Below, piece after piece: positions 1 to 64,000 of a stretch of 64,000 nt of DNA (positions within the stretch are counted from its first letter, which is position 1; each line of letters opens with the position of its first letter). The notes beneath the pieces were generated by a model. The model had not been told where the DNA came from and ran no database searches. It saw nothing but the letters and a program-made list of their open reading frames with translations. Source of the DNA: Fodinibius salinus (lineage in GTDB: Bacteria; Bacteroidota; Rhodothermia; Balneolales; Balneolaceae); the NCBI RefSeq assembly GCF_008124865.1, contig NZ_VNHY01000003.1:248001-312000 (forward strand). Reading direction: 5' to 3'. Made by a program: the position numbers and the translations under genes.

Positions 1-456
1 AATAGGCAGGTAGCCGTGGAAGCTAAACTGCTGACCGTTAAATCCTGATCCCATAAGTGCCAACAGGATAGAGGACGGCCCGACCAGCGGGGACACCTTA
101 ATGTCGATATCATGTGCCATCTTAATAAGTTGTGATCCGGGATCGGCCACCGCCGGACATCCGGCTTCGGAAATTAAGCCTACATCTCTTCCTTTTTTTA
201 ATGGCTTAAGAAATGATCTGATTTCCTGGATAGGGGTTTCTTTGTTAAGCAATAGAAACTCAATTTCGTACTCCGGTACAGTGTTCTCAACCCATTGCAG
301 GTATCGAGAAGTTGTCTGTACATTTTCCACAATCATTACCTCTAGCCGACGAACGACAGAAAGCACATAGTCGGGAATGGTATTATTCTCTGGGGTTTTG
401 CCCAGTGTATTGGGTATGAGATATAGGGTACCTTTTTGGGATTTATTGCTGCTCAT
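1..456 (-). CDS. RsmI-like SAM-dependent methyltransferase (partial, C-terminus beyond window)
   Basis: This is the N-terminal 152 residues of a tetrapyrrole-methylase-fold methyltransferase, read on the minus strand from an ATG at 456 and cut by the left edge. The RsmI-type glycine-rich stretch EAGCPAVADPG and the following VGPSSILLALMGSG are visible. RsmI 2'-O-methylates C1402 of 16S rRNA. This sequence looks like the second, Bacteroidota-type relative (opening with GTLYLIPNTLG) rather than canonical RsmI, so the exact substrate is uncertain. It starts 5 nt after the stop of the upstream membrane protein, so the two are probably cotranscribed. Confidence 0.85.
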   Translation of the reverse strand, partial: MSSNKSQKGTLYLIPNTLGKTPENNTIPDYVLSVVRRLEVMIVENVQTTSRYLQWVENTVPEYEIEFLLLNKETPIQEIRSFLKPLKKGRDVGLISEAGCPAVADPGSQLIKMAHDIDIKVSPLVGPSSILLALMGSGFNGQQFSFHGYLPI

Positions 457-461
457 ATTGC

Positions 462-944
462 CTAATCCACTCTTTCGATAACAAATTCTTCTTGATCTTC
501 CGATAGTTTCTTATTTGCAAAACGGTGTGCTGCTATGGCAATACCCGTGGTAATCAGGAGTGCCACAAAAGCCATGAGCCCGTTGGTCCACACTAAGTTT
601 TTCTGTGTATCAATAGTGGGCAGCAGCACAATTTCTTGCCAACCTCCGGGATTATAACGTACCGGTACTACCCGGATTTCTTGTAGGTCACCTGCCATTT
701 CTACCGGTAAAGAAAGCTGTCGCTGGATTTCCGTTCCGTCTTTAGTCTTAAATTGCAATACAATATAGCCGTTGGTCTGAGCGGCAATTTGTTTGAGCTC
801 AAATTCCAAAACTTCGGCTGTATAGCTGGTCCCGTTTTCAAAAGTGTCATTAATGCCGTAATAGACTGTTCCCTGTTGTATTATCAGAAATAGAAATGCC
901 AGCGGCATCAGCCAGAATAGGTATAAAAACTTATAGCGATTCAT
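462..944 (-). CDS. Two-helix membrane protein, DUF3592-like
   Basis: A 160-residue protein with a hydrophobic helix at residues 7-25, an extracytoplasmic beta-rich segment of about 90 residues (YTAEVLEFELKQ... through RYNPGGWQEIV) and a second helix at about 120-140, followed by an acidic tail. The topology and the 'V.Y.PG' pattern before the second helix are typical of DUF3592 proteins, whose function is unknown. It lies between the beta-lactamase-fold protein (16 nt upstream) and the RsmI-like methyltransferase (5 nt downstream) in an apparent three-gene minus-strand operon. No catalytic motif is seen. Confidence 0.6.
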   Translation of the reverse strand: MNRYKFLYLFWLMPLAFLFLIIQQGTVYYGINDTFENGTSYTAEVLEFELKQIAAQTNGYIVLQFKTKDGTEIQRQLSLPVEMAGDLQEIRVVPVRYNPGGWQEIVLLPTIDTQKNLVWTNGLMAFVALLITTGIAIAAHRFANKKLSEDQEEFVIERVD

Positions 945-960
945 CAGTCGTAGTGTTTAT

Positions 961-2163
961 TTATTGAGTAGAAATTTCTTTTTGGGTGGCTTTTCGCAAT
1001 GCCGGATCCCACATTAGCCGCTGCTGGTAATCCTGATGCATTAAATTACTGCTCATATGAAACCAAAAGGCAACTTGCAGAGAATCGAAAAATACGGCCT
1101 GTCCAAACGGTTCCTTCGAATAGACTGAGGCCCCGTAATCAATACCATTTAACAGTCCCAGCCGATTGTCGTAAATAGCACCGTAATGTTTAAAATCGTT
1201 GTTTAAGCTTTGACGTTCATAAGGCCAGTCCATGATGTTTTTTACACGTCTCGAAATGGCTGGAGACAGCAAGCTGTCTTGCTCTAGTTGAACCATCAGT
1301 TGTGATAGTTCATCGGCAGTAGATTTAGGAAACATGTTTAGCGCATCACGCCGCTCGGTAAAACCGGTACCTAGTCCCTGTTGCTCCTCAAAAACTGATA
1401 TCACTTTCTTATGAAACTGATTGTTATCCCGAAAGTGCTTGGTAGCTGACAATACTGAATCTTGGAATCTATCTTTTGACCAGTTTTGTAACTTTTTAAA
1501 TCGGGCAGAAAATGTAGTGTCATGCATTTTGGGATGTAGTGCGATATACAATCCCGAAAAGGGCAGGGGCATATCCGTATTTGAAAGACCAAGTATGCTT
1601 ATCGTGCTATCGATTTCCGCTTTACCCAGTTTGTGAAACAAATAGTCCGAGAAAGCCAGATCATTATAGATAATGGCTTTTTGCACGATCTGGTCCAATG
1701 GTACTTGGTTTTCACTATTAATGATTCCTTCATTGGACAGTGCTGCCTTAGCATTTTCGTGATTGGAGGCATCAATATACGGCAGTTGGTAGCGGTCTGT
1801 GGAATTTAGTGAGATAAGTTCTTTGGGACTAATATTGCCTTTTTCTATCAGGCGGGCATAGGTGGTAATCAGAAAGAGATTAGACAGCGTGCCCATGGTG
1901 CGCGCCTTTTCTCCTTGATAGCTAATAGTAGTATCAGGATTAATGCCCGAACGAGATACAACAGCAGCATGATTGGGATTTTCGCCAATGTATTCGGTTA
2001 GTCCTTTTAAAGAAGTTGCTTTAGAAACCCACTGTTGACCTTCTTGCAAATCCTTACTGTTATTAAAAAGAGTTGTAAGTGCATCAAGATTAAATCCAAA
2101 AACGATCAGAAAGATGAGCAGAAGGGTACCGAAAAAAGTTCCGGCAAATTTGAGGATACGCAT
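961..2163 (-). CDS. Beta-lactamase-fold (class A-like) membrane-anchored protein lacking catalytic motifs
   Basis: A 400-residue protein with one N-terminal membrane segment (residues 7-25) and an extracytoplasmic domain that I align by eye to class A beta-lactamase/serine hydrolase folds. GTLSNLFLITTYARLIEKG occupies the place of the SxxK helix, YNDLAFSDYL the place of the SDN loop, and KHYGAIYDNRLGLLNG the place of the KTG strand. None of the catalytic signatures is intact: there is no SxxK lysine and HYG replaces K-T/S-G. It is therefore probably a non-catalytic binding or scaffolding relative. First gene of an operon with the two-helix protein and the RsmI-like gene. Confidence 0.6.
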   Translation of the reverse strand: MRILKFAGTFFGTLLLIFLIVFGFNLDALTTLFNNSKDLQEGQQWVSKATSLKGLTEYIGENPNHAAVVSRSGINPDTTISYQGEKARTMGTLSNLFLITTYARLIEKGNISPKELISLNSTDRYQLPYIDASNHENAKAALSNEGIINSENQVPLDQIVQKAIIYNDLAFSDYLFHKLGKAEIDSTISILGLSNTDMPLPFSGLYIALHPKMHDTTFSARFKKLQNWSKDRFQDSVLSATKHFRDNNQFHKKVISVFEEQQGLGTGFTERRDALNMFPKSTADELSQLMVQLEQDSLLSPAISRRVKNIMDWPYERQSLNNDFKHYGAIYDNRLGLLNGIDYGASVYSKEPFGQAVFFDSLQVAFWFHMSSNLMHQDYQQRLMWDPALRKATQKEISTQ

Positions 2164-2294
2164 AGATGGGATTACCAGTTAAATATGTAAGTGATCCCAA
2201 ATATACGGACTTTGTTCCGCTAAATCAGCAAAGAATAGATCAAAATGATAGAGGTGAAACCGTCTTTGTTTTATCGTTCCACCTCCGCCGTTAA

Positions 2295-3548
2295 TTAACC
2301 TACAAACTTCATCATTATGGCACAGAGATAGGCTGCATATGTACCGAGGGCATAGCCCATCACGGCCAACAGCACACCTACTGGAGCTAACGCAGGATGA
2401 AAAGCCGAGGCCACAATAGGGGCCGAAGCTGCGCCTCCCACATTAGCCTGACTACCCACTGCTACAAAGAAGAATGGAGCGTTGATTATTTTAGCTACCA
2501 CAAAAAGAATAGTCACGTGAATGATAATCCAGAGCAGTCCGATTAAGAAGAAACCCGGATTTTCAAAAATGGCCAGTACATTCATCTTCATTCCAATAGT
2601 AGCTACAAGCACGTACAGAAAGAGACTGCCGAATTTTGAGGCACCTGCTCCTTCGAGCTTACGTGCAGGCGTGAAGGAAAGCGCAAGTCCACCGGTAGTG
2701 GCAATAACGATAATCCAGAAAAACCTAGAATCGAGGCTCAGATTACTTAAGTAGGGAAAGTTTTCGCCAATCCACGGAGCCATAAAGTCAGCACCCAAAT
2801 GTCCGATAGCCGTAACCACAAAGGCAACAGCTACAATAGTGGTAATATCGGCAAGGGTTGGAATTTTGGCAATGCTCGCTTTATAATCCTCAATCTTTTT
2901 GCGGAGCTCAGTGATAGGCGAAGCATCGGCGTTAAACCAGTTGTCAATTTTTTCGGAAATGCCTGCGCCATACAGTAGAAAGCCCAACCAAATATTAGCT
3001 ACAATGATATCTACCGTAACCATTGCCGAGAACAGATCATCACTGGGATTGAACACTTCGTACATGGCTGTTTGGTTGGCGCCACCGCCAATCCAGCTGC
3101 CGGCTACGGTTGAAAGCCCACGCCACAGAGCTTCCGGACCAGCACCGCCGGTCATTTCGGGTGCAAAGTAGCTAACGGTAAGTAGTGCCAGTGGACCGCC
3201 AATTGTGATACCAACTGTTCCAGCTAAAAACATGATGATAGCTTTAGGCCCAAGGCCGATAATGCCTTTGAAATCGATACTGAGCGTAAGCAGAACAAGG
3301 CTGGCCGGCAACAGATAGCGAGAAGCTACGAAATATAAGTTCGATTCTTCACCCGATATTACTCCCAGTGAATTAAAGATAGAGGGAATGAAATAACAGA
3401 GTAACAGAGAAGGAACAAAGGTATAAAATTTTTGCCACTTGGGATTATCACTGTTTGAGGTGATAAAGATAGCTGCCAGGATAAGAAGCAAAATTCCCAA
3501 GACGACGGCATCGTTGGTAAAGACCGGAGCTGCAAGAATATTAAACAT
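2295..3548 (-). CDS. DUF819 family integral membrane protein
   Basis: A 417-residue, very hydrophobic protein with about ten to twelve predicted membrane helices. The glycine-rich GSWIGGGANQTAMYE segment in the first half and VGSQANVGGAASAPIVA near the C-terminus are characteristic of DUF819 (YjcL-like) proteins. The two similar motifs suggest an inverted-repeat transporter fold, and small-molecule transport is a reasonable inference, but no substrate is established. It is divergent from dapB, with a 128-nt intergenic region, and lies 131 nt upstream of the beta-lactamase-fold gene on the same strand. Confidence 0.8.
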   Translation of the reverse strand: MFNILAAPVFTNDAVVLGILLLILAAIFITSNSDNPKWQKFYTFVPSLLLCYFIPSIFNSLGVISGEESNLYFVASRYLLPASLVLLTLSIDFKGIIGLGPKAIIMFLAGTVGITIGGPLALLTVSYFAPEMTGGAGPEALWRGLSTVAGSWIGGGANQTAMYEVFNPSDDLFSAMVTVDIIVANIWLGFLLYGAGISEKIDNWFNADASPITELRKKIEDYKASIAKIPTLADITTIVAVAFVVTAIGHLGADFMAPWIGENFPYLSNLSLDSRFFWIIVIATTGGLALSFTPARKLEGAGASKFGSLFLYVLVATIGMKMNVLAIFENPGFFLIGLLWIIIHVTILFVVAKIINAPFFFVAVGSQANVGGAASAPIVASAFHPALAPVGVLLAVMGYALGTYAAYLCAIMMKFVG

Positions 3549-3676
3549 AAGCTAATTTTGTTGAAATGATGACGCATGAATCTACATGATATTTGGGGTT
3601 TTTTGCAAATGGGATGAAAATAGAGCTGTAAAAGCTTATACTTAATCTATAATTTTAAATGAAAAAGTATTTGGCT

Positions 3677-4354
3677 ATGAATATTGCCGTTATCGGCACC
3701 GGTAAAACCGGCGGTAAAGTCCTCGAGGTTTTAGATGATGATCAAATTATAGGTCCATTTGATTCTTCTAATAAACCTACTGTTGAAGCATTAGCTAAGG
3801 CAGATGCGGCTATTCTTTTTGTACCGGGTGCTGCGGCGGATGAATTAATTAATACACTTATGGAAGCCGGGATTCCAGCGGCATGGGGCACAACAGGTTA
3901 TGAATGGCCGGATGATTTGGATGAACAGCTCAAGAAAAAAGATTTAACCTGGCTGCAAGCCTCAAACTTTAGTCTGGGGATGAATATTGTGCGCCGCTGT
4001 CTGGGGGTTATTGGACAGAGCTCATCGGTATTGGATAATCCCTCTTTTCATATTCACGAAATTCATCATACGGATAAGCAGGATGCGCCCAGTGGAACAG
4101 CTATTTCCTGGGAGCAATGGCTGGGGGAAGAAGCCCAAATCACCTCTGAGCGTAAAGGTGATATCAAAGGAATTCATCAGCTTAACGTGCAAACTGAGAC
4201 TGAATCTATTGAATTAAAGCACCAAGCACACGATCGCAAAATTTTTGCTCAAGGTGCTATCTGGGCAACCGAACAGCTGGTTAATCGCGATATAGCTCCC
4301 GGCTTTTACAGCCTTTCAACTATATTTGATAATATAATGCAACAACAGTTATGA
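3677..4354 (+). CDS. dapB: 4-hydroxy-tetrahydrodipicolinate reductase
   Basis: Second committed step of lysine/diaminopimelate synthesis: NAD(P)H reduction of hydroxy-tetrahydrodipicolinate, in the cytoplasm. The N-terminal Rossmann motif GTGKTGGKV and the catalytic block HHTDKQDAPSGTA (two histidines, Lys and PSGTA) are present. I prefer the ATG at 3677, because the family normally begins directly with the Rossmann strand (MNIAVIG). An in-frame ATG at 3659 would add six residues, and neither start has a clear Shine-Dalgarno sequence. The short form (about 225 aa) is usual in Bacteroidota. It overlaps dapA by 4 nt (ATGA). Confidence 0.93.
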   Translation: MNIAVIGTGKTGGKVLEVLDDDQIIGPFDSSNKPTVEALAKADAAILFVPGAAADELINTLMEAGIPAAWGTTGYEWPDDLDEQLKKKDLTWLQASNFSLGMNIVRRCLGVIGQSSSVLDNPSFHIHEIHHTDKQDAPSGTAISWEQWLGEEAQITSERKGDIKGIHQLNVQTETESIELKHQAHDRKIFAQGAIWATEQLVNRDIAPGFYSLSTIFDNIMQQQL

Positions 4355-5235
4355 GTTTAACAGATACGCAACTATATACGGCACTCGTAACCCCCATGAA
4401 AGAAAATGGGGATTTGCATCTTGATGACTTGGCATCGCTTATTCACCGGCAGGATGAGGCTGGGAATGGCGTGCTTGTGCTGGGCAGTACGGGCGAAGGA
4501 TTGGCCCAGAGTCTAGAACATAAAAAGCAGGTAGTAAAAACAGCATCGAGTTTAAATATAGATGTGCCCATTATGGTGGGTGTAGGTGGCTTTAACTTGC
4601 GTAATCAGATCGAATGGATTGAATATTGCCACCAGTTTGATGTGGATTCATTTCTACTGGTGACGCCGCTCTATGCCAAGCCGGGTGCTAAAGGACAGGT
4701 ACAGTGGTTTAAGTCACTACTTGATACTGCCGACCGGCCGTGCATGCTGTATAATGTGCCGTCGCGGACCGGCATTTCAATGAGTCCGCTGGTACTTAAA
4801 GAGTTAGCTGATCATCCTAATTTTCATGCTGTCAAAGAGGCCAGTGGCAGTATCGATGATTATCAGCAGTATCGTAAAGCAGCAAAAGATATTGCTTTTT
4901 ACAGCGGTGATGACGCACTACTTCCCTTTTTTGCTATGGCTGGTTGCCACGGACTTGTTTCGGTGGCAGCAAATGTATGGCCCCATGCCACGCATGAATA
5001 TGTGAGCCGGTCTCTTGATGGACGAGGTCCCGAATTGTTGCCGCTATGGCAGGAGTGTACGGATGCATTGTTCAAAGGACCAAACCCCGTGCCGGCGAAA
5101 GTATTGTTGCACGAAAAGGAAGAGATTGAACACTCGACCTTACACCCGCCGCTCACTGAAGATGATGTAGAAGATATAAGCCTGCTGAAAAATGCAGATA
5201 ATATGATTGAGCAGTGGTATAGTGAAATAGAGTAG
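4351..5235 (+). CDS. dapA: 4-hydroxy-tetrahydrodipicolinate synthase
   Basis: Condenses pyruvate with aspartate semialdehyde, the entry reaction of the diaminopimelate pathway. A 294-residue TIM-barrel aldolase with the usual landmarks: GSTGEG near residue 47, Tyr134 in YNVPSRTG, and Schiff-base Lys162 in AVKEASG. The length matches the family. The start overlaps the dapB stop (ATGA), implying translational coupling, and dapD follows after 150 nt. Feedback inhibition by lysine is common in this family, but I cannot judge it from the sequence. Confidence 0.95.
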   Translation: MSLTDTQLYTALVTPMKENGDLHLDDLASLIHRQDEAGNGVLVLGSTGEGLAQSLEHKKQVVKTASSLNIDVPIMVGVGGFNLRNQIEWIEYCHQFDVDSFLLVTPLYAKPGAKGQVQWFKSLLDTADRPCMLYNVPSRTGISMSPLVLKELADHPNFHAVKEASGSIDDYQQYRKAAKDIAFYSGDDALLPFFAMAGCHGLVSVAANVWPHATHEYVSRSLDGRGPELLPLWQECTDALFKGPNPVPAKVLLHEKEEIEHSTLHPPLTEDDVEDISLLKNADNMIEQWYSEIE

Positions 5236-5385
5236 ATCCAATCCTGAACTTATTCCAGGATTTGATTAGCTTACTTATTGCAGTACTCTGCTTTGAAAAG
5301 AGTTTTACAATAATTTTAGGATAGCCGTCGGGAAGTCGCCCGCCGGACTACGAAAAAGCTTCATATAACTAAAAAATAATTTACA

Positions 5386-6138
5386 ATGAGTAATAACTGG
5401 GAAGACATTTTAGATCAATTGGAAACTGGAGAAATACGTGCTGCCGAACCGAAAGGAGATGGCTGGGAGGCAAACCGAGAAGTTAAGGAGGCTATCTTGG
5501 AATCTTTCAGTGCGGGAGAAAATACTGAATATTCGGGTATCTACGAGGGGTTTGTTGACAAACATAATCTGCCGCCTCAGAAGTTTAAATCGGAACAGAA
5601 TGTACGCTTGGTTCCCGGCGGATCATCGGTGCGGCGCGGAGCCTATGTGGCTTCCGGAGTTATCCTTATGCCTCCGGCTTACGTTAATGTAGGCGGCTAT
5701 GTGGATGAGGGGGCTATGATTGACAGTCATGCTTTGGTAGGATCATGTGCGCAGGTTGGTAAAAATGTGCATCTTTCTGCCGGCGTTCAGCTGGGTGGTG
5801 TGTTAGAACCGGTGGGATTACGTCCTGTAGTAATTGAAGATGATTGCTTTATTGGCGCAGGTTCGGTAATCGTAGAGGGAATTCTCGTTAAAGAAGGCGC
5901 CGTGATTGCTCCCGGTGTTACACTTTCAAAATCAATACCTGTGTATGACTGCGTAAATGAAGAAGTGCTTGGTAAAGGGGCCGACATCCCGGAGCGAGCA
6001 GTGGTCGTACCGGGGACGCGTCCCATGAGTGGCGAGTGGGCACAGGAGCAGGGACTCAATGTTGCATGTCCGCTTATCGTAAAATATCGTGATGCCGACA
6101 GTGATGCTTCTCTTGAGCTGGAAGATGCTCTCCGGTAA
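5386..6138 (+). CDS. dapD: Tetrahydrodipicolinate N-succinyltransferase
   Basis: Succinylates tetrahydrodipicolinate, placing this organism on the succinylase branch of lysine synthesis. The 250-residue protein has a helical N-terminal domain (residues 1-75) and a left-handed beta-helix of hexapeptide repeats (about 85-210, e.g. VSAGV-type VHLSAGVQLGGVLEP and VIEDDCFIGAGSVIVEG). GYVDEGAMIDSHALVGSCAQVG is a conserved DapD block. It completes a dapB-dapA-dapD cluster. The 150-nt gap after dapA contains only a short weak hairpin. Confidence 0.93.
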   Translation: MSNNWEDILDQLETGEIRAAEPKGDGWEANREVKEAILESFSAGENTEYSGIYEGFVDKHNLPPQKFKSEQNVRLVPGGSSVRRGAYVASGVILMPPAYVNVGGYVDEGAMIDSHALVGSCAQVGKNVHLSAGVQLGGVLEPVGLRPVVIEDDCFIGAGSVIVEGILVKEGAVIAPGVTLSKSIPVYDCVNEEVLGKGADIPERAVVVPGTRPMSGEWAQEQGLNVACPLIVKYRDADSDASLELEDALR

Positions 6139-6233
6139 TAAATCCGTTTGTGGAATAAAAACGTATATAATAATAGCGGTATTATATTGTTCTTAAAATA
6201 GCAGCGAATGGGGACTGTTAATCAATAACTATT

Positions 6234-6914
6234 ATGATGAAATCCATAACAAAGTTTTTAAGTGTATTTTTGGGCCTGTTATTTATTGTCAGCTGTGCAG
6301 CGAAAGAGGCACCGCAGAACAAACAGGGAGAAAAAACTGAGCCCGATCTCACCGAAGAGCAGCTGGCTAAACTCGAAACGGCTTATTTTGCAAGTGGATG
6401 TTTTTGGTGCACGGAAGCTGTCTTTGAGCGGGTGAAAGGTGTTAAGGAAGTGGTGTCCGGTTATGCGGGTGGCGATAAACCGAATCCCAGTTACAAAGAA
6501 GTGGCTTCCGGCTCTACGGAATATGCCGAAAGTGTTCGCGTGCGATACGATTCTGATGTAGTGAGTTATCGGCAGTTGGTGAAGGTATTTTATGGATCAC
6601 ATGATCCCACGCAGCTTAACCGACAGGGACCGGATGTGGGGAAACAATACCGGTCGGTTATTTTTTATCAGAATGATGAAGAACTAGCTATTGCCAAAGA
6701 GATTAAGAAGAAACTGGAAGAGGCCGGCAAGTATAAGGATCCGATTGTAACTAAGTTTACAAAATACGATCAATTTTACGAGGCTGAAGATTACCACCAG
6801 GGATATTATGATGCGCACCCCAATGATTCATACATCGTAAATGTATCGAAGCCAAAAGTAGAGAAGTTTATAAAGAACTTTAAACATCTGCTAAAAGAGC
6901 AGTACAAAGATTAG
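6234..6914 (+). CDS. msrA: Peptide-methionine (S)-S-oxide reductase, lipoprotein form
   Basis: Reduces methionine-S-sulfoxide in proteins. It has a lipoprotein signal peptide with the lipobox FIVSC (Cys21), so it probably acts in the periplasm attached to a membrane, followed by a 30-residue charged linker and the MsrA domain. The active-site block GCFWCTEA (Cys56), the downstream YAGGDKPNPSYKEV and the DHYHQGYY-type motif EDYHQGYYDAHP are all present. No MsrB domain is fused. ATG codons at 6234 and 6237 are equivalent starts. Confidence 0.93.
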   Translation: MMKSITKFLSVFLGLLFIVSCAAKEAPQNKQGEKTEPDLTEEQLAKLETAYFASGCFWCTEAVFERVKGVKEVVSGYAGGDKPNPSYKEVASGSTEYAESVRVRYDSDVVSYRQLVKVFYGSHDPTQLNRQGPDVGKQYRSVIFYQNDEELAIAKEIKKKLEEAGKYKDPIVTKFTKYDQFYEAEDYHQGYYDAHPNDSYIVNVSKPKVEKFIKNFKHLLKEQYKD

Positions 6915-6951
6915 GAATCCCTTCCCTTACAAAATTCACAAAATGTGAAAT

Positions 6952-7049
6952 TGTCATCGCAAGCCCCACAATTTTTGGGGTGTGGCGATCTCGAATATTG
7001 TGTGTATTACCACATCTCCCTCATTCCATGCACTCTATGCACAATGACA
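6952..7049. repeat. Decayed REP-like inverted-repeat element
   Basis: The msrA-thrC intergenic region contains a roughly 98-bp element bounded by inverted ends (tgtcatcg on the left, caatgaca on the right). Its left part can fold as a hairpin around gccccacaatttttggggt. The layout resembles intergenic repeats I know from Bacteroidota/Chlorobi genomes, which open with TGTCATTGCGAG and close with CTCGCAATGACA. This copy has diverged. The perfect small palindrome ttcacaaaatgtgaa lies just before it (6935-6949). No coding content is seen between 6915 and 7152. Confidence 0.45.
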
Positions 7050-7152
7050 CAACGTTTTGCAAAGTCATGTAATAAATAATTAAGAGTGACTATTAATAAA
7101 TGGAAAAAGAAAAGGACTAATAGGATTTTTACTTTTCGACGGTTAGTTGTCC

Positions 7153-8865
7153 TTAACCATTTATACGACTGGTTGATTTGGTAGCAATAGCCAATCCCTT
7201 GGTAAAGGCTTGAATAACCGCTTCCAGCGTATCTGGCGAAGCTCCTTTAGAAACCCACTGTTGCCCTTCGTTGGAAAGGGTGAGGGTGACCATCACCAGC
7301 GAATCTGTATCAGGACTAAGAATATCCACTTCGTGGTTATCAACTTGAAGTGGTAAGATATTATCAGTTTCTGATCGGATGCCGGAAAGGATGGCATCAA
7401 TAGGTCCCACGCCTTTGGCTTCGGTGATAACTTCCCGATCCTGCAGGGCCAGCTTAACTTTTGCATGCACCAGGCCGTGCTTGCGCATTGTCAATTTATA
7501 GTCAAGCACTTCTGCGGGGTATTCGAGATCAATATCTTCATCAAAAACGAGGGACTGCAGTACCTCAATTTCATTGTTAGTCAGCGTCTTTCCTTTCTTA
7601 TTTATTTTTGAGACGTATTCGTTATACAACCGTTCATGGTCTTCGTCCATCTTGAGGTTGGCCATAAAAGTATCCCGCGATTTGCCCCAGGATTCCTTTT
7701 GCATCTCAATAAAACCCGAATTTACGTAATTAATAACCTTGTCGAGGTCAGGTGAAAGTACCGGAGAGCTGAGCGAATGTTTAGCGACTACCTTGGTATC
7801 CTTAAAACCGGTGCCGGTCATTACAAACAGGCAATTTTTGTCTCGAAATTTTTCATTGTGTTTTTTAAAGGCTGCCAAGGGAATGGCGCCGGCAGGTTCT
7901 ACGAATTGTCCTTCTTGCACAGCTAGTTCTTTTAGCGCATCCAGGATTTCGTCCTCCGTCACTGTCATGGCCATGCCGTCAGTATTATCGATGCCATCCA
8001 GCACCTTGTAGAAATCCACTGGGTCAGGTACGGCAACTGAGCTAGCCATAGTTTGTACCTGTTCTTTGACGATCTTTTCTTTTTTAAAGATACCCTCAAC
8101 AACGGGTGAACTTTGCTCAGGCTGGATACCTACAAATTTGGGAATCTTATCGATACTTCCAGCCGCTTTCATTTCTTTGTATCCCTTATAGATAGCGCCA
8201 AAGTTGGTTCCACAGCCGATAGGTATAAAAATATAGTCAATATCTTCTCCGCCCTGGTCCATCAATTCATAGGTAAATGATTTTTGTCCCTCTTCGCGGA
8301 ATACGAAATCACCGGCCAAATAGTAGTTGCCTGATTTTGCAAACTCACGGCACAGTTGTTCACAAGTGCTGAATGATCCTTTGATACGAATGATGTTGGC
8401 ATCGTAAATAGTTGCCTGGGCCAGTTTGGCCTCAGTCGTTTTTTCGGGTACAAAAACAAAGCAGGGTATATTAAAATAGCAGGCATAAGCTGCTACTGAG
8501 GCTGCCATATTTCCTGTAGATGCCAGGCAGATAGCATCAGCATCCAGCTCCATGGCTTTTTGCACTTCAATATAGCTGCCGCGATCTTTAAAACACCCGG
8601 TAGGGTGCTCAAATTCGAGCTTTCCGAAAATAGCTGCACCATACTTTTCAGACAGTCGGTCAAGTTCTTTTAGTGAAGTAGGATTGGTCTTTATGGGATC
8701 GGGCACTAACTGTTCCAGGGGGTACTGAATGTCCTCAGAGGATTCATCGTAATCTACCCAGAGTACACTGTCGCATTGGGTGCAATAGGTGGTAGTTTCT
8801 TCGGCTGAGTTAATGTGCCCATTAGCTACACATTTCAGCTCGTAATTTGTTGTTGCAGTTGCCAT
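7153..8865 (-). CDS. thrC: Threonine synthase with C-terminal LeuA-like allosteric domain
   Basis: A 570-residue fusion. Residues 1-36 form a zinc-ribbon-like knuckle (Cys12, His17, Cys28, Cys31). Residues 45-375 are a PLP fold-type II enzyme with Schiff-base Lys93 in CFKDRGS, STGNMAAS and the glycine loop IGCGTNFGA near 217, matching threonine synthase (phosphohomoserine to threonine). Residues 380-435 resemble the linker subdomain of 2-isopropylmalate synthase. Residues 440-565 resemble its dimerisation/regulatory domain, with the diagnostic GVGPIDA at 485-491 and KGASPDTLEA near the end. In LeuA and citramalate synthase this domain binds leucine or isoleucine; here I infer feedback control. 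Threonine dehydratase activity is a less likely alternative. Confidence 0.85.
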   Translation of the reverse strand: MATATTNYELKCVANGHINSAEETTTYCTQCDSVLWVDYDESSEDIQYPLEQLVPDPIKTNPTSLKELDRLSEKYGAAIFGKLEFEHPTGCFKDRGSYIEVQKAMELDADAICLASTGNMAASVAAYACYFNIPCFVFVPEKTTEAKLAQATIYDANIIRIKGSFSTCEQLCREFAKSGNYYLAGDFVFREEGQKSFTYELMDQGGEDIDYIFIPIGCGTNFGAIYKGYKEMKAAGSIDKIPKFVGIQPEQSSPVVEGIFKKEKIVKEQVQTMASSVAVPDPVDFYKVLDGIDNTDGMAMTVTEDEILDALKELAVQEGQFVEPAGAIPLAAFKKHNEKFRDKNCLFVMTGTGFKDTKVVAKHSLSSPVLSPDLDKVINYVNSGFIEMQKESWGKSRDTFMANLKMDEDHERLYNEYVSKINKKGKTLTNNEIEVLQSLVFDEDIDLEYPAEVLDYKLTMRKHGLVHAKVKLALQDREVITEAKGVGPIDAILSGIRSETDNILPLQVDNHEVDILSPDTDSLVMVTLTLSNEGQQWVSKGASPDTLEAVIQAFTKGLAIATKSTSRING

Positions 8866-8970
8866 AAGTCAGGCTCAGTTTTGTACTATTACTATCAAAA
8901 ATGATCTAAAATACTGTGTGTAAAATAGCGGATTTCAACCAAGAATTACATTCTTTTTTGGATAGGACGA

Positions 8971-9225
8971 TCAACTATTTTTGAGGGGCAGTAGAGAAAT
9001 TTCATCGAAATCCATATCGAGCTCGTCAAGTACTGGTTCGGCTACTTCTGATATTTCTTCAGGGCTAAGTTGGTCAAGTCCCGCAATTTCTATGAAAAGT
9101 GTATTTTGATGTCCAACTACGTTATACCGCGCTTTTTCAGAATTAAAACATTTGCGCAGGGTGTCGACAAGTATTTCAATATCTTGTTCGTAAGTTTCGT
9201 AATCAGCATCTTCGAGTTCAGCCAT
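8971..9225 (-). CDS. Small acidic conserved-type hypothetical protein
   Basis: An 84-residue acidic protein, predicted to form alternating helix-strand-helix elements (helix 10-27, strands NVVGHQNTLFIEIAGL at about 36-51, helix 53-68). No signal peptide, membrane segment or metal motif is visible. It lies alone between thrC and dabA on the same strand, 114 nt downstream of the dabA stop and 105 nt upstream of thrC. I do not recognise a family. The clean codon structure and compact secondary-structure pattern favour a real gene. Confidence 0.6.
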   Translation of the reverse strand: MAELEDADYETYEQDIEILVDTLRKCFNSEKARYNVVGHQNTLFIEIAGLDQLSPEEISEVAEPVLDELDMDFDEISLLPLKNS

Positions 9226-9339
9226 TTCTATAACTTTTGCAGTTAAATAATTGATATTTCTTTTCCAACAATACGCAATAGCTGGTAGGCAGTCAATGGG
9301 GAATGAATGTGTTTTTTAAAAAATAGTCTTTAGGGGGGG

Positions 9340-11700
9340 CTAGCGTATATTCTCTAAGGTTTTTGAGTGATTACTCATGGGGATGACTTTATTGCCTAAT
9401 GTTGGATCAATTATGGAAAGGTAAACCCATTCATTTTCTATTAGATTGCCTAGTGTATCCGGATGTTCGGAGATGATTGGGGTTACCCGTGACTGGGGGG
9501 CATGAATAAAGACAGAAAGACGGAGGGGAAAATGTTGTAGCTGATAATCATTTTCTCTCAGGGATTCAAGGGGAAGTCCGGATTTTAAATCGCCGCCATT
9601 ACCTTGCACGACCCCAAAATTGCCGGTAATATTTTGTGTAATCTTAGTCCCGCTTCCGAAGAATTCGTTGTCGACTGAGGCAAAATAATAATGGCTATTA
9701 ATCCATTGCGTTACAACCATTGGTCCTTGAAGAATGCCTTCCAGTTTTTGTCCATCAGGATCTTTTTGCCAGTTATAGGAATGAAGGAAGCTTCGTGCTT
9801 GGAGATCAAGGTTAGATGTTAACGCACGTGGGCCGATGATAAATGAGGCATTGCCGGCTAATCCCCATTCGGGACGCGTTTCAGCCCAATCTGAAGTTCG
9901 ACGATGAGCTTCAGCCAATGTTTGTGTAGTATTTGCATCAGCAAGATTAAATTGCTCCTTATTGGCAAGGTGTTGAGCATCATCCAGCTTGTCTTTCAAT
10001 TCCTTGATCTGCGCATACTTATCATCAGGTAGGTGCTGGTCAAAAAATTCAAACCCATTGGATGTGGTGTTGTGTTCAGCCGCTACAAAAAGGGTGTCTT
10101 TGGGAATATGGATATCATGTTGTTCGGCCAGTGTCATTCTCACTTTTTGCTCGTTGCAAATATCAGCAAGTATGCGCGCATTATGGCGCCCCTTGCTACC
10201 TGCACAGGCTCCACAATCCAAGCTTGATCCGAAGGGATTGTTTGACGTCTCGCTTCCATGCCCGGCAAAAACCACAAGTGGAGCAAAGGTGTCCCATCCC
10301 ATCAAGTCAAATGCCGCACTAGCAATCTGTGCTTTCTGATCGATTGATAAATGATCGGGATGACCAGAATCAGATGTAGCCTTGGTTGATAATTTTGCTT
10401 TACTGAACCCTTCCGGAGAGCCTTTGCGACGCTTTGCCTTTTCTTTAAGGCGATACACTGAGGCGGGAAATAATGTTCGCAAGATCATGCTTAATCCATA
10501 GAAAAATCCGGCTGACTCTACATATCCGAATGATGCCGGGATGTTATTTTTTAGCGTGAAGCGAAACTCATTAAAGGCCTTGTGCAAGGTGTTGTAGAAA
10601 TCAAAATTATCAGCTGCTGCTTGTTGGTCAGCACGTATTTCTTCTCGTGCCTCAAATTTGGCATCTACGATAGGTGGACACGATTTATTACTAATATTTT
10701 TTTCGGGATGCTGATATTCCATTGCCACTCCGAAAAATCCCGCATACCCAAACGTTTCGTAGTCACCCACTTGTTCAATTGTCCTGCGTATCCGTTCAGA
10801 TCGAGTATCGATACAGAACACAAGTTGTGCTTCCGGTCTTTTTCCGTCACGATCATTTTCGGGGATCGACTGGGCGGTCAGCTGTTTGGTAAGTTTTTGC
10901 TGATAGGTCAGCTCCATGGCTCGAAGCCATGCCGACTTGATGTTATCTCCTTTGTGAGAGGTGTTGGTTGAGGGAGACTGATGTTCGCGAAAATCTTTTC
11001 CAAACTCTGTATAAATTGTTAGTCGCACTGCCAGGTAGTCGATCAGGGTAATAGGGAAAGCCAGCTGCCAGTCATTGCCACTTTCCATGCGATATTTGAT
11101 GTATCCGGTCCAACCGGGTAGTGTTAGCAAGTGGTGTTTCAATATGGTTTCCAGCTCATTCTTTTCAACGTCTTCCAGTAAATGTTGCAGAGCGTCAAGT
11201 GGATCATCGGGCAAGGTATTAATCAGATCACGTCTGGGTAGGGTGTGATCATGCTGGGCGTTCTTCTTCCAGGAATTATAGAATCCTTCATCACGATAAG
11301 GCATGGGCCATTCTGTTGATCCCTGATCCAGAAAAACACTCAGCCATTTTATCAGATTGCGATTAACATCATCCAATTTTGTCTGGGCGTTCTCAGGGTT
11401 TTCAAATGTGTGCATTTGTTGCAGCGATTTATCAACCGAAAGCGGTATACCTTTTTCTTGTAGCTGTTTTTCAAGGATGTCCTGATCGATATCACCCTGG
11501 GTGAAGGCTTGTTCAAATGCATCTGCTGAAGGGTACCCATTGATGTTTAAGTACTTGCGGGTGTCTTCGATAGCTTGCTCAAAAGGCTGGTCTTCCAGGC
11601 CAGATAATGGATTTGAAGTGACAAAAGAATACAGGGGCCAATTTTTGATTAAATTATCAGATATTGATCGAACTGTATCTACGATAGCGTCTTTTTTCAT
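9340..11700 (-). CDS. dabA: DabA, inorganic carbon transporter subunit (DUF2309)
   Basis: The 786-residue UPF0753/DUF2309 protein is the beta-carbonic-anhydrase-like cytoplasmic subunit of the DAB CO2/bicarbonate accumulation pump. The four zinc/active-site residues are readable: Cys296 and Asp298 in FCIDTRSE, His481 in FAGHGSE, and Cys496 in DCGACAG. The His-Cys spacing of 15 matches the spacing I recall for characterised DabA. DabA is thought to hydrate CO2 vectorially, energised by cation flow through DabB. It is encoded directly downstream of dabB (19-nt gap). Length is normal for the family. Confidence 0.92.
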   Translation of the reverse strand: MKKDAIVDTVRSISDNLIKNWPLYSFVTSNPLSGLEDQPFEQAIEDTRKYLNINGYPSADAFEQAFTQGDIDQDILEKQLQEKGIPLSVDKSLQQMHTFENPENAQTKLDDVNRNLIKWLSVFLDQGSTEWPMPYRDEGFYNSWKKNAQHDHTLPRRDLINTLPDDPLDALQHLLEDVEKNELETILKHHLLTLPGWTGYIKYRMESGNDWQLAFPITLIDYLAVRLTIYTEFGKDFREHQSPSTNTSHKGDNIKSAWLRAMELTYQQKLTKQLTAQSIPENDRDGKRPEAQLVFCIDTRSERIRRTIEQVGDYETFGYAGFFGVAMEYQHPEKNISNKSCPPIVDAKFEAREEIRADQQAAADNFDFYNTLHKAFNEFRFTLKNNIPASFGYVESAGFFYGLSMILRTLFPASVYRLKEKAKRRKGSPEGFSKAKLSTKATSDSGHPDHLSIDQKAQIASAAFDLMGWDTFAPLVVFAGHGSETSNNPFGSSLDCGACAGSKGRHNARILADICNEQKVRMTLAEQHDIHIPKDTLFVAAEHNTTSNGFEFFDQHLPDDKYAQIKELKDKLDDAQHLANKEQFNLADANTTQTLAEAHRRTSDWAETRPEWGLAGNASFIIGPRALTSNLDLQARSFLHSYNWQKDPDGQKLEGILQGPMVVTQWINSHYYFASVDNEFFGSGTKITQNITGNFGVVQGNGGDLKSGLPLESLRENDYQLQHFPLRLSVFIHAPQSRVTPIISEHPDTLGNLIENEWVYLSIIDPTLGNKVIPMSNHSKTLENIR

Positions 11701-11719
11701 GGAAATCAGTTCAGGTTAT

Positions 11720-13159
11720 TTAATGAAGAATCGTATTAGATTTAGGTTGAGACACATTTAACATATATACATACAATCGGCTGGACTTTTTGTAGAGTTT
11801 GAGTTCAATCACTATGAATGAAATAAGATATAACACTCCTATAAATATTTGTGCCCAGCTGAGAGGAGTAGCAACTTGAATCATTGGGATTGTAGTAAGT
11901 AGAGTATCTATCAGTTCAAACACGACAGCATAGACTAGCAATGCCGGAATGATAATTGCGGGAAGTGTAACGAGTCGCGTTGTTCGAGATAGGCTGCTAT
12001 GTTTGAGGATGTCACGGCTTCCATGTATCACGGTTAGGACGATAACTAGGTTTAGAAACAAGCCACTGTCGAGATGTAATCCTTTACCGGTGGTAAAGGC
12101 AAATATGAGCCCGCCTACAGCTCCGCTGAGCAGCATGACCGGGAGGTGCCATTTATTCCAGCTTTCCTTTTCATTACTGATTACCGGTTTTTGTTCTATG
12201 GCGTCTCCTGATGACAGAAAAAGGTAGGCTTTATAGAATCCATGTAGGATTAAGTGCGTAATAGCTGCAGCAAAGAATCCCAGGCCACATTCCAACAACA
12301 TGAAGCCCATTTGAGCAGTGGTAGAGCAAGCCAGCTTTTGTTTTACATTGGGTTGCATAAATTTGCTAAATTTGCCGATAAGCGCCCCGATACCGCCGGC
12401 AATGACAAGTATCCACAGCAGATGACTGCCAAATAGAATGGGGGCGACTCTCGCAAGTAGCACTGCTCCTGCGTTCACAAATCCCGCGTGCATCAGAGCG
12501 GAAGCCGGAGTTGGGGCTGTCATTGAAGACATCAGCCAGCGATGAAAAGGGAAAAGGGCCGATTGTATAATGGCAGCAATGATTAATAATATTCCTCCTA
12601 GTTTAATTATTGATGGATCAGCGGAAGCACTGGCTTCAACGATGTTGGTAATATGCCAAAATCCCGTTGTGTATCCCAGCCAAATAAAACCGGCTGACAG
12701 GAAAAACGCGCTCATCAAGAAGTAATTTCGGGCAGTTCGCTTCGAGCCAACGCTTTCTTCGGTATGCGTGTATTCCCCAATGAGTTTCGCCATCAAAAGA
12801 CCCATGCAAAGCCAGGCTGTAATAAAGAGGGCAATGTGATTCGAGATAACCATCAGGATAACTGCAAAGGAAAACAGTAGCCCATTCAACATAAATTTGG
12901 GTAGATAAGCATATCCTGCTAAATATCTGCCGGAATAGCTTAGCACAATACTGCTGAATAGGGTAACCGCTGTGCTCATGACCAGACTTAACTGATCAAC
13001 CATAATTAAACTATTAGCAGTCCAATGTATGGGATGAAAATATGAGATTCCAAGAAGTATAAAGAACAAGGTGAATAAGAACCACGACAGCCGAACAATG
13101 GTTTTTGTGAAGGTGCGATTTTTAGTTCTGAGACTTTCAGATGTTGATTTAGAGATCAT
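11720..13159 (-). CDS. dabB: DabB, NuoL/MrpA-like membrane subunit of DAB carbon pump
   Basis: A 479-residue membrane protein with about 13 helices, belonging to the proton-conducting NADH-quinone oxidoreductase subunit 5/antiporter family. The central block SSMTAPTPASALMHAGFVNAGAVL is its proton_antipo_M signature. Standing alone next to dabA, without other nuo or mrp genes, identifies it as DabB, the cation-translocating partner of DabA. A 7-bp inverted repeat with a 12-bp spacer (13211-13236) lies about 50 nt upstream and may be the LysR target. Confidence 0.9.
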   Translation of the reverse strand: MISKSTSESLRTKNRTFTKTIVRLSWFLFTLFFILLGISYFHPIHWTANSLIMVDQLSLVMSTAVTLFSSIVLSYSGRYLAGYAYLPKFMLNGLLFSFAVILMVISNHIALFITAWLCMGLLMAKLIGEYTHTEESVGSKRTARNYFLMSAFFLSAGFIWLGYTTGFWHITNIVEASASADPSIIKLGGILLIIAAIIQSALFPFHRWLMSSMTAPTPASALMHAGFVNAGAVLLARVAPILFGSHLLWILVIAGGIGALIGKFSKFMQPNVKQKLACSTTAQMGFMLLECGLGFFAAAITHLILHGFYKAYLFLSSGDAIEQKPVISNEKESWNKWHLPVMLLSGAVGGLIFAFTTGKGLHLDSGLFLNLVIVLTVIHGSRDILKHSSLSRTTRLVTLPAIIIPALLVYAVVFELIDTLLTTIPMIQVATPLSWAQIFIGVLYLISFIVIELKLYKKSSRLYVYMLNVSQPKSNTILH

Positions 13160-13210
13160 TTACGTTACTATTTTCCTGATTAAACTAGAAGTCTTGATTA
13201 AATTCTGCTA

Positions 13211-13236
13211 AACTTATGGAAGCGATTTAATAAGTT
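13211..13236. promoter_or_regulatory. Palindromic site upstream of dabB
   Basis: AACTTAT and ATAAGTT form a perfect 7-bp inverted repeat separated by 12 bp, 52 nt before the dabB start codon. The position is right for an activator site of the LysR-type regulator encoded divergently at 13774. The link to that regulator is inference. Confidence 0.4.
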
Positions 13237-13308
13237 TTAATTAATATACTTAATGCTTTGTATAAGCAGAGGTTTATATCGTAATACCTATTCCTAAAAC
13301 AGGCAGGA

Positions 13309-13641
13309 TTATTGTTTGTCGGATATATTATTTTCCAGCGTAATATTAACCTTGGAATCTATTTGTAGTTGCTGGTCTGTTTTGTCGGCGTGATTAATCA
13401 GTTCTAGCACCTCTTCACGCATCTCTTGTAGTTCTTGAATTCTATTTTCAGACTTGGAATCAGCTTGTCCGGATTGTTCAAACGAGCGGAGGTTTTTAAG
13501 GTTGTGAAACTTTAATTTGCTTTGAATGAGGGCCATTAATATTTCTCGGGCTTCTTCAGCACTGAATGTACCTTCAACAAGAGAAAGATTTTGATTTAAA
13601 TCATTGTTTAGGGTCAATGAGGGATTGGATTTGTTACTCAT
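13309..13641 (-). CDS. Conserved-type hypothetical protein near the DAB operon
   Basis: About 110 residues from the ATG at 13641; an in-frame ATG at 13680 would add 13 unremarkable residues. The core LVEGTFSAEEAREILMALI, followed by KLKFHNLKNLRSFE, is a pattern I recognise from short uncharacterised Bacteroidota proteins. The C-terminal half (about 60-90) is a probable coiled coil rich in Glu and Leu. It lies upstream of dabB on the same strand (149-nt gap) and divergent from the LysR gene, so it could be cotranscribed with dabBA. Function unknown. Confidence 0.6.
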   Translation of the reverse strand: MSNKSNPSLTLNNDLNQNLSLVEGTFSAEEAREILMALIQSKLKFHNLKNLRSFEQSGQADSKSENRIQELQEMREEVLELINHADKTDQQLQIDSKVNITLENNISDKQ

Positions 13642-13742
13642 AGTATTGCTATAGTGAGGATTTATTCTGTTGTATTTCATTGGTTCTTTTTAAAATGAGT
13701 CAAAAATAATAAGCTTTTTTACATAAGGGATAATTAATATTT

Positions 13743-13759
13743 TTAATGACTAACATTAA
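13743..13759. promoter_or_regulatory. LysR-type operator-like palindrome
   Basis: TTAATG-ACTAA-CATTAA is a perfect 6-bp inverted repeat with a 5-bp spacer. It fits the T-N11-A dyad rule for LysR-family boxes and lies 14 bp upstream of the lysR start, in the divergent promoter region. Autoregulation is the natural reading, but it is unproven. Confidence 0.5.
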
Positions 13760-13773
13760 CTATTCTTTATGAT

Positions 13774-14676
13774 ATGAAATTCACACTTCACCAGCTATAT
13801 GTATTTGGAATGGTGGCTCGTCACAAGAGTATGACTGAAGCTGCCCAACATTTGCATATGACACAGCCCGCAGTTTCTATTCAAATCAAAAAATTACAAG
13901 AAGCCGTAGATATTCCACTGATAGAAGTGGTTGGACGGAAGCTATATTTAACCGAAGCGGGGGAGCGGCTCTATGAAGCATATAAAAACATAGATTTAGA
14001 GTTGGAGTCATTTGAGGCTGTAACTTCTCAACTTAAAGGCGGGTTAAAAGGAAGTCTTAACGTATCTTGTGCCTCTACAGCTAAATATTTTTTGCCTTAT
14101 TTGTTGGGAGAGTTTCAAAAACGGTATCCCGAAGTTCAAATATCTCTAAAGGTCACGAATCGAAATGAGGTGATACATCATCTTTCACAAAATGAATATG
14201 ATTTGGGAATACTTACTCAAATCCCTAATGATGATTCCATAGATTCTATCCCTTTTTTGGAAAATCCACTGGTGATGGGAGCCCCGCCGGAACATTCGTT
14301 GTCTGGTGAAAAAAAAGTTAGTACTGAGCAGTTAACAGAAGAGCCTTTCGTTTTCCGCGAACTGGGGTCGGGTACGAGAATGGTAATGGAATCGTATTTC
14401 AAGGAGAATGGAATGAATGTCAGCCCGATAATGGAACTGGGCATGAATGAGGCGGTCAAGCAAGCCATTATGGCCGGCATTGGATTGTCCCTCATTTCAA
14501 AACTCAGTTTGGAAAATGAGCTCAATCTAAATAAAATATCCATTCTGAATGTGCCTGACTTTCCCATGATGACCCACTGGCATATGCTGTATAAAAAAGA
14601 CAAGAGGTTAACCCCCGTGACACAAAACTTTATTTCATTTCTTCAGGAGAATAATATCGAGAAATATCTTCCATAA
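13774..14676 (+). CDS. LysR-type transcriptional regulator (CbbR/CysB-like), probable DAB regulator
   Basis: A 300-residue LysR regulator. The N-terminal winged helix-turn-helix (residues 3-62) contains MTEAAQHLHMTQPAVSIQIKKLQ, shown here only as positions 20-42, and is followed by a linker helix. The periplasmic-binding-like effector domain spans 90-295 (GSGTRMVMESYF near 203). It is divergent from the hypothetical-dabB-dabA group, an arrangement seen for DAB and CbbR-type loci. The likely effector is a metabolite reporting carbon status, but I cannot derive it. The palindrome at 13743-13759 suggests autoregulation. Confidence 0.85.
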   Translation: MKFTLHQLYVFGMVARHKSMTEAAQHLHMTQPAVSIQIKKLQEAVDIPLIEVVGRKLYLTEAGERLYEAYKNIDLELESFEAVTSQLKGGLKGSLNVSCASTAKYFLPYLLGEFQKRYPEVQISLKVTNRNEVIHHLSQNEYDLGILTQIPNDDSIDSIPFLENPLVMGAPPEHSLSGEKKVSTEQLTEEPFVFRELGSGTRMVMESYFKENGMNVSPIMELGMNEAVKQAIMAGIGLSLISKLSLENELNLNKISILNVPDFPMMTHWHMLYKKDKRLTPVTQNFISFLQENNIEKYLP

Positions 14677-14699
14677 AGGGGATTCGCTCAACGCTGTGA

Positions 14700-15602
14700 T
14701 TAAGAAAGTGTTTCCAAAATAAATTCATACTGCTCTATCAGCTGCCGACGGATGGGCTGCGAACTCTGAAAAATGGCCTTCTGTTTCCTCATGTATTTTT
14801 GGCGGCCCTCGTCGGTTTCAATTTTGATGGGTTCCAGCCCGCGTTCACGAAGATCATAGGGACTGGCTTTCATATCCATGACGCGGGTTTCAACGGCCAG
14901 CTTGAACGCCCGGCGGATCGTGTTGCTGGAAATCCAGGGATACATTTTGAATGCCCATTTGTACAGATCCATGTTCGTGTGAAGACAGCCGGGCTGTTCC
15001 ATCTCGGCAAATTTATCACGGCTGAGCTCGTGTTTGTTTTGTGGCTTGGCTTCGTCGGTAAAAAAGCGGAAGGCGTCGAAGTGTGTACAGACGAGGGGAC
15101 GCGATTCTACAAATTCTGCCAGCTCTTCTTTATCCATTCGCAGGGAGAGGTAGTCGTGGCGTACGCGGTCGGCTTTGTAAACCATAGCCCACTCGTGCAT
15201 TCCAAAACAGCCAAATGAAGGCTCACGCTCAGCGGACTGCTCTAATACATTGATAATCCATTTTAAGGCTGAAATACGATCACGATCAAAATGGTCGATG
15301 TCCAAAAAGCTGTTGCCATCGATTGTTCCCATTTCATTAAAACGCCAATCCTCCAAAGATCCGTCTATTAGCAGAACGCCCAGACCCGGCGACCAGCTTT
15401 TAAGATAAGAAGGCCGGAAAGCATAATATTCAAAAAGAAAATCCATCACCGGGTCTTTTTGCTGCTGCGACCGCCGCTGTAAATAATCATCAATGAGATT
15501 ACCAATTTGCCGTTGGTGTTGGGCCTTTTGCTGTTGCCAGTCTTCTGGCTCTACTTGGTTGGTAATATAGGGAACGTGCTGAGCTGTTTGCGTTGTAACC
15601 AT
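14700..15602 (-). CDS. Uncharacterised protein of the family often labelled '3-methyladenine DNA glycosylase'
   Basis: A 300-residue soluble protein. DFLFEYYAFRPSYLKSWSPG, FGCFGMHEWAMVY, HFDAFRFFT, EQPGCLHTNMDLYKWA and MKASPYDL are block motifs of a family widespread in Actinobacteria and some Bacteroidota. That family is commonly annotated as 3-methyladenine DNA glycosylase, although it does not resemble the AlkA, Tag or AAG folds. The many conserved His, Cys, Asp and aromatic residues suggest an enzyme. It is convergent with the LysR gene (23-nt gap) and is not part of the DAB operon. Confidence 0.65.
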   Translation of the reverse strand: MVTTQTAQHVPYITNQVEPEDWQQQKAQHQRQIGNLIDDYLQRRSQQQKDPVMDFLFEYYAFRPSYLKSWSPGLGVLLIDGSLEDWRFNEMGTIDGNSFLDIDHFDRDRISALKWIINVLEQSAEREPSFGCFGMHEWAMVYKADRVRHDYLSLRMDKEELAEFVESRPLVCTHFDAFRFFTDEAKPQNKHELSRDKFAEMEQPGCLHTNMDLYKWAFKMYPWISSNTIRRAFKLAVETRVMDMKASPYDLRERGLEPIKIETDEGRQKYMRKQKAIFQSSQPIRRQLIEQYEFILETLS

Positions 15603-15819
15603 AGCTCCTAAAATACCAATCTTTTTATGAATTGATAAGCGCTAACTACAGATCCTGTTATTTGTTAAGTGAAATTAAACTTGAGAAGTGAGATCAATTT
15701 GGAATAAAAATTTACTATTTCACTTTTTACCAAAATTAACTTTTGAAATTTATAACCTTGGATTTTTTTTAATACGTTTTTTGCTTGTTAAATTTAATAT
15801 AAACAACAACTTATTCATT

Positions 15820-16566
15820 ATGAGACGATTTACATATTTAGTATGCATTTTAGGGGTACTATTTTTTATCACTTCATGTTCATCGATGGATACTTCCCGG
15901 GTTAAAAAGGTAGACAAAGCTGCTGTGGCTATAGTAGGAGTGGAAAAACACATTAATTATACTGACGACTTTGAAATACCTCAGCTCGTTCAGCGATTGG
16001 CACAGAGTGATAAATTTGATCTGCAACCTATTGCTGAAAATCTTCACGAAAATACGTTTGGTGTGTACACCGAAGTTATGCCATTTACTTTAATACCTGA
16101 AGAAGAGGTGATAGAAACCGAACGGTATAAAAATTTTGAGCTATATAATGAAGGATATGAAGAGGCAACAGATGGGAATTCAAATTTTATTACTGTTAAA
16201 AATTATAAGAAATATAATCCTTCGGGTATGTTACAGGGACGTCGAGCAAAGCTTTTTGAGGCAATGCCGGACGAAGCTGAAGCAATGTTAATGGTTGGAT
16301 TATCATATAAATTATTTCAAGAAAATTCGATGATTCCAGGTGTTAATAAAGGAAAGATTGAAGCAGATTTAGATATAAGATTAGTGAAGCCGAATGGTGA
16401 AAGAATTCTGACTATTAATAAAAAAGCGGAATCTGACAATTCTATGAAGGTTGTGTTAGATGCAGCTATATTGGATCCTGATAAGATTCAGCCCTTAGTT
16501 CAAGATGCCACTGACAAAGCTATGGCAAAGGCTGAAGAGTTTATTCAAGATAATCTTTCGGATTAG
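15820..16566 (+). CDS. Lipoprotein of unknown function
   Basis: I choose the ATG at 15820 because it gives a clean lipoprotein signal peptide (ITSC, Cys20); the longer reading frame from 15688 adds only AT-rich non-conserved residues. The mature protein (about 228 aa) contains VDKAAVAIVGVEKHINYTDDF near its start and a C-terminal region with mixed strands (KGKIEADLDIRLVKPNG). I do not recognise a named domain. A rho-independent terminator follows at 16627-16670, so it is probably monocistronic. Confidence 0.7.
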   Translation: MRRFTYLVCILGVLFFITSCSSMDTSRVKKVDKAAVAIVGVEKHINYTDDFEIPQLVQRLAQSDKFDLQPIAENLHENTFGVYTEVMPFTLIPEEEVIETERYKNFELYNEGYEEATDGNSNFITVKNYKKYNPSGMLQGRRAKLFEAMPDEAEAMLMVGLSYKLFQENSMIPGVNKGKIEADLDIRLVKPNGERILTINKKAESDNSMKVVLDAAILDPDKIQPLVQDATDKAMAKAEEFIQDNLSD

Positions 16567-16626
16567 TATTCGGCTTTATACGATAGACATTCGAAAGAGT
16601 GCCGGTTTAAGTGTAATATATTTATT

Positions 16627-16670
16627 GCTTCTGCTCTTCCGTTTTAAGTTGGAGGGCAGGAGCTTTTTTT
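16627..16670 (+). terminator. Rho-independent terminator
   Basis: gcttctgctcttcc pairs with ggagggcaggagc (one bulge and G-U pairs) and is followed by seven T. It closes the lipoprotein gene at 15820-16566. Confidence 0.8.
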
Positions 16671-16734
16671 GAGTACTATTGGATAGATTTGTTAAAGTTG
16701 GTATCCTTGTTTGAATGCCCATTAAATCGAGAAA

Positions 16735-17667
16735 TTGAGAACCCCAAAATCGAGAGATATAGGTCCTGCCATCCAGTTATGGCATTTTCTTTTACATCTC
16801 CGCTGGCATTATCAGTTGTTTATTTTGTCCGGAGGGTTTCTATTGGGTGGATTTTTGAGTTCCAGTTTTACCTCTACTTCCTTTATTATCCAGTTTTTTA
16901 ATGTCCATCTACTCCTTTTTGGTGGTGCAACAGCCTATAATTCATATTGGGATAAAGATGAAGGGGCAATTGGAGGTTTGCGAAATCCGCCTCCTATGCA
17001 AGGATGGATGCACCCCGCTTCGGTTTTATTACAGTTTTTGAGCCTTACAATTGCATGCTCCCTTGGCATAGCCTATACCGCTATATTTTTAGCGAGTATA
17101 TTTCTGTTTTGGGGATATTCTTCTCCCATGGTTCGTTGGAAAGGTAGCCCAATTATAAGTTTAATTGCTATTGGCATAAGTACCGGATTTAATGCCGTTC
17201 TTTTGGGATATGTGGCAGCCGGAAGTCATATTTTATCACCGATCATTTTAGTGGCTGCTTTAGGCGTAGCCCTGATATTATTGAGCCTATATCCTATTTC
17301 GCAGATCTATCAGCACAAAGAAGACCAAGCCCGCGGAGATCGTACCTTTGCAATTACTTTTGGTAGTTCAGCTGTACAAACTTTTTTTAGAATTGCATAC
17401 AGTTTAGGTTTAACAATGCTAAGCGGTGTTTTGATTTGGGAGCATGTGCGATTGGGAGTTCTTTTTGCAGGAATTGGCGTTATTGTGGGAGTTATCACCA
17501 ATAAAAAAGTTCAGTTGGTTGAAGATGGTGAAAAGGGATACCAAAAGGTGATGCAAATAAAATACGGTCTTTCATTAGCCTTCGTATTTTTTTTGATAAT
17601 AGCCATTTTGCTAAAACACGGACAAATAAATGGAATACCTATCATCCAAAATTGGTTATTACGGTAA
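16735..17667 (+). CDS. UbiA-family prenyltransferase
   Basis: A 310-residue integral membrane protein with about eight to nine helices. The two metal/prenyl-diphosphate motifs of UbiA enzymes are visible: NSYWDKDEG at residue 69 and YQHKEDQARGDRT near 192. These enzymes attach a prenyl chain to an aromatic or other acceptor (quinone, haem or lipid precursors), and the acceptor cannot be told here. The only plausible start is a TTG at 16735, just after an in-frame stop at 16723; no in-frame ATG lies near the N-terminus. Followed closely by the thioredoxin-like gene. Confidence 0.85.
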   Translation: MRTPKSRDIGPAIQLWHFLLHLRWHYQLFILSGGFLLGGFLSSSFTSTSFIIQFFNVHLLLFGGATAYNSYWDKDEGAIGGLRNPPPMQGWMHPASVLLQFLSLTIACSLGIAYTAIFLASIFLFWGYSSPMVRWKGSPIISLIAIGISTGFNAVLLGYVAAGSHILSPIILVAALGVALILLSLYPISQIYQHKEDQARGDRTFAITFGSSAVQTFFRIAYSLGLTMLSGVLIWEHVRLGVLFAGIGVIVGVITNKKVQLVEDGEKGYQKVMQIKYGLSLAFVFFLIIAILLKHGQINGIPIIQNWLLR

Positions 17668-17710
17668 GACATATTTGATAAATTTAATTTCAATAAAATA
17701 AAAGTATTGT

Positions 17711-18340
17711 ATGAGTACTACGACCAAGCAGGTGATTAATCAATCCATTATTGATAATGCAATGACCTACGGTCAATACCGGCAGATGATTGACGAGCTG
17801 GTAAATAAAAATGAGACTACCGGAGATGATCATTCCGAAGAAATGATTGAATACACCAAAATGAATGTGCAACGGATGGACCGGCTTGATAAACAAATTG
17901 AGTTGGCTGACTCCCTTGTTGAAAAGCTTAACCAGCTTGATGAATCTTGGGTTTGGCTGATACTTACCGAAGCATGGTGTGGAGATGCAGCGCAAAATGT
18001 GCCGATTATTGCTAAGATAGCCGATCAAACTGAGAATATTGAGCTCCGACTTATTCTGCGTGATCAGCACTTGAATATTATAGATGAATACCTAACGGAT
18101 GGCGGCCGGTCTATACCCAAGCTCGTATGTCTGGACGCTGAAACGTTACAGGAAATTGGAACTTGGGGACCTCGTCCCGGTGATTTTCAAAAAAAGGCGA
18201 TGGAATGGAAAAACGACTCAGATATTAGCAAAGAAGAATGGGCTGAAAAATTGCACAAGTGGTATGCTAAAAACAAGGGACAAGAACTGATGGCTGATTT
18301 TGAAGAGTTGCTCAATCAGTGGTCCACAAACGACAGGTAA
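17711..18340 (+). CDS. Thioredoxin-fold family protein with single active-site cysteine
   Basis: A 209-residue cytoplasmic protein of the Bacteroidota thioredoxin-like family. After a helical N-terminus (1-75) comes the thioredoxin fold, with EAWCGDAAQNVP carrying only Cys90 in place of the CxxC pair, and the cis-proline loop RSIPKLVCLD near 140. It is unlikely to be a classical disulfide oxidoreductase; a monothiol or binding role is possible. It is convergent with the small lipoprotein gene, with only 1 nt between the stops. Confidence 0.75.
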   Translation: MSTTTKQVINQSIIDNAMTYGQYRQMIDELVNKNETTGDDHSEEMIEYTKMNVQRMDRLDKQIELADSLVEKLNQLDESWVWLILTEAWCGDAAQNVPIIAKIADQTENIELRLILRDQHLNIIDEYLTDGGRSIPKLVCLDAETLQEIGTWGPRPGDFQKKAMEWKNDSDISKEEWAEKLHKWYAKNKGQELMADFEELLNQWSTNDR

Positions 18341-18341
18341 T

Positions 18342-18779
18342 TTATTCGTCGAGTGCAACAAAAGACCAACTTGAACTCTCGCTTTTATTAGCTTGCATAA
18401 CTTTTCGTTTTTGTATCCTTATGGTAATAACGGAATCAATATAAAATTTCTCAGGATTCTCGAGCTGGTCTTTAATTGTATGGATTGATAGTGTATCACC
18501 TTGTGCAATCGGTGGGGTACCGCTTCCATATCCCTTAACTTCTTCGACTTTAAGATGGAGCGTGTTTTTGTCTTTCCACACCAGCACTTTACCATTTACA
18601 CGGGATTGGCCGGGCGCTAAACCGGGCAGGGGACGGTCGGCTGAGGGAGTGGTATCATTCTGAACCTTCAGAGTATCCTGTTTGGGAGTTTTATTTTGTG
18701 CTTTGTTATTTGATGATGCGCAAGCCAAAAATCCAATACTCACAATAAACACAATAACCCAACGATACATAGATGACAT
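18342..18779 (-). CDS. Small lipoprotein
   Basis: 145 residues with a lipobox (GFLAC, Cys20), a low-complexity Asn/Lys/Thr/Pro linker to about residue 50, and a compact beta-rich domain (VNGKVLVWKDKNTLHLKVEEV). ATG codons at 18779 and 18770 are both possible. No family recognised. The downstream gene converges almost without a gap, so termination probably lies inside the neighbour. Confidence 0.65.
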   Translation of the reverse strand: MSSMYRWVIVFIVSIGFLACASSNNKAQNKTPKQDTLKVQNDTTPSADRPLPGLAPGQSRVNGKVLVWKDKNTLHLKVEEVKGYGSGTPPIAQGDTLSIHTIKDQLENPEKFYIDSVITIRIQKRKVMQANKSESSSWSFVALDE

Positions 18780-18863
18780 GAGACTATATTTGTATTAAGT
18801 TTGAATGTAAAATAATGGTAGAATAATTAAACGCAATTAATTCCACTGATTTATATTTAAGTA

Positions 18864-20054
18864 GTGAACAATAGAGAAAAGTTTTACGATCACGTCGCCC
18901 AAACCAGTGATGCCCCGATGGGGCTGGAGGTTGATTATGCCGAGGGGCCTTATATTTATACCACAGATGGTCGGCAGTATGTAGATTTTATTTCTGGTAT
19001 TGCAGTAAGTAGCCTTGGTCATCGTCATCCAAAAGTGGTAGAAGCAGTAAAAAAACAGGCAGATCAGCATTTACACGTCATGGTTTATGGTGAGTTTATC
19101 CAAGAACCTCAGTCAGCTTATGCTGACTTATTGACGTCTCAGCTTCCTTCTTCGTTAGATCGGGTGTATTTTGTAAACAGTGGTACTGAGGCTAACGAAG
19201 GAGCGCTTAAACTGGCTAAAAAGCATACCGGCAGACATAAGTTTGTGGCCTTTAATCACGGCTATCACGGTGATACCCACGGCTCACTCAGCGTTACCGG
19301 CCGAGATGTATATCAGGATCCCTACAAGCCGTTGCTGCCCAATGTGCACTTTTTGGATTTTAACAGTTTTGAAGCACTTGATACCATCGACGAACAGACA
19401 GCAGCAGTTATTATGGAGCCTATACAGGGAGAAGGAGGTATTATTCCGGCTCAAAAAAAGTGGTTGAAGAATGTCAGACAACGGTGCAATGAGGCTGGAG
19501 CATTACTTATTTTTGACGAAATTCAAACCGGCTTTTATCGAACAGGCTCTCTTTTTGCTTTCGAGCAATATGATGTGGTACCGGATATTCTGTGCCTGGC
19601 TAAAGCCATGGGTGGAGGTATGCCCATGGGAGCATTTGTGTCTTCATCAAAAATATTTGAGTCGTTTATGTACAATCCGCCATTAAATCACGTAACCACA
19701 TTCGGCGGACATCCTGTTTCTTGTGCAGCGGCTCATGCAACACTCAGTGAACTATTATCGGATGATTACGGCTATAAGGCCGATCAGATCGAATCTATTG
19801 CCAGAAAAGAATTGACAGCTGATGGTATTAGCGAGGTACGCGGAGTAGGAGCAATGCTGGGAATGGAGCTAAAAAATACAGAGTTAACCCGCCAAGTTGT
19901 AGAGGATTGTATGGATCAGGGTATTATTCTTGGATGGACTCTGCACTCTGATACTCTCGTTCGACTGGCCCCCCCACTGATAATAGACCTAGAGCTGCTT
20001 CAAGATATTTTCAAAAAAATTAACGGTACGATAAAAAAATATTGTCAACAATAA
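18864..20054 (+). CDS. Class III PLP-dependent aminotransferase (acetylornithine/4-aminobutyrate type)
   Basis: A 396-residue aminotransferase. SGTEANEGALKLAKKHTG, the EPIQGEGG motif, FDEIQTGFYRTG and Schiff-base Lys247 in LAKAMGGGMPMG define class III. The length and the absence of N-terminal extensions resemble ArgD-like enzymes, but no arginine genes adjoin it, so the amino donor is unassigned. The start is a GTG at 18864; the next downstream methionine would lose conserved N-terminal residues. One of three class III aminotransferases in this window. Confidence 0.85.
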   Translation: MNNREKFYDHVAQTSDAPMGLEVDYAEGPYIYTTDGRQYVDFISGIAVSSLGHRHPKVVEAVKKQADQHLHVMVYGEFIQEPQSAYADLLTSQLPSSLDRVYFVNSGTEANEGALKLAKKHTGRHKFVAFNHGYHGDTHGSLSVTGRDVYQDPYKPLLPNVHFLDFNSFEALDTIDEQTAAVIMEPIQGEGGIIPAQKKWLKNVRQRCNEAGALLIFDEIQTGFYRTGSLFAFEQYDVVPDILCLAKAMGGGMPMGAFVSSSKIFESFMYNPPLNHVTTFGGHPVSCAAAHATLSELLSDDYGYKADQIESIARKELTADGISEVRGVGAMLGMELKNTELTRQVVEDCMDQGIILGWTLHSDTLVRLAPPLIIDLELLQDIFKKINGTIKKYCQQ

Positions 20055-20250
20055 GATTGTTCATTGAAATTGTTTGTTGGCGTAAGCCTGCTAATAATAT
20101 TAGTATTTTTTAATGTGTGGAAATGCCAAATAGTTTCTTTTTTTTAAAAAAAATGAGCCAAAATCGAGCGAGATATCGTATATAATATATGACAGGATAA
20201 TCCTGTCGGCGATATACCATAAAAGTACATTCAAAAATAGGAGATAAATT

Positions 20251-21363
20251 ATGACTAAATACTCTACAATTTTATATAGTACAGCTATTCTATTGATGGC
20301 TGGATTATTCATCAGTTGTTCAAATAGCACGGGTACAGAAGAAAAACCGGTTGAAGAAGCCTTAGTAGTTGGTACGCAGGTATCTTCAGACTTTTTGAAT
20401 ACTGGTGAATTTGATGTGTTAGGTACACCGTTAGATGAAGATAGGAAGAGCATACTTTCCGATGTAGTGGGTGCAAAGATAACACTCGACTCACTTTCAG
20501 GAAATACAAGTAGTAAGATTGCCCGAAAGAACAGCCGGGTCGTCTTTGGAAAGAACAAGCCTGTCTCAGATATAACTGTTGATATTCGATCGAGAGCAGT
20601 GAACCAAGCGGGAAACGACCCTTTTGCAATTTCTCTTGATATCGATGGTAGTGGAAGTATGAGTAATAATGATCCCAATCGTACGCGGGTGCAGGGAGCA
20701 AAAGATTTTGTGGATGAATTTTCACAAAATGCGAGCAACTTTGAAATTAGTATATTTACTTATGAAGGTGATCCTAATCGGTCCTTTTTATCTAATTCAG
20801 AACTTCTATCTGAGTTCAGTAGTAATACTTCAGCGCTCAAAGACTCTGTTGATAATGTAGAAGCCAGTGGTGGTACACCTACGTATCCATCTCTGCTTGA
20901 AGTTCTGGAGTATTCCGAACAGGAGAAACCTCATCAGTCAAATGAACGAGGAATAGTATTACTTTCTGATGGTTATCCAAACAGTACCGCTTTACGAGAT
21001 AGTGTATGTAAGGTAGCCAATAACATGGATTCGCCTATTTATTCGATTGGGTTGGGGCCAGCCTCAGATCTTAGTAACAATCCGGATCCGGATGCTGTGC
21101 AGGAGATGCGGGATATATCTACTTGTACAGGAGGAAGTTATTCTGGCATTGATCCTAATAATAATTCTGTAAATGCCTCATCACTTTATCGGAATATTGC
21201 CATCGCTACATCAAAAGGGAATATTCAATTTAAGGCTAAGCTTTCAGGATCAGGATTTAGTAACCTCCAGCCGGGTACTATACTGTACTTTACCCTCAAG
21301 TTGGCTACAGGTAATGGACAGGCAGAAGCCTTCTTTTCTTTTAGTGTCCCCTCTACTAATTAG
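20251..21363 (+). CDS. VWA-domain lipoprotein
   Basis: 370 residues with a lipobox (FISC, Cys23). A von Willebrand factor A domain runs from about 127 to 320. Its MIDAS motif is complete: DGSGS (Asp132, Ser134, Ser136), then the threonine in GGTPTYPS and the aspartate in LLSDGYPN, so it should bind a divalent metal and a protein ligand at the cell surface or in the periplasm. A 70-residue beta-strand tail follows. Preceded by an AT-rich 196-nt intergenic region and closed by a strong terminator. Confidence 0.85.
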   Translation: MTKYSTILYSTAILLMAGLFISCSNSTGTEEKPVEEALVVGTQVSSDFLNTGEFDVLGTPLDEDRKSILSDVVGAKITLDSLSGNTSSKIARKNSRVVFGKNKPVSDITVDIRSRAVNQAGNDPFAISLDIDGSGSMSNNDPNRTRVQGAKDFVDEFSQNASNFEISIFTYEGDPNRSFLSNSELLSEFSSNTSALKDSVDNVEASGGTPTYPSLLEVLEYSEQEKPHQSNERGIVLLSDGYPNSTALRDSVCKVANNMDSPIYSIGLGPASDLSNNPDPDAVQEMRDISTCTGGSYSGIDPNNNSVNASSLYRNIAIATSKGNIQFKAKLSGSGFSNLQPGTILYFTLKLATGNGQAEAFFSFSVPSTN

Positions 21364-21386
21364 TATCTAGTTAAAATACGATTTAG

Positions 21387-21421
21387 AAAGAGCCTGCCAA
21401 TAAACCGGCAGGCTCTTTTTT
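21387..21421 (+). terminator. Rho-independent terminator
   Basis: A perfect 12-bp stem (aaagagcctgcc / ggcaggctcttt) with an 8-nt loop and a T run, 24 nt after the VWA gene stop. Confidence 0.9.
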
Positions 21422-21546
21422 ATTCAAAAAATGTTGATTGTGAGACCATTTTGGAAATGGAAAAGCGTACCCAATTGTTTTTATAATTAAGGCGTTCTGA
21501 TTCGCTTTTTAAACGTTATCTTACGAACAAATTTACCATAGCCATT

Positions 21547-22908
21547 ATGAAATCTATTAATCCCGCTACTGAAGAGCTTATTGCAGAATATGAGAAAATG
21601 AGTGATTCTACTATTAAATCAATTGTTCAACATGCAGCAGAAGCCCAGAATAAGTGGCGACGCAAGAGTTTTGATGAGCGGGCATCGCATCTCAAAGAGA
21701 TAGCCCAAATTTTAGAAAATAATAGTGATGAATATGCTGAACTGATGGCCCGTGAAATGGGCAAGCCGTTGCCACAAGGTAAATCAGAGAGTGAAAAGTG
21801 TGCATGGGTGTGCCGGTATTACGCAGAGTATGCGGAAGAATTTTTGGAAGATGAAATAATTGAATCTGATGCAGACAAAAGCTATATCACCTACAATTCA
21901 CTGGGAACAGTATTAGCTATTATGCCGTGGAATTTCCCGTTTTGGCAGCTGTTTCGTTTCGGTGCACCTGCGCTTATGGCCGGAAATGCTGTAATCCTAA
22001 AACATGCACCCAATGTAACAGGTTGTGCTTTGGCAATAGAGAAAATTATTCACCAAGCGGGGGTCCCTGAACAGTTGTTTCGAACGATTGTAGCAGATGT
22101 AGATCAGACGCAAGATCTTATTGTAAATCCTGGAATTGCTGCCGTTACATTAACGGGCAGTACCCGCGCAGGTAAAGCAGTTGCATCTAAGGCAGGTAGT
22201 AAGCTTAAGAAAACAGTGCTGGAATTAGGTGGTAGTGATCCGTATATCATTCTTGATGATGCCGACATCGAGAAGGCAGCAGAAACGTGTGTGACATCCA
22301 GGTTACTTAACAGTGGGCAAAGTTGCATTGCTGCTAAGCGCTTTGTTGTGGTGGAAGATAAATATGAACAATTTTTGGACATTGTACATCAAAAAATGGC
22401 TAATAAACAGATCGGGGATCCCTTTAACGATGATACTGACATTGGTCCTATGGCGCGCAAAGATTTACGAGATAAGCTACATAATCAGGTTCAAGAAAGT
22501 GTAAAAGCGGGTGCCAAATGTATATTGGGAGGTGAAATTCCCGATCGGGAAGGTGCTTTTTATCCGCCTACGATATTAACAAATATTACCCAAGGTATGC
22601 CGGCCTATGAAGAAGAGTTGTTTGGTCCCGTAGCTTCTGTTATTAAAGTGAAAAATGAACAAGAGGCTATAATGGTTGCTAACGATACTGATTATGGATT
22701 GGGTGCCGCTATTTTTTCCGAAGATGTTGATCGCGCTGAGGAAATAGCCGCCAAGGAACTGCAGGCCGGCTGTTGTTTTATTAATGAGTATGTAAAATCT
22801 GATCCTCGTCTTCCATTTGGGGGTATAAAAAAATCGGGTTTTGGGCGCGAACTTTCGCAGGTTGGCATTAAAGAATTTGTAAACATCAAGACTGTTTACC
22901 AGGCATAA
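21547..22908 (+). CDS. NAD(P)-dependent aldehyde dehydrogenase, succinate-semialdehyde type
   Basis: A 453-residue aldehyde dehydrogenase. Catalytic Cys260 lies in GQSCIAAKR and the general-base Glu226 in ELGGSDP. The short form, beginning MKSINPATEELI, matches the succinate-semialdehyde dehydrogenase (GabD/Sad-like) group that oxidises succinate semialdehyde to succinate. Substrate assignment is by family resemblance only. It stands alone between two lipoprotein genes. Confidence 0.85.
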   Translation: MKSINPATEELIAEYEKMSDSTIKSIVQHAAEAQNKWRRKSFDERASHLKEIAQILENNSDEYAELMAREMGKPLPQGKSESEKCAWVCRYYAEYAEEFLEDEIIESDADKSYITYNSLGTVLAIMPWNFPFWQLFRFGAPALMAGNAVILKHAPNVTGCALAIEKIIHQAGVPEQLFRTIVADVDQTQDLIVNPGIAAVTLTGSTRAGKAVASKAGSKLKKTVLELGGSDPYIILDDADIEKAAETCVTSRLLNSGQSCIAAKRFVVVEDKYEQFLDIVHQKMANKQIGDPFNDDTDIGPMARKDLRDKLHNQVQESVKAGAKCILGGEIPDREGAFYPPTILTNITQGMPAYEEELFGPVASVIKVKNEQEAIMVANDTDYGLGAAIFSEDVDRAEEIAAKELQAGCCFINEYVKSDPRLPFGGIKKSGFGRELSQVGIKEFVNIKTVYQA

Positions 22909-23055
22909 ATAAGAAAATTAGTAATAAGCAGCTATCAAAGACTGTTATACATCAATATTTTTTAAAATGACCCCTTTTTGTACTAGATTACGTATATACT
23001 ATGTGTGGGAGATACTAAATCAAAAAAAAATACTAACTAAAATTTGTAAATAATT

Positions 23056-23856
23056 ATGATACGACGTTACATAACTTATACGATACTTATTGGACTCATG
23101 GTTGCACTTTTGGGTTGTAGTGATGATTCGACTGGACCAGATCCTTCAGAAGCACCACAACTTCCAGAACTCCAAAATGAGGAGGCTAAAATGGATGTGT
23201 CTTTTTTCAAAAACACAAATCCCAAGGCATTGGCTACTGCCTCTTCTGCTACAACACAAAATTATACTGATGCTAAAAACACAGCCATAGGAGCATCTAG
23301 TACATTGCTATACGGCAATACTTACCAGGGATTCCTCAGTGCTGCGGGCCAACAACAGCCCAACTATAATAATGGAGTATGGGAATGGACGTATAGTTAC
23401 AGTTACCAAGGCACCAGTCTCGAGATTCGGACAACTGCTGAGGAACTGAATAATAAAGTGGAATGGGCTCAATATTGGACATACGATGATAGTCAAGGGA
23501 ATAGTTATAATGACTATAAAATATTTGAAGGTACTGTAAGCAATGATGGTTCAACAGGCAACTGGACGTTCAATGTCCTTGATCCTAATGGAACGCAGGA
23601 AATTCCGGCAATTGTAAGTAAATATGATATTACCAGCGATACGCAAAGAGAACTTACAGCTAAGTTTTATGATAGTTCTGGAAGTTTAACTGGAACTTAT
23701 AAGTATGTACAAGACGGGGCTGAACATACTCTTACTATATCAACAGTTAGCAGTAGTTCCGATGTCATTGTGTTCTGGAATACAGATACCGGAGCTGGAT
23801 ATATCCAAGAAAACGGTACGAAACACGAGTGGGATTCTAACCAGCAAGATATTTAA
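23056..23856 (+). CDS. Lipoprotein of unknown function
   Basis: 266 residues with a lipobox (ALLGC, Cys21) and a Ser/Thr/Pro/Asp-rich linker. The C-terminal 180 residues consist of alternating Trp/Tyr-rich strands (NNGVWEWTYSYSYQG, then YDDSQGNSYNDYKIFEG), suggesting a beta-barrel or beta-sandwich surface protein. No named domain recognised. Monocistronic: a strong terminator lies 26 nt after the stop. Confidence 0.7.
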   Translation: MIRRYITYTILIGLMVALLGCSDDSTGPDPSEAPQLPELQNEEAKMDVSFFKNTNPKALATASSATTQNYTDAKNTAIGASSTLLYGNTYQGFLSAAGQQQPNYNNGVWEWTYSYSYQGTSLEIRTTAEELNNKVEWAQYWTYDDSQGNSYNDYKIFEGTVSNDGSTGNWTFNVLDPNGTQEIPAIVSKYDITSDTQRELTAKFYDSSGSLTGTYKYVQDGAEHTLTISTVSSSSDVIVFWNTDTGAGYIQENGTKHEWDSNQQDI

Positions 23857-23881
23857 TTAGGCTAATACTTTTTAGCTATTC

Positions 23882-23909
23882 AAAAGCCCGGTACTCCCGG
23901 GCTTTTTTT
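23882..23909 (+). terminator. Rho-independent terminator
   Basis: aaaagcccgg / ccgggctttt, a perfect 10-bp stem with a 5-nt loop and a T run, directly after the lipoprotein gene. Confidence 0.9.
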
Positions 23910-23996
23910 ATTTTAAAAAAATAAGATGACATAACGTTGGCATTCTGAATAATGATATTTTGTTCATAGTGATATAGAACAGAATTTTGCACTATC

Positions 23997-25064
23997 ATGT
24001 CAGATTCAATACAAAATTCCATACGAGGACGGGGCGCATCCGATAATCCGGGTAATCGTTTTGAGGGCTATTATACAGATTACGATCTTGACGATGAAAC
24101 TGGTGAAAAGCCGTCGCAGGATACCAAGCTTATTCCTGATGACAGTAATGAGATTCTTTCCGAGAACGACAGTCCGGATATTCCGTTTACGTATAGCCTC
24201 AATCCATATCGGGGATGTGAGCATGGTTGTATTTATTGCTATGCACGGCCCACGCATGAATATTTGGGTTTTTCGGCCGGACTCGATTTTGAGTCGCGGA
24301 TTATGGTCAAGTACGATGCGGCGCAAAAAATACGTTCTACATTTGCCTCCCCAAAATGGATGCCCGAACCTATCGTGTTTAGCGGTGTTACGGATCCCTA
24401 TCAACCCATCGAGGGAGAACTGGAAATAACCAGAGACTGTTTAGAGGTATGTATGGAGGCTAGAAATCCCGTGAGTATAATTACAAAAAATTACAGAGTA
24501 ACGCGGGATATTGATCTTTTGGAAAAGCTTTCAAAGTATAATGCTGTTCATGTAACACTTTCGGTAACGACGCTCGATCGCGACTTGGCTCGAGTGATGG
24601 AGCCGCGAACGTCACAGCCACCGCGTCGCCTTAAAGCCATCGAGAGATTAACTAAAAAGGGCATCTCTGTAGGCGTAAATGTAGCTCCCATTGTCCCTGG
24701 ATTAACAGATCACGAACTTCCGGATATTTTGGAAGCAGCAAAAGATGCTGGAGCAACTTATGCCGGGTACACTATTGTTCGTTTGCCATACGGTGTCAAA
24801 GATCTGTTCCAAGATTGGTTGAAACAACATTTTCCGAATCGAAAAGAAAAAGTGTTGAATAGAATCCGTAATATACGCAGTGGAAAGCTAAACGAAAGCG
24901 AATTTGGGCAGCGGTTTCATGGAGAGGGAGAGTTCGCCGATCAAATAAGAAATTTGTTTAACATACAAACGGAACGATTAGGCTTTAATGAAGAACCCGT
25001 TAAACTGTCAACTAAGTATTTTAAGAGACCAGAAGAGGGGCAATTAAATTTATTCAAAACGTAA
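23997..25064 (+). CDS. PA0069-family radical SAM protein
   Basis: A 355-residue radical SAM enzyme with the 4Fe-4S ligands Cys74, Cys78 and Cys81 in RGCEHGCIYCYARPTHEY. The N-terminal GRGASDNPGNRFEG and the later PLEPRxS-like VMEPRTSQPPRR mark the SplB-related PA0069 family. These are often called DNA repair photolyase-like, but no reaction has been settled. Monocistronic, with 283 nt of AT-rich non-coding DNA after it (25065-25347) in which I see only a possible promoter. Confidence 0.88.
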   Translation: MSDSIQNSIRGRGASDNPGNRFEGYYTDYDLDDETGEKPSQDTKLIPDDSNEILSENDSPDIPFTYSLNPYRGCEHGCIYCYARPTHEYLGFSAGLDFESRIMVKYDAAQKIRSTFASPKWMPEPIVFSGVTDPYQPIEGELEITRDCLEVCMEARNPVSIITKNYRVTRDIDLLEKLSKYNAVHVTLSVTTLDRDLARVMEPRTSQPPRRLKAIERLTKKGISVGVNVAPIVPGLTDHELPDILEAAKDAGATYAGYTIVRLPYGVKDLFQDWLKQHFPNRKEKVLNRIRNIRSGKLNESEFGQRFHGEGEFADQIRNLFNIQTERLGFNEEPVKLSTKYFKRPEEGQLNLFKT

Positions 25065-25319
25065 AAAAATATGATAAATTAGCGTTGATAATGTCCCAAA
25101 GGGAATACTAACTTTGATATTTGTATCTAAAAATTCTAATACAATATAGCTTTGTGTTGTCCTTACTGATATTGATTTCTTATTTGTTCCATAATATCGA
25201 CAAATGAAATTGAACGATAAGATAAATATTATGGGGGATGAAAAAATCAGTATTTAATGTTCATTTATCTACTTGATATTAATATATTATCATGATCAAA
25301 TGAGCTAATTGTAACTTGC

Positions 25320-25327
25320 TAATTTTG
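25320..25327 (+). promoter_or_regulatory. Bacteroidota-type -7 element
   Basis: TAATTTTG fits the TAnnTTTG -7 consensus of Bacteroidota primary sigma factor promoters and lies 20 nt before the start of the thioredoxin-like gene at 25348. I do not see a convincing -33 TTTG at the usual spacing, so support is partial. Confidence 0.35.
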
Positions 25328-25347
25328 GAAGAATCTAATTTTCTATT

Positions 25348-25926
25348 ATGTCAGAAACACCATCTACCATGCTGGAACTTGGAACCCAAGCTCCGGATTT
25401 CAAACTATTCGATACTATAAATAATCAGCTAGTTTCACTGAGTGATTTCAATAATGCCAAGGGATTACTCGTGGTTTTCATCTGTAACCATTGTCCGTAT
25501 GTAAAACATATTATTGATGAATTTGTGGTAACGGCTAAAGATATTCAACAAAAGGGAATTGGTGTTGTAACTATTAGCTCGAATGATGTAGAAAACTATC
25601 CCGAAGATAGTCCGGTAAAAATGGCTTCATTTGCCAGAGAAAAGAAGTTTTCATTTCCGTATTTGTATGATGGGAACCAACAAGTTGCAAAGGCTTACCG
25701 TGCTGCCTGTACTCCCGATTTATTCTTGTTCGATGAAAATGATGAGCTTGCCTATCGCGGACAATTTGATGATAGCCGTCCCGGCAATGATAAATCAGTT
25801 ACTGGTAGCGATCTTCGCGAAGCGGTTGAAATGTTGTTTGATGGCAAAACGATGGATGATCAAAAACCCAGTGCTGGCTGTGGTATTAAGTGGAAGAAAG
25901 GCAATCAGCCAGAATATATTAGTTAA
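25348..25926 (+). CDS. Thioredoxin-family protein (AhpC/TSA-Redoxin type)
   Basis: A 192-residue cytoplasmic protein with a redoxin fold. CNHCPYVKH (Cys46, Cys49) provides a CxxC pair in an unusual sequence that defines a widespread 'thioredoxin family protein' group, and the cis-proline region ACTPDLFLFD is conserved. The C-terminal SAGCGIKWK carries another conserved cysteine. It probably reduces peroxide or disulfide substrates. pdxH follows after 12 nt, suggesting cotranscription. Confidence 0.85.
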   Translation: MSETPSTMLELGTQAPDFKLFDTINNQLVSLSDFNNAKGLLVVFICNHCPYVKHIIDEFVVTAKDIQQKGIGVVTISSNDVENYPEDSPVKMASFAREKKFSFPYLYDGNQQVAKAYRAACTPDLFLFDENDELAYRGQFDDSRPGNDKSVTGSDLREAVEMLFDGKTMDDQKPSAGCGIKWKKGNQPEYIS

Positions 25927-25938
25927 ATATCTAGTGAT

Positions 25939-26595
25939 ATGGGTGGAAATAAAGATAAAGCGGATATTGCTCAAATTAGGCGCGATTACTCACTCGAAAA
26001 ATTATCAGCATCATCAATTAATGATGATCCGATAAAACAGTTTTCAGTTTGGTTCGAGAAAGCCATTGAGGCTGATCTCATAGATGCGAATGCAATGACA
26101 CTTTCAACCGCATCTCAAAAGGGTCAGCCATCTTCGCGGATTGTATTATTAAAAGGAGTCGATAAAAAAGGGTTTCGTTTTTATAGCAACTATGCCAGCC
26201 GAAAAGGAAAAGAATTAGCTAAAAACCCATATGCTTCGCTTTGTTTTTATTGGGCGCCGCACGAACGCCAGGTTCGTATTGAAGGCAAGGTAGAACAATT
26301 AAATCGACAAGAGTCTGCAGCATATTTCCAAGCGCGTCCCCGCTTAAGTCAGATTGGAGCATGGGCATCAAAACAAAGTACTAAGGTCTCATCCCGTGAA
26401 GAGCTTGAATCTCGCTTTAAAAAAATTAAAAAACGTTTTGCAGGTAAAGATATACCTTTGCCTGATTTTTGGGGTGGATACTTGTTGAGGCCTGAACGAA
26501 TGGAATTCTGGCAGGGTAGAGAAGGTCGGCTGCACGATCGTATTTGTTATAAAAAAAAGACAGAAGGGTGGGAGAGCTTCCGCCTTGCGCCCTAA
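25939..26595 (+). CDS. pdxH: Pyridoxamine 5'-phosphate oxidase
   Basis: FMN-dependent oxidation of pyridoxamine/pyridoxine phosphate to PLP, in the cytoplasm. The 218 residues cover the family: RIVLLKGVDKKGFRFYSNY (FMN and PLP contacts), FYWAPHERQVRIEG, and the C-terminal signature RPERMEFWQGREGRLHDR. This fits an organism rich in PLP enzymes (at least seven in this window). It follows the thioredoxin-family gene by 12 nt. Confidence 0.93.
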   Translation: MGGNKDKADIAQIRRDYSLEKLSASSINDDPIKQFSVWFEKAIEADLIDANAMTLSTASQKGQPSSRIVLLKGVDKKGFRFYSNYASRKGKELAKNPYASLCFYWAPHERQVRIEGKVEQLNRQESAAYFQARPRLSQIGAWASKQSTKVSSREELESRFKKIKKRFAGKDIPLPDFWGGYLLRPERMEFWQGREGRLHDRICYKKKTEGWESFRLAP

Positions 26596-26603
26596 GCATA
26601 ATT

Positions 26604-27219
26604 TTATTGTAACTGAATAACAACGGGTATAGTCATACGAACCTGAACGGATTTTCCTCGTTGTTTGCCAGGTTCAAATATTAAATTACGGACTGCGCGA
26701 AGTGCTTCTTTATCAAATCCACCACCAATTTCTCTGAGGATTTTAGCATTTTTGACCTTCCCGTCAGTATCAACCACAAACTGAACTTTGTACGGTACCT
26801 TCAGTGCTTGCTAATTTTGCTTTACGGGGATAGTTGGTATCATCATAAAGAGATTGTTTGGCGCCCTTTATTTTAGCTTCTTGCTCTACCGCTCGAAATA
26901 TTTTCTCCTTGTGTCCTTTCGTTGCTGACTGTTCCGGCATTGGCATATTGCTGTCCTCTTTAACTTTAAAATCAGGGTCGTCCATCGACTCTTCAATGGT
27001 TTCATGATTAGGTACCTCGTTAATTACGATTGGTTTGGATGGAGTGGCAGGTGTTTTCTGTTGATTCCTAATGGGGACATTTACCGACTTTAAATAATTA
27101 GCGCTTCCTGTTTCTCTGCCGGAAATTTAAACGCAGATAATATCAGAAGAAGTGCCAATATTAATCCCAGTTCAAACATAACATAATAGCCTTTTTTTTA
27201 GATCACCGCTTATTTTCAT
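26604..27219 (-). pseudogene. TonB-like energy transducer, broken by three frameshifts
   Basis: Three collinear pieces in different frames reconstruct a TonB-family protein. The first is an N-terminal anchor (YYVMFELGLILALLLILSAF, after an ATG at 27219). The second is a Pro/Glu-rich periplasmic linker ending in YPRKAKLASTEGTV. The third is a TonB C-terminal domain containing YKVQFVVDTDGKVKNAKIL and RNLIFEPGKQRGKSVQV. The first shift is at an A8 tract near 27192-27199, the second near 27100-27120, and the third near 26805-26815, where loss of 2 nt would explain it. Neighbouring genes are intact, so a decayed gene is more likely than repeated sequencing error. Confidence 0.8.
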
Positions 27220-27330
27220 ACTAGTCCCGTGTTTTATTAAAATTGGTGCTTGTTATATATGTTATTTGTAAACTAATATCTTCGCGAGTAGCCGAAATAA
27301 CATATTCGTTTTTTAAACACTGTTAACCCC

Positions 27331-28008
27331 ATGGGAGTAAATAAGAAACAGCGATTTGAAGAAGTAGCTAGTTTTGATCATGTATCAGAACTGACTGATT
27401 TTCAAGATGAAAAGTCGGAAAAGCCCAGAGGCAGGTGGAATAAAGACATATTTGGAAATTCAAATCCCAATATTGTTGAGTTGGCCTGTGGTAAAGGCAC
27501 TTATACCTTGGAGCTGGCACGAAGGAATCCACAGAAAAACTATATTGGAATTGATATTAAGGGAGCTCGTATTTGGAAGGGGGCTACTTGTGCTCGTGAT
27601 AAACAGCTCGAAAATGTGCATTTTTTGCGTATTTATATCGATCATCTGCACGAATATTTTGGTCCTGCTGAAATTGACGATTTATGGATTACTTTTCCTG
27701 ATCCCTATCCAAAAGGGAGTGATCGCAACAAACGGTTGACATCCCCTAAGTTTTTGAGGATTTATCAAAAAGTATTGCATCCTGAAGGGAAAGTGCGTCT
27801 TAAAACCGATAGCGATAAGCTATTTTCATTTACGCAACAGGTGATTACGGATACCTCTTGTGAGCAGATCGATATTGTAGAAGATATATATCGACAGAAG
27901 TCTAATAACAAGCTGCTTACTATTCAAACGGACTATGAAAAAGAACATTTAGCGAAAGGCCGAACTATTTCATTTATTAGTTTTTCTTTGCCTGATGATC
28001 CCATATAA
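27331..28008 (+). CDS. trmB: tRNA (guanine(46)-N7)-methyltransferase
   Basis: Methylates G46 in the variable loop of tRNAs using SAM. The 225 residues contain the SAM site ELACGKGTYTLELARRNP and the TrmB signature FPDPYPKGSDRNKRL, followed by a typical C-terminal segment. Monocistronic; the divergent tonB-like pseudogene lies upstream. Confidence 0.92.
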   Translation: MGVNKKQRFEEVASFDHVSELTDFQDEKSEKPRGRWNKDIFGNSNPNIVELACGKGTYTLELARRNPQKNYIGIDIKGARIWKGATCARDKQLENVHFLRIYIDHLHEYFGPAEIDDLWITFPDPYPKGSDRNKRLTSPKFLRIYQKVLHPEGKVRLKTDSDKLFSFTQQVITDTSCEQIDIVEDIYRQKSNNKLLTIQTDYEKEHLAKGRTISFISFSLPDDPI

Positions 28009-28117
28009 TTACAGTTTTAGGACTGTTTTTAGCCAGAAAAAAGTTTATATAATATAATTGCTTTATCGATTCAGAAATGTTTAATTAAATAAATTAACAC
28101 CGTTAACCATATGTGCA

Positions 28118-28729
28118 ATGGCTCAAGCCACAGAAAAAAAATTAAAGAAACGCATAACTGAAGCTGCACGGCAGGTATTGCTTGCTGAAGGCTATCGCAA
28201 TTTTTCGCTTCGTAAAATTGCTCGAGAAATCGGTGTAAGTGCTACCAGTATTTATTTACATTTTGAAAACAAGGATGATCTGGTACATACACTAATGGAG
28301 CGGGCAATTTCTCGACTCAATGATCAGCTCGAAAATGAGATAAGCAAGTATGAAGATCCTATTTCAAAACTTGAAGCTTTGGCTCATGAATATGTTTCGT
28401 ATGCCTTGAATCATCCCCGGGAGTATCAGGTAATTTACTTAATCAGCTCGGACGAGATGACCCGGTATCCCAAAGATAAATTTCGTAAGGCACGCCGTGG
28501 TTATGAGATTGTAACCGAAGTGCTTGAAGAAGGCGTGAAATCGGGACTAATTTCGGAAAGTCAGCCGCGCATGGCAGCTTATACATTTTGGGCACAATTA
28601 CACGGCGTTATGTCTGTGGTACTTTCACAGCGTTTGGATAAGCGGATTGAACAGGAAGAGTTTATTCAAGAAGCTATTGAACATATTATCAAAGGATATC
28701 AGGTTCGTACTGCATTAAAAGAAAGCTAA
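28118..28729 (+). CDS. TetR/AcrR-family repressor, probable regulator of fadE
   Basis: 203 residues. The N-terminal helix-turn-helix (about 10-57) includes FSLRKIAREIGVSATSIYLH, and the C-terminal half is all-helical, ligand-binding and dimerising. It lies 33 nt upstream of the acyl-CoA dehydrogenase gene on the same strand. That arrangement matches fatty-acid-responsive TetR repressors (FadR of Bacillus type), so acyl-CoA sensing is inferred. No operator could be identified confidently. Confidence 0.85.
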   Translation: MAQATEKKLKKRITEAARQVLLAEGYRNFSLRKIAREIGVSATSIYLHFENKDDLVHTLMERAISRLNDQLENEISKYEDPISKLEALAHEYVSYALNHPREYQVIYLISSDEMTRYPKDKFRKARRGYEIVTEVLEEGVKSGLISESQPRMAAYTFWAQLHGVMSVVLSQRLDKRIEQEEFIQEAIEHIIKGYQVRTALKES

Positions 28730-28762
28730 GTTTGTAAGCATGTAACTTAAACCAAGTATATT

Positions 28763-31255
28763 ATGGAATTTTTAAAAGAAAGTTTTGGATTTTTATATCA
28801 GTATCCACTTTGGGCGGTTATTACAACTATGGTCATTGTGTCTGTATTGTTTGCCGCATGGGGAACGCCGCTTTTAATATGGGGTGCCGCTGGATTTATA
28901 GCCCTGTGGGGCTTTTCGGCACCAACTTGGGCATTCTGGGTTTATGCCGGCCTTATTGTACTGTTTAATGTAAAACCCGTTCGCAGGACGTTACTATCTG
29001 GTCCGCTGATGAAGTTATTGGAGGCGATTAACTTCTTGCCGGCCATATCAGAAACGGAGCGTACGGCTATAGAAGCAGGTAATGTTTGGGTGGATGCCGA
29101 GCTGTTTTCTGGTAAGCCGGATCTTGATCGCTTGGCGAATGAGTCGTATCCCGAGTTGACTGAAGACGAGCAGGCTTTTCTGGACGGTCCTGTAGAAGAG
29201 CTTTGCGGGATGGTTGATGATTGGGATGTATTTGTGCGTAAAGGTTTTACAGATGAAGTTTGGGAATTTATGCGGGAGCACAAATTTTTCGGGCTGATTA
29301 TTCCCGAAAAGTATGGTGGACTTAATTTTTCTGCAACGGCACACAGTGCTATAGTATCTAAACTTGCGTCACGGTGTGGCCCTTTGGCAACGACGGTAAT
29401 GGTACCGAACTCATTGGGTCCGGCAGAATTGCTGATGCACTACGGAACGGACGAGCAAAAAGATCATTATTTGCCACGATTGGCTACCGGAGAAGAAATG
29501 CCCTGTTTTGGGCTTACCGAACCTACCGCTGGTTCTGATGCCGGGGCAATGACAGCTGAAGGAGAAGTATTCAAAGGAGATGACGGAGAGTTATACATCC
29601 GTCTAAACTTTACGAAACGGTACATTACGCTGGCTGCTATTTCTACGGTTATTGGATTGGCGATAAAGTTACACGATCCGGAGAATCATCTGGGTAATGG
29701 TGAGTTTCCCGGTATTACTTGTGTGCTTGTTCCGAGTGAGACTGAAGGGATTAAATTAGGACGTCGTCACGATCCGTTGGGCGTGCCATTTTATAACTGT
29801 CCCATTGACGGCAAAGATGCTGTAGTCTCTGTTGATCAAATTATTGGTGGTCCCGAGAATGCCGGTGACGGTTGGCAAATGTTGATGGAGTCGCTAGGCG
29901 TGGGTCGTGGTATTTCATTGCCCGCCCAAAGTACCGGCGGTGCTAAAGTAGCAACCCGAGCACTGGGAGCTTACACTGCCGTTCGACGACAGTTTGGTAT
30001 CAATATTGGAAAGTTTGAGGGTATCGAAGAACCGATGGCCCGTATAGGTGGTTCTACTTATTTGTTAGATGCTGCACGTAGATATACTTGCGGCGCGCTC
30101 GACACTGGCGAAAAACCATCGGTGGTTACGGCTATTGCCAAGTACAATTTTACGGAAATTGCCCGTGATATTATTAATGATGCAATGGATATTCAGGGAG
30201 GAGCTGGAATTTCACGTGGACCTCGAAATATTCTGGCCCATCAATATATTGCTATGCCTATTGCCATTACGGTAGAAGGAGCTAATATTTTGGCCCGAAG
30301 CCTTATGATATTTGGACAGGGGGCAATCCGTTGCCACCCCTATGCGTATGATGAGATTAATGCCCTTACGGAAGGTGATACTAGAAAGTTTGATAGTGCT
30401 TTCTGGGGGCATATTGGTCATGTAGTACGTAATACAGGTCGTGCATTATTAATGAGTATTACCCGCGGCAAATTCACCTCGACGCCGGTAAGCGGTGCGG
30501 CCTCGAAGTATTATAAGAAACTGTCTTGGGCATCTGCCTCCTTTGCCTTACTTGCTGATATTGCATTGGGATCATATGGCGGGGGACTTAAAATAAAAGA
30601 AAAGATAAGCGGACGCTTTGCTGATATCCTTAGCTGGATGTATTTGGCTACTGCTACACTTCGACGCTATGAAGCTGAAGGAAATCAAAAAGAAGACAAA
30701 ATTTTCTTTGAATGGGCGATGGAGCATGCCTTTGGCCAAATTCAAGAGGCTTTTGATGCTATTTATGAGGATATAAGCGTTCCGGGATTAAGCTGGTTAT
30801 TTCAAGGTCCCATTGCACTGTGGTCCAGGGTAAACCGTATTGGTAGTCGGCCTTCCGATAAGCTTGGGCATAAAGTTGCACAGGCTATGCAAAAAAGAGG
30901 AGCCCAGCGTGATCGAATGACGGATGGTATCTATATGCCTGAGGATATTGATCAGGCAATGGGCCGATATGAACATGCGCTTGAATCGCTCGAAAAAGCA
31001 GAGCCTGTTTATAAGAAAATTCATAAAGCAACCAAGAAAAAAGAACTGCCTAAAACACAGCCGCGTTTTGTCATTGATGAAGCCAAAGAGAAAGGTATCA
31101 TCACGGATGAAGAGGCAGAACTGATCCGAAAAGCAGAAGATGCACGCGTAGAACTTGTGCAGGTGGATGAGTTTACGCTGGAGGAGTATGAGAATCAGAC
31201 GCCTTCGACTCCCGAACTAAAAGACAGTGCCGAGGCTGAAAATGTAGCAGGATAG
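28763..31255 (+). CDS. fadE: FadE-type acyl-CoA dehydrogenase (DUF1974 C-terminus)
   Basis: First step of fatty-acid beta-oxidation: alpha,beta-dehydrogenation of acyl-CoA with FAD. It has 830 residues, close to E. coli FadE. Two to three hydrophobic helices lie at residues 14-70, then the acyl-CoA dehydrogenase core (CFGLTEPTAGSDAGAM near 252; GGAGISRGPRN near 485) and the long DUF1974 C-terminal region. The acidic tail after 770 is variable in the family. It is in one unit with the TetR gene and closed by a terminator. Confidence 0.93.
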   Translation: MEFLKESFGFLYQYPLWAVITTMVIVSVLFAAWGTPLLIWGAAGFIALWGFSAPTWAFWVYAGLIVLFNVKPVRRTLLSGPLMKLLEAINFLPAISETERTAIEAGNVWVDAELFSGKPDLDRLANESYPELTEDEQAFLDGPVEELCGMVDDWDVFVRKGFTDEVWEFMREHKFFGLIIPEKYGGLNFSATAHSAIVSKLASRCGPLATTVMVPNSLGPAELLMHYGTDEQKDHYLPRLATGEEMPCFGLTEPTAGSDAGAMTAEGEVFKGDDGELYIRLNFTKRYITLAAISTVIGLAIKLHDPENHLGNGEFPGITCVLVPSETEGIKLGRRHDPLGVPFYNCPIDGKDAVVSVDQIIGGPENAGDGWQMLMESLGVGRGISLPAQSTGGAKVATRALGAYTAVRRQFGINIGKFEGIEEPMARIGGSTYLLDAARRYTCGALDTGEKPSVVTAIAKYNFTEIARDIINDAMDIQGGAGISRGPRNILAHQYIAMPIAITVEGANILARSLMIFGQGAIRCHPYAYDEINALTEGDTRKFDSAFWGHIGHVVRNTGRALLMSITRGKFTSTPVSGAASKYYKKLSWASASFALLADIALGSYGGGLKIKEKISGRFADILSWMYLATATLRRYEAEGNQKEDKIFFEWAMEHAFGQIQEAFDAIYEDISVPGLSWLFQGPIALWSRVNRIGSRPSDKLGHKVAQAMQKRGAQRDRMTDGIYMPEDIDQAMGRYEHALESLEKAEPVYKKIHKATKKKELPKTQPRFVIDEAKEKGIITDEEAELIRKAEDARVELVQVDEFTLEEYENQTPSTPELKDSAEAENVAG

Positions 31256-31281
31256 CTGGTATAATAATTTAGTCTGAGTAT

Positions 31282-31320
31282 AAGAGCCTCGTTAACCTTT
31301 AGGGTTGACGGGGCTTTTTT
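31282..31320 (+). terminator. Rho-independent terminator
   Basis: agcctcgttaacc pairs with ggttgacggggct through G-C, A-T and G-U pairs and is followed by six T. It closes the tetR-fadE unit. Confidence 0.85.
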
Positions 31321-31433
31321 ATTGCAACCAATTTATATTGATTATTACGAATAAAAATAGTTATTTAGTCTATGTAATATAATTTATATAGTATATAATT
31401 CTTTTAAAAGGTTAAAGAATAGCTTAATATGAT

Positions 31434-31910
31434 ATGTCTGGTTATAATTTAGATGATATTGATAGAAAGATTTTAACCATCCTTCAACAGGACGGACGTA
31501 TCCCCAATAATAAATTAGCTGACAAGGTTGGCCTTACGACAACGCCTACTTTAGAGCGTGTAAAGCGCTTGGAGAGGGAAGGTATTATCAAAGGATATGG
31601 TGCCCGGGTAGATGAAGAAGCAATTGGAAAAGGTTTAGTCGTTTTTTGTTCGCTTCGGCTGGCGGTGCACCAGATGCATACATTAGACGAGGTTTGTGAG
31701 CGCATTGATGAGATGTCAGAGATTCAGACCTGTTATCACATAACCGGTGACTCTGACTTTTTGCTGAAGATTGTCGTCAAAGATATGTCGGCCTATGAGA
31801 ATTTTATGCATGATAAACTAACCCGACTGCCGGGGATTGAGCGTATCTATAGTAATATTGTGCTGTCCACGAAAAAAGAAAATCATCATCTTCCGATAGA
31901 CGAGGATTAA
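31434..31910 (+). CDS. Lrp/AsnC-family transcriptional regulator
   Basis: A 158-residue regulator. The winged helix-turn-helix spans 5-65 (LDDIDRKILTILQQDG, NKLADKVGLTTTPTLERVKRL), followed by the RAM/AsnC effector domain at 70-150 (CYHITGDSDFLLKIVVKDM). It is 4 nt upstream of the methionine gamma-lyase-like gene and almost certainly cotranscribed with it. That suggests it senses methionine or another amino acid and controls the lyase. Confidence 0.9.
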   Translation: MSGYNLDDIDRKILTILQQDGRIPNNKLADKVGLTTTPTLERVKRLEREGIIKGYGARVDEEAIGKGLVVFCSLRLAVHQMHTLDEVCERIDEMSEIQTCYHITGDSDFLLKIVVKDMSAYENFMHDKLTRLPGIERIYSNIVLSTKKENHHLPIDED

Positions 31911-31914
31911 GACC

Positions 31915-33150
31915 ATGAACAAATCAAAATTCAGTATCGAAAGCGAAACTGTACATGCAGATCATCCCAAAAGTGATCCGTTTGGTTCACATGTAATGCC
32001 GATTTACCAGACTTCAACCTTCAAATTTGATTCTGTAGCAGACGGTCGCAAATTTTTTGCTCATGAGGAGGGTGGAGCAACGCATTCTTATTCAAGGTTA
32101 GGTAATCCAACTGTAGATAGATTGGAAAGTATACTTGCTCGGTTGGAAGGTTTGGGTTTACCAGACAATAAAGAAATTTCAGCTCTGGCATTCAGTAGTG
32201 GTATGGCGGCAATAAGCACTGCATTGATTGCTATGGCGAAAGAGGGAACAGTCATTGCACAACCCGCCCTTTATGGCTGCACCGGACAGTTTTTGAAAGA
32301 GGAGGCTCCGGAGCTGGGTATTGATACGCATTTTTTGAATTTGAATGATCTGGATGCTTTGGATAAAGCCTTGAATGATAACCCGGATGTGAAGGTGATT
32401 TATGCTGAAACGATTGCCAATCCAACAATGGAGGTATCAAATATTTCTGCAATTGCTGATTTGGCTGAAGCTTACGATGTGACATTTGTTGTTGATAATA
32501 CCTTTGCTACACCGTATCACCTACGGCCACTGGAGCATGGAGCAGATATTGTGGTACATTCAGCTACAAAGTATTTAAATGGTCATGGCACGCTCATTGG
32601 TGGGGCAGTAGTTGGTCGGAATACTATTTTTGAGGAGTTTAACCTGGCAACGTATCGAAAAAATTTGGGCGGCGTCATGAGTCCTTTTGAAGCCTGGTTG
32701 CTGTTAAATGGGTTGAAAACGTTTAGCCTGAGGATGGAGCGCCACGCTGAAAATACGATGAAGATTGCAGAATACTTGGACCAGCACGAAGCTGTTAGTA
32801 ATGTATTTTACCCGGGACTACATTCTCATCCAGATCATGATTTAGCGTCTGATATTTTTGAGGATGGTTATGGAGGAGTATTAAGTTTTGAGCTCAAAGG
32901 TGGTTTTGATTCCGGTGTGGAGCTCATGGAAAATGTTGATCTTTGCACGCTGGCCGTGAGTTTGGGTACGGCCGATACACTGATTCAGCATCCTGCCTCA
33001 ATGACGCATTCAGTGATGGATGAAGAGTTGCGTTTGCAGGCGGGTATTACTGATGGATTAGTCCGCTTGGCTGTTGGTATTGAAAAGGGGGATGATATTA
33101 TTGCTGATTTAACCCAGGCATTGGCTAAGGTTGAGCCGGTAACGATTTAA
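31915..33150 (+). CDS. Methionine gamma-lyase-like trans-sulfuration PLP enzyme
   Basis: A 411-residue Cys/Met-metabolism PLP enzyme. Schiff-base Lys219 lies in HSATKYLNGHG. The cysteine Cys122 in LYGCTGQF falls where methionine gamma-lyases carry their substrate-specificity cysteine, while cystathionine enzymes usually have another residue. I therefore favour methionine gamma-lyase (methionine to methanethiol, ammonia and 2-oxobutyrate). O-acetylhomoserine sulfhydrylase or cystathionine gamma-synthase remain possible. Coupled to the Lrp-type regulator 4 nt upstream. Confidence 0.82.
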   Translation: MNKSKFSIESETVHADHPKSDPFGSHVMPIYQTSTFKFDSVADGRKFFAHEEGGATHSYSRLGNPTVDRLESILARLEGLGLPDNKEISALAFSSGMAAISTALIAMAKEGTVIAQPALYGCTGQFLKEEAPELGIDTHFLNLNDLDALDKALNDNPDVKVIYAETIANPTMEVSNISAIADLAEAYDVTFVVDNTFATPYHLRPLEHGADIVVHSATKYLNGHGTLIGGAVVGRNTIFEEFNLATYRKNLGGVMSPFEAWLLLNGLKTFSLRMERHAENTMKIAEYLDQHEAVSNVFYPGLHSHPDHDLASDIFEDGYGGVLSFELKGGFDSGVELMENVDLCTLAVSLGTADTLIQHPASMTHSVMDEELRLQAGITDGLVRLAVGIEKGDDIIADLTQALAKVEPVTI

Positions 33151-33154
33151 AATT

Positions 33155-33191
33155 CTAAAAGCCCGCTACTGTTAAGGTTTGGGGCTTTTAG
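33155..33191. terminator. Bidirectional terminator
   Basis: ctaaaagccc / gggcttttag is a perfect 10-bp stem between the convergent lyase and TPM genes; both strands end in short T-rich stretches. Confidence 0.65.
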
Positions 33192-33215
33192 ATTAAGGTC
33201 TTATCAAACACAATT

Positions 33216-34001
33216 TTACCAGCCACCACTCGCGCCACCACCACCAGAGCCGAATCCGCCTCCGCCGCTAAAACCACCGAAACCACCGCTGCTTCCTCCT
33301 CCGATTGAACTTCCACCAGAGCCACCGCCAAACAATATGAAACCTGCCGGACCCAGTGTACGTCTGCGTTTCCCTTTGCCTTTACCGCGCCCTTTGCGAG
33401 AGGAAGAATAGATTACAAAAATGATGAAGAGGGCAAAAATGATGTATGAAGCCATATCATCATCTTCTGAAGATTTTTTGGTCAATTGGCCCTCAAATTC
33501 TCCGCTGGACAGTTGTATTAAAGCGGAGGTAGCCTCGTCCAGTCCTTTATAGTAATTACCCTTTTTAAAATTTGGGTTCATAATCTGCCGGATAATTCGT
33601 CCAGCCATAATATCGGGTATAGCACCTTCCAGACCATAACCTACCTCAATACGCATTTTCTGTTCTTCTTTGGCTACTACAATAAGTACGCCGTTATCTT
33701 TATTTCCCTGCCACATCTTCCAGTCATTGAATAGGGTCGTAGCTGTTTCTTCAATAGAAACCCCATTTAGACTTTTTAACATCGCAATGGCAATGACCGT
33801 CGTGGTAGTATCTCGATAATTGCGAAGCTTGGTTTCCAGCCGTTCTTGATCGGAGTTGCTGAGCATATGGGCATAATCATTCACATGGCCAGAGGGTTCA
33901 GAAGGTAAATTTTGTGCCACTGCTGTGGGAAGAAGACACAGTAAAAACACGCTTGAAAGTAACAGTACGGATAATGATTGTTGAAATCGCGAAAAGGTCA
34001 T
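33216..34001 (-). CDS. TPM-domain protein with glycine-rich tail (YgcG-like)
   Basis: 261 residues: a signal peptide (1-30, cleaved near AVAQ), a TPM_phosphatase domain (about 35-165, with VNDYAHMLS, NGVLIVVAKEEQKMRIEVGYGLEG), one membrane helix at about 190-205, a basic stretch and a Gly/Ser-rich C-terminus ending GGASGGW. This domain order is the standard YgcG/TPM family one. It is the last of a LemA-TPM-TPM group whose genes are nearly always neighbours. The biochemical role is unsettled; membrane-associated quality control has been suggested. Confidence 0.88.
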   Translation of the reverse strand: MTFSRFQQSLSVLLLSSVFLLCLLPTAVAQNLPSEPSGHVNDYAHMLSNSDQERLETKLRNYRDTTTTVIAIAMLKSLNGVSIEETATTLFNDWKMWQGNKDNGVLIVVAKEEQKMRIEVGYGLEGAIPDIMAGRIIRQIMNPNFKKGNYYKGLDEATSALIQLSSGEFEGQLTKKSSEDDDMASYIIFALFIIFVIYSSSRKGRGKGKGKRRRTLGPAGFILFGGGSGGSSIGGGSSGGFGGFSGGGGFGSGGGGASGGW

Positions 34002-34016
34002 ATCAAAAGTAAAATC

Positions 34017-34457
34017 TTAGTTATCCTGATAGCTTATTTCATTGGTTAGTTCATCAATGTCATCGTGTTCGTAGGGATACAGTTCAGCAAGTTTGCCTGC
34101 GACTTCACTGATTGCCTCCTGAATTCCTTTTGCAAACTCATCTTTTTTGAAATGAGTAAGCAGAATATTCAGTACATCATTCCAGTATCCTTCCTGTACC
34201 TGTTTATCGATACCTTTACCAGCATAAACGGCGGCTTTATGATCTTCAAAAGCGATATAGATGAGCACGCCATTTTTTCTTTTTGTAGCATCCATACCTA
34301 AATCGTGAAAAATACGTGCGGCGTGTTCCAGTGCATTTCCGTTGCATTGTTTTTGGATATGGACGCGAACTTCTCCGGTTGTTTTCTGTTCGGTCTTGTT
34401 AATGGCTGCTATAATTTGCTGCTCCTCTTCTTCTGTAAGTAGTTCTTGTGTTGCCAT
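34017..34457 (-). CDS. TPM-domain protein (short form)
   Basis: 146 residues forming a single TPM domain without signal peptide (TEEEEQQIIAAINKTEQ, GVLIYIAFEDHKAAVYAGKG). A short relative of the downstream YgcG-like protein, from which it is separated by 15 nt. It probably works with LemA and the longer TPM protein; its cytoplasmic or membrane-peripheral location is unclear. Confidence 0.85.
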   Translation of the reverse strand: MATQELLTEEEEQQIIAAINKTEQKTTGEVRVHIQKQCNGNALEHAARIFHDLGMDATKRKNGVLIYIAFEDHKAAVYAGKGIDKQVQEGYWNDVLNILLTHFKKDEFAKGIQEAISEVAGKLAELYPYEHDDIDELTNEISYQDN

Positions 34458-34475
34458 TGTCTTGATAGTTTATAG

Positions 34476-35063
34476 TCAGTTAAAATTTACTTCGGGCGTT
34501 TCACTGGCGCCTTCTTCAGCCTCGAAGTAGGCTTTCTTATCAAAGCCGAGGATACTTGCAAACAGGCTGCCCGGAAATTTACGAATTGCGGTATTATAGG
34601 TTTGTACTGATTCGTTAAAGCGTTGTCGTTCCGTGGAAATACGATTCTCGGTTCCCTCCAGCTGCGTTTGCAGATCCTGGAAATTTTGATTGGCTTTAAG
34701 CTCAGGATACTTTTCGACCGTTACCAATAATCTGGATAGTGCTCCGGAAAGTTGCTTCTGGGCTTGTTGGAACTGTTGTACTTTTTGCGGATTGTTTAGA
34801 TCTTCAGCCGAAACCTGAATGGAGGAAGCCTTGCTGCGAGCTTCGGTAACCTGAGTAAGGGTCTTCTGTTCAAAATCTGCTGCCCCTTTTACGGTATTTA
34901 CTAAGTTAGGAATCAAGTCTGACCGCCGTTGATACTGATTTTCAACTTGTGCCCAACTTTGATTTACTCTTTCTTGCTTTTCTACCAGGCTATTGTTTAC
35001 GCTCACCCCATAAAATATTATGAGGGCTGCAATAGCAATTCCGATAATAGTCTTAATATTCAT
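34476..35063 (-). CDS. LemA-family protein
   Basis: 195 residues with an N-terminal hydrophobic helix (5-22) and a LemA coiled-coil helical bundle. [36 protein letters not shown] and the C-terminal [12 protein letters not shown] are the family signatures. First gene of the lemA-TPM-TPM unit, which is preceded by a 246-nt AT-rich spacer shared with the divergent yjjG-like gene. Function in bacteria is poorly known. Confidence 0.93.
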
Positions 35064-35296
35064 TTGCCAAAAATTTGAGTGAAAGATTTGCCATAATATA
35101 CGAAAGCTTAATAAAATTGATACAACATATCACTTGTTAAAAATAAATCGAGTTTAACTCTGTGTAATAAAAAATGTTATAGCCATCTACCGTTGATTTT
35201 GCCGCTGATAGCTCAGCAGTAAATCAATTTTAGCCGAACAATATTTTTTGATCAGTATGGAGTTCCCTATCTTTAAGCTCTTAATTTTCAATATGC

Positions 35297-35304
35297 TAAT
35301 TTTG
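35297..35304 (+). promoter_or_regulatory. Bacteroidota-type -7 element abutting the TTG start
   Basis: TAATTTTG matches TAnnTTTG and ends 5 nt before the TTG start codon at 35310. If it is used, transcription would begin at or next to the start codon, giving a leaderless or nearly leaderless message. Confidence 0.4.
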
Positions 35305-35309
35305 TAGTT

Positions 35310-36002
35310 TTGTCCTACAGCTTTATTTATTTTGATCTGGATGATACGCTGCTCCACCACAAAGAAGCTGAGCAGTCAGGATTAAAGGATGTCCACAGGC
35401 ACTTTCCATTTTTTGAGGATATTGATGTACAAGAACTTATTGATGAATATCACAAGATAAACAGTAAGCAATGGAAGAAGTACAGCCAGGGGGAGGTGAG
35501 CCGTACGGAACTTCAGCGCAATCGCTTTGAACAGACGCTACAAAATTTGGACCTGGACGGTAGCAAGTACAAAGAGGTTGGGGATCAGTACTTGCAATTT
35601 TACCGCAATCACTGGCAATGGGTTGATGGTGCGGAACAAGCCTATCAGAAAATATCGGAGTATCATCCGGTGGGAATCTTAACCAATGGATTTGCCGAAA
35701 CTCAGCGGCTTAAGTTTGAACAGTTCGGATTTTACGAATCAGCTGATCATACAATAATATCCGAAAATGTAGGTGCACTTAAGCCTGATCCCAAAGTATT
35801 TGCCCATGCCACCGAGCAAGCCGGCGTAGAAAAGGATGAGATCCTGTATGTCGGTGATTCTTTTTCTTCTGATGTTGAAGGTGGTTCACAATATGGATGG
35901 AGTATTGCATGGTTTACATCCAATGGGGATACGAACAAGCACAAGAAAGCTGATTTTGTTTTTCAAGATTTTGACGCATTAATAAATTATTTGGAAATAT
36001 AA
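35310..36002 (+). CDS. HAD-family hydrolase, YjjG-type (pyrimidine nucleotidase-like)
   Basis: 230 residues. HAD motif I is FDLDDTLLHH, motif II is the T in LTNG, motif III is the Lys in ALKPDPKVF and motif IV is GDSFSSDVEGG. The helical cap and overall length resemble YjjG, which dephosphorylates non-canonical pyrimidine nucleotides. The start is TTG (35310); no in-frame ATG or GTG would preserve motif I. purL follows after 29 nt, a nucleotide-metabolism context that fits. Confidence 0.82.
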   Translation: MSYSFIYFDLDDTLLHHKEAEQSGLKDVHRHFPFFEDIDVQELIDEYHKINSKQWKKYSQGEVSRTELQRNRFEQTLQNLDLDGSKYKEVGDQYLQFYRNHWQWVDGAEQAYQKISEYHPVGILTNGFAETQRLKFEQFGFYESADHTIISENVGALKPDPKVFAHATEQAGVEKDEILYVGDSFSSDVEGGSQYGWSIAWFTSNGDTNKHKKADFVFQDFDALINYLEI

Positions 36003-36031
36003 CCTTCCAACACTTACATATTTTATAACTG

Positions 36032-38278
36032 ATGTCTGATACAACCATTAAAGAACCAGAAGTAACACTTGAATTAGCCAAAGATCACGGACTTACAGAA
36101 GAAGAGTTCGAGATGGCCAAGGATTATCTCGGACGTATGCCGACCTTTACTGAGCTGGGGGTGTATTCGGTGATGTGGAGTGAGCACTGCTCATATAAAA
36201 ATTCCATCCTGGAGATTAAAAAACTGCCCAACGAAGGCCCGCAGATGTTGGTTGATGCCGGCGAAGAAAATGCCGGCTTGGTTGATATTGGAGATGGGCT
36301 CGGTTGCGTATTTAAAGTGGAAAGCCATAACCATCCATCTGCCATTGAACCATATGAAGGTGCAGCAACGGGTGTGGGCGGCATTCACCGCGATATTTTT
36401 ACGATGGGAGCGCGTCCCATTGCCAGCCTAAATTCTTTGCGATTTGGTGATCTTGATACTCCTCGCGTTCGCTTTTTGCTGGATGGCGTGGTACGCGGCA
36501 TTGCAGACTATGGCAATTCCTTTGGCGTGCCGATGGTAGGTGGAGAAATATACTTCGATGAAAAGTATGAAGGCAATCCACTGGTTAATGCTATGAGTGT
36601 TGGTATTGTCAAAGAAGATGAAACGGCATCCGCTATTGCCGAAGGAGTAGGCAATCCCGTAATTATTGTTGGTTCTGATACCGGCCGGGATGGGATCCAT
36701 GGTGCGACGTTTGCCTCCGAAGAGATTAGTGAAGAAAGCGAAGATAAACGTCCAAGTGTGCAGGTGGGCGATCCTTTCTCGGAGAAACTACTGCTCGAAG
36801 CTACGCTCGAAATTATCAAAAATGGGGGCATTGTAGGTGTACAGGATATGGGAGCAGCAGGGATTAGCTGTTCATCTTCTGAGATGACTGCCAAAGGGGG
36901 CGTGGGCATGCGTCTTGATTTAGATAAGGTTCCGGCACGTGAAGACGGTATGACAGCTTATGAACTATTGCTTTCTGAAAGTCAGGAGCGGATGCTGGTA
37001 GTGGCCGAGAAAGGTCGGGAGCAAGAAATTATTGATATATATGAGAAGTGGGACCTGAACGCTGTGGTTATCGGTGAAGTAGTAGAAGGCGAAAATGTGA
37101 CCTATGTCAAAGATGGAGAAGTGAAGGCCGATATTCCCGCTGACAGTCTGGTATTGGGCGGCGGAGCACCGCGCTATGAGCGCGAAGCCACTAAACCAGA
37201 ATATCTCGAAGAGACACAGAGCTTCGATATGCATTCACTGGACCATTCTGATGATCACGAAGCTATCGTGAAACAGTTACTGGGAGCCGCGAATATCGCA
37301 TCCAAACGATGGGTTTATGAACAGTATGATACTATGGTACGTACTAATACAGTTAACGGTCCCGGTGCCTCAGATTCAGGCGTGGTACGTATTAAGGGAA
37401 CGGATAAGGCTTTAGCCGTTAAGACTGATTGCAATGGTCGGTATGTGCATTTAAATCCGCGTAAGGGTGGACAAATTGCCGTCGCCGAATCGGCGCGAAA
37501 TGTTGTTTGCAGCGGTGCCAAGCCGATGGCTATTACCAATTGCCTGAATTTCGGGAATCCTTATAAACCCGAAGTATATTGGACATTTAAAGAAGCATTG
37601 GCGGGCATGGGTGATGCGTGCCGAACGTTTAATACACCGGTAACCGGTGGAAATGTAAGTTTTTATAATGAAAACCCGGAAATGGCGGTCTTCCCAACGC
37701 CGGTGATCGGCATGTTGGGTTTGATTGAAGATCTGGAGAACGATCGTATGACCCCGGAGTTCAAGAATGAGGGCGATATCATTTACTACATGGGTGCAGA
37801 ACGGGAAGGACTTGGTGCAAGTGAATACTTACATGCAGTACATGATCTTAACACCGGAGATGCACCTGAAATTGATCTGGACTTCGAAGCGCAATTACAA
37901 TCAACACTTTTGGAGGCGATACAGCAGAATCTGGTGAATGCAGCCCATGATATCTCTGATGGTGGATTAGCAACAACCTTGGCAGAAATGGCGATGTTTG
38001 CTGGGAAAGGCGCTTCCATTTCAGTAGATGAGCTTAAGAATAGTACTCACGAAGTATTGTACAGTGAAGCACAATCCGGAGTGGTAGTCACTTGTGGTAA
38101 AGATCAGCAGTCATCGTTAGAAAATCATTTTTCAGATAATGATATTCCATTTGTTAAATTGGGAGTAGTAGGCGACCAGGAAGATGATTTCGAAATTGCA
38201 GATCTGTTAAGATTGTCAACAGACGAGATGTTGTCGATTTATGATAATGTGATTCAGGCCGATATGCAGCAGCGGTAA
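36032..38278 (+). CDS. purL: Phosphoribosylformylglycinamidine synthase subunit PurL
   Basis: ATP-dependent amination of FGAR to FGAM in purine synthesis. At 748 residues this is the small PurL type, which needs separate PurS and PurQ subunits; neither adjoins it. Recognisable blocks are [33 protein letters not shown] and GPGASDSGV. Probably transcribed with the upstream YjjG-like gene and closed by the terminator at 38351. Confidence 0.95.
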
Positions 38279-38350
38279 AGTGAGATTAATATCTCACTTG
38301 GCTGTTGAGGCAGGCTCTCATGCTTCTCACAGATAACATTGAATTTTCTG

Positions 38351-38378
38351 GCACCGTAGCTCCGCTGCGGTGCTTTTG
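38351..38378 (+). terminator. Rho-independent terminator
   Basis: gcaccgtagc / gctgcggtgc (10 bp with one G-T pair), loop tcc, followed by ttttg; 73 nt after the purL stop. Confidence 0.8.
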
Positions 38379-38453
38379 TTTTAGATGAACGAATCTTGTT
38401 GCAAAGTCCTTTATAGAGCAGACCAGAAAACCAGAATAAAAAGTATTAGCATA

Positions 38454-39173
38454 ATGGAAGATAAGGTTGTACTCATTGTTGGCGGTTCAGGTGGAATTGG
38501 CAGTGCATGTGGACGCGTATTTGCTAAGGCTGGTGCAAAAGTAGTGCTTGCCGCCCGCAATCAACAGAAAGTTGAAGAAGTGGCTAAAGAAATTAATGAT
38601 GAAGGCGGTGAAGCATTTGTAATCAATGTGGAGGTTACAGACTTAGCTTCGGTATCGAAAATGGCGCGTGAAGTGACTGAGGACCTGGGATCTATTGATG
38701 TGCTCGTGAATGCTTTTGGTACTGCTGTAATTCAGCCACTGCTTGATATCAATCCCGAAGATGCCAAAGAGATGCTGGATGTAAATGTGTATGGCACCTT
38801 TCTGGTGACGCAGACGGTAGTGCGTTATATGGCGACTAAAAAGAAGGGGCGGGTTATTATGTTTCCCGGCAGTGTAGGTAAGTATTCCATGAAAAATTCG
38901 TCGCTTTATTCTGCTTCAAAATTTGCTATCACCGGATTTACAAAATCTCTTGTGAAAGAATACAAGCGTAGCGGTGTCAAGTTTACGCTTATGTATCTTG
39001 GCGGTGTTGATACCCCAATGTGGGATAGTGAAACAGTAGATATGCGTGTACAGAAAGACAAAATGTTGTCGGCCGAGGAAGTGGCAAAATCCACTTATTA
39101 TGCTGCCAATCAGCCAGAAGGATCGGTGCTTAATGAGATTACTATCCAGCCTGAGTCACATCAGATGGTATAA
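38454..39173 (+). CDS. SDR-family oxidoreductase
   Basis: A 239-residue short-chain dehydrogenase. The nucleotide loop GGSGGIGSACG, NAFGTAV (NxxG-type), and the catalytic Ser and Tyr-x3-Lys in GSVGKYSMKNSSLYSASK are all present. I use the ATG at 38454 (MEDKVVLIVGG), since the in-frame ATG at 38385 only adds a non-conserved stretch overlapping the terminator region. Substrate unknown; ketoacyl-type alcohol/ketone chemistry is the family norm. Followed by an imperfect convergent hairpin. Confidence 0.85.
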   Translation: MEDKVVLIVGGSGGIGSACGRVFAKAGAKVVLAARNQQKVEEVAKEINDEGGEAFVINVEVTDLASVSKMAREVTEDLGSIDVLVNAFGTAVIQPLLDINPEDAKEMLDVNVYGTFLVTQTVVRYMATKKKGRVIMFPGSVGKYSMKNSSLYSASKFAITGFTKSLVKEYKRSGVKFTLMYLGGVDTPMWDSETVDMRVQKDKMLSAEEVAKSTYYAANQPEGSVLNEITIQPESHQMV

Positions 39174-39174
39174 A

Positions 39175-39227
39175 AAGTAGGCCCCTGACAGTAAATAACC
39201 AGACCGTCTACTGCCAACGGGCTACTT
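39175..39227. terminator. Long imperfect hairpin between convergent genes
   Basis: aagtaggcccctgacagta can pair with tactgccaacgggctactt across a 16-nt loop, with a few mismatches. It lies between the SDR and lysine transaminase stops and ends in a short T-rich run, so a bidirectional terminator is plausible. Confidence 0.5.
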
Positions 39228-39262
39228 TATTTTAGTCAGCAGTTGCTGATTAGTTATAATAC

Positions 39263-40597
39263 TTACACCTTATCACGAACAGTCTTGATGGATTGACCAA
39301 TAATCTCGACTCCTTCATCAATTTGCTCTTTCGAAACAGTAAGGGGTGGTCGAAAGCGCATTGTTCTTGAACCGCAAGACAAAATCATGAGCTTATTTCT
39401 TTTGCATTCTTCGATGACAGCATCGCGGATGTGAGAGTTGGGAAAATCGATAGCACAAAATAATCCTTTTCCGCGGGGATTTTGTACGTGCTCAAACTGT
39501 TGATGTAGATCTTGGAGTCTATCCTGCAGGTAGGTTCCAACTTTGGCAGCATTTTCAACAAGATTCTCTTCTTCAATTACCTGCAGAATCCGTCCAAATC
39601 GAACCATATCCACAAGGTTGCCGCCCCAAGTCGAATTAATACGTGAAGACACGTTGAAGCAGTTATCTTCAACTTCATCGACGCGTTCGCTGGCCAGTAT
39701 TCCACATACCTGGGCTTTTTTACCAAATGCTAAAATATCGGGTTTAACGTAATGCTCATGTGCCCAGAATTTGCCCGTCAGCCCTACACCAGTCTGTACC
39801 TCATCATAAATAAGTAGTGCTTCGTGATTGTCGGCTAAGTCGCGCAGTGCCTGGTGGAATTCTGGCCGAAAATGCCGGTCTCCGCCCTCACCCTGAATAG
39901 GTTCGATAATAATACAGGCAATATCATTTTTATATATATCAAAAAATCGTTTGGCTTGGGCAATTGCACGCTCTTCATCTTTTACGGTTTCACGAATGTT
40001 GTCGTCCGTAGCCGGATAGGTCATGGCTGGAGAAATAGCGCGCGGCCAGTCGAACTTAGGAAAGTATTTTACTTTGGTGGGGTCAGTATTGGTGAGTGAC
40101 ATAGTATAACCCGTACGACCATGAAAAGCCTGCTCAAAATGGAGTACTTTATGTCCTTTTTCTTGCCGATATCCTTTTTCAAAATTCTTTTGCACTTTCC
40201 AGTCGAAGGCTACCTTAAGTGCATTTTCTACGGCCAGGGCTCCGCCGGAAATGAAAAACGAATGGGGTAAATAATCCGGTATACCCACACGATCAAAATT
40301 ATCTACAAATTTGGCCATCTCTTCGGTATAAACATCCGAGTTTGATGGCTTGTTGACGGCTACTTTACCGATTTTATTACGGAACTTGTTATTGGCCAGC
40401 CGTGGGTGATTCATTCCCAGGGGATTAGAAGCAAAGAATGTAAAAAAGTCCAGATATCGATCACCATTCCGGGCATCATATAGGTAGCTACCTTCACTTT
40501 TTTCGAGGTCGAGCACCATATCATACCCATCAGTTAAAATATGCTTGCCAAGAATATCGTGAACTTGTTCGGCCGTTACGTTATCAGTCTGAGACAT
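39263..40597 (-). CDS. lat: L-lysine 6-transaminase
   Basis: A 444-residue class III aminotransferase of the Lat type, converting lysine and 2-oxoglutarate to 2-aminoadipate semialdehyde and glutamate. LDFFTFFASNPLGMNHP, SGGALAVENALKVAFDWK, EPIQGEGGDRHF and SCGSRTMRFRPPL are the distinguishing blocks, and Schiff-base Lys lies in AFGKKAQVCG. No aminoadipate semialdehyde dehydrogenase is adjacent. It stands 650 nt from rocD on the same strand, separated by tRNA-fMet (opposite strand) and a decayed gene. Confidence 0.9.
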   Translation of the reverse strand: MSQTDNVTAEQVHDILGKHILTDGYDMVLDLEKSEGSYLYDARNGDRYLDFFTFFASNPLGMNHPRLANNKFRNKIGKVAVNKPSNSDVYTEEMAKFVDNFDRVGIPDYLPHSFFISGGALAVENALKVAFDWKVQKNFEKGYRQEKGHKVLHFEQAFHGRTGYTMSLTNTDPTKVKYFPKFDWPRAISPAMTYPATDDNIRETVKDEERAIAQAKRFFDIYKNDIACIIIEPIQGEGGDRHFRPEFHQALRDLADNHEALLIYDEVQTGVGLTGKFWAHEHYVKPDILAFGKKAQVCGILASERVDEVEDNCFNVSSRINSTWGGNLVDMVRFGRILQVIEEENLVENAAKVGTYLQDRLQDLHQQFEHVQNPRGKGLFCAIDFPNSHIRDAVIEECKRNKLMILSCGSRTMRFRPPLTVSKEQIDEGVEIIGQSIKTVRDKV

Positions 40598-40710
40598 AAG
40601 CTATTTCTATTGGTTAAACAGTGTTTTAGAGAGGAATGGTGTGTCCCTGAAGAAAATTGAATTTACTATTGACAAGTACCCATGTCAAGCCTTAACTTTG
40701 GGACTCACAT

Positions 40711-40783
<73 letters not shown>

Positions 40784-40788
40784 CTACC

Positions 40789-40826
40789 AAAAGCGACTTT
40801 CTCAAGACGAGAAAGTCGCTTTTTTA
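40789..40826 (+). terminator. Rho-independent terminator of tRNA-fMet
   Basis: aaagcgactttctc / gagaaagtcgcttt, a perfect 14-bp stem with a 5-nt loop and at least five T. Confidence 0.95.
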
Positions 40827-40840
40827 TTTTTAGGAAAGAA

Positions 40841-41107
40841 ATACAATATATACTGTTTACGTACCGTATTCATCAGAATATGGTAAACTTTATATCAGAT
40901 ATATCTCGAACAGGGAATTGAATTCCATAAGGAATTAACTACCAAGAGAGGGTTGTGAAAATCGGTCTTAAAAGTTGCTTGAGCTGAAATAATGGGCTGG
41001 GAAACAACTCGAAAAGCACAAGGCCGATCTTCTTTTTAGGATTTCATCTGTCGGTTGGCTTCCCCAAAAAATCGATCTAATAAGAAAAGAGAACGGCTAT
41101 TACAGTA
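40841..41107 (+). pseudogene. Decayed GIY-YIG endonuclease-like gene
   Basis: Fragments in two or three frames reconstruct a small GIY-YIG domain protein. YTVYVPYSSEYGKLYIRY (from 40849) has the GIY-like TVY and a YIG motif mutated to YIR. HKELTTKRGL (from 40926, shifted frame) follows, and then GKQLEKHKADL near 40999, the typical 'REKQLKxxKGR' helix. Several in-frame stops interrupt it and no ATG opens it. Single-domain GIY-YIG genes are common in Bacteroidota, often beside tRNAs. The rest of the 419-nt gap to rocD shows only an imperfect hairpin at 41202-41235. Confidence 0.6.
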
Positions 41108-41245
41108 ACTGTTATAAAAGAAAATAAGGAGAGAGACAGTAAGTGTTATGGTTTAGAACAAGTATCGAACTATAGTTATGAGCTTTAACGGTTTAGTACC
41201 CACTGTCGCAAGTTTATAACTTGTGACAATGGGATTTTGTATACA

Positions 41246-42481
41246 CTAAACAGCCGTTTTTTCATATTGTTCAATAGTCTTCTTAATGATCTTGATACAA
41301 TTATAAAGTTGTTCTTCAGTCATAACAAGAGGAGGTGCAAAGCGAATGATATTGCCGTGCGTAGGTTTGGCTAGGAGTCCATTTTCTTTTAGTTGCAGGC
41401 AAATATTCCAGGCAGTATCACTATCTTCAGAGTCATTAATCACAATGGCATTAAGCAGTCCTTTTCCTCTTACGAGCGTTACCAAATCCGACTGTTCAAC
41501 AAGTTTATTCATTTCTTCGCGAAAGATTGCCCCTAGCTGTTCTGCATTTTCAGCAAGCTTTTCATCTTCAATAACTTGAAGTGCTTCCATAGCTACAGCA
41601 CAAGAAAGCGGATTACCACCATAGGTAGAGCCGTGTTCACCGGGCCGCAGACATTCCATTACAGGATCATCAGCCAGTACTGCTGATACCGGATAAGCCC
41701 CACCAGACAATGCTTTCCCCAAGATTACAATATCAGGATGCACATTTTCATGATCTACGCAAAGCATTTTACCAGTTCGGGCAATGCCGGTTTGAATTTC
41801 ATCAGCAATAAAAAGTGTATCGTACTTCTCACACAGTTCAGCTGCTCTTTTAAGATAACCGTCATCGGGAACAACCACGCCGGCTTCACCCTGTATAGGT
41901 TCTACCATAAATCCTGCTACATTTTTTTCTTGCAGTGCCTGTTCCAGCGCTTCCAAATCATTATAGGGTACAGAAACAAAACCAGGAGTGTAGGGGCCAA
42001 AATTTTTGCGTGCCACTGGGTCATTCGAGAAAGAGATGATACTGGTTGTTCGACCGTGGAAATTACCTTTGGCAACAATGATTGTTGCTTGTTCCGGTGT
42101 CAGGTTTTGCTTTTCATACGACCATTTTCGGCAGAGCTTAATGGCTGTCTCCACGCCCTCAGCTCCCGTATTCATTGGCAACAATTTGTCGTATCCAAAA
42201 AGATCGTGCATGTATTTTTCATATCTGCCGAGCTGATCACTGTGGAAAGCACGTGAGACCAACGTTAATTTTTCGGCCTGATTTTTTAATGTTTCTACAA
42301 TTCGGGGATGGCAATGTCCCTGGTTAACTGCCGAATAGGCTGATAAAAAATCATAATATTTATTACCCTCAGGATCCCATACATGTACGCCTTTACCTTT
42401 TGATAATACAACAGGCAATGGATGGTAATTATGAGCTCCGTAATACTGTTCTAGTTCTATGGCTTGTGGGGTAGAAATCAT
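41246..42481 (-). CDS. rocD: Ornithine aminotransferase
   Basis: A 411-residue class III aminotransferase that transfers the delta-amino group of ornithine to 2-oxoglutarate, yielding glutamate semialdehyde. The N-terminal [19 protein letters not shown] and [15 protein letters not shown] are OAT hallmarks; the Schiff-base Lys is in [16 protein letters not shown]. Divergent from the symporter-racemase gene run at 42698 across a 216-nt spacer, which suggests one regulated unit for basic amino acid use. Confidence 0.93.
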
Positions 42482-42626
42482 AAATACTTATTAATTAAAA
42501 ATGGTATATAAAATAGAATGATTTTTGGTCAAGAAAAATTGCTTTGGTGATATTATAATATATTGCAGAAAGGCCGAACTGAAATTTGGTATTTACATCT
42601 GTTTACGGCTATATTAAGTGCAAATT

Positions 42627-42659
42627 AAAACCCTTGAGCTGTAATACTCAAGGGTTTTT
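42627..42659 (+). terminator. Terminator-like hairpin in leader of the symporter gene
   Basis: aaaacccttgag / ctcaagggtttt is a near-perfect 11-12 bp stem with a 9-nt loop and a T run, on the plus strand. No plus-strand gene lies upstream, since rocD runs away from it. Only 38 nt separate it from the symporter start, too little for an independent promoter. It may be an attenuator for the downstream genes or the end of a roughly 90-nt small RNA. Confidence 0.7.
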
Positions 42660-42697
42660 CTATTAGATAGAAGTCCAATTTATTCGACAATTGTTAT

Positions 42698-44245
42698 ATG
42701 CATTGGATTGACCTGACGATTATTGGCTGTTATATGGTAGCCATGTTAGGTTTTGGGTTATTCTTTTTGAAAAAAAATGAAGGAGCTGATGACTATTATG
42801 TAGGCGGTCGCAACATGGGTAGTCTGCACGTTGGCCTTTCAGTTGTTGCTACTGACGTCGGCGGTGGATTCTCTATTGGTCTTGGTGGCTTGGGTTTTGT
42901 GATGGGCCTATCGGGATCATGGATGCTCTTTACAGGTTTGATTGGTGCTTGGCTTGCCGCTGTGCTTCTTATCCCAAAAGTGAAAGGGAATAAAGCCTTT
43001 GATAATGCTTACACCTTTCCAGAAGTTTTTAAGTATTATTTTAATCCTAAAGTAGCTTTGGTAGCCGGTATTATTTCGGCAGTGGGATACGCTGGTTTTA
43101 CAAGCTCTCAGATTTTAGCCGGCGCGAAGCTGGCAACAGGCACTTTCGCTGATCTGGACTTACAAACAGCACTTATTATTATGGGGTCTGTAGCCGTACT
43201 TTATACCGTAATGGGCGGGCTCAAAGCTGTTATTTACACTGATACCGTACAGTGGGCCATCCTAATGGTCGGACTCATTTTTGTAGGTATTCCTATATCA
43301 TACTATGCCGTGGGCGGCTGGGAAGCTATTTCACAAACTGTTGATCCGGCTCTGCTTTCAATGACAAATATGGATTGGCAACGCGTGGTGTACTGGGCAG
43401 TCACGATTATTCCTATCTGGTTTGTAGGCATGACGTTGTACCAGCGCATTTACGCTTGTAATGACGAGGAAACGGCTAAGCGAGCCTGGTATTTAGCCGG
43501 ACTTTTTGAATGGCCGGTGATGGCATTTATGGGTATTTCCTTAGGACTGTTTGCTAAAGTGGGTGCTGCTCAAGGCATGTTCGATTATTTAGGTGTTGCA
43601 AACGCTGCCGAGGCCGATCCTGAAACTGGTCTCCCTATGCTGTTACGTACCGTACTGCCCGTTGGACTTATGGGGATTATGATGAGCGCCTATTTTTCGG
43701 CTATACTCTCTACCGCAGATAGTTGTCTGATGGCCGCATCCGGTAATGTAGTTTCCGATATTATTGGTTATTTTAAAGATGTTGACCATGACAGCGATAC
43801 CTTTTTGCGGTTTTCGCAGATAACGACCCTTATCATTGGTGCCGGAGCATTATTAATAGCTACAAGAATGACTAATGTGCTTAATCTAATGCTGTACTCA
43901 TATGCATTTATGGTATCAGGATTGTTCGTACCTATTTTGGGTGCACTTTACTGGCCCAAGAGTAGCAGCACAGGTGCAATTGCAGCTATGATCTTAGGCG
44001 GGGGAACAACACTGGCGCTGGAACTTTTGCTGCAAACTATTGTTTTAAACCTTCAAGTTATACCATTGTTTAATTTACCGAAAATTGTTTGGTCTATAGA
44101 AAAACTACCTGCCGGACTAGATGCTAACGTATTTGGTATTAGTGTTTCAGCGATCGTATTCTTTGTTGTTTCACTGATCTTTCCCGATAGTAAGGGATCA
44201 AAAGCCGAAGTACAGGCACAAGAAAATATTAATGCAACTGCTTAA
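42698..44245 (+). CDS. Sodium:solute symporter family transporter
   Basis: A 515-residue SSS-family protein with about 13 membrane helices: ADDYYVGGRNMGSLHVGLSV, GGLKAVIYTDTVQ and FSAILSTADSCLMAASGN are family blocks, the last containing the Na+-site serines. The substrate cannot be read from sequence. Its position directly upstream of a racemase, an amidohydrolase and an alanine racemase, and opposite rocD, suggests import of an amino acid or acylated amino acid. GNAT begins 1 nt after its stop. Confidence 0.88.
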   Translation: MHWIDLTIIGCYMVAMLGFGLFFLKKNEGADDYYVGGRNMGSLHVGLSVVATDVGGGFSIGLGGLGFVMGLSGSWMLFTGLIGAWLAAVLLIPKVKGNKAFDNAYTFPEVFKYYFNPKVALVAGIISAVGYAGFTSSQILAGAKLATGTFADLDLQTALIIMGSVAVLYTVMGGLKAVIYTDTVQWAILMVGLIFVGIPISYYAVGGWEAISQTVDPALLSMTNMDWQRVVYWAVTIIPIWFVGMTLYQRIYACNDEETAKRAWYLAGLFEWPVMAFMGISLGLFAKVGAAQGMFDYLGVANAAEADPETGLPMLLRTVLPVGLMGIMMSAYFSAILSTADSCLMAASGNVVSDIIGYFKDVDHDSDTFLRFSQITTLIIGAGALLIATRMTNVLNLMLYSYAFMVSGLFVPILGALYWPKSSSTGAIAAMILGGGTTLALELLLQTIVLNLQVIPLFNLPKIVWSIEKLPAGLDANVFGISVSAIVFFVVSLIFPDSKGSKAEVQAQENINATA

Positions 44246-44246
44246 C

Positions 44247-44687
44247 ATGGAATTTGATATTATACAATCTGATATCCAGAATCCCACAGCTTTTAGTCGC
44301 GAAGATATCGCAGACTTTTTGTATGAACATCTAGATGAATATGGAGATGAAAAAAAGCATATATTATCGTGCATCAGTTATGCATATGGAGATAAAGAAG
44401 CTCAGGACGGTTTTATTTTAGTTGCCCATAAGGAGGATCAAATTTTAGGTACGGTAATTATTAACGATACCAACATGGCTGGCTTTATTCCCGAGCATAT
44501 TTTGGTGTATATTGCCGTAGCGTCTGAGGCACGCGGACAGGGATTGGGTAAAAAACTGATGGAACGAATTATTGACGAAACCGAAGGAGATATAGCGCTG
44601 CATGTTGAGCCCGACAATCCTGCCAAGCACCTGTATGAGAAATACGGGTTTACGAACAAATATTTAGAAATGAGACTTAAGAAATAG
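44247..44687 (+). CDS. GNAT-family N-acetyltransferase
   Basis: 146 residues from the ATG at 44247, chosen because it follows the symporter stop by 1 nt; an in-frame ATG at 44232 would overlap the symporter. The acetyl-CoA motif A is VASEARGQGLGKKLMERII, followed by motif B LHVEPDNPAKHLYEKYGF. The embedding in a racemase/amidohydrolase unit suggests acetylation of an amino acid or a D-amino acid, but no substrate motif is readable. Confidence 0.85.
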   Translation: MEFDIIQSDIQNPTAFSREDIADFLYEHLDEYGDEKKHILSCISYAYGDKEAQDGFILVAHKEDQILGTVIINDTNMAGFIPEHILVYIAVASEARGQGLGKKLMERIIDETEGDIALHVEPDNPAKHLYEKYGFTNKYLEMRLKK

Positions 44688-44690
44688 GGA

Positions 44691-45761
44691 ATGGCCTATT
44701 TAAAACTGTATCGTGATAAACTACGCGATAACTACGATTATCTCGATAATCTGTTCAAAGAAAATGGCATCAAGTGGGGTATTACCACAAAGCTGCTCTG
44801 TGGACATGAAGAATATTTGAAAGAAGTAGCTGATCTTGGGATTGGTGAAATGCTTGATTCCCGGATCAGCAACCTGAAAAAGATTAAGGAGATTGACCCC
44901 AATACTCTGACGACATATATCAAGCCACCGCCGAGAGATATTATCGATTCGGTGGTAAAATATGCTGATGTGAGTCTTAATACTGAGCTTTCTACGCTCC
45001 ACGCTCTTTCCGAAGAGGCCCAACGGCAGGATAAAATTCATAAGGTCATTATCATGATTGAGTTGGGTGACCTGCGAGAAGGGGTGATCAGGGAAAATTT
45101 GATCGATTTCTATGAGAAAGTTTTTAAGCTCACCAATATCGAAGTGATTGGGATTGGTGCCAATCTCAATTGCATGCACGGGGTAATGCCTGATGAGGAT
45201 AAGCTGATTCAGCTTTCACTTTATAAACAGATTATTGAGCTTCGCTTTGATAAAAACATCCCCTTGGTATCCGGTGGAACAACAGTGACCATACCACTAC
45301 TTTTGCGTAACCAGCTGCCCAGCGGCGTGAATCATTTTAGAGTAGGGGAGGCTCTGTTCTTTGGAAAGAATTTATTTACAGAGGGCACGATCGAAGGGAT
45401 GCATAATGATGTTCTTGAGCTTTATTCGCAGGTTATTGAAATAGCCGAAAAACCCAAAGTGCCCAGTGGAGAACTGGGTTTGGATCCACAGGGAGAAAGG
45501 ACTGAAATTGACGAAGATCAGCTGGGAGAAACTTCCTATCGCGCCATCTTGGATATTGGATACCTGGATATTAATCCCGACCATCTTATAGATATAGAAG
45601 GGAATGTTGAAATTGCCGATGCCAGCTCGGATATGCTTATTCTTGATGTGGGTGAAAATGAAGCCGGCTACGAGGTTGGTGACTTTATTCGTTTTCGAAT
45701 GAAATACATGGGAGCCCTTGGTATTATGAACTCCGACTATATTGATAAAATTGTAGAGTAA
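44691..45761 (+). CDS. Alanine/ornithine racemase-family PLP enzyme (Orr-like)
   Basis: 356 residues of the fold-type III PLP family that contains clostridial ornithine racemase and YhfX. Schiff-base Lys34 lies in WGITTKLLCGH; NTELSTLHALSEEA and IIMIELGDLREGV align well by eye with Orr. It would interconvert L- and D-ornithine or a related amino acid. Unlike canonical Alr it is not expected to have the full C-terminal beta domain contact tyrosine. Starts 3 nt after the GNAT stop, so probably translationally coupled. Confidence 0.8.
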   Translation: MAYLKLYRDKLRDNYDYLDNLFKENGIKWGITTKLLCGHEEYLKEVADLGIGEMLDSRISNLKKIKEIDPNTLTTYIKPPPRDIIDSVVKYADVSLNTELSTLHALSEEAQRQDKIHKVIIMIELGDLREGVIRENLIDFYEKVFKLTNIEVIGIGANLNCMHGVMPDEDKLIQLSLYKQIIELRFDKNIPLVSGGTTVTIPLLLRNQLPSGVNHFRVGEALFFGKNLFTEGTIEGMHNDVLELYSQVIEIAEKPKVPSGELGLDPQGERTEIDEDQLGETSYRAILDIGYLDINPDHLIDIEGNVEIADASSDMLILDVGENEAGYEVGDFIRFRMKYMGALGIMNSDYIDKIVE

Positions 45762-45836
45762 CAATTTTGTCACTCTGTCCGTTAATAGCATGTTGCTTAG
45801 TATTTCTTTAGGATATAAATAGTTTAATTTTAATCT

Positions 45837-46433
45837 ATGTCCGACTTATCTGATTATAGTTTTTCAAAAGTAATGGATTATCCGGATGATCCGGAAGCAT
45901 TTTATATATTTGATTTTTCTGGCGGATATGATGAAGCATTTATCCGAGAACAGGGTTGGGGAATTGGCCGATATAACGAAGAGCGTACCGATATGTATAA
46001 TACGCCTTTGTTTGATGGTCGCAGGAATATCCACATGGGTATTGACATCTGGGCATCGGCAGGGGAGCCCGTTTTCTCTTTTTGGGAGGGGCTAGTTGTT
46101 TATAAACAACAAAACGACAACGACGGTGACTACGGTCCTACTATTGTTATCAAGTACAATTTTGATAATGAAGATTTATTTGCCTTATATGGACACTTGT
46201 CCCGCGAATCTTTGGAGATGGTAAAAGTAGGAGGTGAGATTGCAAAAGGACAGCAGATTGCCACTCTCGGTAGCGAAAAAGTCAACGGAGGGTGGGAGCC
46301 TCATCTTCATTTTCAACTTTCGGTTGATGATCCCAAAGAAGCCGATATGCCCGGTGTAGTTTCAGAAAAAAATAGAGAAGAGGCGTTAGAAAAGTACCCA
46401 GATCCCCGAATAATATTAGGAGATTTGTATTAA
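45837..46433 (+). CDS. Stand-alone soluble M23/LytM-fold protein
   Basis: 198 residues without signal peptide or membrane segment, so cytoplasmic. The M23 zinc ligands are intact: His66 and Asp70 in HMGID, and His158 in HLHF (His156 paired), with His120 in YGHLS. The wording YGPTIVIKY, LYGHLSRESLEMV, VNGGWEPHLHFQL and the ending PDPRIILGDLY closely match the middle domain of about 1000-residue proteins that combine an aminoglycoside-phosphotransferase-like domain, this M23 domain and a class III aminotransferase. A role in amino acid metabolism is therefore more likely than cell-wall hydrolysis. Confidence 0.8.
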   Translation: MSDLSDYSFSKVMDYPDDPEAFYIFDFSGGYDEAFIREQGWGIGRYNEERTDMYNTPLFDGRRNIHMGIDIWASAGEPVFSFWEGLVVYKQQNDNDGDYGPTIVIKYNFDNEDLFALYGHLSRESLEMVKVGGEIAKGQQIATLGSEKVNGGWEPHLHFQLSVDDPKEADMPGVVSEKNREEALEKYPDPRIILGDLY

Positions 46434-46539
46434 GTAAAAAGAAGAGTGTTTCTATCGTTTTACTCTTATTACCATTGGCAATTCTGCGTGAAAATCCACT
46501 AATTAAGCATTGTGGAAATTTAGAGTTAGAATGTACAGC

Positions 46540-47697
46540 ATGCCTTTTAATATTGACAGTGATCTTACAGAATTAACGAGCATTCGGCATCATCTTCATT
46601 CCATTGCAGAAATTTCGGGGAATGAACAAAAAACCAGTAAATTTATTACAGATTTTTTGGAAGAAACGGCCCCCCATCATCTGCAAACCGGCATTGGGGG
46701 AGAGGGAATTTTAGCTACCTATAAGGGAGACCATACAGGCCCACATATTTTGCTGCGTTCCGAACTTGATGCGTTGCCCATTCCCGACATAAATGATGTT
46801 GATTACCAGTCAAAGACTGAAGGCGTTGGTCACAAGTGCGGCCACGATGGACACATGACTATATTATGTGGAGTGGCTCAGTTATTGGCTCAAAACCCTT
46901 TAGAAACCGGAAAGGTATCACTGCTTTTTCAGCCAGCCGAAGAAACGGGACAGGGAGCGTCAAGGGTTGTTGAGGATGAAAAATTTCAAGATTTATCGCC
47001 AGATTATTGTTTTGCTTTGCACAATCTTCCGGGCTTTCAGAAGCACCAGATTATTGTTCGTAAAGATGTATTTGCAGCAGCATCAGTAGGATGTATTATT
47101 CGCCTCAAAGGGGCAACGGCGCATGCTGCCCATCCCGAAGAAGGTAAGAGTCCGGCATTGGCGATGGCGCAAATGGTTGAAGCGTTTTCGGCTATTCCTC
47201 AATTCTACAGTTCACTAGAGCAGGCCGCAAAGGTAACGGTTATTAATGCCGACCTGGGGGAGCGAGCTTTCGGTACTTCTCCCGGTGAGGCAACTGTCAT
47301 GGCCACACTTCGCGCCTATGATGATAACGTCTTGGCCAACTTGAAAGAACAGTGCCTGCGTATTGCCAACCATACTGCAAAAACGTATGAACTTGCTATT
47401 GATCATGAATGGGTAGAGGAATTTCCTTCAACGATTAATAATAGTGAGGCCGTAGATTATATAACTTCAGCTGCTCAGAATTTAGAGCATAAGTTAAATG
47501 TAAAACAGTATCCGTTTAGCTGGTCAGAAGACTTTGGTCATATCACGGCGGAGATTTCAGGTGCTATGTTTGGATTAGGAGCAGGAAAAGAGCAGCCTGC
47601 TTTGCACGCCGAGGATTATGACTTTCCTGATGAAATTATTTCCACTGGAATTTCAATGTTTATGCAAATTGTAACAGAGGTATTGAACGAATCATGA
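46540..47697 (+). CDS. M20-family amidohydrolase (N-acyl amino acid deacylase type)
   Basis: About 385 residues from the ATG at 46540 (MPFNIDSDL); a TTG at 46510 and an ATG at 46531 would extend the N-terminus beyond the family norm. Metal-site blocks are KCGHDGHMTI, FQPAEETGQGA, FALHNLPGF and the C-terminal LHAEDYDFPDE, typical of IAA-amino-acid hydrolase/hippurate hydrolase-like M20D enzymes that cleave N-acyl amino acids. The dimerisation domain spans 175-285. Its stop overlaps the alr start by 4 nt (ATGA). Confidence 0.88.
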   Translation: MPFNIDSDLTELTSIRHHLHSIAEISGNEQKTSKFITDFLEETAPHHLQTGIGGEGILATYKGDHTGPHILLRSELDALPIPDINDVDYQSKTEGVGHKCGHDGHMTILCGVAQLLAQNPLETGKVSLLFQPAEETGQGASRVVEDEKFQDLSPDYCFALHNLPGFQKHQIIVRKDVFAAASVGCIIRLKGATAHAAHPEEGKSPALAMAQMVEAFSAIPQFYSSLEQAAKVTVINADLGERAFGTSPGEATVMATLRAYDDNVLANLKEQCLRIANHTAKTYELAIDHEWVEEFPSTINNSEAVDYITSAAQNLEHKLNVKQYPFSWSEDFGHITAEISGAMFGLGAGKEQPALHAEDYDFPDEIISTGISMFMQIVTEVLNES

Positions 47698-48869
47698 AGA
47701 ATGCTTTATATCCATCCCGTATTGAGCTGAGTAAATCATCTTTTGAGAAAAATGTTTCATTTCTACAGGATTACGTTGGTAAGGATGTGGTGTTTAGTTC
47801 TGTCATCAAGGGGAATGCCTATGGGCACGGGATCGAAGATTTTGTGCCTATGGCAGAGGAGTGCGGAGTGCGTCATTTTTCAGTTTTTAGTTCTGATGAA
47901 GCTCGTAAAGCTTGTCGAGCTAAAAATTACGAGGAGACCCACGTTATGATTATGGGGATGATCAATAATGGTGCGCTGGGCTGGGCCATCGAAAATGATG
48001 TCTCCTTTTTTGTGTTTGAACTTAATAGGTTAAAGGCAGCTATCGAGGAAGCCGATCGTATTGGCAAGCAAGCACGGATCCATCTGCATCTTGAGACCGG
48101 CATGAACAGGCTGGGACTCGAAGAGCATAAATTTGAAGAAGCGGTCTCACTCATCAAGAAATATAGGCAACATTTACAGCTCGATGGAATTTGCACACAT
48201 TATGCTGGAGCTGAGAGTGTTGGGAATTATGTGCGTATTCAAGAGCAAATTGAAAATTTTGAGGAATATTGCGATTGGTTTGAAGAGCGTGATATAAATC
48301 CAAAACATCGTCATACAGCTTGTTCTGCTTCGGCTCTTAACTATCCAGAGACGATTATGGACTTGGTGCGCATAGGTATCTCCCAGTATGGATTCTGGCC
48401 CAATCGTGAAACCTACATGAACTTTGTCAAACGATATCCTGATGTGCAGGCCAAGCACAAAGATCCGCTGGAACGTGTATTGACTTGGAAAAGCCAAATA
48501 ATGAGCACGAAGAAGGTTCCTGCCGGTGAGTTTGTGGGATACGGCAATACTTATTTAACCAGTCGCGACCAAGAAATTGCCAGCATACCTATTGGTTATT
48601 CACACGGTTTTGGTCGTAACTTAACAAACGTAGGGATTGTATTGGTAAAAGGAGAGCGCGCACCAGTGGCAGGACTTGTTAATATGAATCTACTCACCAT
48701 CGACATTACGGATATCCCCGAGGTATCTAAAGGAGATGAAGTGGTTATAATTGGTAAGCAAGGTGATCAAGAGATGACTGTTGCATCCTTTAGTGAGATG
48801 AGAAACTTCATGAATTATGAAGTGCTGGTACAGATACCGTCTTCTATACCGAGGTTCGTGGTAAAGTAA
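47694..48869 (+). CDS. alr: Alanine racemase
   Basis: 391 residues of the Alr fold-type III family. Schiff-base Lys39 in VIKGNAYGHG, and the second-base tyrosine Tyr283 in EFVGYGNTY. HTACSASALNYPE and VRIGISQYGFWP are conserved blocks. The normal role is D-alanine supply for peptidoglycan. Its position as last gene of the racemase/amidohydrolase run, coupled to the M20 gene, leaves open a broader or different substrate (lysine or ornithine), as known for some periplasmic Alr relatives. No signal peptide. Confidence 0.88.
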   Translation: MKNALYPSRIELSKSSFEKNVSFLQDYVGKDVVFSSVIKGNAYGHGIEDFVPMAEECGVRHFSVFSSDEARKACRAKNYEETHVMIMGMINNGALGWAIENDVSFFVFELNRLKAAIEEADRIGKQARIHLHLETGMNRLGLEEHKFEEAVSLIKKYRQHLQLDGICTHYAGAESVGNYVRIQEQIENFEEYCDWFEERDINPKHRHTACSASALNYPETIMDLVRIGISQYGFWPNRETYMNFVKRYPDVQAKHKDPLERVLTWKSQIMSTKKVPAGEFVGYGNTYLTSRDQEIASIPIGYSHGFGRNLTNVGIVLVKGERAPVAGLVNMNLLTIDITDIPEVSKGDEVVIIGKQGDQEMTVASFSEMRNFMNYEVLVQIPSSIPRFVVK

Positions 48870-49032
48870 AACCTACATTCCCGGTATCATTAGGCTACTC
48901 ATTTTCTGTTGAATTGCAGGTATACTTTAAATCTATTTTCTAATTATTGTAAGTAATATTAAACTAGTGATATAGTTTGTTTGCCTAACAGAGTTTTTGG
49001 AGTACTAACCAATTGGATATGTTCTTCAATAA

Positions 49033-49066
49033 AAAAGCCCGTCACCTTAACAGGCGACGGGCTTTT
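49033..49066. terminator. Bidirectional terminator
   Basis: aaaagcccgtc / gacgggctttt, an 11-bp perfect outer stem, flanked by A and T runs on both sides, between convergent alr and susD. Confidence 0.9.
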
Positions 49067-49090
49067 GAAATTGCTAGACAATTTTAAGAG

Positions 49091-50650
49091 TTATGATCCC
49101 CCTCCATATCCAGGATTCTGTTGGATATTTGGATTTGCATTAAGTTCGCTCTGAGGGATAGGGAGAACATATTTATGGCTTTGCCCAGGTACGGGGCCGT
49201 CACAAGCACTATAGTTTGAACATCCACGAATACCTGTGACCGTTTCATCGCGGTCAATTTCGGCATTTGCAGTTGGTCCCATACGCCGGAGATCAAACCA
49301 GCGATGCCCTTCAAATGCCAGCTCCTTACGACGTTCGGTAAGAATATCGGCGAACGCTTGCTGTTGATTGGCATAAGATGGTAACGGAGCACTATTCGAT
49401 AAAGAACGTTCTGCACGTATTGTTTGGATGTCTTGTGCTGCACCGTTCAGATCCGGGCTAGATTTACCTGCACGGGCTTCAGCTCTGATCAGATACATTT
49501 CGGAAAGGCGAAATACCTTCTGATCGTTTAATAGTGGTGTGTCCTCACCGGATACATTTCCACTATATTTATATACAAAGTCGTGAGGTTCATCTGCTTG
49601 CACAGATGCCGGTAAATTTGCATTAGAAAATAGGTTTGTATAAAACCTAATGTCACCTGCAGAATAAAGGTTTGCAAGAGCCGCCTCTACAGTGTAATGG
49701 GCACCTGAATAGAATGCAACCTGCGCATATACATTACCAATATAGCCAGAACCTGCGGGAGTACCCACATTAGCTTGCTGGTCATAGGGATCCGCAAGTG
49801 TACGCTCTAACTTAAAGATGACCTCACCTGGTGAATCACTGCCAAACATTGGCGAATATGTACCAGTCAAATTACCACCTGAGACTGTACCGGTTGCCAG
49901 TGATATGCCACTGTTATTTATTACCTCTGTTGCCAGCGACTCAGCACGTGCATAGTTTTTCCGATATGTAGCAATACGGGCTTTTAATGCTGTAAGTGCT
50001 GCAGGGGTGAAGCGTGTAATATCTCCACCGGAAGCACTTGCATTATTTATTAAATTCTCAGCAGATTGGATATCATCGAGAATTTGGCTAAAGGTTTCGC
50101 CCGTTGTATTACGCGTAGGTTTTACATCTTGGTCTTGTACTTCCGTAGATACGATAACACCCAGCGAGCTATTATCCGTGATGTCTTCTGAGTAAAAGCT
50201 AAGTAGCTTAAAATGCTCAAAAGCACGCATAGCATATGCCTGACCAAGATAATCATCGTAGGCAGCTTGCTGGCTACTTTTAGGCTGTACATTTTGGGCT
50301 CCATTAATGAAGCGATTGATTTCATCAATTGAACTATAGCCACTGGTCCAAACAGTAGATGTAGCACTAGTGGTATTGAGCACAAATTGATACTGTCCGC
50401 CAAGCCCTTGACCACCATTACCGGGACCGATCGTAATTTCATCGGTTCGCACGGAGTTGATGTAAACTTGGTCGTAGATATCGACATTTGCATACAAACC
50501 GGAAAGGCTTAACTCTAAATCTTCCACTTTTTCAAAAGCTTGGTCTGCGGGAAGATTACCGGGTTGTTGAATGTCAGTGACACTGTCGCAACTGGCAAAT
50601 GTAAATGCCAGTATAAAACTAAATAATAAAAGTCTATTTAAATTCTTCAT
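49091..50650 (-). CDS. SusD/RagB-family outer-membrane substrate-binding lipoprotein
   Basis: 519 residues with a lipobox (FASC, Cys20). The SusD architecture is clear: an N-terminal TPR-like part (AYAMRAFEHFKLLSFYSED) and the C-terminal signature LTERRKELAFEGHRWFDLRRMG, ending in YVLPIPQSELNANPNIQQNPGYGG. It acts as the lid over the SusC channel 11 nt upstream. No glycan- or peptide-degrading enzyme adjoins the pair, so the ligand is unknown. Confidence 0.95.
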   Translation of the reverse strand: MKNLNRLLLFSFILAFTFASCDSVTDIQQPGNLPADQAFEKVEDLELSLSGLYANVDIYDQVYINSVRTDEITIGPGNGGQGLGGQYQFVLNTTSATSTVWTSGYSSIDEINRFINGAQNVQPKSSQQAAYDDYLGQAYAMRAFEHFKLLSFYSEDITDNSSLGVIVSTEVQDQDVKPTRNTTGETFSQILDDIQSAENLINNASASGGDITRFTPAALTALKARIATYRKNYARAESLATEVINNSGISLATGTVSGGNLTGTYSPMFGSDSPGEVIFKLERTLADPYDQQANVGTPAGSGYIGNVYAQVAFYSGAHYTVEAALANLYSAGDIRFYTNLFSNANLPASVQADEPHDFVYKYSGNVSGEDTPLLNDQKVFRLSEMYLIRAEARAGKSSPDLNGAAQDIQTIRAERSLSNSAPLPSYANQQQAFADILTERRKELAFEGHRWFDLRRMGPTANAEIDRDETVTGIRGCSNYSACDGPVPGQSHKYVLPIPQSELNANPNIQQNPGYGGGS

Positions 50651-50661
50651 TGTAATACGTT

Positions 50662-53600
50662 TTATAATTGAAGTTCAAGACCTACCGTGAAAATACGCGG
50701 ATTAGGATATAGTCGAGAATTTGTAGCGTTTAACGTCTCGGGATCAAGTCCTTTCCACGGAGTAAACGTGAGTATGTTTTCTCCACTTACGAAAATACGT
50801 GCACCACGAAGGTTAACCGACTCAAGAATACTGGACGGTAAGTTATACCCTATGATAGCATTCCGCAGTCGAAAGTAATCGGAATTCACTAGGAATCGAT
50901 CTGAGTTATTATCGAGACTTCTGTTAGGCGCATCGTATCTCGGTTGAGAAGCGTCCGTATTTTGTGGAGTCCAGTTGTCAAGTAAGTCTTTGGAACTTAC
51001 AAACTGTCCTACACTTGTAGGATCAACCAAGCCTGCATACCGGTTATCAATTCGGTAAACTCCAATAGCATATTGCCATTGTGTTTGCAGGTAGAGCCCT
51101 TTATAACTTACGTCAAGATTGATGCTTCCCTGCCAGTCAGGATAAATATTTTTTCCTGTGGCTACACGATCTTCAGCGGGAACAGGATTCTCTGTGATGT
51201 TACCTTGAGCATCACGGAACTGGAGGTTCCCGTTATTGGGGTTTACACCTTCGTACGGATAAACATAGAATTGGTTAAGAGGACCACCTTCGCGAAGAAT
51301 GGTTATCCCATTAACAATTTCTCCGTCATTTTGAGGCAAGTCTATGACCTCCTGCTTGTTGTAACCGCCCAGCACACCTAAGGTTAGGTTAAAGCCGTTG
51401 CGATTGCGCAAAAAATCATAACTAACATCAAATTCAATACCACGGTTTTCAAGTGTACCAACATTGGTATTGATGGATGTTTGTCCGGAAACTGCTGAAA
51501 TAGGTTGGCTCTGGAATAGGTCATCAGTTGTTTTGATATACCCGTCTAAAGATCCAACTAAACGTGAATCAAATAGTTCGAAATCAATACCAAGGTTGGT
51601 TTGTTTAACTTCCTCCCACTTAAGTGTATTGTTTCCGAGCTGAGAGAAAGCTAGAGCAGGTGCTCCTCGGTAGAGATTGCCTGAAGAGTATAAGTTTTGG
51701 GTAAGTGAGTTTCCACCAAAAGAAGCAAATTGACCTTGAGAGCCTACAATGTTTTGGTTTCCGCTTTTTCCGTATGAAGCACGAAGCTTTAATACATCAA
51801 AAGGACCATCACTCATGAACGACTCGTTGGCAATATTCCAATAACCGGAGACAGCATAAAAGGTTCCCCATTTATTACTATCAGAGAATCGATACGAAGC
51901 ATCGCGTCGGATTGTTACCGAGGCACCAAATCGATCAGCGTAACTATAATCAGCTGTACCAAAATATGATAACAGGCCTGACTTTAGCTTATTAAGACTT
52001 ACGGGATTAACGTAGAAGTCATTTGTAGGACCATCTCCTATGAATGAAGATCCATCACCCGGAGTAAAAGTATTGGGAACTATTCCATTATTGGTAAACC
52101 CACTAAATTCATAGAATCCCTGATTCATTTCAAAATAAGCACCAACTGTTACTTCATGAACTTCGTTAAATTGAGTCTGATACTGTAAATTAGTATTCAG
52201 ATCATAAGTAAACGATTCAGTGCTGTTAACATCTTGAACTCCATTATAACTGTTGCCTGTTTGGGCAAATATTATGGAGTTAAATGAATTTGGGTTACGG
52301 GAATACCGGTTGTCATTCCGTTCATAGTCACCGCCAAGTCTTACGTTAGCTTCCAGTTCTTTCGTAATCTGATACGATCCGCTTAGTCCACCGGTTACTT
52401 TGACTTTTCTGTCACGGTTGTTGTTATAGTTCTGTTTATCAATTAAGTAGAGCGGTGTATAAGCAAATGAAACTCCAGATAATGAAACTAAGTCAGAACC
52501 ATTACCGGGATAATCCTCAGGGGTCAAGTACGGAACAGATTCCTTTGCAGCAAGCAAGGGATTTTGGTTAATACCGCTTGTTCCAATACTGGTGAGAGAC
52601 TTATCGTTATTATAGTTGATAGATGTATTCACCGAGTAGTTAAACTTACGGTTATCTGACCGTCCGCTAATGTTATTTCGAACATTAAATCGCTTTAAAC
52701 GAGAACCATTTAATGCTCCCTTTTGATTGGTAAAGCCAAAAGCGGTGTATGTTTTGATGTTCTCTTTACCGGTAGAAACTGATAAGTTGTGTTGGGTAGC
52801 AACAGCGGGATCAAAAAAGTAATCAATCCAGTCTGTAGTAGGAGCATCCGAAAAGTTCGAAGGATTAAGTCCTAACACGTTACCGCCCAAAACATCTTGT
52901 TCCAGCTGAAGTTGCTCAGGACCTGACAACAAATCATACTCTTCTTCGCGAATTGTAGTCCGTTTAACCTGTGCTGAGTAGTTAACTTGTACACCTGAGT
53001 TGTAAGCACCGGTTTTAGTTTGAATGAGTATAACACCATTAGCACCACGCGTACCATAAATAGCAGTTGCACCGGCATCTTTAAGTACCGTTACATTTTC
53101 AATTACGCTTGGGTTTAAGCTAGCAATGTTATCATCATTAACGGGTGTACCATCCAACAAAATAAGTGGTTCGGTATCACCATTAAGTGATGAAACACCA
53201 CGAAGGTTGATTTGAGGGTCTGCACCGGGTTGTCCGCTGGAAGTTGTAATATTTAGACCAGCAACTTTCCCAGTAAGTGTTTGAGAGGCAGAAGCATTTG
53301 GAACATCATTTAAACTTTCTGCATCTACCTGAGAAGAAGAAATGCTGCTTTTCGTTTTGGTTTTTGTTTGGTATCCGGTTACCACAACATCTTCTAACTC
53401 GGCACCTGGTTTAAGTGATACATTTATTGTCACTTCACCAGACTGGACTTGAACATCTCGTTCAACTGCTCCATACCCAACATATGAGTATCTAACAGTG
53501 TATGTACCAGCAGGAACGTCGGAAATGGAATATTCTCCATTTGCATTAGTAACGGTTCCTTTTTGAAGGGATTGTATGAAAACATTTGCACTAGGTAATA

Positions 53601-53712
53601 CATCTCCTGTATTTGCGTCAGTCACTGTTCCAGTTATAGAACCAGACTGTGCAAAAGCACTAAGGCTTACAAATACAAGAAACATACCTGCCAAAAGTAT
53701 CTTTCTAAGCAT
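50662..53712 (-). CDS. SusC/RagA-family TonB-dependent outer-membrane transporter
   Basis: 1016 residues: a signal peptide (1-21, AFAQ), a carboxypeptidase-regulatory-like N-terminal domain (about 25-105), a TonB-box-like VVVTGYQ near 110, a plug domain (NLRGVSSLNGDTEPLILLDG) and a 22-strand barrel ending in the aromatic FTVGLELQL. It imports a ligand with SusD using TonB energy. The 449-nt region upstream (53713-54161) presumably holds its promoter. Confidence 0.96.
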   Translation of the reverse strand: MLRKILLAGMFLVFVSLSAFAQSGSITGTVTDANTGDVLPSANVFIQSLQKGTVTNANGEYSISDVPAGTYTVRYSYVGYGAVERDVQVQSGEVTINVSLKPGAELEDVVVTGYQTKTKTKSSISSSQVDAESLNDVPNASASQTLTGKVAGLNITTSSGQPGADPQINLRGVSSLNGDTEPLILLDGTPVNDDNIASLNPSVIENVTVLKDAGATAIYGTRGANGVILIQTKTGAYNSGVQVNYSAQVKRTTIREEEYDLLSGPEQLQLEQDVLGGNVLGLNPSNFSDAPTTDWIDYFFDPAVATQHNLSVSTGKENIKTYTAFGFTNQKGALNGSRLKRFNVRNNISGRSDNRKFNYSVNTSINYNNDKSLTSIGTSGINQNPLLAAKESVPYLTPEDYPGNGSDLVSLSGVSFAYTPLYLIDKQNYNNNRDRKVKVTGGLSGSYQITKELEANVRLGGDYERNDNRYSRNPNSFNSIIFAQTGNSYNGVQDVNSTESFTYDLNTNLQYQTQFNEVHEVTVGAYFEMNQGFYEFSGFTNNGIVPNTFTPGDGSSFIGDGPTNDFYVNPVSLNKLKSGLLSYFGTADYSYADRFGASVTIRRDASYRFSDSNKWGTFYAVSGYWNIANESFMSDGPFDVLKLRASYGKSGNQNIVGSQGQFASFGGNSLTQNLYSSGNLYRGAPALAFSQLGNNTLKWEEVKQTNLGIDFELFDSRLVGSLDGYIKTTDDLFQSQPISAVSGQTSINTNVGTLENRGIEFDVSYDFLRNRNGFNLTLGVLGGYNKQEVIDLPQNDGEIVNGITILREGGPLNQFYVYPYEGVNPNNGNLQFRDAQGNITENPVPAEDRVATGKNIYPDWQGSINLDVSYKGLYLQTQWQYAIGVYRIDNRYAGLVDPTSVGQFVSSKDLLDNWTPQNTDASQPRYDAPNRSLDNNSDRFLVNSDYFRLRNAIIGYNLPSSILESVNLRGARIFVSGENILTFTPWKGLDPETLNATNSRLYPNPRIFTVGLELQL

Positions 53713-54161
53713 AATGACCTTTGATTAGGTTAGGATTATAAAGTATAAACAAGACTGCCCTTCAAAGTATGCTTTTTGACGTTTTACATATCTGAAGACC
53801 AACTTGTACTATTAAACTTTCACCAATTTTTGGTAAAAGGATCAAATCTTAATTAAGATTTCTAGTTGATTAGAGAGCAATTATACTATAAGAATTAATG
53901 ATAAAAAATAAAACTTTAAAATGGATTTAATTGGAATGGTAAATTGCTTAAACTGCTTAAAGAAAGTAACCGTCCAAGGAAAGAAAATTCTATCTTAACA
54001 AGAAGTCGTAGCAAAATCAGATCGGTTAACATACTGAGCCTGCCGATGTAATTCCTTCTAATGATTTTAGTCTTTAAGGGAGGTTTTCACTTTTGTTCAG
54101 GAGGACAGCTGGCTTTGGTGAAGCTTTACGAATAAATTATGTAATATTTAATGCCTATCAT
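53713..54161. other. Non-coding intergenic region upstream of susC
   Basis: 449 nt of AT-rich DNA with stops in all frames and no convincing ORF, repeat or hairpin. Close to susC on the minus strand the sequence TATACTTTATAATCC (about 53735-53750) could be a promoter core. The left part belongs to susC transcription, and the right part follows the GWxTD gene at 54162, for which I see no clear terminator. Confidence 0.5.
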
Positions 54162-55568
54162 TTAAAAATTTCGTTGAAGAATAAGTCCTGAAAGCCATAA
54201 TTGCCGTTGCTGAAATGCTAAGCTATAATATGATTGATTACGTTGCAATAAATAATGGTCAAATGGGAAGGACTCATTATTTATTTTTGGCTGATTAAAG
54301 ATAAAAGTTCTCCTGGAGTTAACAACGTTATTAGAGTAATTCCATTTCATTTCACCCAGTGTGTTCTGTACAAAGACAGGCGGGCCAAATAAAATATATA
54401 CCATGCCAGGATCTGTTTTCCATCCTTCCTTAAAATTTGAAAACTGTTTGTTGGCTTCTTCAACGCGGTTATAGTATTTCTTAAGTACTTTACGAGCTTT
54501 TACTTTATTCCCAATTTTTTTGAGCCAAAATTTATCTATAGCAGTTTTGAGTGAATCTTGATTATCTATAGCAAGTAAGTCTTCATAGTTCTCGTCATTC
54601 ATCAAATAAATAAGAGGACGCGCTAACTCTCGGGGCGTTTGAAGGGTGGGGTAGTTCTTGCTTTTTACACCAAAATCACGAGCTTTGACAATTTGATCAT
54701 TGTTTTGAGTTTGAGCTTTAAATCGATAGTTGCCAATACCTAATTGTTCAAAGCGAAATTCAATAAATACGTTGCCTTTATCATAAAGTTTACGGCTAGA
54801 TTTTTTTAACACGTTCTTATCGTCATAATTAATGCCTGTGTATTCAATAGTAGCAGAACTATAATTACTGAAAAACATCGGCCGGGCAACAGAATTATCA
54901 GATTTTATCTGCATAAGCTGGGCATTAATCGTTAGGGGATTTGCAGCAGAGTAATTTGTTATTTGAAAACGAAATAATAGGGAATCAATCCGAGAAGGTA
55001 TATTATATGTGGTTATGGGTACCCAAGATAAATTGGTGTCAGTATCTTTGCCCAGTACCCTAATATTCGTCAAATTTTTTTTATTGTTGTTAGGATTGGG
55101 AATGGAGATGGTTGCTTCTCGAGTAATCTTTTTACCAGAATTTTTGTCTGTTATTGTAGCGTATATTTTTTGGGGTCCTGATGTTGTTTGTAGTTGTTTT
55201 TCGAAGATATAAGATTGATTGATGTTGGAAATGGGTTTTTCAATCTCAATATCGTAGTGTTTTTTGTTTAAAGTTTTATTGCCTTCATTTTGGGCTTTAA
55301 TAACTATATCAACAGATATATTACTTTGTTGTTGATTATTAATCTCTTTGAATGTTAAGCTTCCATATACAATATTTGCTGTAATATTTATCTTGGGATT
55401 ATTGTCTGGGCTCATAAATCCCACAGTTGCCAGTTGTACTTCGGGATATCCTGCTTTGAATTTATAATCACTTCCCCGTTGAATGTGAGTATTGGCGTTT
55501 TGAGCACAACCAGTAATAATGAAAGAAAGCCCGCCTAATATGATATATATAACTTTTAAGGGATCCAT
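54162..55568 (-). CDS. GWxTD-domain lipoprotein (paralogue 1)
   Basis: 468 residues with a lipobox (ITGC, Cys21). The N-terminal half is beta-rich; the C-terminal third is the GWxTD domain, with KEGWKTDPGMVYILFGPP near residue 383 and the final QLWLSGLILQRNF. GWxTD proteins are typical of Bacteroidota and relatives and have no settled function. It directly follows its paralogue (19-nt gap) with the same domain order and length, a tandem duplication. Confidence 0.85.
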   Translation of the reverse strand: MDPLKVIYIILGGLSFIITGCAQNANTHIQRGSDYKFKAGYPEVQLATVGFMSPDNNPKINITANIVYGSLTFKEINNQQQSNISVDIVIKAQNEGNKTLNKKHYDIEIEKPISNINQSYIFEKQLQTTSGPQKIYATITDKNSGKKITREATISIPNPNNNKKNLTNIRVLGKDTDTNLSWVPITTYNIPSRIDSLLFRFQITNYSAANPLTINAQLMQIKSDNSVARPMFFSNYSSATIEYTGINYDDKNVLKKSSRKLYDKGNVFIEFRFEQLGIGNYRFKAQTQNNDQIVKARDFGVKSKNYPTLQTPRELARPLIYLMNDENYEDLLAIDNQDSLKTAIDKFWLKKIGNKVKARKVLKKYYNRVEEANKQFSNFKEGWKTDPGMVYILFGPPVFVQNTLGEMKWNYSNNVVNSRRTFIFNQPKINNESFPFDHYLLQRNQSYYSLAFQQRQLWLSGLILQRNF

Positions 55569-55587
55569 AATATTTATTTTGTACGAA

Positions 55588-57033
55588 TTAAATATTACGC
55601 TGCAATATTAATCCTGTTAGCCAAAGTTCAACTTGTTGGTATTGTATAGAAAAATAGGACTGTGAACGTTCGAGAAGATAGTGCTGGAAAGGAAAATATT
55701 GTGACTGCAATTTTGGCTGGTAGAAATAAAAATTTCTTTCAGGATCTGATCGATTGTAAGAATATGACCACTGCATTTCATCAAGCCTGTCTTCAATATA
55801 CCAAGGAGAGCCAAAAAGGATATATATCATTCCGAGATCGGTTTTCCATCCTTCCTTAAAGTTAGAAAACTGTTTATTAGCTTCCTCTACTCGATTGTAA
55901 TATTTCTGAATAATACTTTTTGTTTTATTCTTATTGCCGATATGTTTGAGCCAAAATCGATCAATAGTTTGTTTTAAGGAATCTGGATTATTGATTTTAA
56001 GTAATTTATCATACTTATCTTTACCCATCAAATAGACAAGGGGACGAGCCAGTTCTTTTGCCGTTTTAACAGAGGGATAGTTCTTGCTTTTTACCCCAAA
56101 GTCTCGTGCTTTAAAGTGATTGCCAGATTCTCCGCCTGTTTTATTTGTTTCTACTCTAAATCGATAATTTCCTCTTTGTTGATTAGCAAAAGTAAACTCA
56201 ATTAATACATTACCAGCTTGCCGTAATTTTCGTTGGGTCGATTCAATTGTTTGGGTATCATCGTATTCAATTCCTTTGTATCCAATGGTAGAGGGACTAT
56301 AGTTATTGTAGTGCATAGGACGGGCAGGAGTGGTATCAGAGGCAAATCGTATCAGTTTTGAATTGACAACCAAGGGTTTGTCAGAGCTGTTATTAGTTAC
56401 TTGAAAAACAAATCGCAGGGAATCAACACGTCCGGGCACATCATAGGTTGTAATAGGGGACCAGCTTGGAGTATTATTCTCCATATTTTTACCTAACATT
56501 TTAATGTTCGTCAAATTTGGGATATTGGCAGCCGGATTTGGAATGAAGGTTTTTGTAGAACTAGCAATTTTTTTCTTAGATCGAAGGTCAGTTAGCGTAA
56601 AATTTATTTTGTATTTTCCGGGTTCAACCTCTAACTCTTTTTGAAAAGTAAATGTTTCTTGACTATAAGCTATATTGGGGTCTTCTTTTTTGATCTGAAA
56701 GGTATATTGTTTGGAATCTATAACATCAGTTGAATCAGATTGTTTAATTACACGTACATCAACGGCAAGTTTAGATATATAGTTACTTCCTTCTTGATTA
56801 TAGATGAGACTCCCATAAACGATATCAGCGGCAAGGTTGATGGTGGGATTTCCTTGTTCATTAACAAAACCAAAAGCAGAAAATCGAACTTCGGGATGCC
56901 CTTCTTTAAAATTGTAGGTACTTCCTCGTTCTACATTGGGGTTAAAAGACTTTGAGCATCCCAAAAATAAGCTGCAAAAGATTCCCGCAATGGTGCAAAA
57001 AACAAAGAAATTGTGATCTTTTATTGTAAACAT
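55588..57033 (-). CDS. GWxTD-domain lipoprotein (paralogue 2)
   Basis: 481 residues, lipobox FLGC (Cys26). RGSTYNFKEGHPEVRFSAFG aligns with the same position in the downstream paralogue, and the GWxTD motif KEGWKTDLGMIYILFGSP and the ending ELWLTGLILQRNI are shared. Both copies are intact; identity is moderate, so the duplication is old. Divergent from pyk. Confidence 0.85.
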   Translation of the reverse strand: MFTIKDHNFFVFCTIAGIFCSLFLGCSKSFNPNVERGSTYNFKEGHPEVRFSAFGFVNEQGNPTINLAADIVYGSLIYNQEGSNYISKLAVDVRVIKQSDSTDVIDSKQYTFQIKKEDPNIAYSQETFTFQKELEVEPGKYKINFTLTDLRSKKKIASSTKTFIPNPAANIPNLTNIKMLGKNMENNTPSWSPITTYDVPGRVDSLRFVFQVTNNSSDKPLVVNSKLIRFASDTTPARPMHYNNYSPSTIGYKGIEYDDTQTIESTQRKLRQAGNVLIEFTFANQQRGNYRFRVETNKTGGESGNHFKARDFGVKSKNYPSVKTAKELARPLVYLMGKDKYDKLLKINNPDSLKQTIDRFWLKHIGNKNKTKSIIQKYYNRVEEANKQFSNFKEGWKTDLGMIYILFGSPWYIEDRLDEMQWSYSYNRSDPERNFYFYQPKLQSQYFPFQHYLLERSQSYFSIQYQQVELWLTGLILQRNI

Positions 57034-57244
57034 TTAAAGGAAGTATTGTATTTAAATGTATGTAAATCAATATATCAATTGATATCCAATTTCAAAGATT
57101 TATTAAAAAAAGTGTTCAAAATATAATAGACTATAAATACCAAGTTTTGGTATTCAGCAAGATTCGAAAAGCAGGCATAACGTTTATAGATAATATTTTA
57201 TACCTTAAACACTAATAGAATTTACTTAGCTAAATAATTATTTC

Positions 57245-58675
57245 ATGAGCATAAGTGAGCGCAGAACAAAGATTGTTTGCACCCTGGGCCCCAGCAGTAA
57301 TAGTGAACAAAAAATAGACCAGTTGGTGCGAAATGGAATGGATATTGCTCGTCTTAACTTTTCGCATGGTACTTACGAGAAGCACGAAGAAGTTATTTCT
57401 AATCTTCGCACCGTAGCTGATCGGTATGATGTAAGCCTGCCTATTTTGGCGGATTTGCAAGGCCCCAAAATTCGTGTAGGTGAAATAAAAGATGGGGCAT
57501 GTGAAATTTCAATGGGTGACTATATTACCCTTACCACCAAAGATGTTGTAGGTACCGCGCAAAAAGTACCCGTCGATTATAATGGGTTGATAGATGATGC
57601 CGTAGAAGGTAATAAAATTCTTATTGACGACGGATTGCTGGAACTCAAAATTGTGAAAAAAAATAGTGACAGCCTTACTGCACAAGTAATGGTGGGTGGT
57701 ACGCTTAAATCCCGTAAGGGTTTAAACTTGCCCAAGGTAGATTTATCGATGGCTTCGCTTACGGATAAAGATATTGATGATCTGGAATTTGCCGTCTCAA
57801 AAGGGGTTGATTATATCGGCATGTCGTTTGTACGTTCGGCTGATGATATCCAGGAAGTAATATCACGGGTACGAGCCTTAGATTCCAATGCCGGAATTAT
57901 TGCAAAAATTGAAAAGCCCGAAGCTGTAGAAGTTATAGATGATATCATTGAAGAATCCAGCGGTATTATGGTAGCCCGGGGCGACTTGGGCATAGAAATA
58001 CCCAGTGAAAAAGTGCCGATGGTGCAAAAAAATATTATTGACCGCTGTCGCAAAGCCGGCAAGCCAGTTATTACGGCTACCCAGATGTTGGATTCTATGA
58101 TAGAAAACCCGCGTGCTACGCGAGCCGAAAGTTCTGACGTTGCCAATGCAGTGCTTGATGGAACGGATGCAGTGATGTTGTCCGGAGAAACGGCGGCTGG
58201 TGAATATCCTATAGAGTCTATTCGAACGATGGATAAAATTTGTCGATCGGTAGAGGGTAACGCTCCTCATATCTATAATAGTTTAAGCTATCGCAAGCCC
58301 GAGTGGAAAGAGAAACAGGTTATTGAATCACTGGCATATTCTTGTGTAGCTTTGGCAGAAAATGTTGATGCTAAAGTGATTAGTACTATTACGCATTCGG
58401 GAAGCACGGCCCGACGCATAGCGAAGTTTCGTCCGGGAGTACCGCTTGTGGCATTTACAGAAAGCGAGGAGGTACGCCGCCAGCTGGGACTGATCTGGGG
58501 TGTTCGTCCTGTAATGATAGATGAAATTTTTGATACGGATCGTAGTGTAAAGGTCATGGAAGATTATTTACATAAGAATGGACTGGTTAGTAGTGATGAA
58601 CGGGTTATCATTGCCACCGGAATGCCCATCGCAAAACGGGGGCGTACCAATATGATTAAAGTAAGTACTATTTAA
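57245..58675 (+). CDS. pyk: Pyruvate kinase
   Basis: Transfers phosphate from phosphoenolpyruvate to ADP in glycolysis. 476 residues: RTKIVCTLGPSS at the N-terminus, ILADLQGPKIRVG, the catalytic Lys in IAKIEKPEA, MVARGDLGIE, and the active-site helix KPVITATQMLDSMI. The C-terminal effector domain is full length (380-476), so allosteric control is possible. Monocistronic, divergent from the GWxTD genes. Confidence 0.96.
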   Translation: MSISERRTKIVCTLGPSSNSEQKIDQLVRNGMDIARLNFSHGTYEKHEEVISNLRTVADRYDVSLPILADLQGPKIRVGEIKDGACEISMGDYITLTTKDVVGTAQKVPVDYNGLIDDAVEGNKILIDDGLLELKIVKKNSDSLTAQVMVGGTLKSRKGLNLPKVDLSMASLTDKDIDDLEFAVSKGVDYIGMSFVRSADDIQEVISRVRALDSNAGIIAKIEKPEAVEVIDDIIEESSGIMVARGDLGIEIPSEKVPMVQKNIIDRCRKAGKPVITATQMLDSMIENPRATRAESSDVANAVLDGTDAVMLSGETAAGEYPIESIRTMDKICRSVEGNAPHIYNSLSYRKPEWKEKQVIESLAYSCVALAENVDAKVISTITHSGSTARRIAKFRPGVPLVAFTESEEVRRQLGLIWGVRPVMIDEIFDTDRSVKVMEDYLHKNGLVSSDERVIIATGMPIAKRGRTNMIKVSTI

Positions 58676-58776
58676 AGTTAGTGTTTTATAATCACATAGG
58701 TGTAAATATAACTTATACTTACTGTTGCAGAGTTAAACATGAGATTGATTACATTTGATAATGTGAGTTTTTTGAA

Positions 58777-61350
58777 ATGAGGTCAGCTGTAGAAATTGAT
58801 ATAAGAATAAACATCCTTTTGGGAATATTCCTGTGTTCTTTGTTGACAGCAGGCTGTGGACAACCGATCAAAAATTCTTGGGGCAACTTTCGGGCTTATT
58901 ATAATACGTACTATAATGCGGAAAAAAATTATCAGGCAGGGTTAGAAAAGGTTCGTGATCAACCTGTTACATTAGATCCCGCTAAACCGATTCGAATACA
59001 TCCATCGCCCATACAGGCGGGCAAAGCAGATTTTGAGCAGGCCATTGAAAAGGCTGCTAAAATTATTCGTAAATTTCCCGACTCTAAATGGACGGATGAT
59101 GCCTTGTTCTTGATTGGTAAATCCTATTACTATCAGCAAGAGTTTTTTGCGGCATTACAAAAATTCGAAGAGCTCCGTAATGCCAGTGAGTCAGCTGAGA
59201 TGGAACGCCAGGCCATTATCTGGAAGGGGCGAACACTGCTTGAACTGGAAAATTACAGTGAGGGCATAAGTTTTTTAGAAAATGAACTGGTACAGTATCC
59301 CAACGACTGGCCAGATGGTAAAAAAGCAGAAATCCGTATCATATTTGCCCAGCATCAGGTAATGCTTGAACACTGGCAAGAGGCTGAATCAGCTTTTTTA
59401 ACCGCACTACCTGATATCGAAAATAACAAACTATTGGGACGCACCTATTTCTTATATGGTCAGGTATTAGAACGTCTAGGCAGATATGGAGAGGCTTATA
59501 TCGCTTTTTCCAGAGTCAGTAAAAACTTTGTTGATTTTGAGTTTGGATACTGGGGAGAGATGAAACGGGCCGATGTCGCTCGTAAAAATGATAAGTTGGA
59601 TTTGGCTCTTTCGATTTATAAAAAATTACGGGCTGATGATAAGAATGTGGATAGAATTTCTACTATTAATTATGAGATTGCCCGTACGTTAGAAATGAAA
59701 GGGAATGTTACGGAAGCTGAACGTCGATATAAAGACTTACTGTACAAGTCATCAACAAGGAATATTGGTAGTATCAGTGGAAAAATTTATTTCCGATTGG
59801 GTATAATTAACAGTGAATATCACCATAATTTTCGTCGGGCAGCTGCCTATTTTGATACTTCTTCGTCAGTAAGTAATAAGCCCAATATAAATAGTAATAC
59901 ACCAGATGCCCAGACGATGGCAGATGCTTTTGGACAATATGTGGGGCTAAAAAATAGAATTGCACGAGCTGATAGTCTGCTGCATTTGGGATCCCTTACC
60001 GCCTTACAACTGGATTCCGCTATTGCAGATATAAGGAGAAAAAAACGACAAGCGCTTTTGGAGCAGCAAGAATCAAAATCAAATAGAAAGTTAGCCAACC
60101 GGGAATTGGCGAATGATAATAACCAGCAGCTTGCATCCGGCGAATATGGGTTTCTAAACTATCGCAGTGCTCAGTTTGTACAACGCGGAATATCAGAATT
60201 TAGAGTTCGGTGGGGTAACCGTCCATTGGTTGATAATTGGCGCCGCATTGAGGTTGTCCGGCAATCTGCCTCCGGTGAAGAAGAAATAGTAGCAAAGAAA
60301 ACACGCAAAAATATTACTGCCGACTCTTTAGCTGTTGACTTTTCACTTGATGACATTCCTCGTAACGAGCAGGCTAAAACCGCTCTTCACAAAGAAAAGG
60401 CAAATGCCCGGTACGAGTTGGGTAATTTATTCTTTTTTACCTTAAATATGCCGGATAGTGCTCGTTCATATTTCCGAAAGGTGACTAACAGTTCGCCATC
60501 TAAATCACTCCGGGCACGAGCCATGTATTCATTATATGAGAGCTACAATACACAAGAAAATACGGAGAGCCTGAACTATTGGAAAGATCGTATTTTAAAG
60601 CAGTATCCCAACTCGGAATATGCACATGCGATACGCAACAAAGGTTCAGAGATTAATGAAGCTTTTGCAGAGGACAGTAATTCTGTTCTGAGAAAAAAAT
60701 ATCAGCATATTGTATCTTCTGAGCATTACAGTACTCCAACAGCATTGCGTAAGCTGGCCCTTGCTAATCGATCGTCTGCGCTGGCTCCACATATTTATTA
60801 TGAGGCTATTGAGCGATATATCCATCGCGCCAAGAATGAAGAGGCTTTGGCTGATTCTACCGGAATATTTACGGCTGTTATTGCCAATAGTGATAACAGT
60901 GCAAAAAAATCATTTGAAAGCTCTGCCTGGGATAGCGTACGTTTTGCACTCGGCCAATTTGATACCACCTTTACCAATGCCAGTCAACAAAAGAAAGTAG
61001 CGGCAATGCGTTCATTCCTGGAAGAGCAAAGAAAAGCAGGTGATATTACTACGTGTAAAGAGCAAGGTATCTCCCTTACCATTTTACCCGATAAAGAAAC
61101 GTTTTTATCGACTGTTGATTATCCTCAAAAATTAGAGAGGAAATCTATTTCTGGAGAAGTGGTTTATCGTTTTACCCTTTCTTCCGATGGCAGTATTGAA
61201 TCATATACGCTAGAATCTACCCGAACCTCTCTGGGAATTGAAGAAGCATTCGAAGATGCTTTTGATGAGTCTTTGCGTTTTGGTTCGTTGCCGGATACTG
61301 TGACAGCAGATCGTATTCGCTGCACTATTCGTTTTCCCATTCGGCAATAG
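58777..61350 (+). CDS. Large TPR lipoprotein with TonB-like C-terminal domain (SprE/PorW-like candidate)
   Basis: 857 residues with a probable lipobox (TAGC, Cys27). NSWGNFRAYYNTYYNAEKNY near residue 34 resembles the conserved opening of SprE/PorW, TPR lipoproteins of the type IX secretion/gliding machinery. TPR-like repeats fill about 75-350 and 550-650, separated by a charged region (430-470). The last 75 residues (SGEVVYRFTLSSDGSIESY, then RCTIRFPIRQ) look like a TonB C-terminal domain. The SprE link is tentative; no other T9SS gene is in view. Confidence 0.65.
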   Translation: MRSAVEIDIRINILLGIFLCSLLTAGCGQPIKNSWGNFRAYYNTYYNAEKNYQAGLEKVRDQPVTLDPAKPIRIHPSPIQAGKADFEQAIEKAAKIIRKFPDSKWTDDALFLIGKSYYYQQEFFAALQKFEELRNASESAEMERQAIIWKGRTLLELENYSEGISFLENELVQYPNDWPDGKKAEIRIIFAQHQVMLEHWQEAESAFLTALPDIENNKLLGRTYFLYGQVLERLGRYGEAYIAFSRVSKNFVDFEFGYWGEMKRADVARKNDKLDLALSIYKKLRADDKNVDRISTINYEIARTLEMKGNVTEAERRYKDLLYKSSTRNIGSISGKIYFRLGIINSEYHHNFRRAAAYFDTSSSVSNKPNINSNTPDAQTMADAFGQYVGLKNRIARADSLLHLGSLTALQLDSAIADIRRKKRQALLEQQESKSNRKLANRELANDNNQQLASGEYGFLNYRSAQFVQRGISEFRVRWGNRPLVDNWRRIEVVRQSASGEEEIVAKKTRKNITADSLAVDFSLDDIPRNEQAKTALHKEKANARYELGNLFFFTLNMPDSARSYFRKVTNSSPSKSLRARAMYSLYESYNTQENTESLNYWKDRILKQYPNSEYAHAIRNKGSEINEAFAEDSNSVLRKKYQHIVSSEHYSTPTALRKLALANRSSALAPHIYYEAIERYIHRAKNEEALADSTGIFTAVIANSDNSAKKSFESSAWDSVRFALGQFDTTFTNASQQKKVAAMRSFLEEQRKAGDITTCKEQGISLTILPDKETFLSTVDYPQKLERKSISGEVVYRFTLSSDGSIESYTLESTRTSLGIEEAFEDAFDESLRFGSLPDTVTADRIRCTIRFPIRQ

Positions 61351-61358
61351 GAGTAAAA

Positions 61359-62441
61359 TTATTCTGAAGCAGCAAGTTGATGAATCGATGAGATATTGCG
61401 TTCTCTAATGTGGTTAGCCAGTTTTTTGTTGATTGATTTTACTAAACTTGGTCCTTCATAAATGAGTCCGGTATAAACTTGCAGCAGGTCGGCACCAGCC
61501 TTTAGCATTTTGAGTGCTGTATCAAAAGAATCAATACCTCCAACCCCGATGATAGGTTTCTGTCCATTGGTTGCTTTACTAATCCAGGAAATCATTGCTA
61601 CGCTCTTGGACGCAAGAGGACGTCCGCTGAGTCCGCCGCGCCCAATCTGCCTGAGAGTACTTCGATTGGTGGAAAGATCATCACGTGATGATGACGTATT
61701 ACAGGCCATATAGCCATGTATGCGATGTTGCTCGCATATATCCAGCAACTCCATAAGTTGAGGTTTCGTCAGATCAGAAGAAAATTTGACTACAGTAGGT
61801 ACTGTTCGGGCATCTTCGCGAATGCTCAGAGCAGAAAGGAGTTTAGCAAGCACTTCGGGATCTTCAAATGTTTTGCCCTCAGTGGTATTAGGGCACGAAA
61901 TGTTGATGGTAATATAGTCGGCAATTTCTTTAGCTTTGGTAAAACTATATACATAATCTTTAATTCCCGCTTCACCCATAATATTACTGTCATGTGTTTT
62001 TGCAATATTGATACCCAAGGGTATCGACAGGTTCTTGTTTTTTAGTCGTTTTATAATGGTTTGGGTACCATCATTATTTAAGCCCATGCGATTTATTAGT
62101 GCCCGGTCTTTGGGTAGCCGAAATGCTCTTGGTTTGGGATTACCGGTGCTGGGCTGTTGGGTAATGCTGCCGATTTCTACAAATCCGAATCCTAAGGCTT
62201 CCATGATTTCGGGAATGTCACCATTTTTGTCAAATCCGGCAGCCAGACCAATGGGGTTTCGAAATGAAAGCCCCCAAATCTGCTGTTCAAGTTCAGGAGC
62301 TTGATAGTCATAAATACCTTTTGCCAGCTGCCCTAATAATGAATTTTGAGAAGCTGCTTTAGCAAAGCGATGGGTTAACGTGTGGGCATATTCCGCATCA
62401 AGCTGGAATAAAAGTGGTTTTAACAGAGAGTTATATATCAT
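61359..62441 (-). CDS. pyrD: Dihydroorotate dehydrogenase (quinone), class 2
   Basis: Oxidises dihydroorotate to orotate in pyrimidine synthesis, feeding electrons to quinone at the membrane. 360 residues: an N-terminal amphipathic helix (1-40), FRNPIGLAAGFDKNG, NISCPNTTEGKTF, VKFSSDLTK and the FMN-phosphate site VGGIDSFDTALKML, GADLLQVYTG. The N-terminal extension distinguishes class 2 from soluble class 1. Convergent with the TPR lipoprotein gene (8-nt gap). Confidence 0.94.
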   Translation of the reverse strand: MIYNSLLKPLLFQLDAEYAHTLTHRFAKAASQNSLLGQLAKGIYDYQAPELEQQIWGLSFRNPIGLAAGFDKNGDIPEIMEALGFGFVEIGSITQQPSTGNPKPRAFRLPKDRALINRMGLNNDGTQTIIKRLKNKNLSIPLGINIAKTHDSNIMGEAGIKDYVYSFTKAKEIADYITINISCPNTTEGKTFEDPEVLAKLLSALSIREDARTVPTVVKFSSDLTKPQLMELLDICEQHRIHGYMACNTSSSRDDLSTNRSTLRQIGRGGLSGRPLASKSVAMISWISKATNGQKPIIGVGGIDSFDTALKMLKAGADLLQVYTGLIYEGPSLVKSINKKLANHIRERNISSIHQLAASE

Positions 62442-62736
62442 TGTTTAAAGCCGTATATTTTTTGCACGCTCAAACTAAGGAGCTTTATGCTAAAACAAAA
62501 TTTTAGATTATTGATATTTAAAAGTGTTTGTCGGTCAATGGATAACACTGAATGTGATGGTGAAGGGATGAGCTACTCATATTCTTCATTCCGAAGATCA
62601 TATTAAAAAACAGTCTAATAATGATTGCCTCAATGGAAATATGGCACTTTTCCTACCACTCAGTGGTCCAGAAGACACATAGAAGAGAAAAGTTACGTTA
62701 TAATTAATTTTACTTTATAAAAGTATTTAGCCTGTG

Positions 62737-64000
62737 ATGGATTGGAATTCGGCGGATTCAGTTGCAACCTATTTAGAAAGTCTTCCCAAGTTTAAGTCCA
62801 CAGGGGTTGAGTCAGCTAATTTTGATCTGTCGCGGTTCCGATCGTTTTGCAACGATATGGGAAATCCACAGGAAGATTTTGCTGCCATTCATGTAGGAGG
62901 TACTAACGGAAAGGGCAGTGTTTGCCGAATACTGTCGCATATATTGCAAGAAGCAGGATACAGCGTGGGGCTTTATACCTCTCCGCATATCAGGGCATTC
63001 TCTGAGCGATTCCAAATTAATAATGAGCAGATTTCGGATGATGCGCTGGTTCTTTTTTTTGAACAGTATGCTTCTCTTATTGAGAAATATGAGTTAAGCT
63101 ATTTTGAGATAAGCACAGCCATCGCTTTTTGGTGGTTCCAAAAAGCTAAGGTTGATATTGCCATTATTGAAGTAGGATTGGGGGGACGGCTGGATGCAAC
63201 CAATATCATTAATCCAATATTGAGCGTAATTACCAGCATTGCATTAGATCATACCGACATACTTGGTGACACTATAGAGGAGATCGCTCGCGAAAAAGCA
63301 GGGATCATTAACACAGAAACCCCGGTTGTTATTGGTGACTTGGATGAAAAAGCCAAAAGTGTAATTCGGGAGATTGCATCCACAAAAAATAGTACTGTTG
63401 CAGGGATTAATGACCTACAGTGTTCTTATTCATCCTGGGGAGGGTACGTCTTAGAGGCGGGAGGTCACAGTTTAAAACTAACCAGTGGCCTTGATGCGCC
63501 CGTTCAGCGTAAAAACATTGCCACTGCTTGGCGATGTTTACAGCAAATTAAGGATTTTTTTCCTACAACTGTTGATAATTTTGCTAAGGGTATTGCAAAG
63601 ACAAAATCAACAGAGGGACGTTTTGAGAAGTTGGTGCCAAATAAAAAGTGGTATTTTGACGGAGCGCATAACCTTGAGGCGGTTCAGGCACTCAAAGAAT
63701 CTGTTGCTGCGGTGGGAACAGTATCTCAGGCTGTACTAGTACTTTCGATTATGAAAGACAAGTTGACTGCAGAGATAGCAAAGGAGCTTTCGGAATTCAA
63801 AAATATCTTTTATTATGAATTAAAGGTTGAACGGGCGGCAACTTTTAACGATATTAATGAACTGTTGCCAAGCGCACATTCCTTTCCGAGCTCTCGTGTT
63901 CAAAAACTTCTTTCTGACAAGTTAGAATCAGAATTAGTAATTTTTGCAGGAAGTTTTTACTTTTATTCTACAGTTCGGGATTGGGTTAATAATGTTGATT
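62737..64000 (+). CDS. folC: Folylpolyglutamate/dihydrofolate synthase (partial, C-terminus beyond window)
   Basis: Adds glutamate to (dihydro)folate. The reading frame is open from an ATG at 62737 (GTG at 62734 also in frame) to the right edge, about 421 residues, nearly the whole protein. The P-loop GGTNGKGSVCRI, LYTSPHIRAFSERFQIN, EVGLGGRLDATN and FDGAHNLEA are family signatures. The preceding 295 nt holds a possible 39-codon ORF discussed under findings. Confidence 0.93.
   Translation, partial: MDWNSADSVATYLESLPKFKSTGVESANFDLSRFRSFCNDMGNPQEDFAAIHVGGTNGKGSVCRILSHILQEAGYSVGLYTSPHIRAFSERFQINNEQISDDALVLFFEQYASLIEKYELSYFEISTAIAFWWFQKAKVDIAIIEVGLGGRLDATNIINPILSVITSIALDHTDILGDTIEEIAREKAGIINTETPVVIGDLDEKAKSVIREIASTKNSTVAGINDLQCSYSSWGGYVLEAGGHSLKLTSGLDAPVQRKNIATAWRCLQQIKDFFPTTVDNFAKGIAKTKSTEGRFEKLVPNKKWYFDGAHNLEAVQALKESVAAVGTVSQAVLVLSIMKDKLTAEIAKELSEFKNIFYYELKVERAATFNDINELLPSAHSFPSSRVQKLLSDKLESELVIFAGSFYFYSTVRDWVNNVD

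Follow-up and report, generated by a model that had tools for sequence, protein, structure and literature searches.

The fused gene and its surroundings

Within the window (the whole stretch of DNA analysed, 64,000 nucleotides of the Fodinibius salinus genome), the minus strand carries a gene in which a PLP-dependent enzyme is fused to a LeuA-type allosteric domain (Table 1). The initial annotation had placed this gene at the same coordinates, without naming the strand, and had described a threonine synthase-like PLP domain followed by the regulatory domain of 2-isopropylmalate and citramalate synthases. Pfam analysis bears out both assignments, with a LeuA_dimer score of 60.2 bits (cut-off 24.9), and Lys93 within the PTGCFKDRG motif and GVGPIDA at residues 485-491 are located as had been described. 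Both domains are also present in five of five further members scanned, and in one more scanned separately, and the fusion of PALP and LeuA_dimer can be regarded as confirmed at the level of sequence. Up to an E-value of 1, Pfam matches nothing else in the window protein, including the HMGL-like catalytic domain of 2-isopropylmalate/citramalate synthase and the Thr_dehydrat_C (PF00585) and ACT regulatory domains, while within the whole genome PF08502 matches this protein only. Comparison against NCBIfam gave a score of 177.6 bits for TIGR00260 (thrC), just above the cut-off of 167.1, which is also passed by non-fused relatives of other groups (L108, L109 and L115), and the C-terminus matches 2-isopropylmalate synthase profiles. 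The zinc knuckle that had been proposed is partly upheld: Cys12, Cys28 and Cys31 are invariant in the thirty full-length rows, but the motif is incomplete, with position 15 being Asn in the window protein and Cys in only 17/30 full-length fused rows.

The AlphaFold2 model of the protein (mean pLDDT 84) predicts a C-terminal unit of beta-beta-beta-alpha-beta-beta-beta-alpha order. A profile of residues 392-570, built from nineteen members of which two are partial, matched the Leptospira regulatory domain 3f6g in the PDB (E 4e-4), its only other match being a phycobiliprotein (E 0.035), while the C-terminal 135 residues, searched against the PDB as a single sequence, matched nothing up to E 1. 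The evidence for the LeuA fold comes from Pfam, the profile match and the predicted secondary structure, since the structural matches listed for the whole model are PALP proteins.

Table 1. Coordinates of the fused gene, its domains and residues, and nearby genes within the window
Feature	Position	Strand	Remarks
dapB-dapA-dapD	3659..6138	+	convergent with the fused gene
Fused PLP-enzyme/LeuA-domain gene	7153..8865	-	570 aa; 55/128 genomes of the order
LeuA_dimer allosteric domain, residues 436-558	7192..7560	-	Pfam PF08502, E 2.6e-16; profile match to 3f6g
His511, at the LeuA/CimA pocket Tyr	7333..7335	-	His in 32/32 fused rows
PALP catalytic domain, residues 61-351	7813..8685	-	Pfam PF00291, E 3e-64; best structural matches threonine synthases
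AGDFVFR, residues 184-190, remodelled substrate-phosphate segment	8296..8316	-	Arg190 kept, Asp186 new; ThrC roles presumed
Lys93, predicted PLP lysine in PTGCFKDRG	8587..8589	-	invariant 30/30; aligned with Thermus ThrC Lys61
N-terminal Cys motif, residues 12-31, a zinc ribbon lacking one Cys	8773..8832	-	alignment
Conserved upstream gene, encoding a small acidic protein	8971..9225	-	84 aa; model pLDDT 82

In 44/47 carrier loci, or 44/45 of those with enough flank, the fused gene is preceded on its strand by a gene for a homologue of the 84-aa protein. The three misses are G001, G032 and G107; as the loci of the former two end within about 175 bases, G107 represents the one real absence. The gap between the two genes is under about 220 bases in 42/44 loci, with larger gaps in G021 (366 bases) and G005 (573 bases, with an intervening 160-aa ORF). 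The small protein has no Pfam match up to E 0.1, and its model yielded no confident structural match (best E 6e-3). Besides this gene, no gene is common to all of the loci read by eye. In the window, the gene between dapD and the fused gene is presumably MsrA-like. No riboswitch was found in the window by Rfam at the gathering threshold, the only match being a tRNA (40711-40783, plus strand), and promoter and terminator scans did not rise above shuffled sequences. Elsewhere on the minus strand, a DAB-type inorganic carbon transporter pair is encoded at 9340-13159, comprising DabA (PF10070, E 1.4e-236) and an adjacent proton-antiporter-like protein (PF00361), as well as a 300-aa protein at 14700-15602 with no Pfam match over the cut-off; by eye, f3 and several genera have proteins similar to the latter encoded close to the fused gene.

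Distribution and conservation

Among 244 genomes of the class, the fusion occurs in 55/128 genomes of one order, inferred to be the Balneolales, and in 0/116 of the others, with the split read from the genome ordering and up to five best candidates scored per genome. The protein is of full length in fifty carriers and partial in five (G036, G077, G105, G106 and G122), and its recurrence in these genomes indicates that the architecture is more than chance. A survey of the PF00291 and PF08502 combination, as had been proposed, was run within one phylum (394 genomes; up to three best candidates scored per genome) and likewise confined the fusion to one order: it was found in thirty-five genomes, all within that order, while the other thirty-two matching genomes hold the PALP part alone. 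The named close relatives, with 68-82 % identity, are from two Fodinibius species, a Gracilimonas MAG and a Balneola MAG (four loci confirmed), Fodinibius being a genus of the Balneolales.

Two pairs of carriers without thrB were compared for selection. Between G018 and G019, dN/dS is 0.011 for the whole gene, 0.015 for PALP and 0.010 for the LeuA domain, at a dS of about 1.35, which is near saturation, while the values for G089 and G090, at low divergence, are 0.061 overall, 0.084 for PALP and 0.019 for LeuA. In comparisons of the window gene with G012 and G018, the synonymous sites are saturated over the whole gene, with dN/dS of the LeuA part being 0.038 and 0.057, respectively. These ratios indicate that the fused gene is under strong purifying selection in both domains and is still functional where thrB is missing.

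The catalytic domain and its non-fused relatives

Thirty full-length alignment rows were compared with the Thermus ThrC, in which Thr88, Asn154, Ser155, Arg160 and Asn188 are taken by us to be the substrate-phosphate residues; a literature search on the phosphate role of these residues gave nothing useful. In the HMMER alignment, Lys93 aligns with Lys61 and Arg190 with Arg160. Of the five positions tested, only this Arg is kept, with Thr88, Asn154, Ser155 and Asn188 replaced by Met120, Gly185, Asp186 and Cys/Ala218, respectively, in 30/30 rows. Lys93, Asp186 and Arg190 are invariant, as is most of the glycine loop, which reads G[CA]GTN in 30/30 fused rows versus GGGG in L002-L004. As Arg190 is invariant, the substrate could be phosphorylated.

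Among the structural matches listed for the model, threonine synthases are nearest (Z 30-39), while threonine deaminases and serine racemases occur at Z 30-32 and CapA2 of Alistipes at Z 33.9. Cysteate synthase was considered on the basis of the CapA2 match and rejected, with nothing else in its support. The ten fused rows group together (100/100) in a tree of thirty-three PALP proteins, in a clade which, with long branches present, is joined firmly to no other group, including the RidA-adjacent relatives. Three further PALP proteins, all of serine/threonine-dehydratase type, are encoded in the window genome.

Ten loci were fetched from the thirty-two non-fused genomes. By eye, nine of these lie in clusters suggestive of the catabolism of purines or 2,3-diaminopropionate, in which genes for xanthine-dehydrogenase-like proteins, amidohydrolases, carbamoyltransferases or M20 peptidases occur and the YgeW score is under its cut-off, while the tenth (L135) encodes a Thermus-type ThrC-like protein beside an aspartokinase-like gene (by eye). 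The ThrC-like proteins of purine-type clusters in other classes of the phylum (L131-L134 and L136-L140) may be mislabelled threonine synthases. Of four relatives in genus g34, three are adjoined by a RidA-type gene (L108, L128 and L129, that of L129 being checked by Pfam), with none at L130. The motif STGNM is common to the fused proteins and these RidA-adjacent relatives.

The pocket of the regulatory domain

A tree of the domain, omitting one partial fused row and the PDB row, separates the fused, LeuA and CimA rows (97/98, 98/94 and 91/95, respectively). For the ligand pocket, nine positions of the Leptospira domain 3f6g were used which, with isoleucine as the ligand, we assume to line it; they agree in letter and spacing with the printed 3f6g chain. 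Asp431, Thr464 and Val468 of this pocket are kept in most fused members, with G107 deviating at positions 431 and 464. At positions 458 (Ile/Val), 464 (Thr) and 468 (Val), the fused domains are like those of CimA and Leptospira and unlike those of LeuA. Position 454 is His in 32/32 fused rows (His511 in the window protein), whereas Tyr occurs in 8/8 LeuA rows, 8/8 CimA rows and the 3f6g row. In the LeuA domain, leucine is described as bound in a hydrophobic pocket at the dimer interface that is closed by a loop (PMC11057210). The presence of His in place of Tyr may indicate a ligand other than leucine, isoleucine or valine.

Threonine and branched-chain amino acid pathways of the carriers

Homoserine kinase (TIGR00191) is missing or far under its cut-off in 14/55 carriers, among them the genome of the window (G000, G008, G018, G019, G025, G026, G027, G030, G034, G037, G074, G076, G089 and G090; best E 9e-14). 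Ten of these fourteen are at least 90 % complete, and the absences here and below are those of profile searches in draft assemblies, with a completeness of only 74-90 % in some; G077, with a partial match under the cut-off (7.0e-42), was counted as kinase-positive. Neither of the other homoserine kinase families exceeds its cut-off in nineteen genomes searched, TIGR00938 matching none and TIGR02535 giving weak partial matches in 18/19 (best E 1.2e-11). Canonical ThrC (Thr_synth_N), tested in twenty-three genomes of which twenty are carriers, is found in 8/8 carriers with the kinase, 0/12 carriers without it and 0/3 non-carriers. Homoserine dehydrogenase is present in 21/23 genomes, being missing from G089 and G090; its neighbours in the window genome, metX and a gene for O-acetylhomoserine sulfhydrylase, suggest a link to methionine. 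By eye, thrA-thrB-thrC sits between dapD and the fused gene in the congeneric G009 and G012 (the genes of the latter being checked by NCBIfam, and its ThrC by Pfam) and lies elsewhere, apart from the fused gene, in G003 and G023. Beside a dehydratase-like gene, the window genome also encodes a probable low-specificity threonine aldolase (L004:2426-3445; by eye), a possible other source of threonine.

IlvD is missing from 21/55 carriers and present in thirty-four. Of the latter, fifteen encode a second LeuA/CimA-type protein and seventeen others an IlvA with PF00585 (Thr_dehydrat_C), with neither found only in G006 and G025. Since 32/34 IlvD carriers have another likely route, the fused protein is generally not needed for isoleucine. 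Across all carriers a second LeuA/CimA-type protein occurs in only 16/55, and a link of the fusion to leucine synthesis was rejected on this count. Of four such proteins checked by NCBIfam, that of G009 is a citramalate synthase and that of G107 a 2-isopropylmalate synthase, while those of the non-carriers G109 and G144 are both citramalate synthases. In the genus of the window, 0/12 genomes encode a PF00585 IlvA and 8/12 encode IlvD. More widely, many genomes of g2, g3, g5, g7 and g10 hold a PF00585 IlvA, and several genomes of the order hold a citramalate synthase, usually beside an ilvC-like gene (L149 and L153 by NCBIfam; L150, L151, L156 and L159 by eye).

In the window genome, no homoserine kinase of the three families scores over its cut-off, and neither canonical ThrC nor IlvD was found; judged from these results, the genome produces no isoleucine and, by that route, no threonine.

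Functional interpretation

The initial annotation had read the protein as a threonine synthase at the aspartate-family branch point with isoleucine feedback. The part of this reading in which a ThrC-like PLP domain carries a LeuA-type allosteric domain stands, but the proposed role is not supported, given the lack of kinase, canonical ThrC and IlvD in the window genome and the separate thrABC genes of G003, G009, G012 and G023. As the fused gene is kept by bacteria apparently without the threonine pathway, it probably performs a different job. The explanation we tentatively prefer is that of a ThrC-derived PLP lyase, probably a threonine/serine-type ammonia-lyase, which would be gated by a branched-chain-type amino acid through its LeuA/CimA-type sensor. 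The fold-type-II catalytic domain, being other than the threonine synthase of its pathway, would catalyse beta-elimination on a small amino acid, releasing ammonia and a 2-oxo acid. Threonine and serine are the likeliest substrates, with an O-phospho or amino-substituted amino acid as a possible alternative. The C-terminal domain would dimerise and gate catalysis upon binding its ligand, which in carriers unable to make branched-chain amino acids would be an imported amino acid, and the small protein from the upstream gene probably acts with the enzyme. In favour of deamination, a ThrC-type enzyme of Microcystis also deaminates threonine (see below), STGNM is shared with the RidA-adjacent relatives, and the relatives in purine-type clusters occupy, by eye, the place expected of a 2,3-diaminopropionate ammonia-lyase. 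Against it, a further deaminase is not obviously needed in a genome with three other dehydratase-kind PALP proteins, and the TIGR00260 score, the threonine synthases as best structural matches, the invariant Arg190 and the lack of a firm tree link to the RidA-adjacent or any other group also count against this lyase reading.

The pathway threonine synthase itself was rejected on the patterns of missing kinase, canonical ThrC and homoserine dehydrogenase together with the changed phosphate site. It is unlikely that the protein is nevertheless a genuine threonine synthase acting on O-phosphohomoserine under isoleucine or threonine end-product control, with substrate uptake or another kinase where thrB is absent. 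The TIGR00260 score, the nearest of the structural matches listed, the kept Arg190 and the homoserine dehydrogenase retained beside metX in the window genome would all fit such an enzyme, but canonical ThrC occurs in every thrB-positive carrier tested and adjoins the fused gene in G009 and G012, none of the three kinase families exceeds its cut-off in the fourteen thrB-less carriers (TIGR02535 matching weakly in 18/19 genomes), G089 and G090 lack homoserine dehydrogenase, and four of the presumed phosphate-site positions are changed throughout. More probable, though still doubtful, is that the order has an undescribed pathway in which the protein acts on some other amino acid with a beta-substituent (O-phosphoserine, O-phosphothreonine, 2,3-diaminopropionate or a replacement of cysteate type). 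The invariant Arg190 and Asp186, the cousins in purine-type clusters (by eye) and the presence of CapA2 among the structural matches listed are consistent with this, whereas the lack of any constant neighbour but the small gene, in loci read by eye, leaves no pathway partner that points to a substrate.

An isoleucine-pathway threonine deaminase, in which the LeuA/CimA-type domain replaces the usual IlvA regulatory domain, would suit the fold and chemistry as well as the genus of the window, where twelve genomes lack a PF00585 IlvA and eight of these have IlvD. The 21/55 carriers without IlvD and the other likely route in 32/34 of the remainder nevertheless make it improbable, and it is not favoured. 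Equally improbable is a catalytically weak PLP domain in a protein that mainly senses an amino acid and regulates another protein through the small partner: the upstream gene is near-constant where flank suffices and, between G018 and G019, the sensor domain is constrained like the catalytic domain, but neither the PLP lysine nor most of the glycine loop varies, and the G107 carrier locus lacks the small gene.

Extending the preferred lyase reading, and more guardedly still, the fused proteins may constitute a family, so far specific to the order, of amino acid-gated PLP lyases with a new substrate, a sensor retuned by Tyr-to-His exchange and a dedicated partner of ~84 aa, which would serve as a nutrient-responsive switch after the loss of threonine and branched-chain synthesis. 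If true, this would represent a new control of a PLP enzyme, in which an unrelated catalytic fold has acquired the sensor used in leucine and isoleucine synthesis. Carriers that seem to have lost both end-product pathways still retain the fused gene, and this natural loss series can thus test what the allosteric domain senses without its usual pathway. Furthermore, the TIGR00260 label 'threonine synthase' can mislead, as by label alone a genome would pass for a threonine maker where kinase and canonical synthase were not found.

Comparison with known systems

The fused protein is like the Thermus/Bacillus-type threonine synthases (1uim, 6cgq, 2d1f and 2zsj) in its PALP fold over residues 1-358 (30-34 % identity; Z 34-37), its PLP lysine, the TGxGLKD motif of most members and the phosphate-segment Arg. 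It differs in the segment itself, NSVNPxR in threonine synthases (NSVNPHR in Thermus) versus AGDYVxR in the fused proteins (AGDFVFR here), and in having STGNM for STGNT and G[CA]GTN for GNAGN, as well as in its N-terminal Cys motif, its LeuA domain and its retention without a recognisable homoserine kinase. With the LeuA/CimA regulatory domain (PF08502; 3f6g) it shares the Pfam match over the cut-off, the GxGPxDA loop, the predicted fold and, in most members, pocket positions 431, 464 and 468, but it carries His for the pocket Tyr, lacks the HMGL-like catalytic domain and forms a tree group of its own (97/98). Threonine deaminase IlvA with Thr_dehydrat_C is similar in its PLP fold family and C-terminal amino acid sensor; the sensor of the fused protein is however of another family, its glycine loop is G[CA]GTN rather than GGGG, and PF00585 was found in neither the protein nor the genome. 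Non-fused ThrC-like enzymes (L131-L134 and L136-L140 from other classes of the phylum; L108 and L128-L130 from genus g34 within the order) share about 31-37 % identity over PALP, but have no LeuA domain and fall in separate tree groups.

A precedent for ThrC-type enzymes acting on threonine is the Microcystis ThrC, which is reported also to deaminate threonine; unlike what is proposed here, it is reported to have threonine synthase activity as well, and the abstract mentions no LeuA-type domain (PMC12172450). C-terminal regulatory domains of fold-type-II enzymes have been described in a paper in which neither LeuA nor isopropylmalate is mentioned (PMC9081730). The initial annotation did not recall the architecture as characterised, and the titles and abstract openings listed from the open-licence literature likewise gave no description of a PALP+LeuA_dimer protein. 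Both parts are known, while their combination and the use made of it appear to be new.
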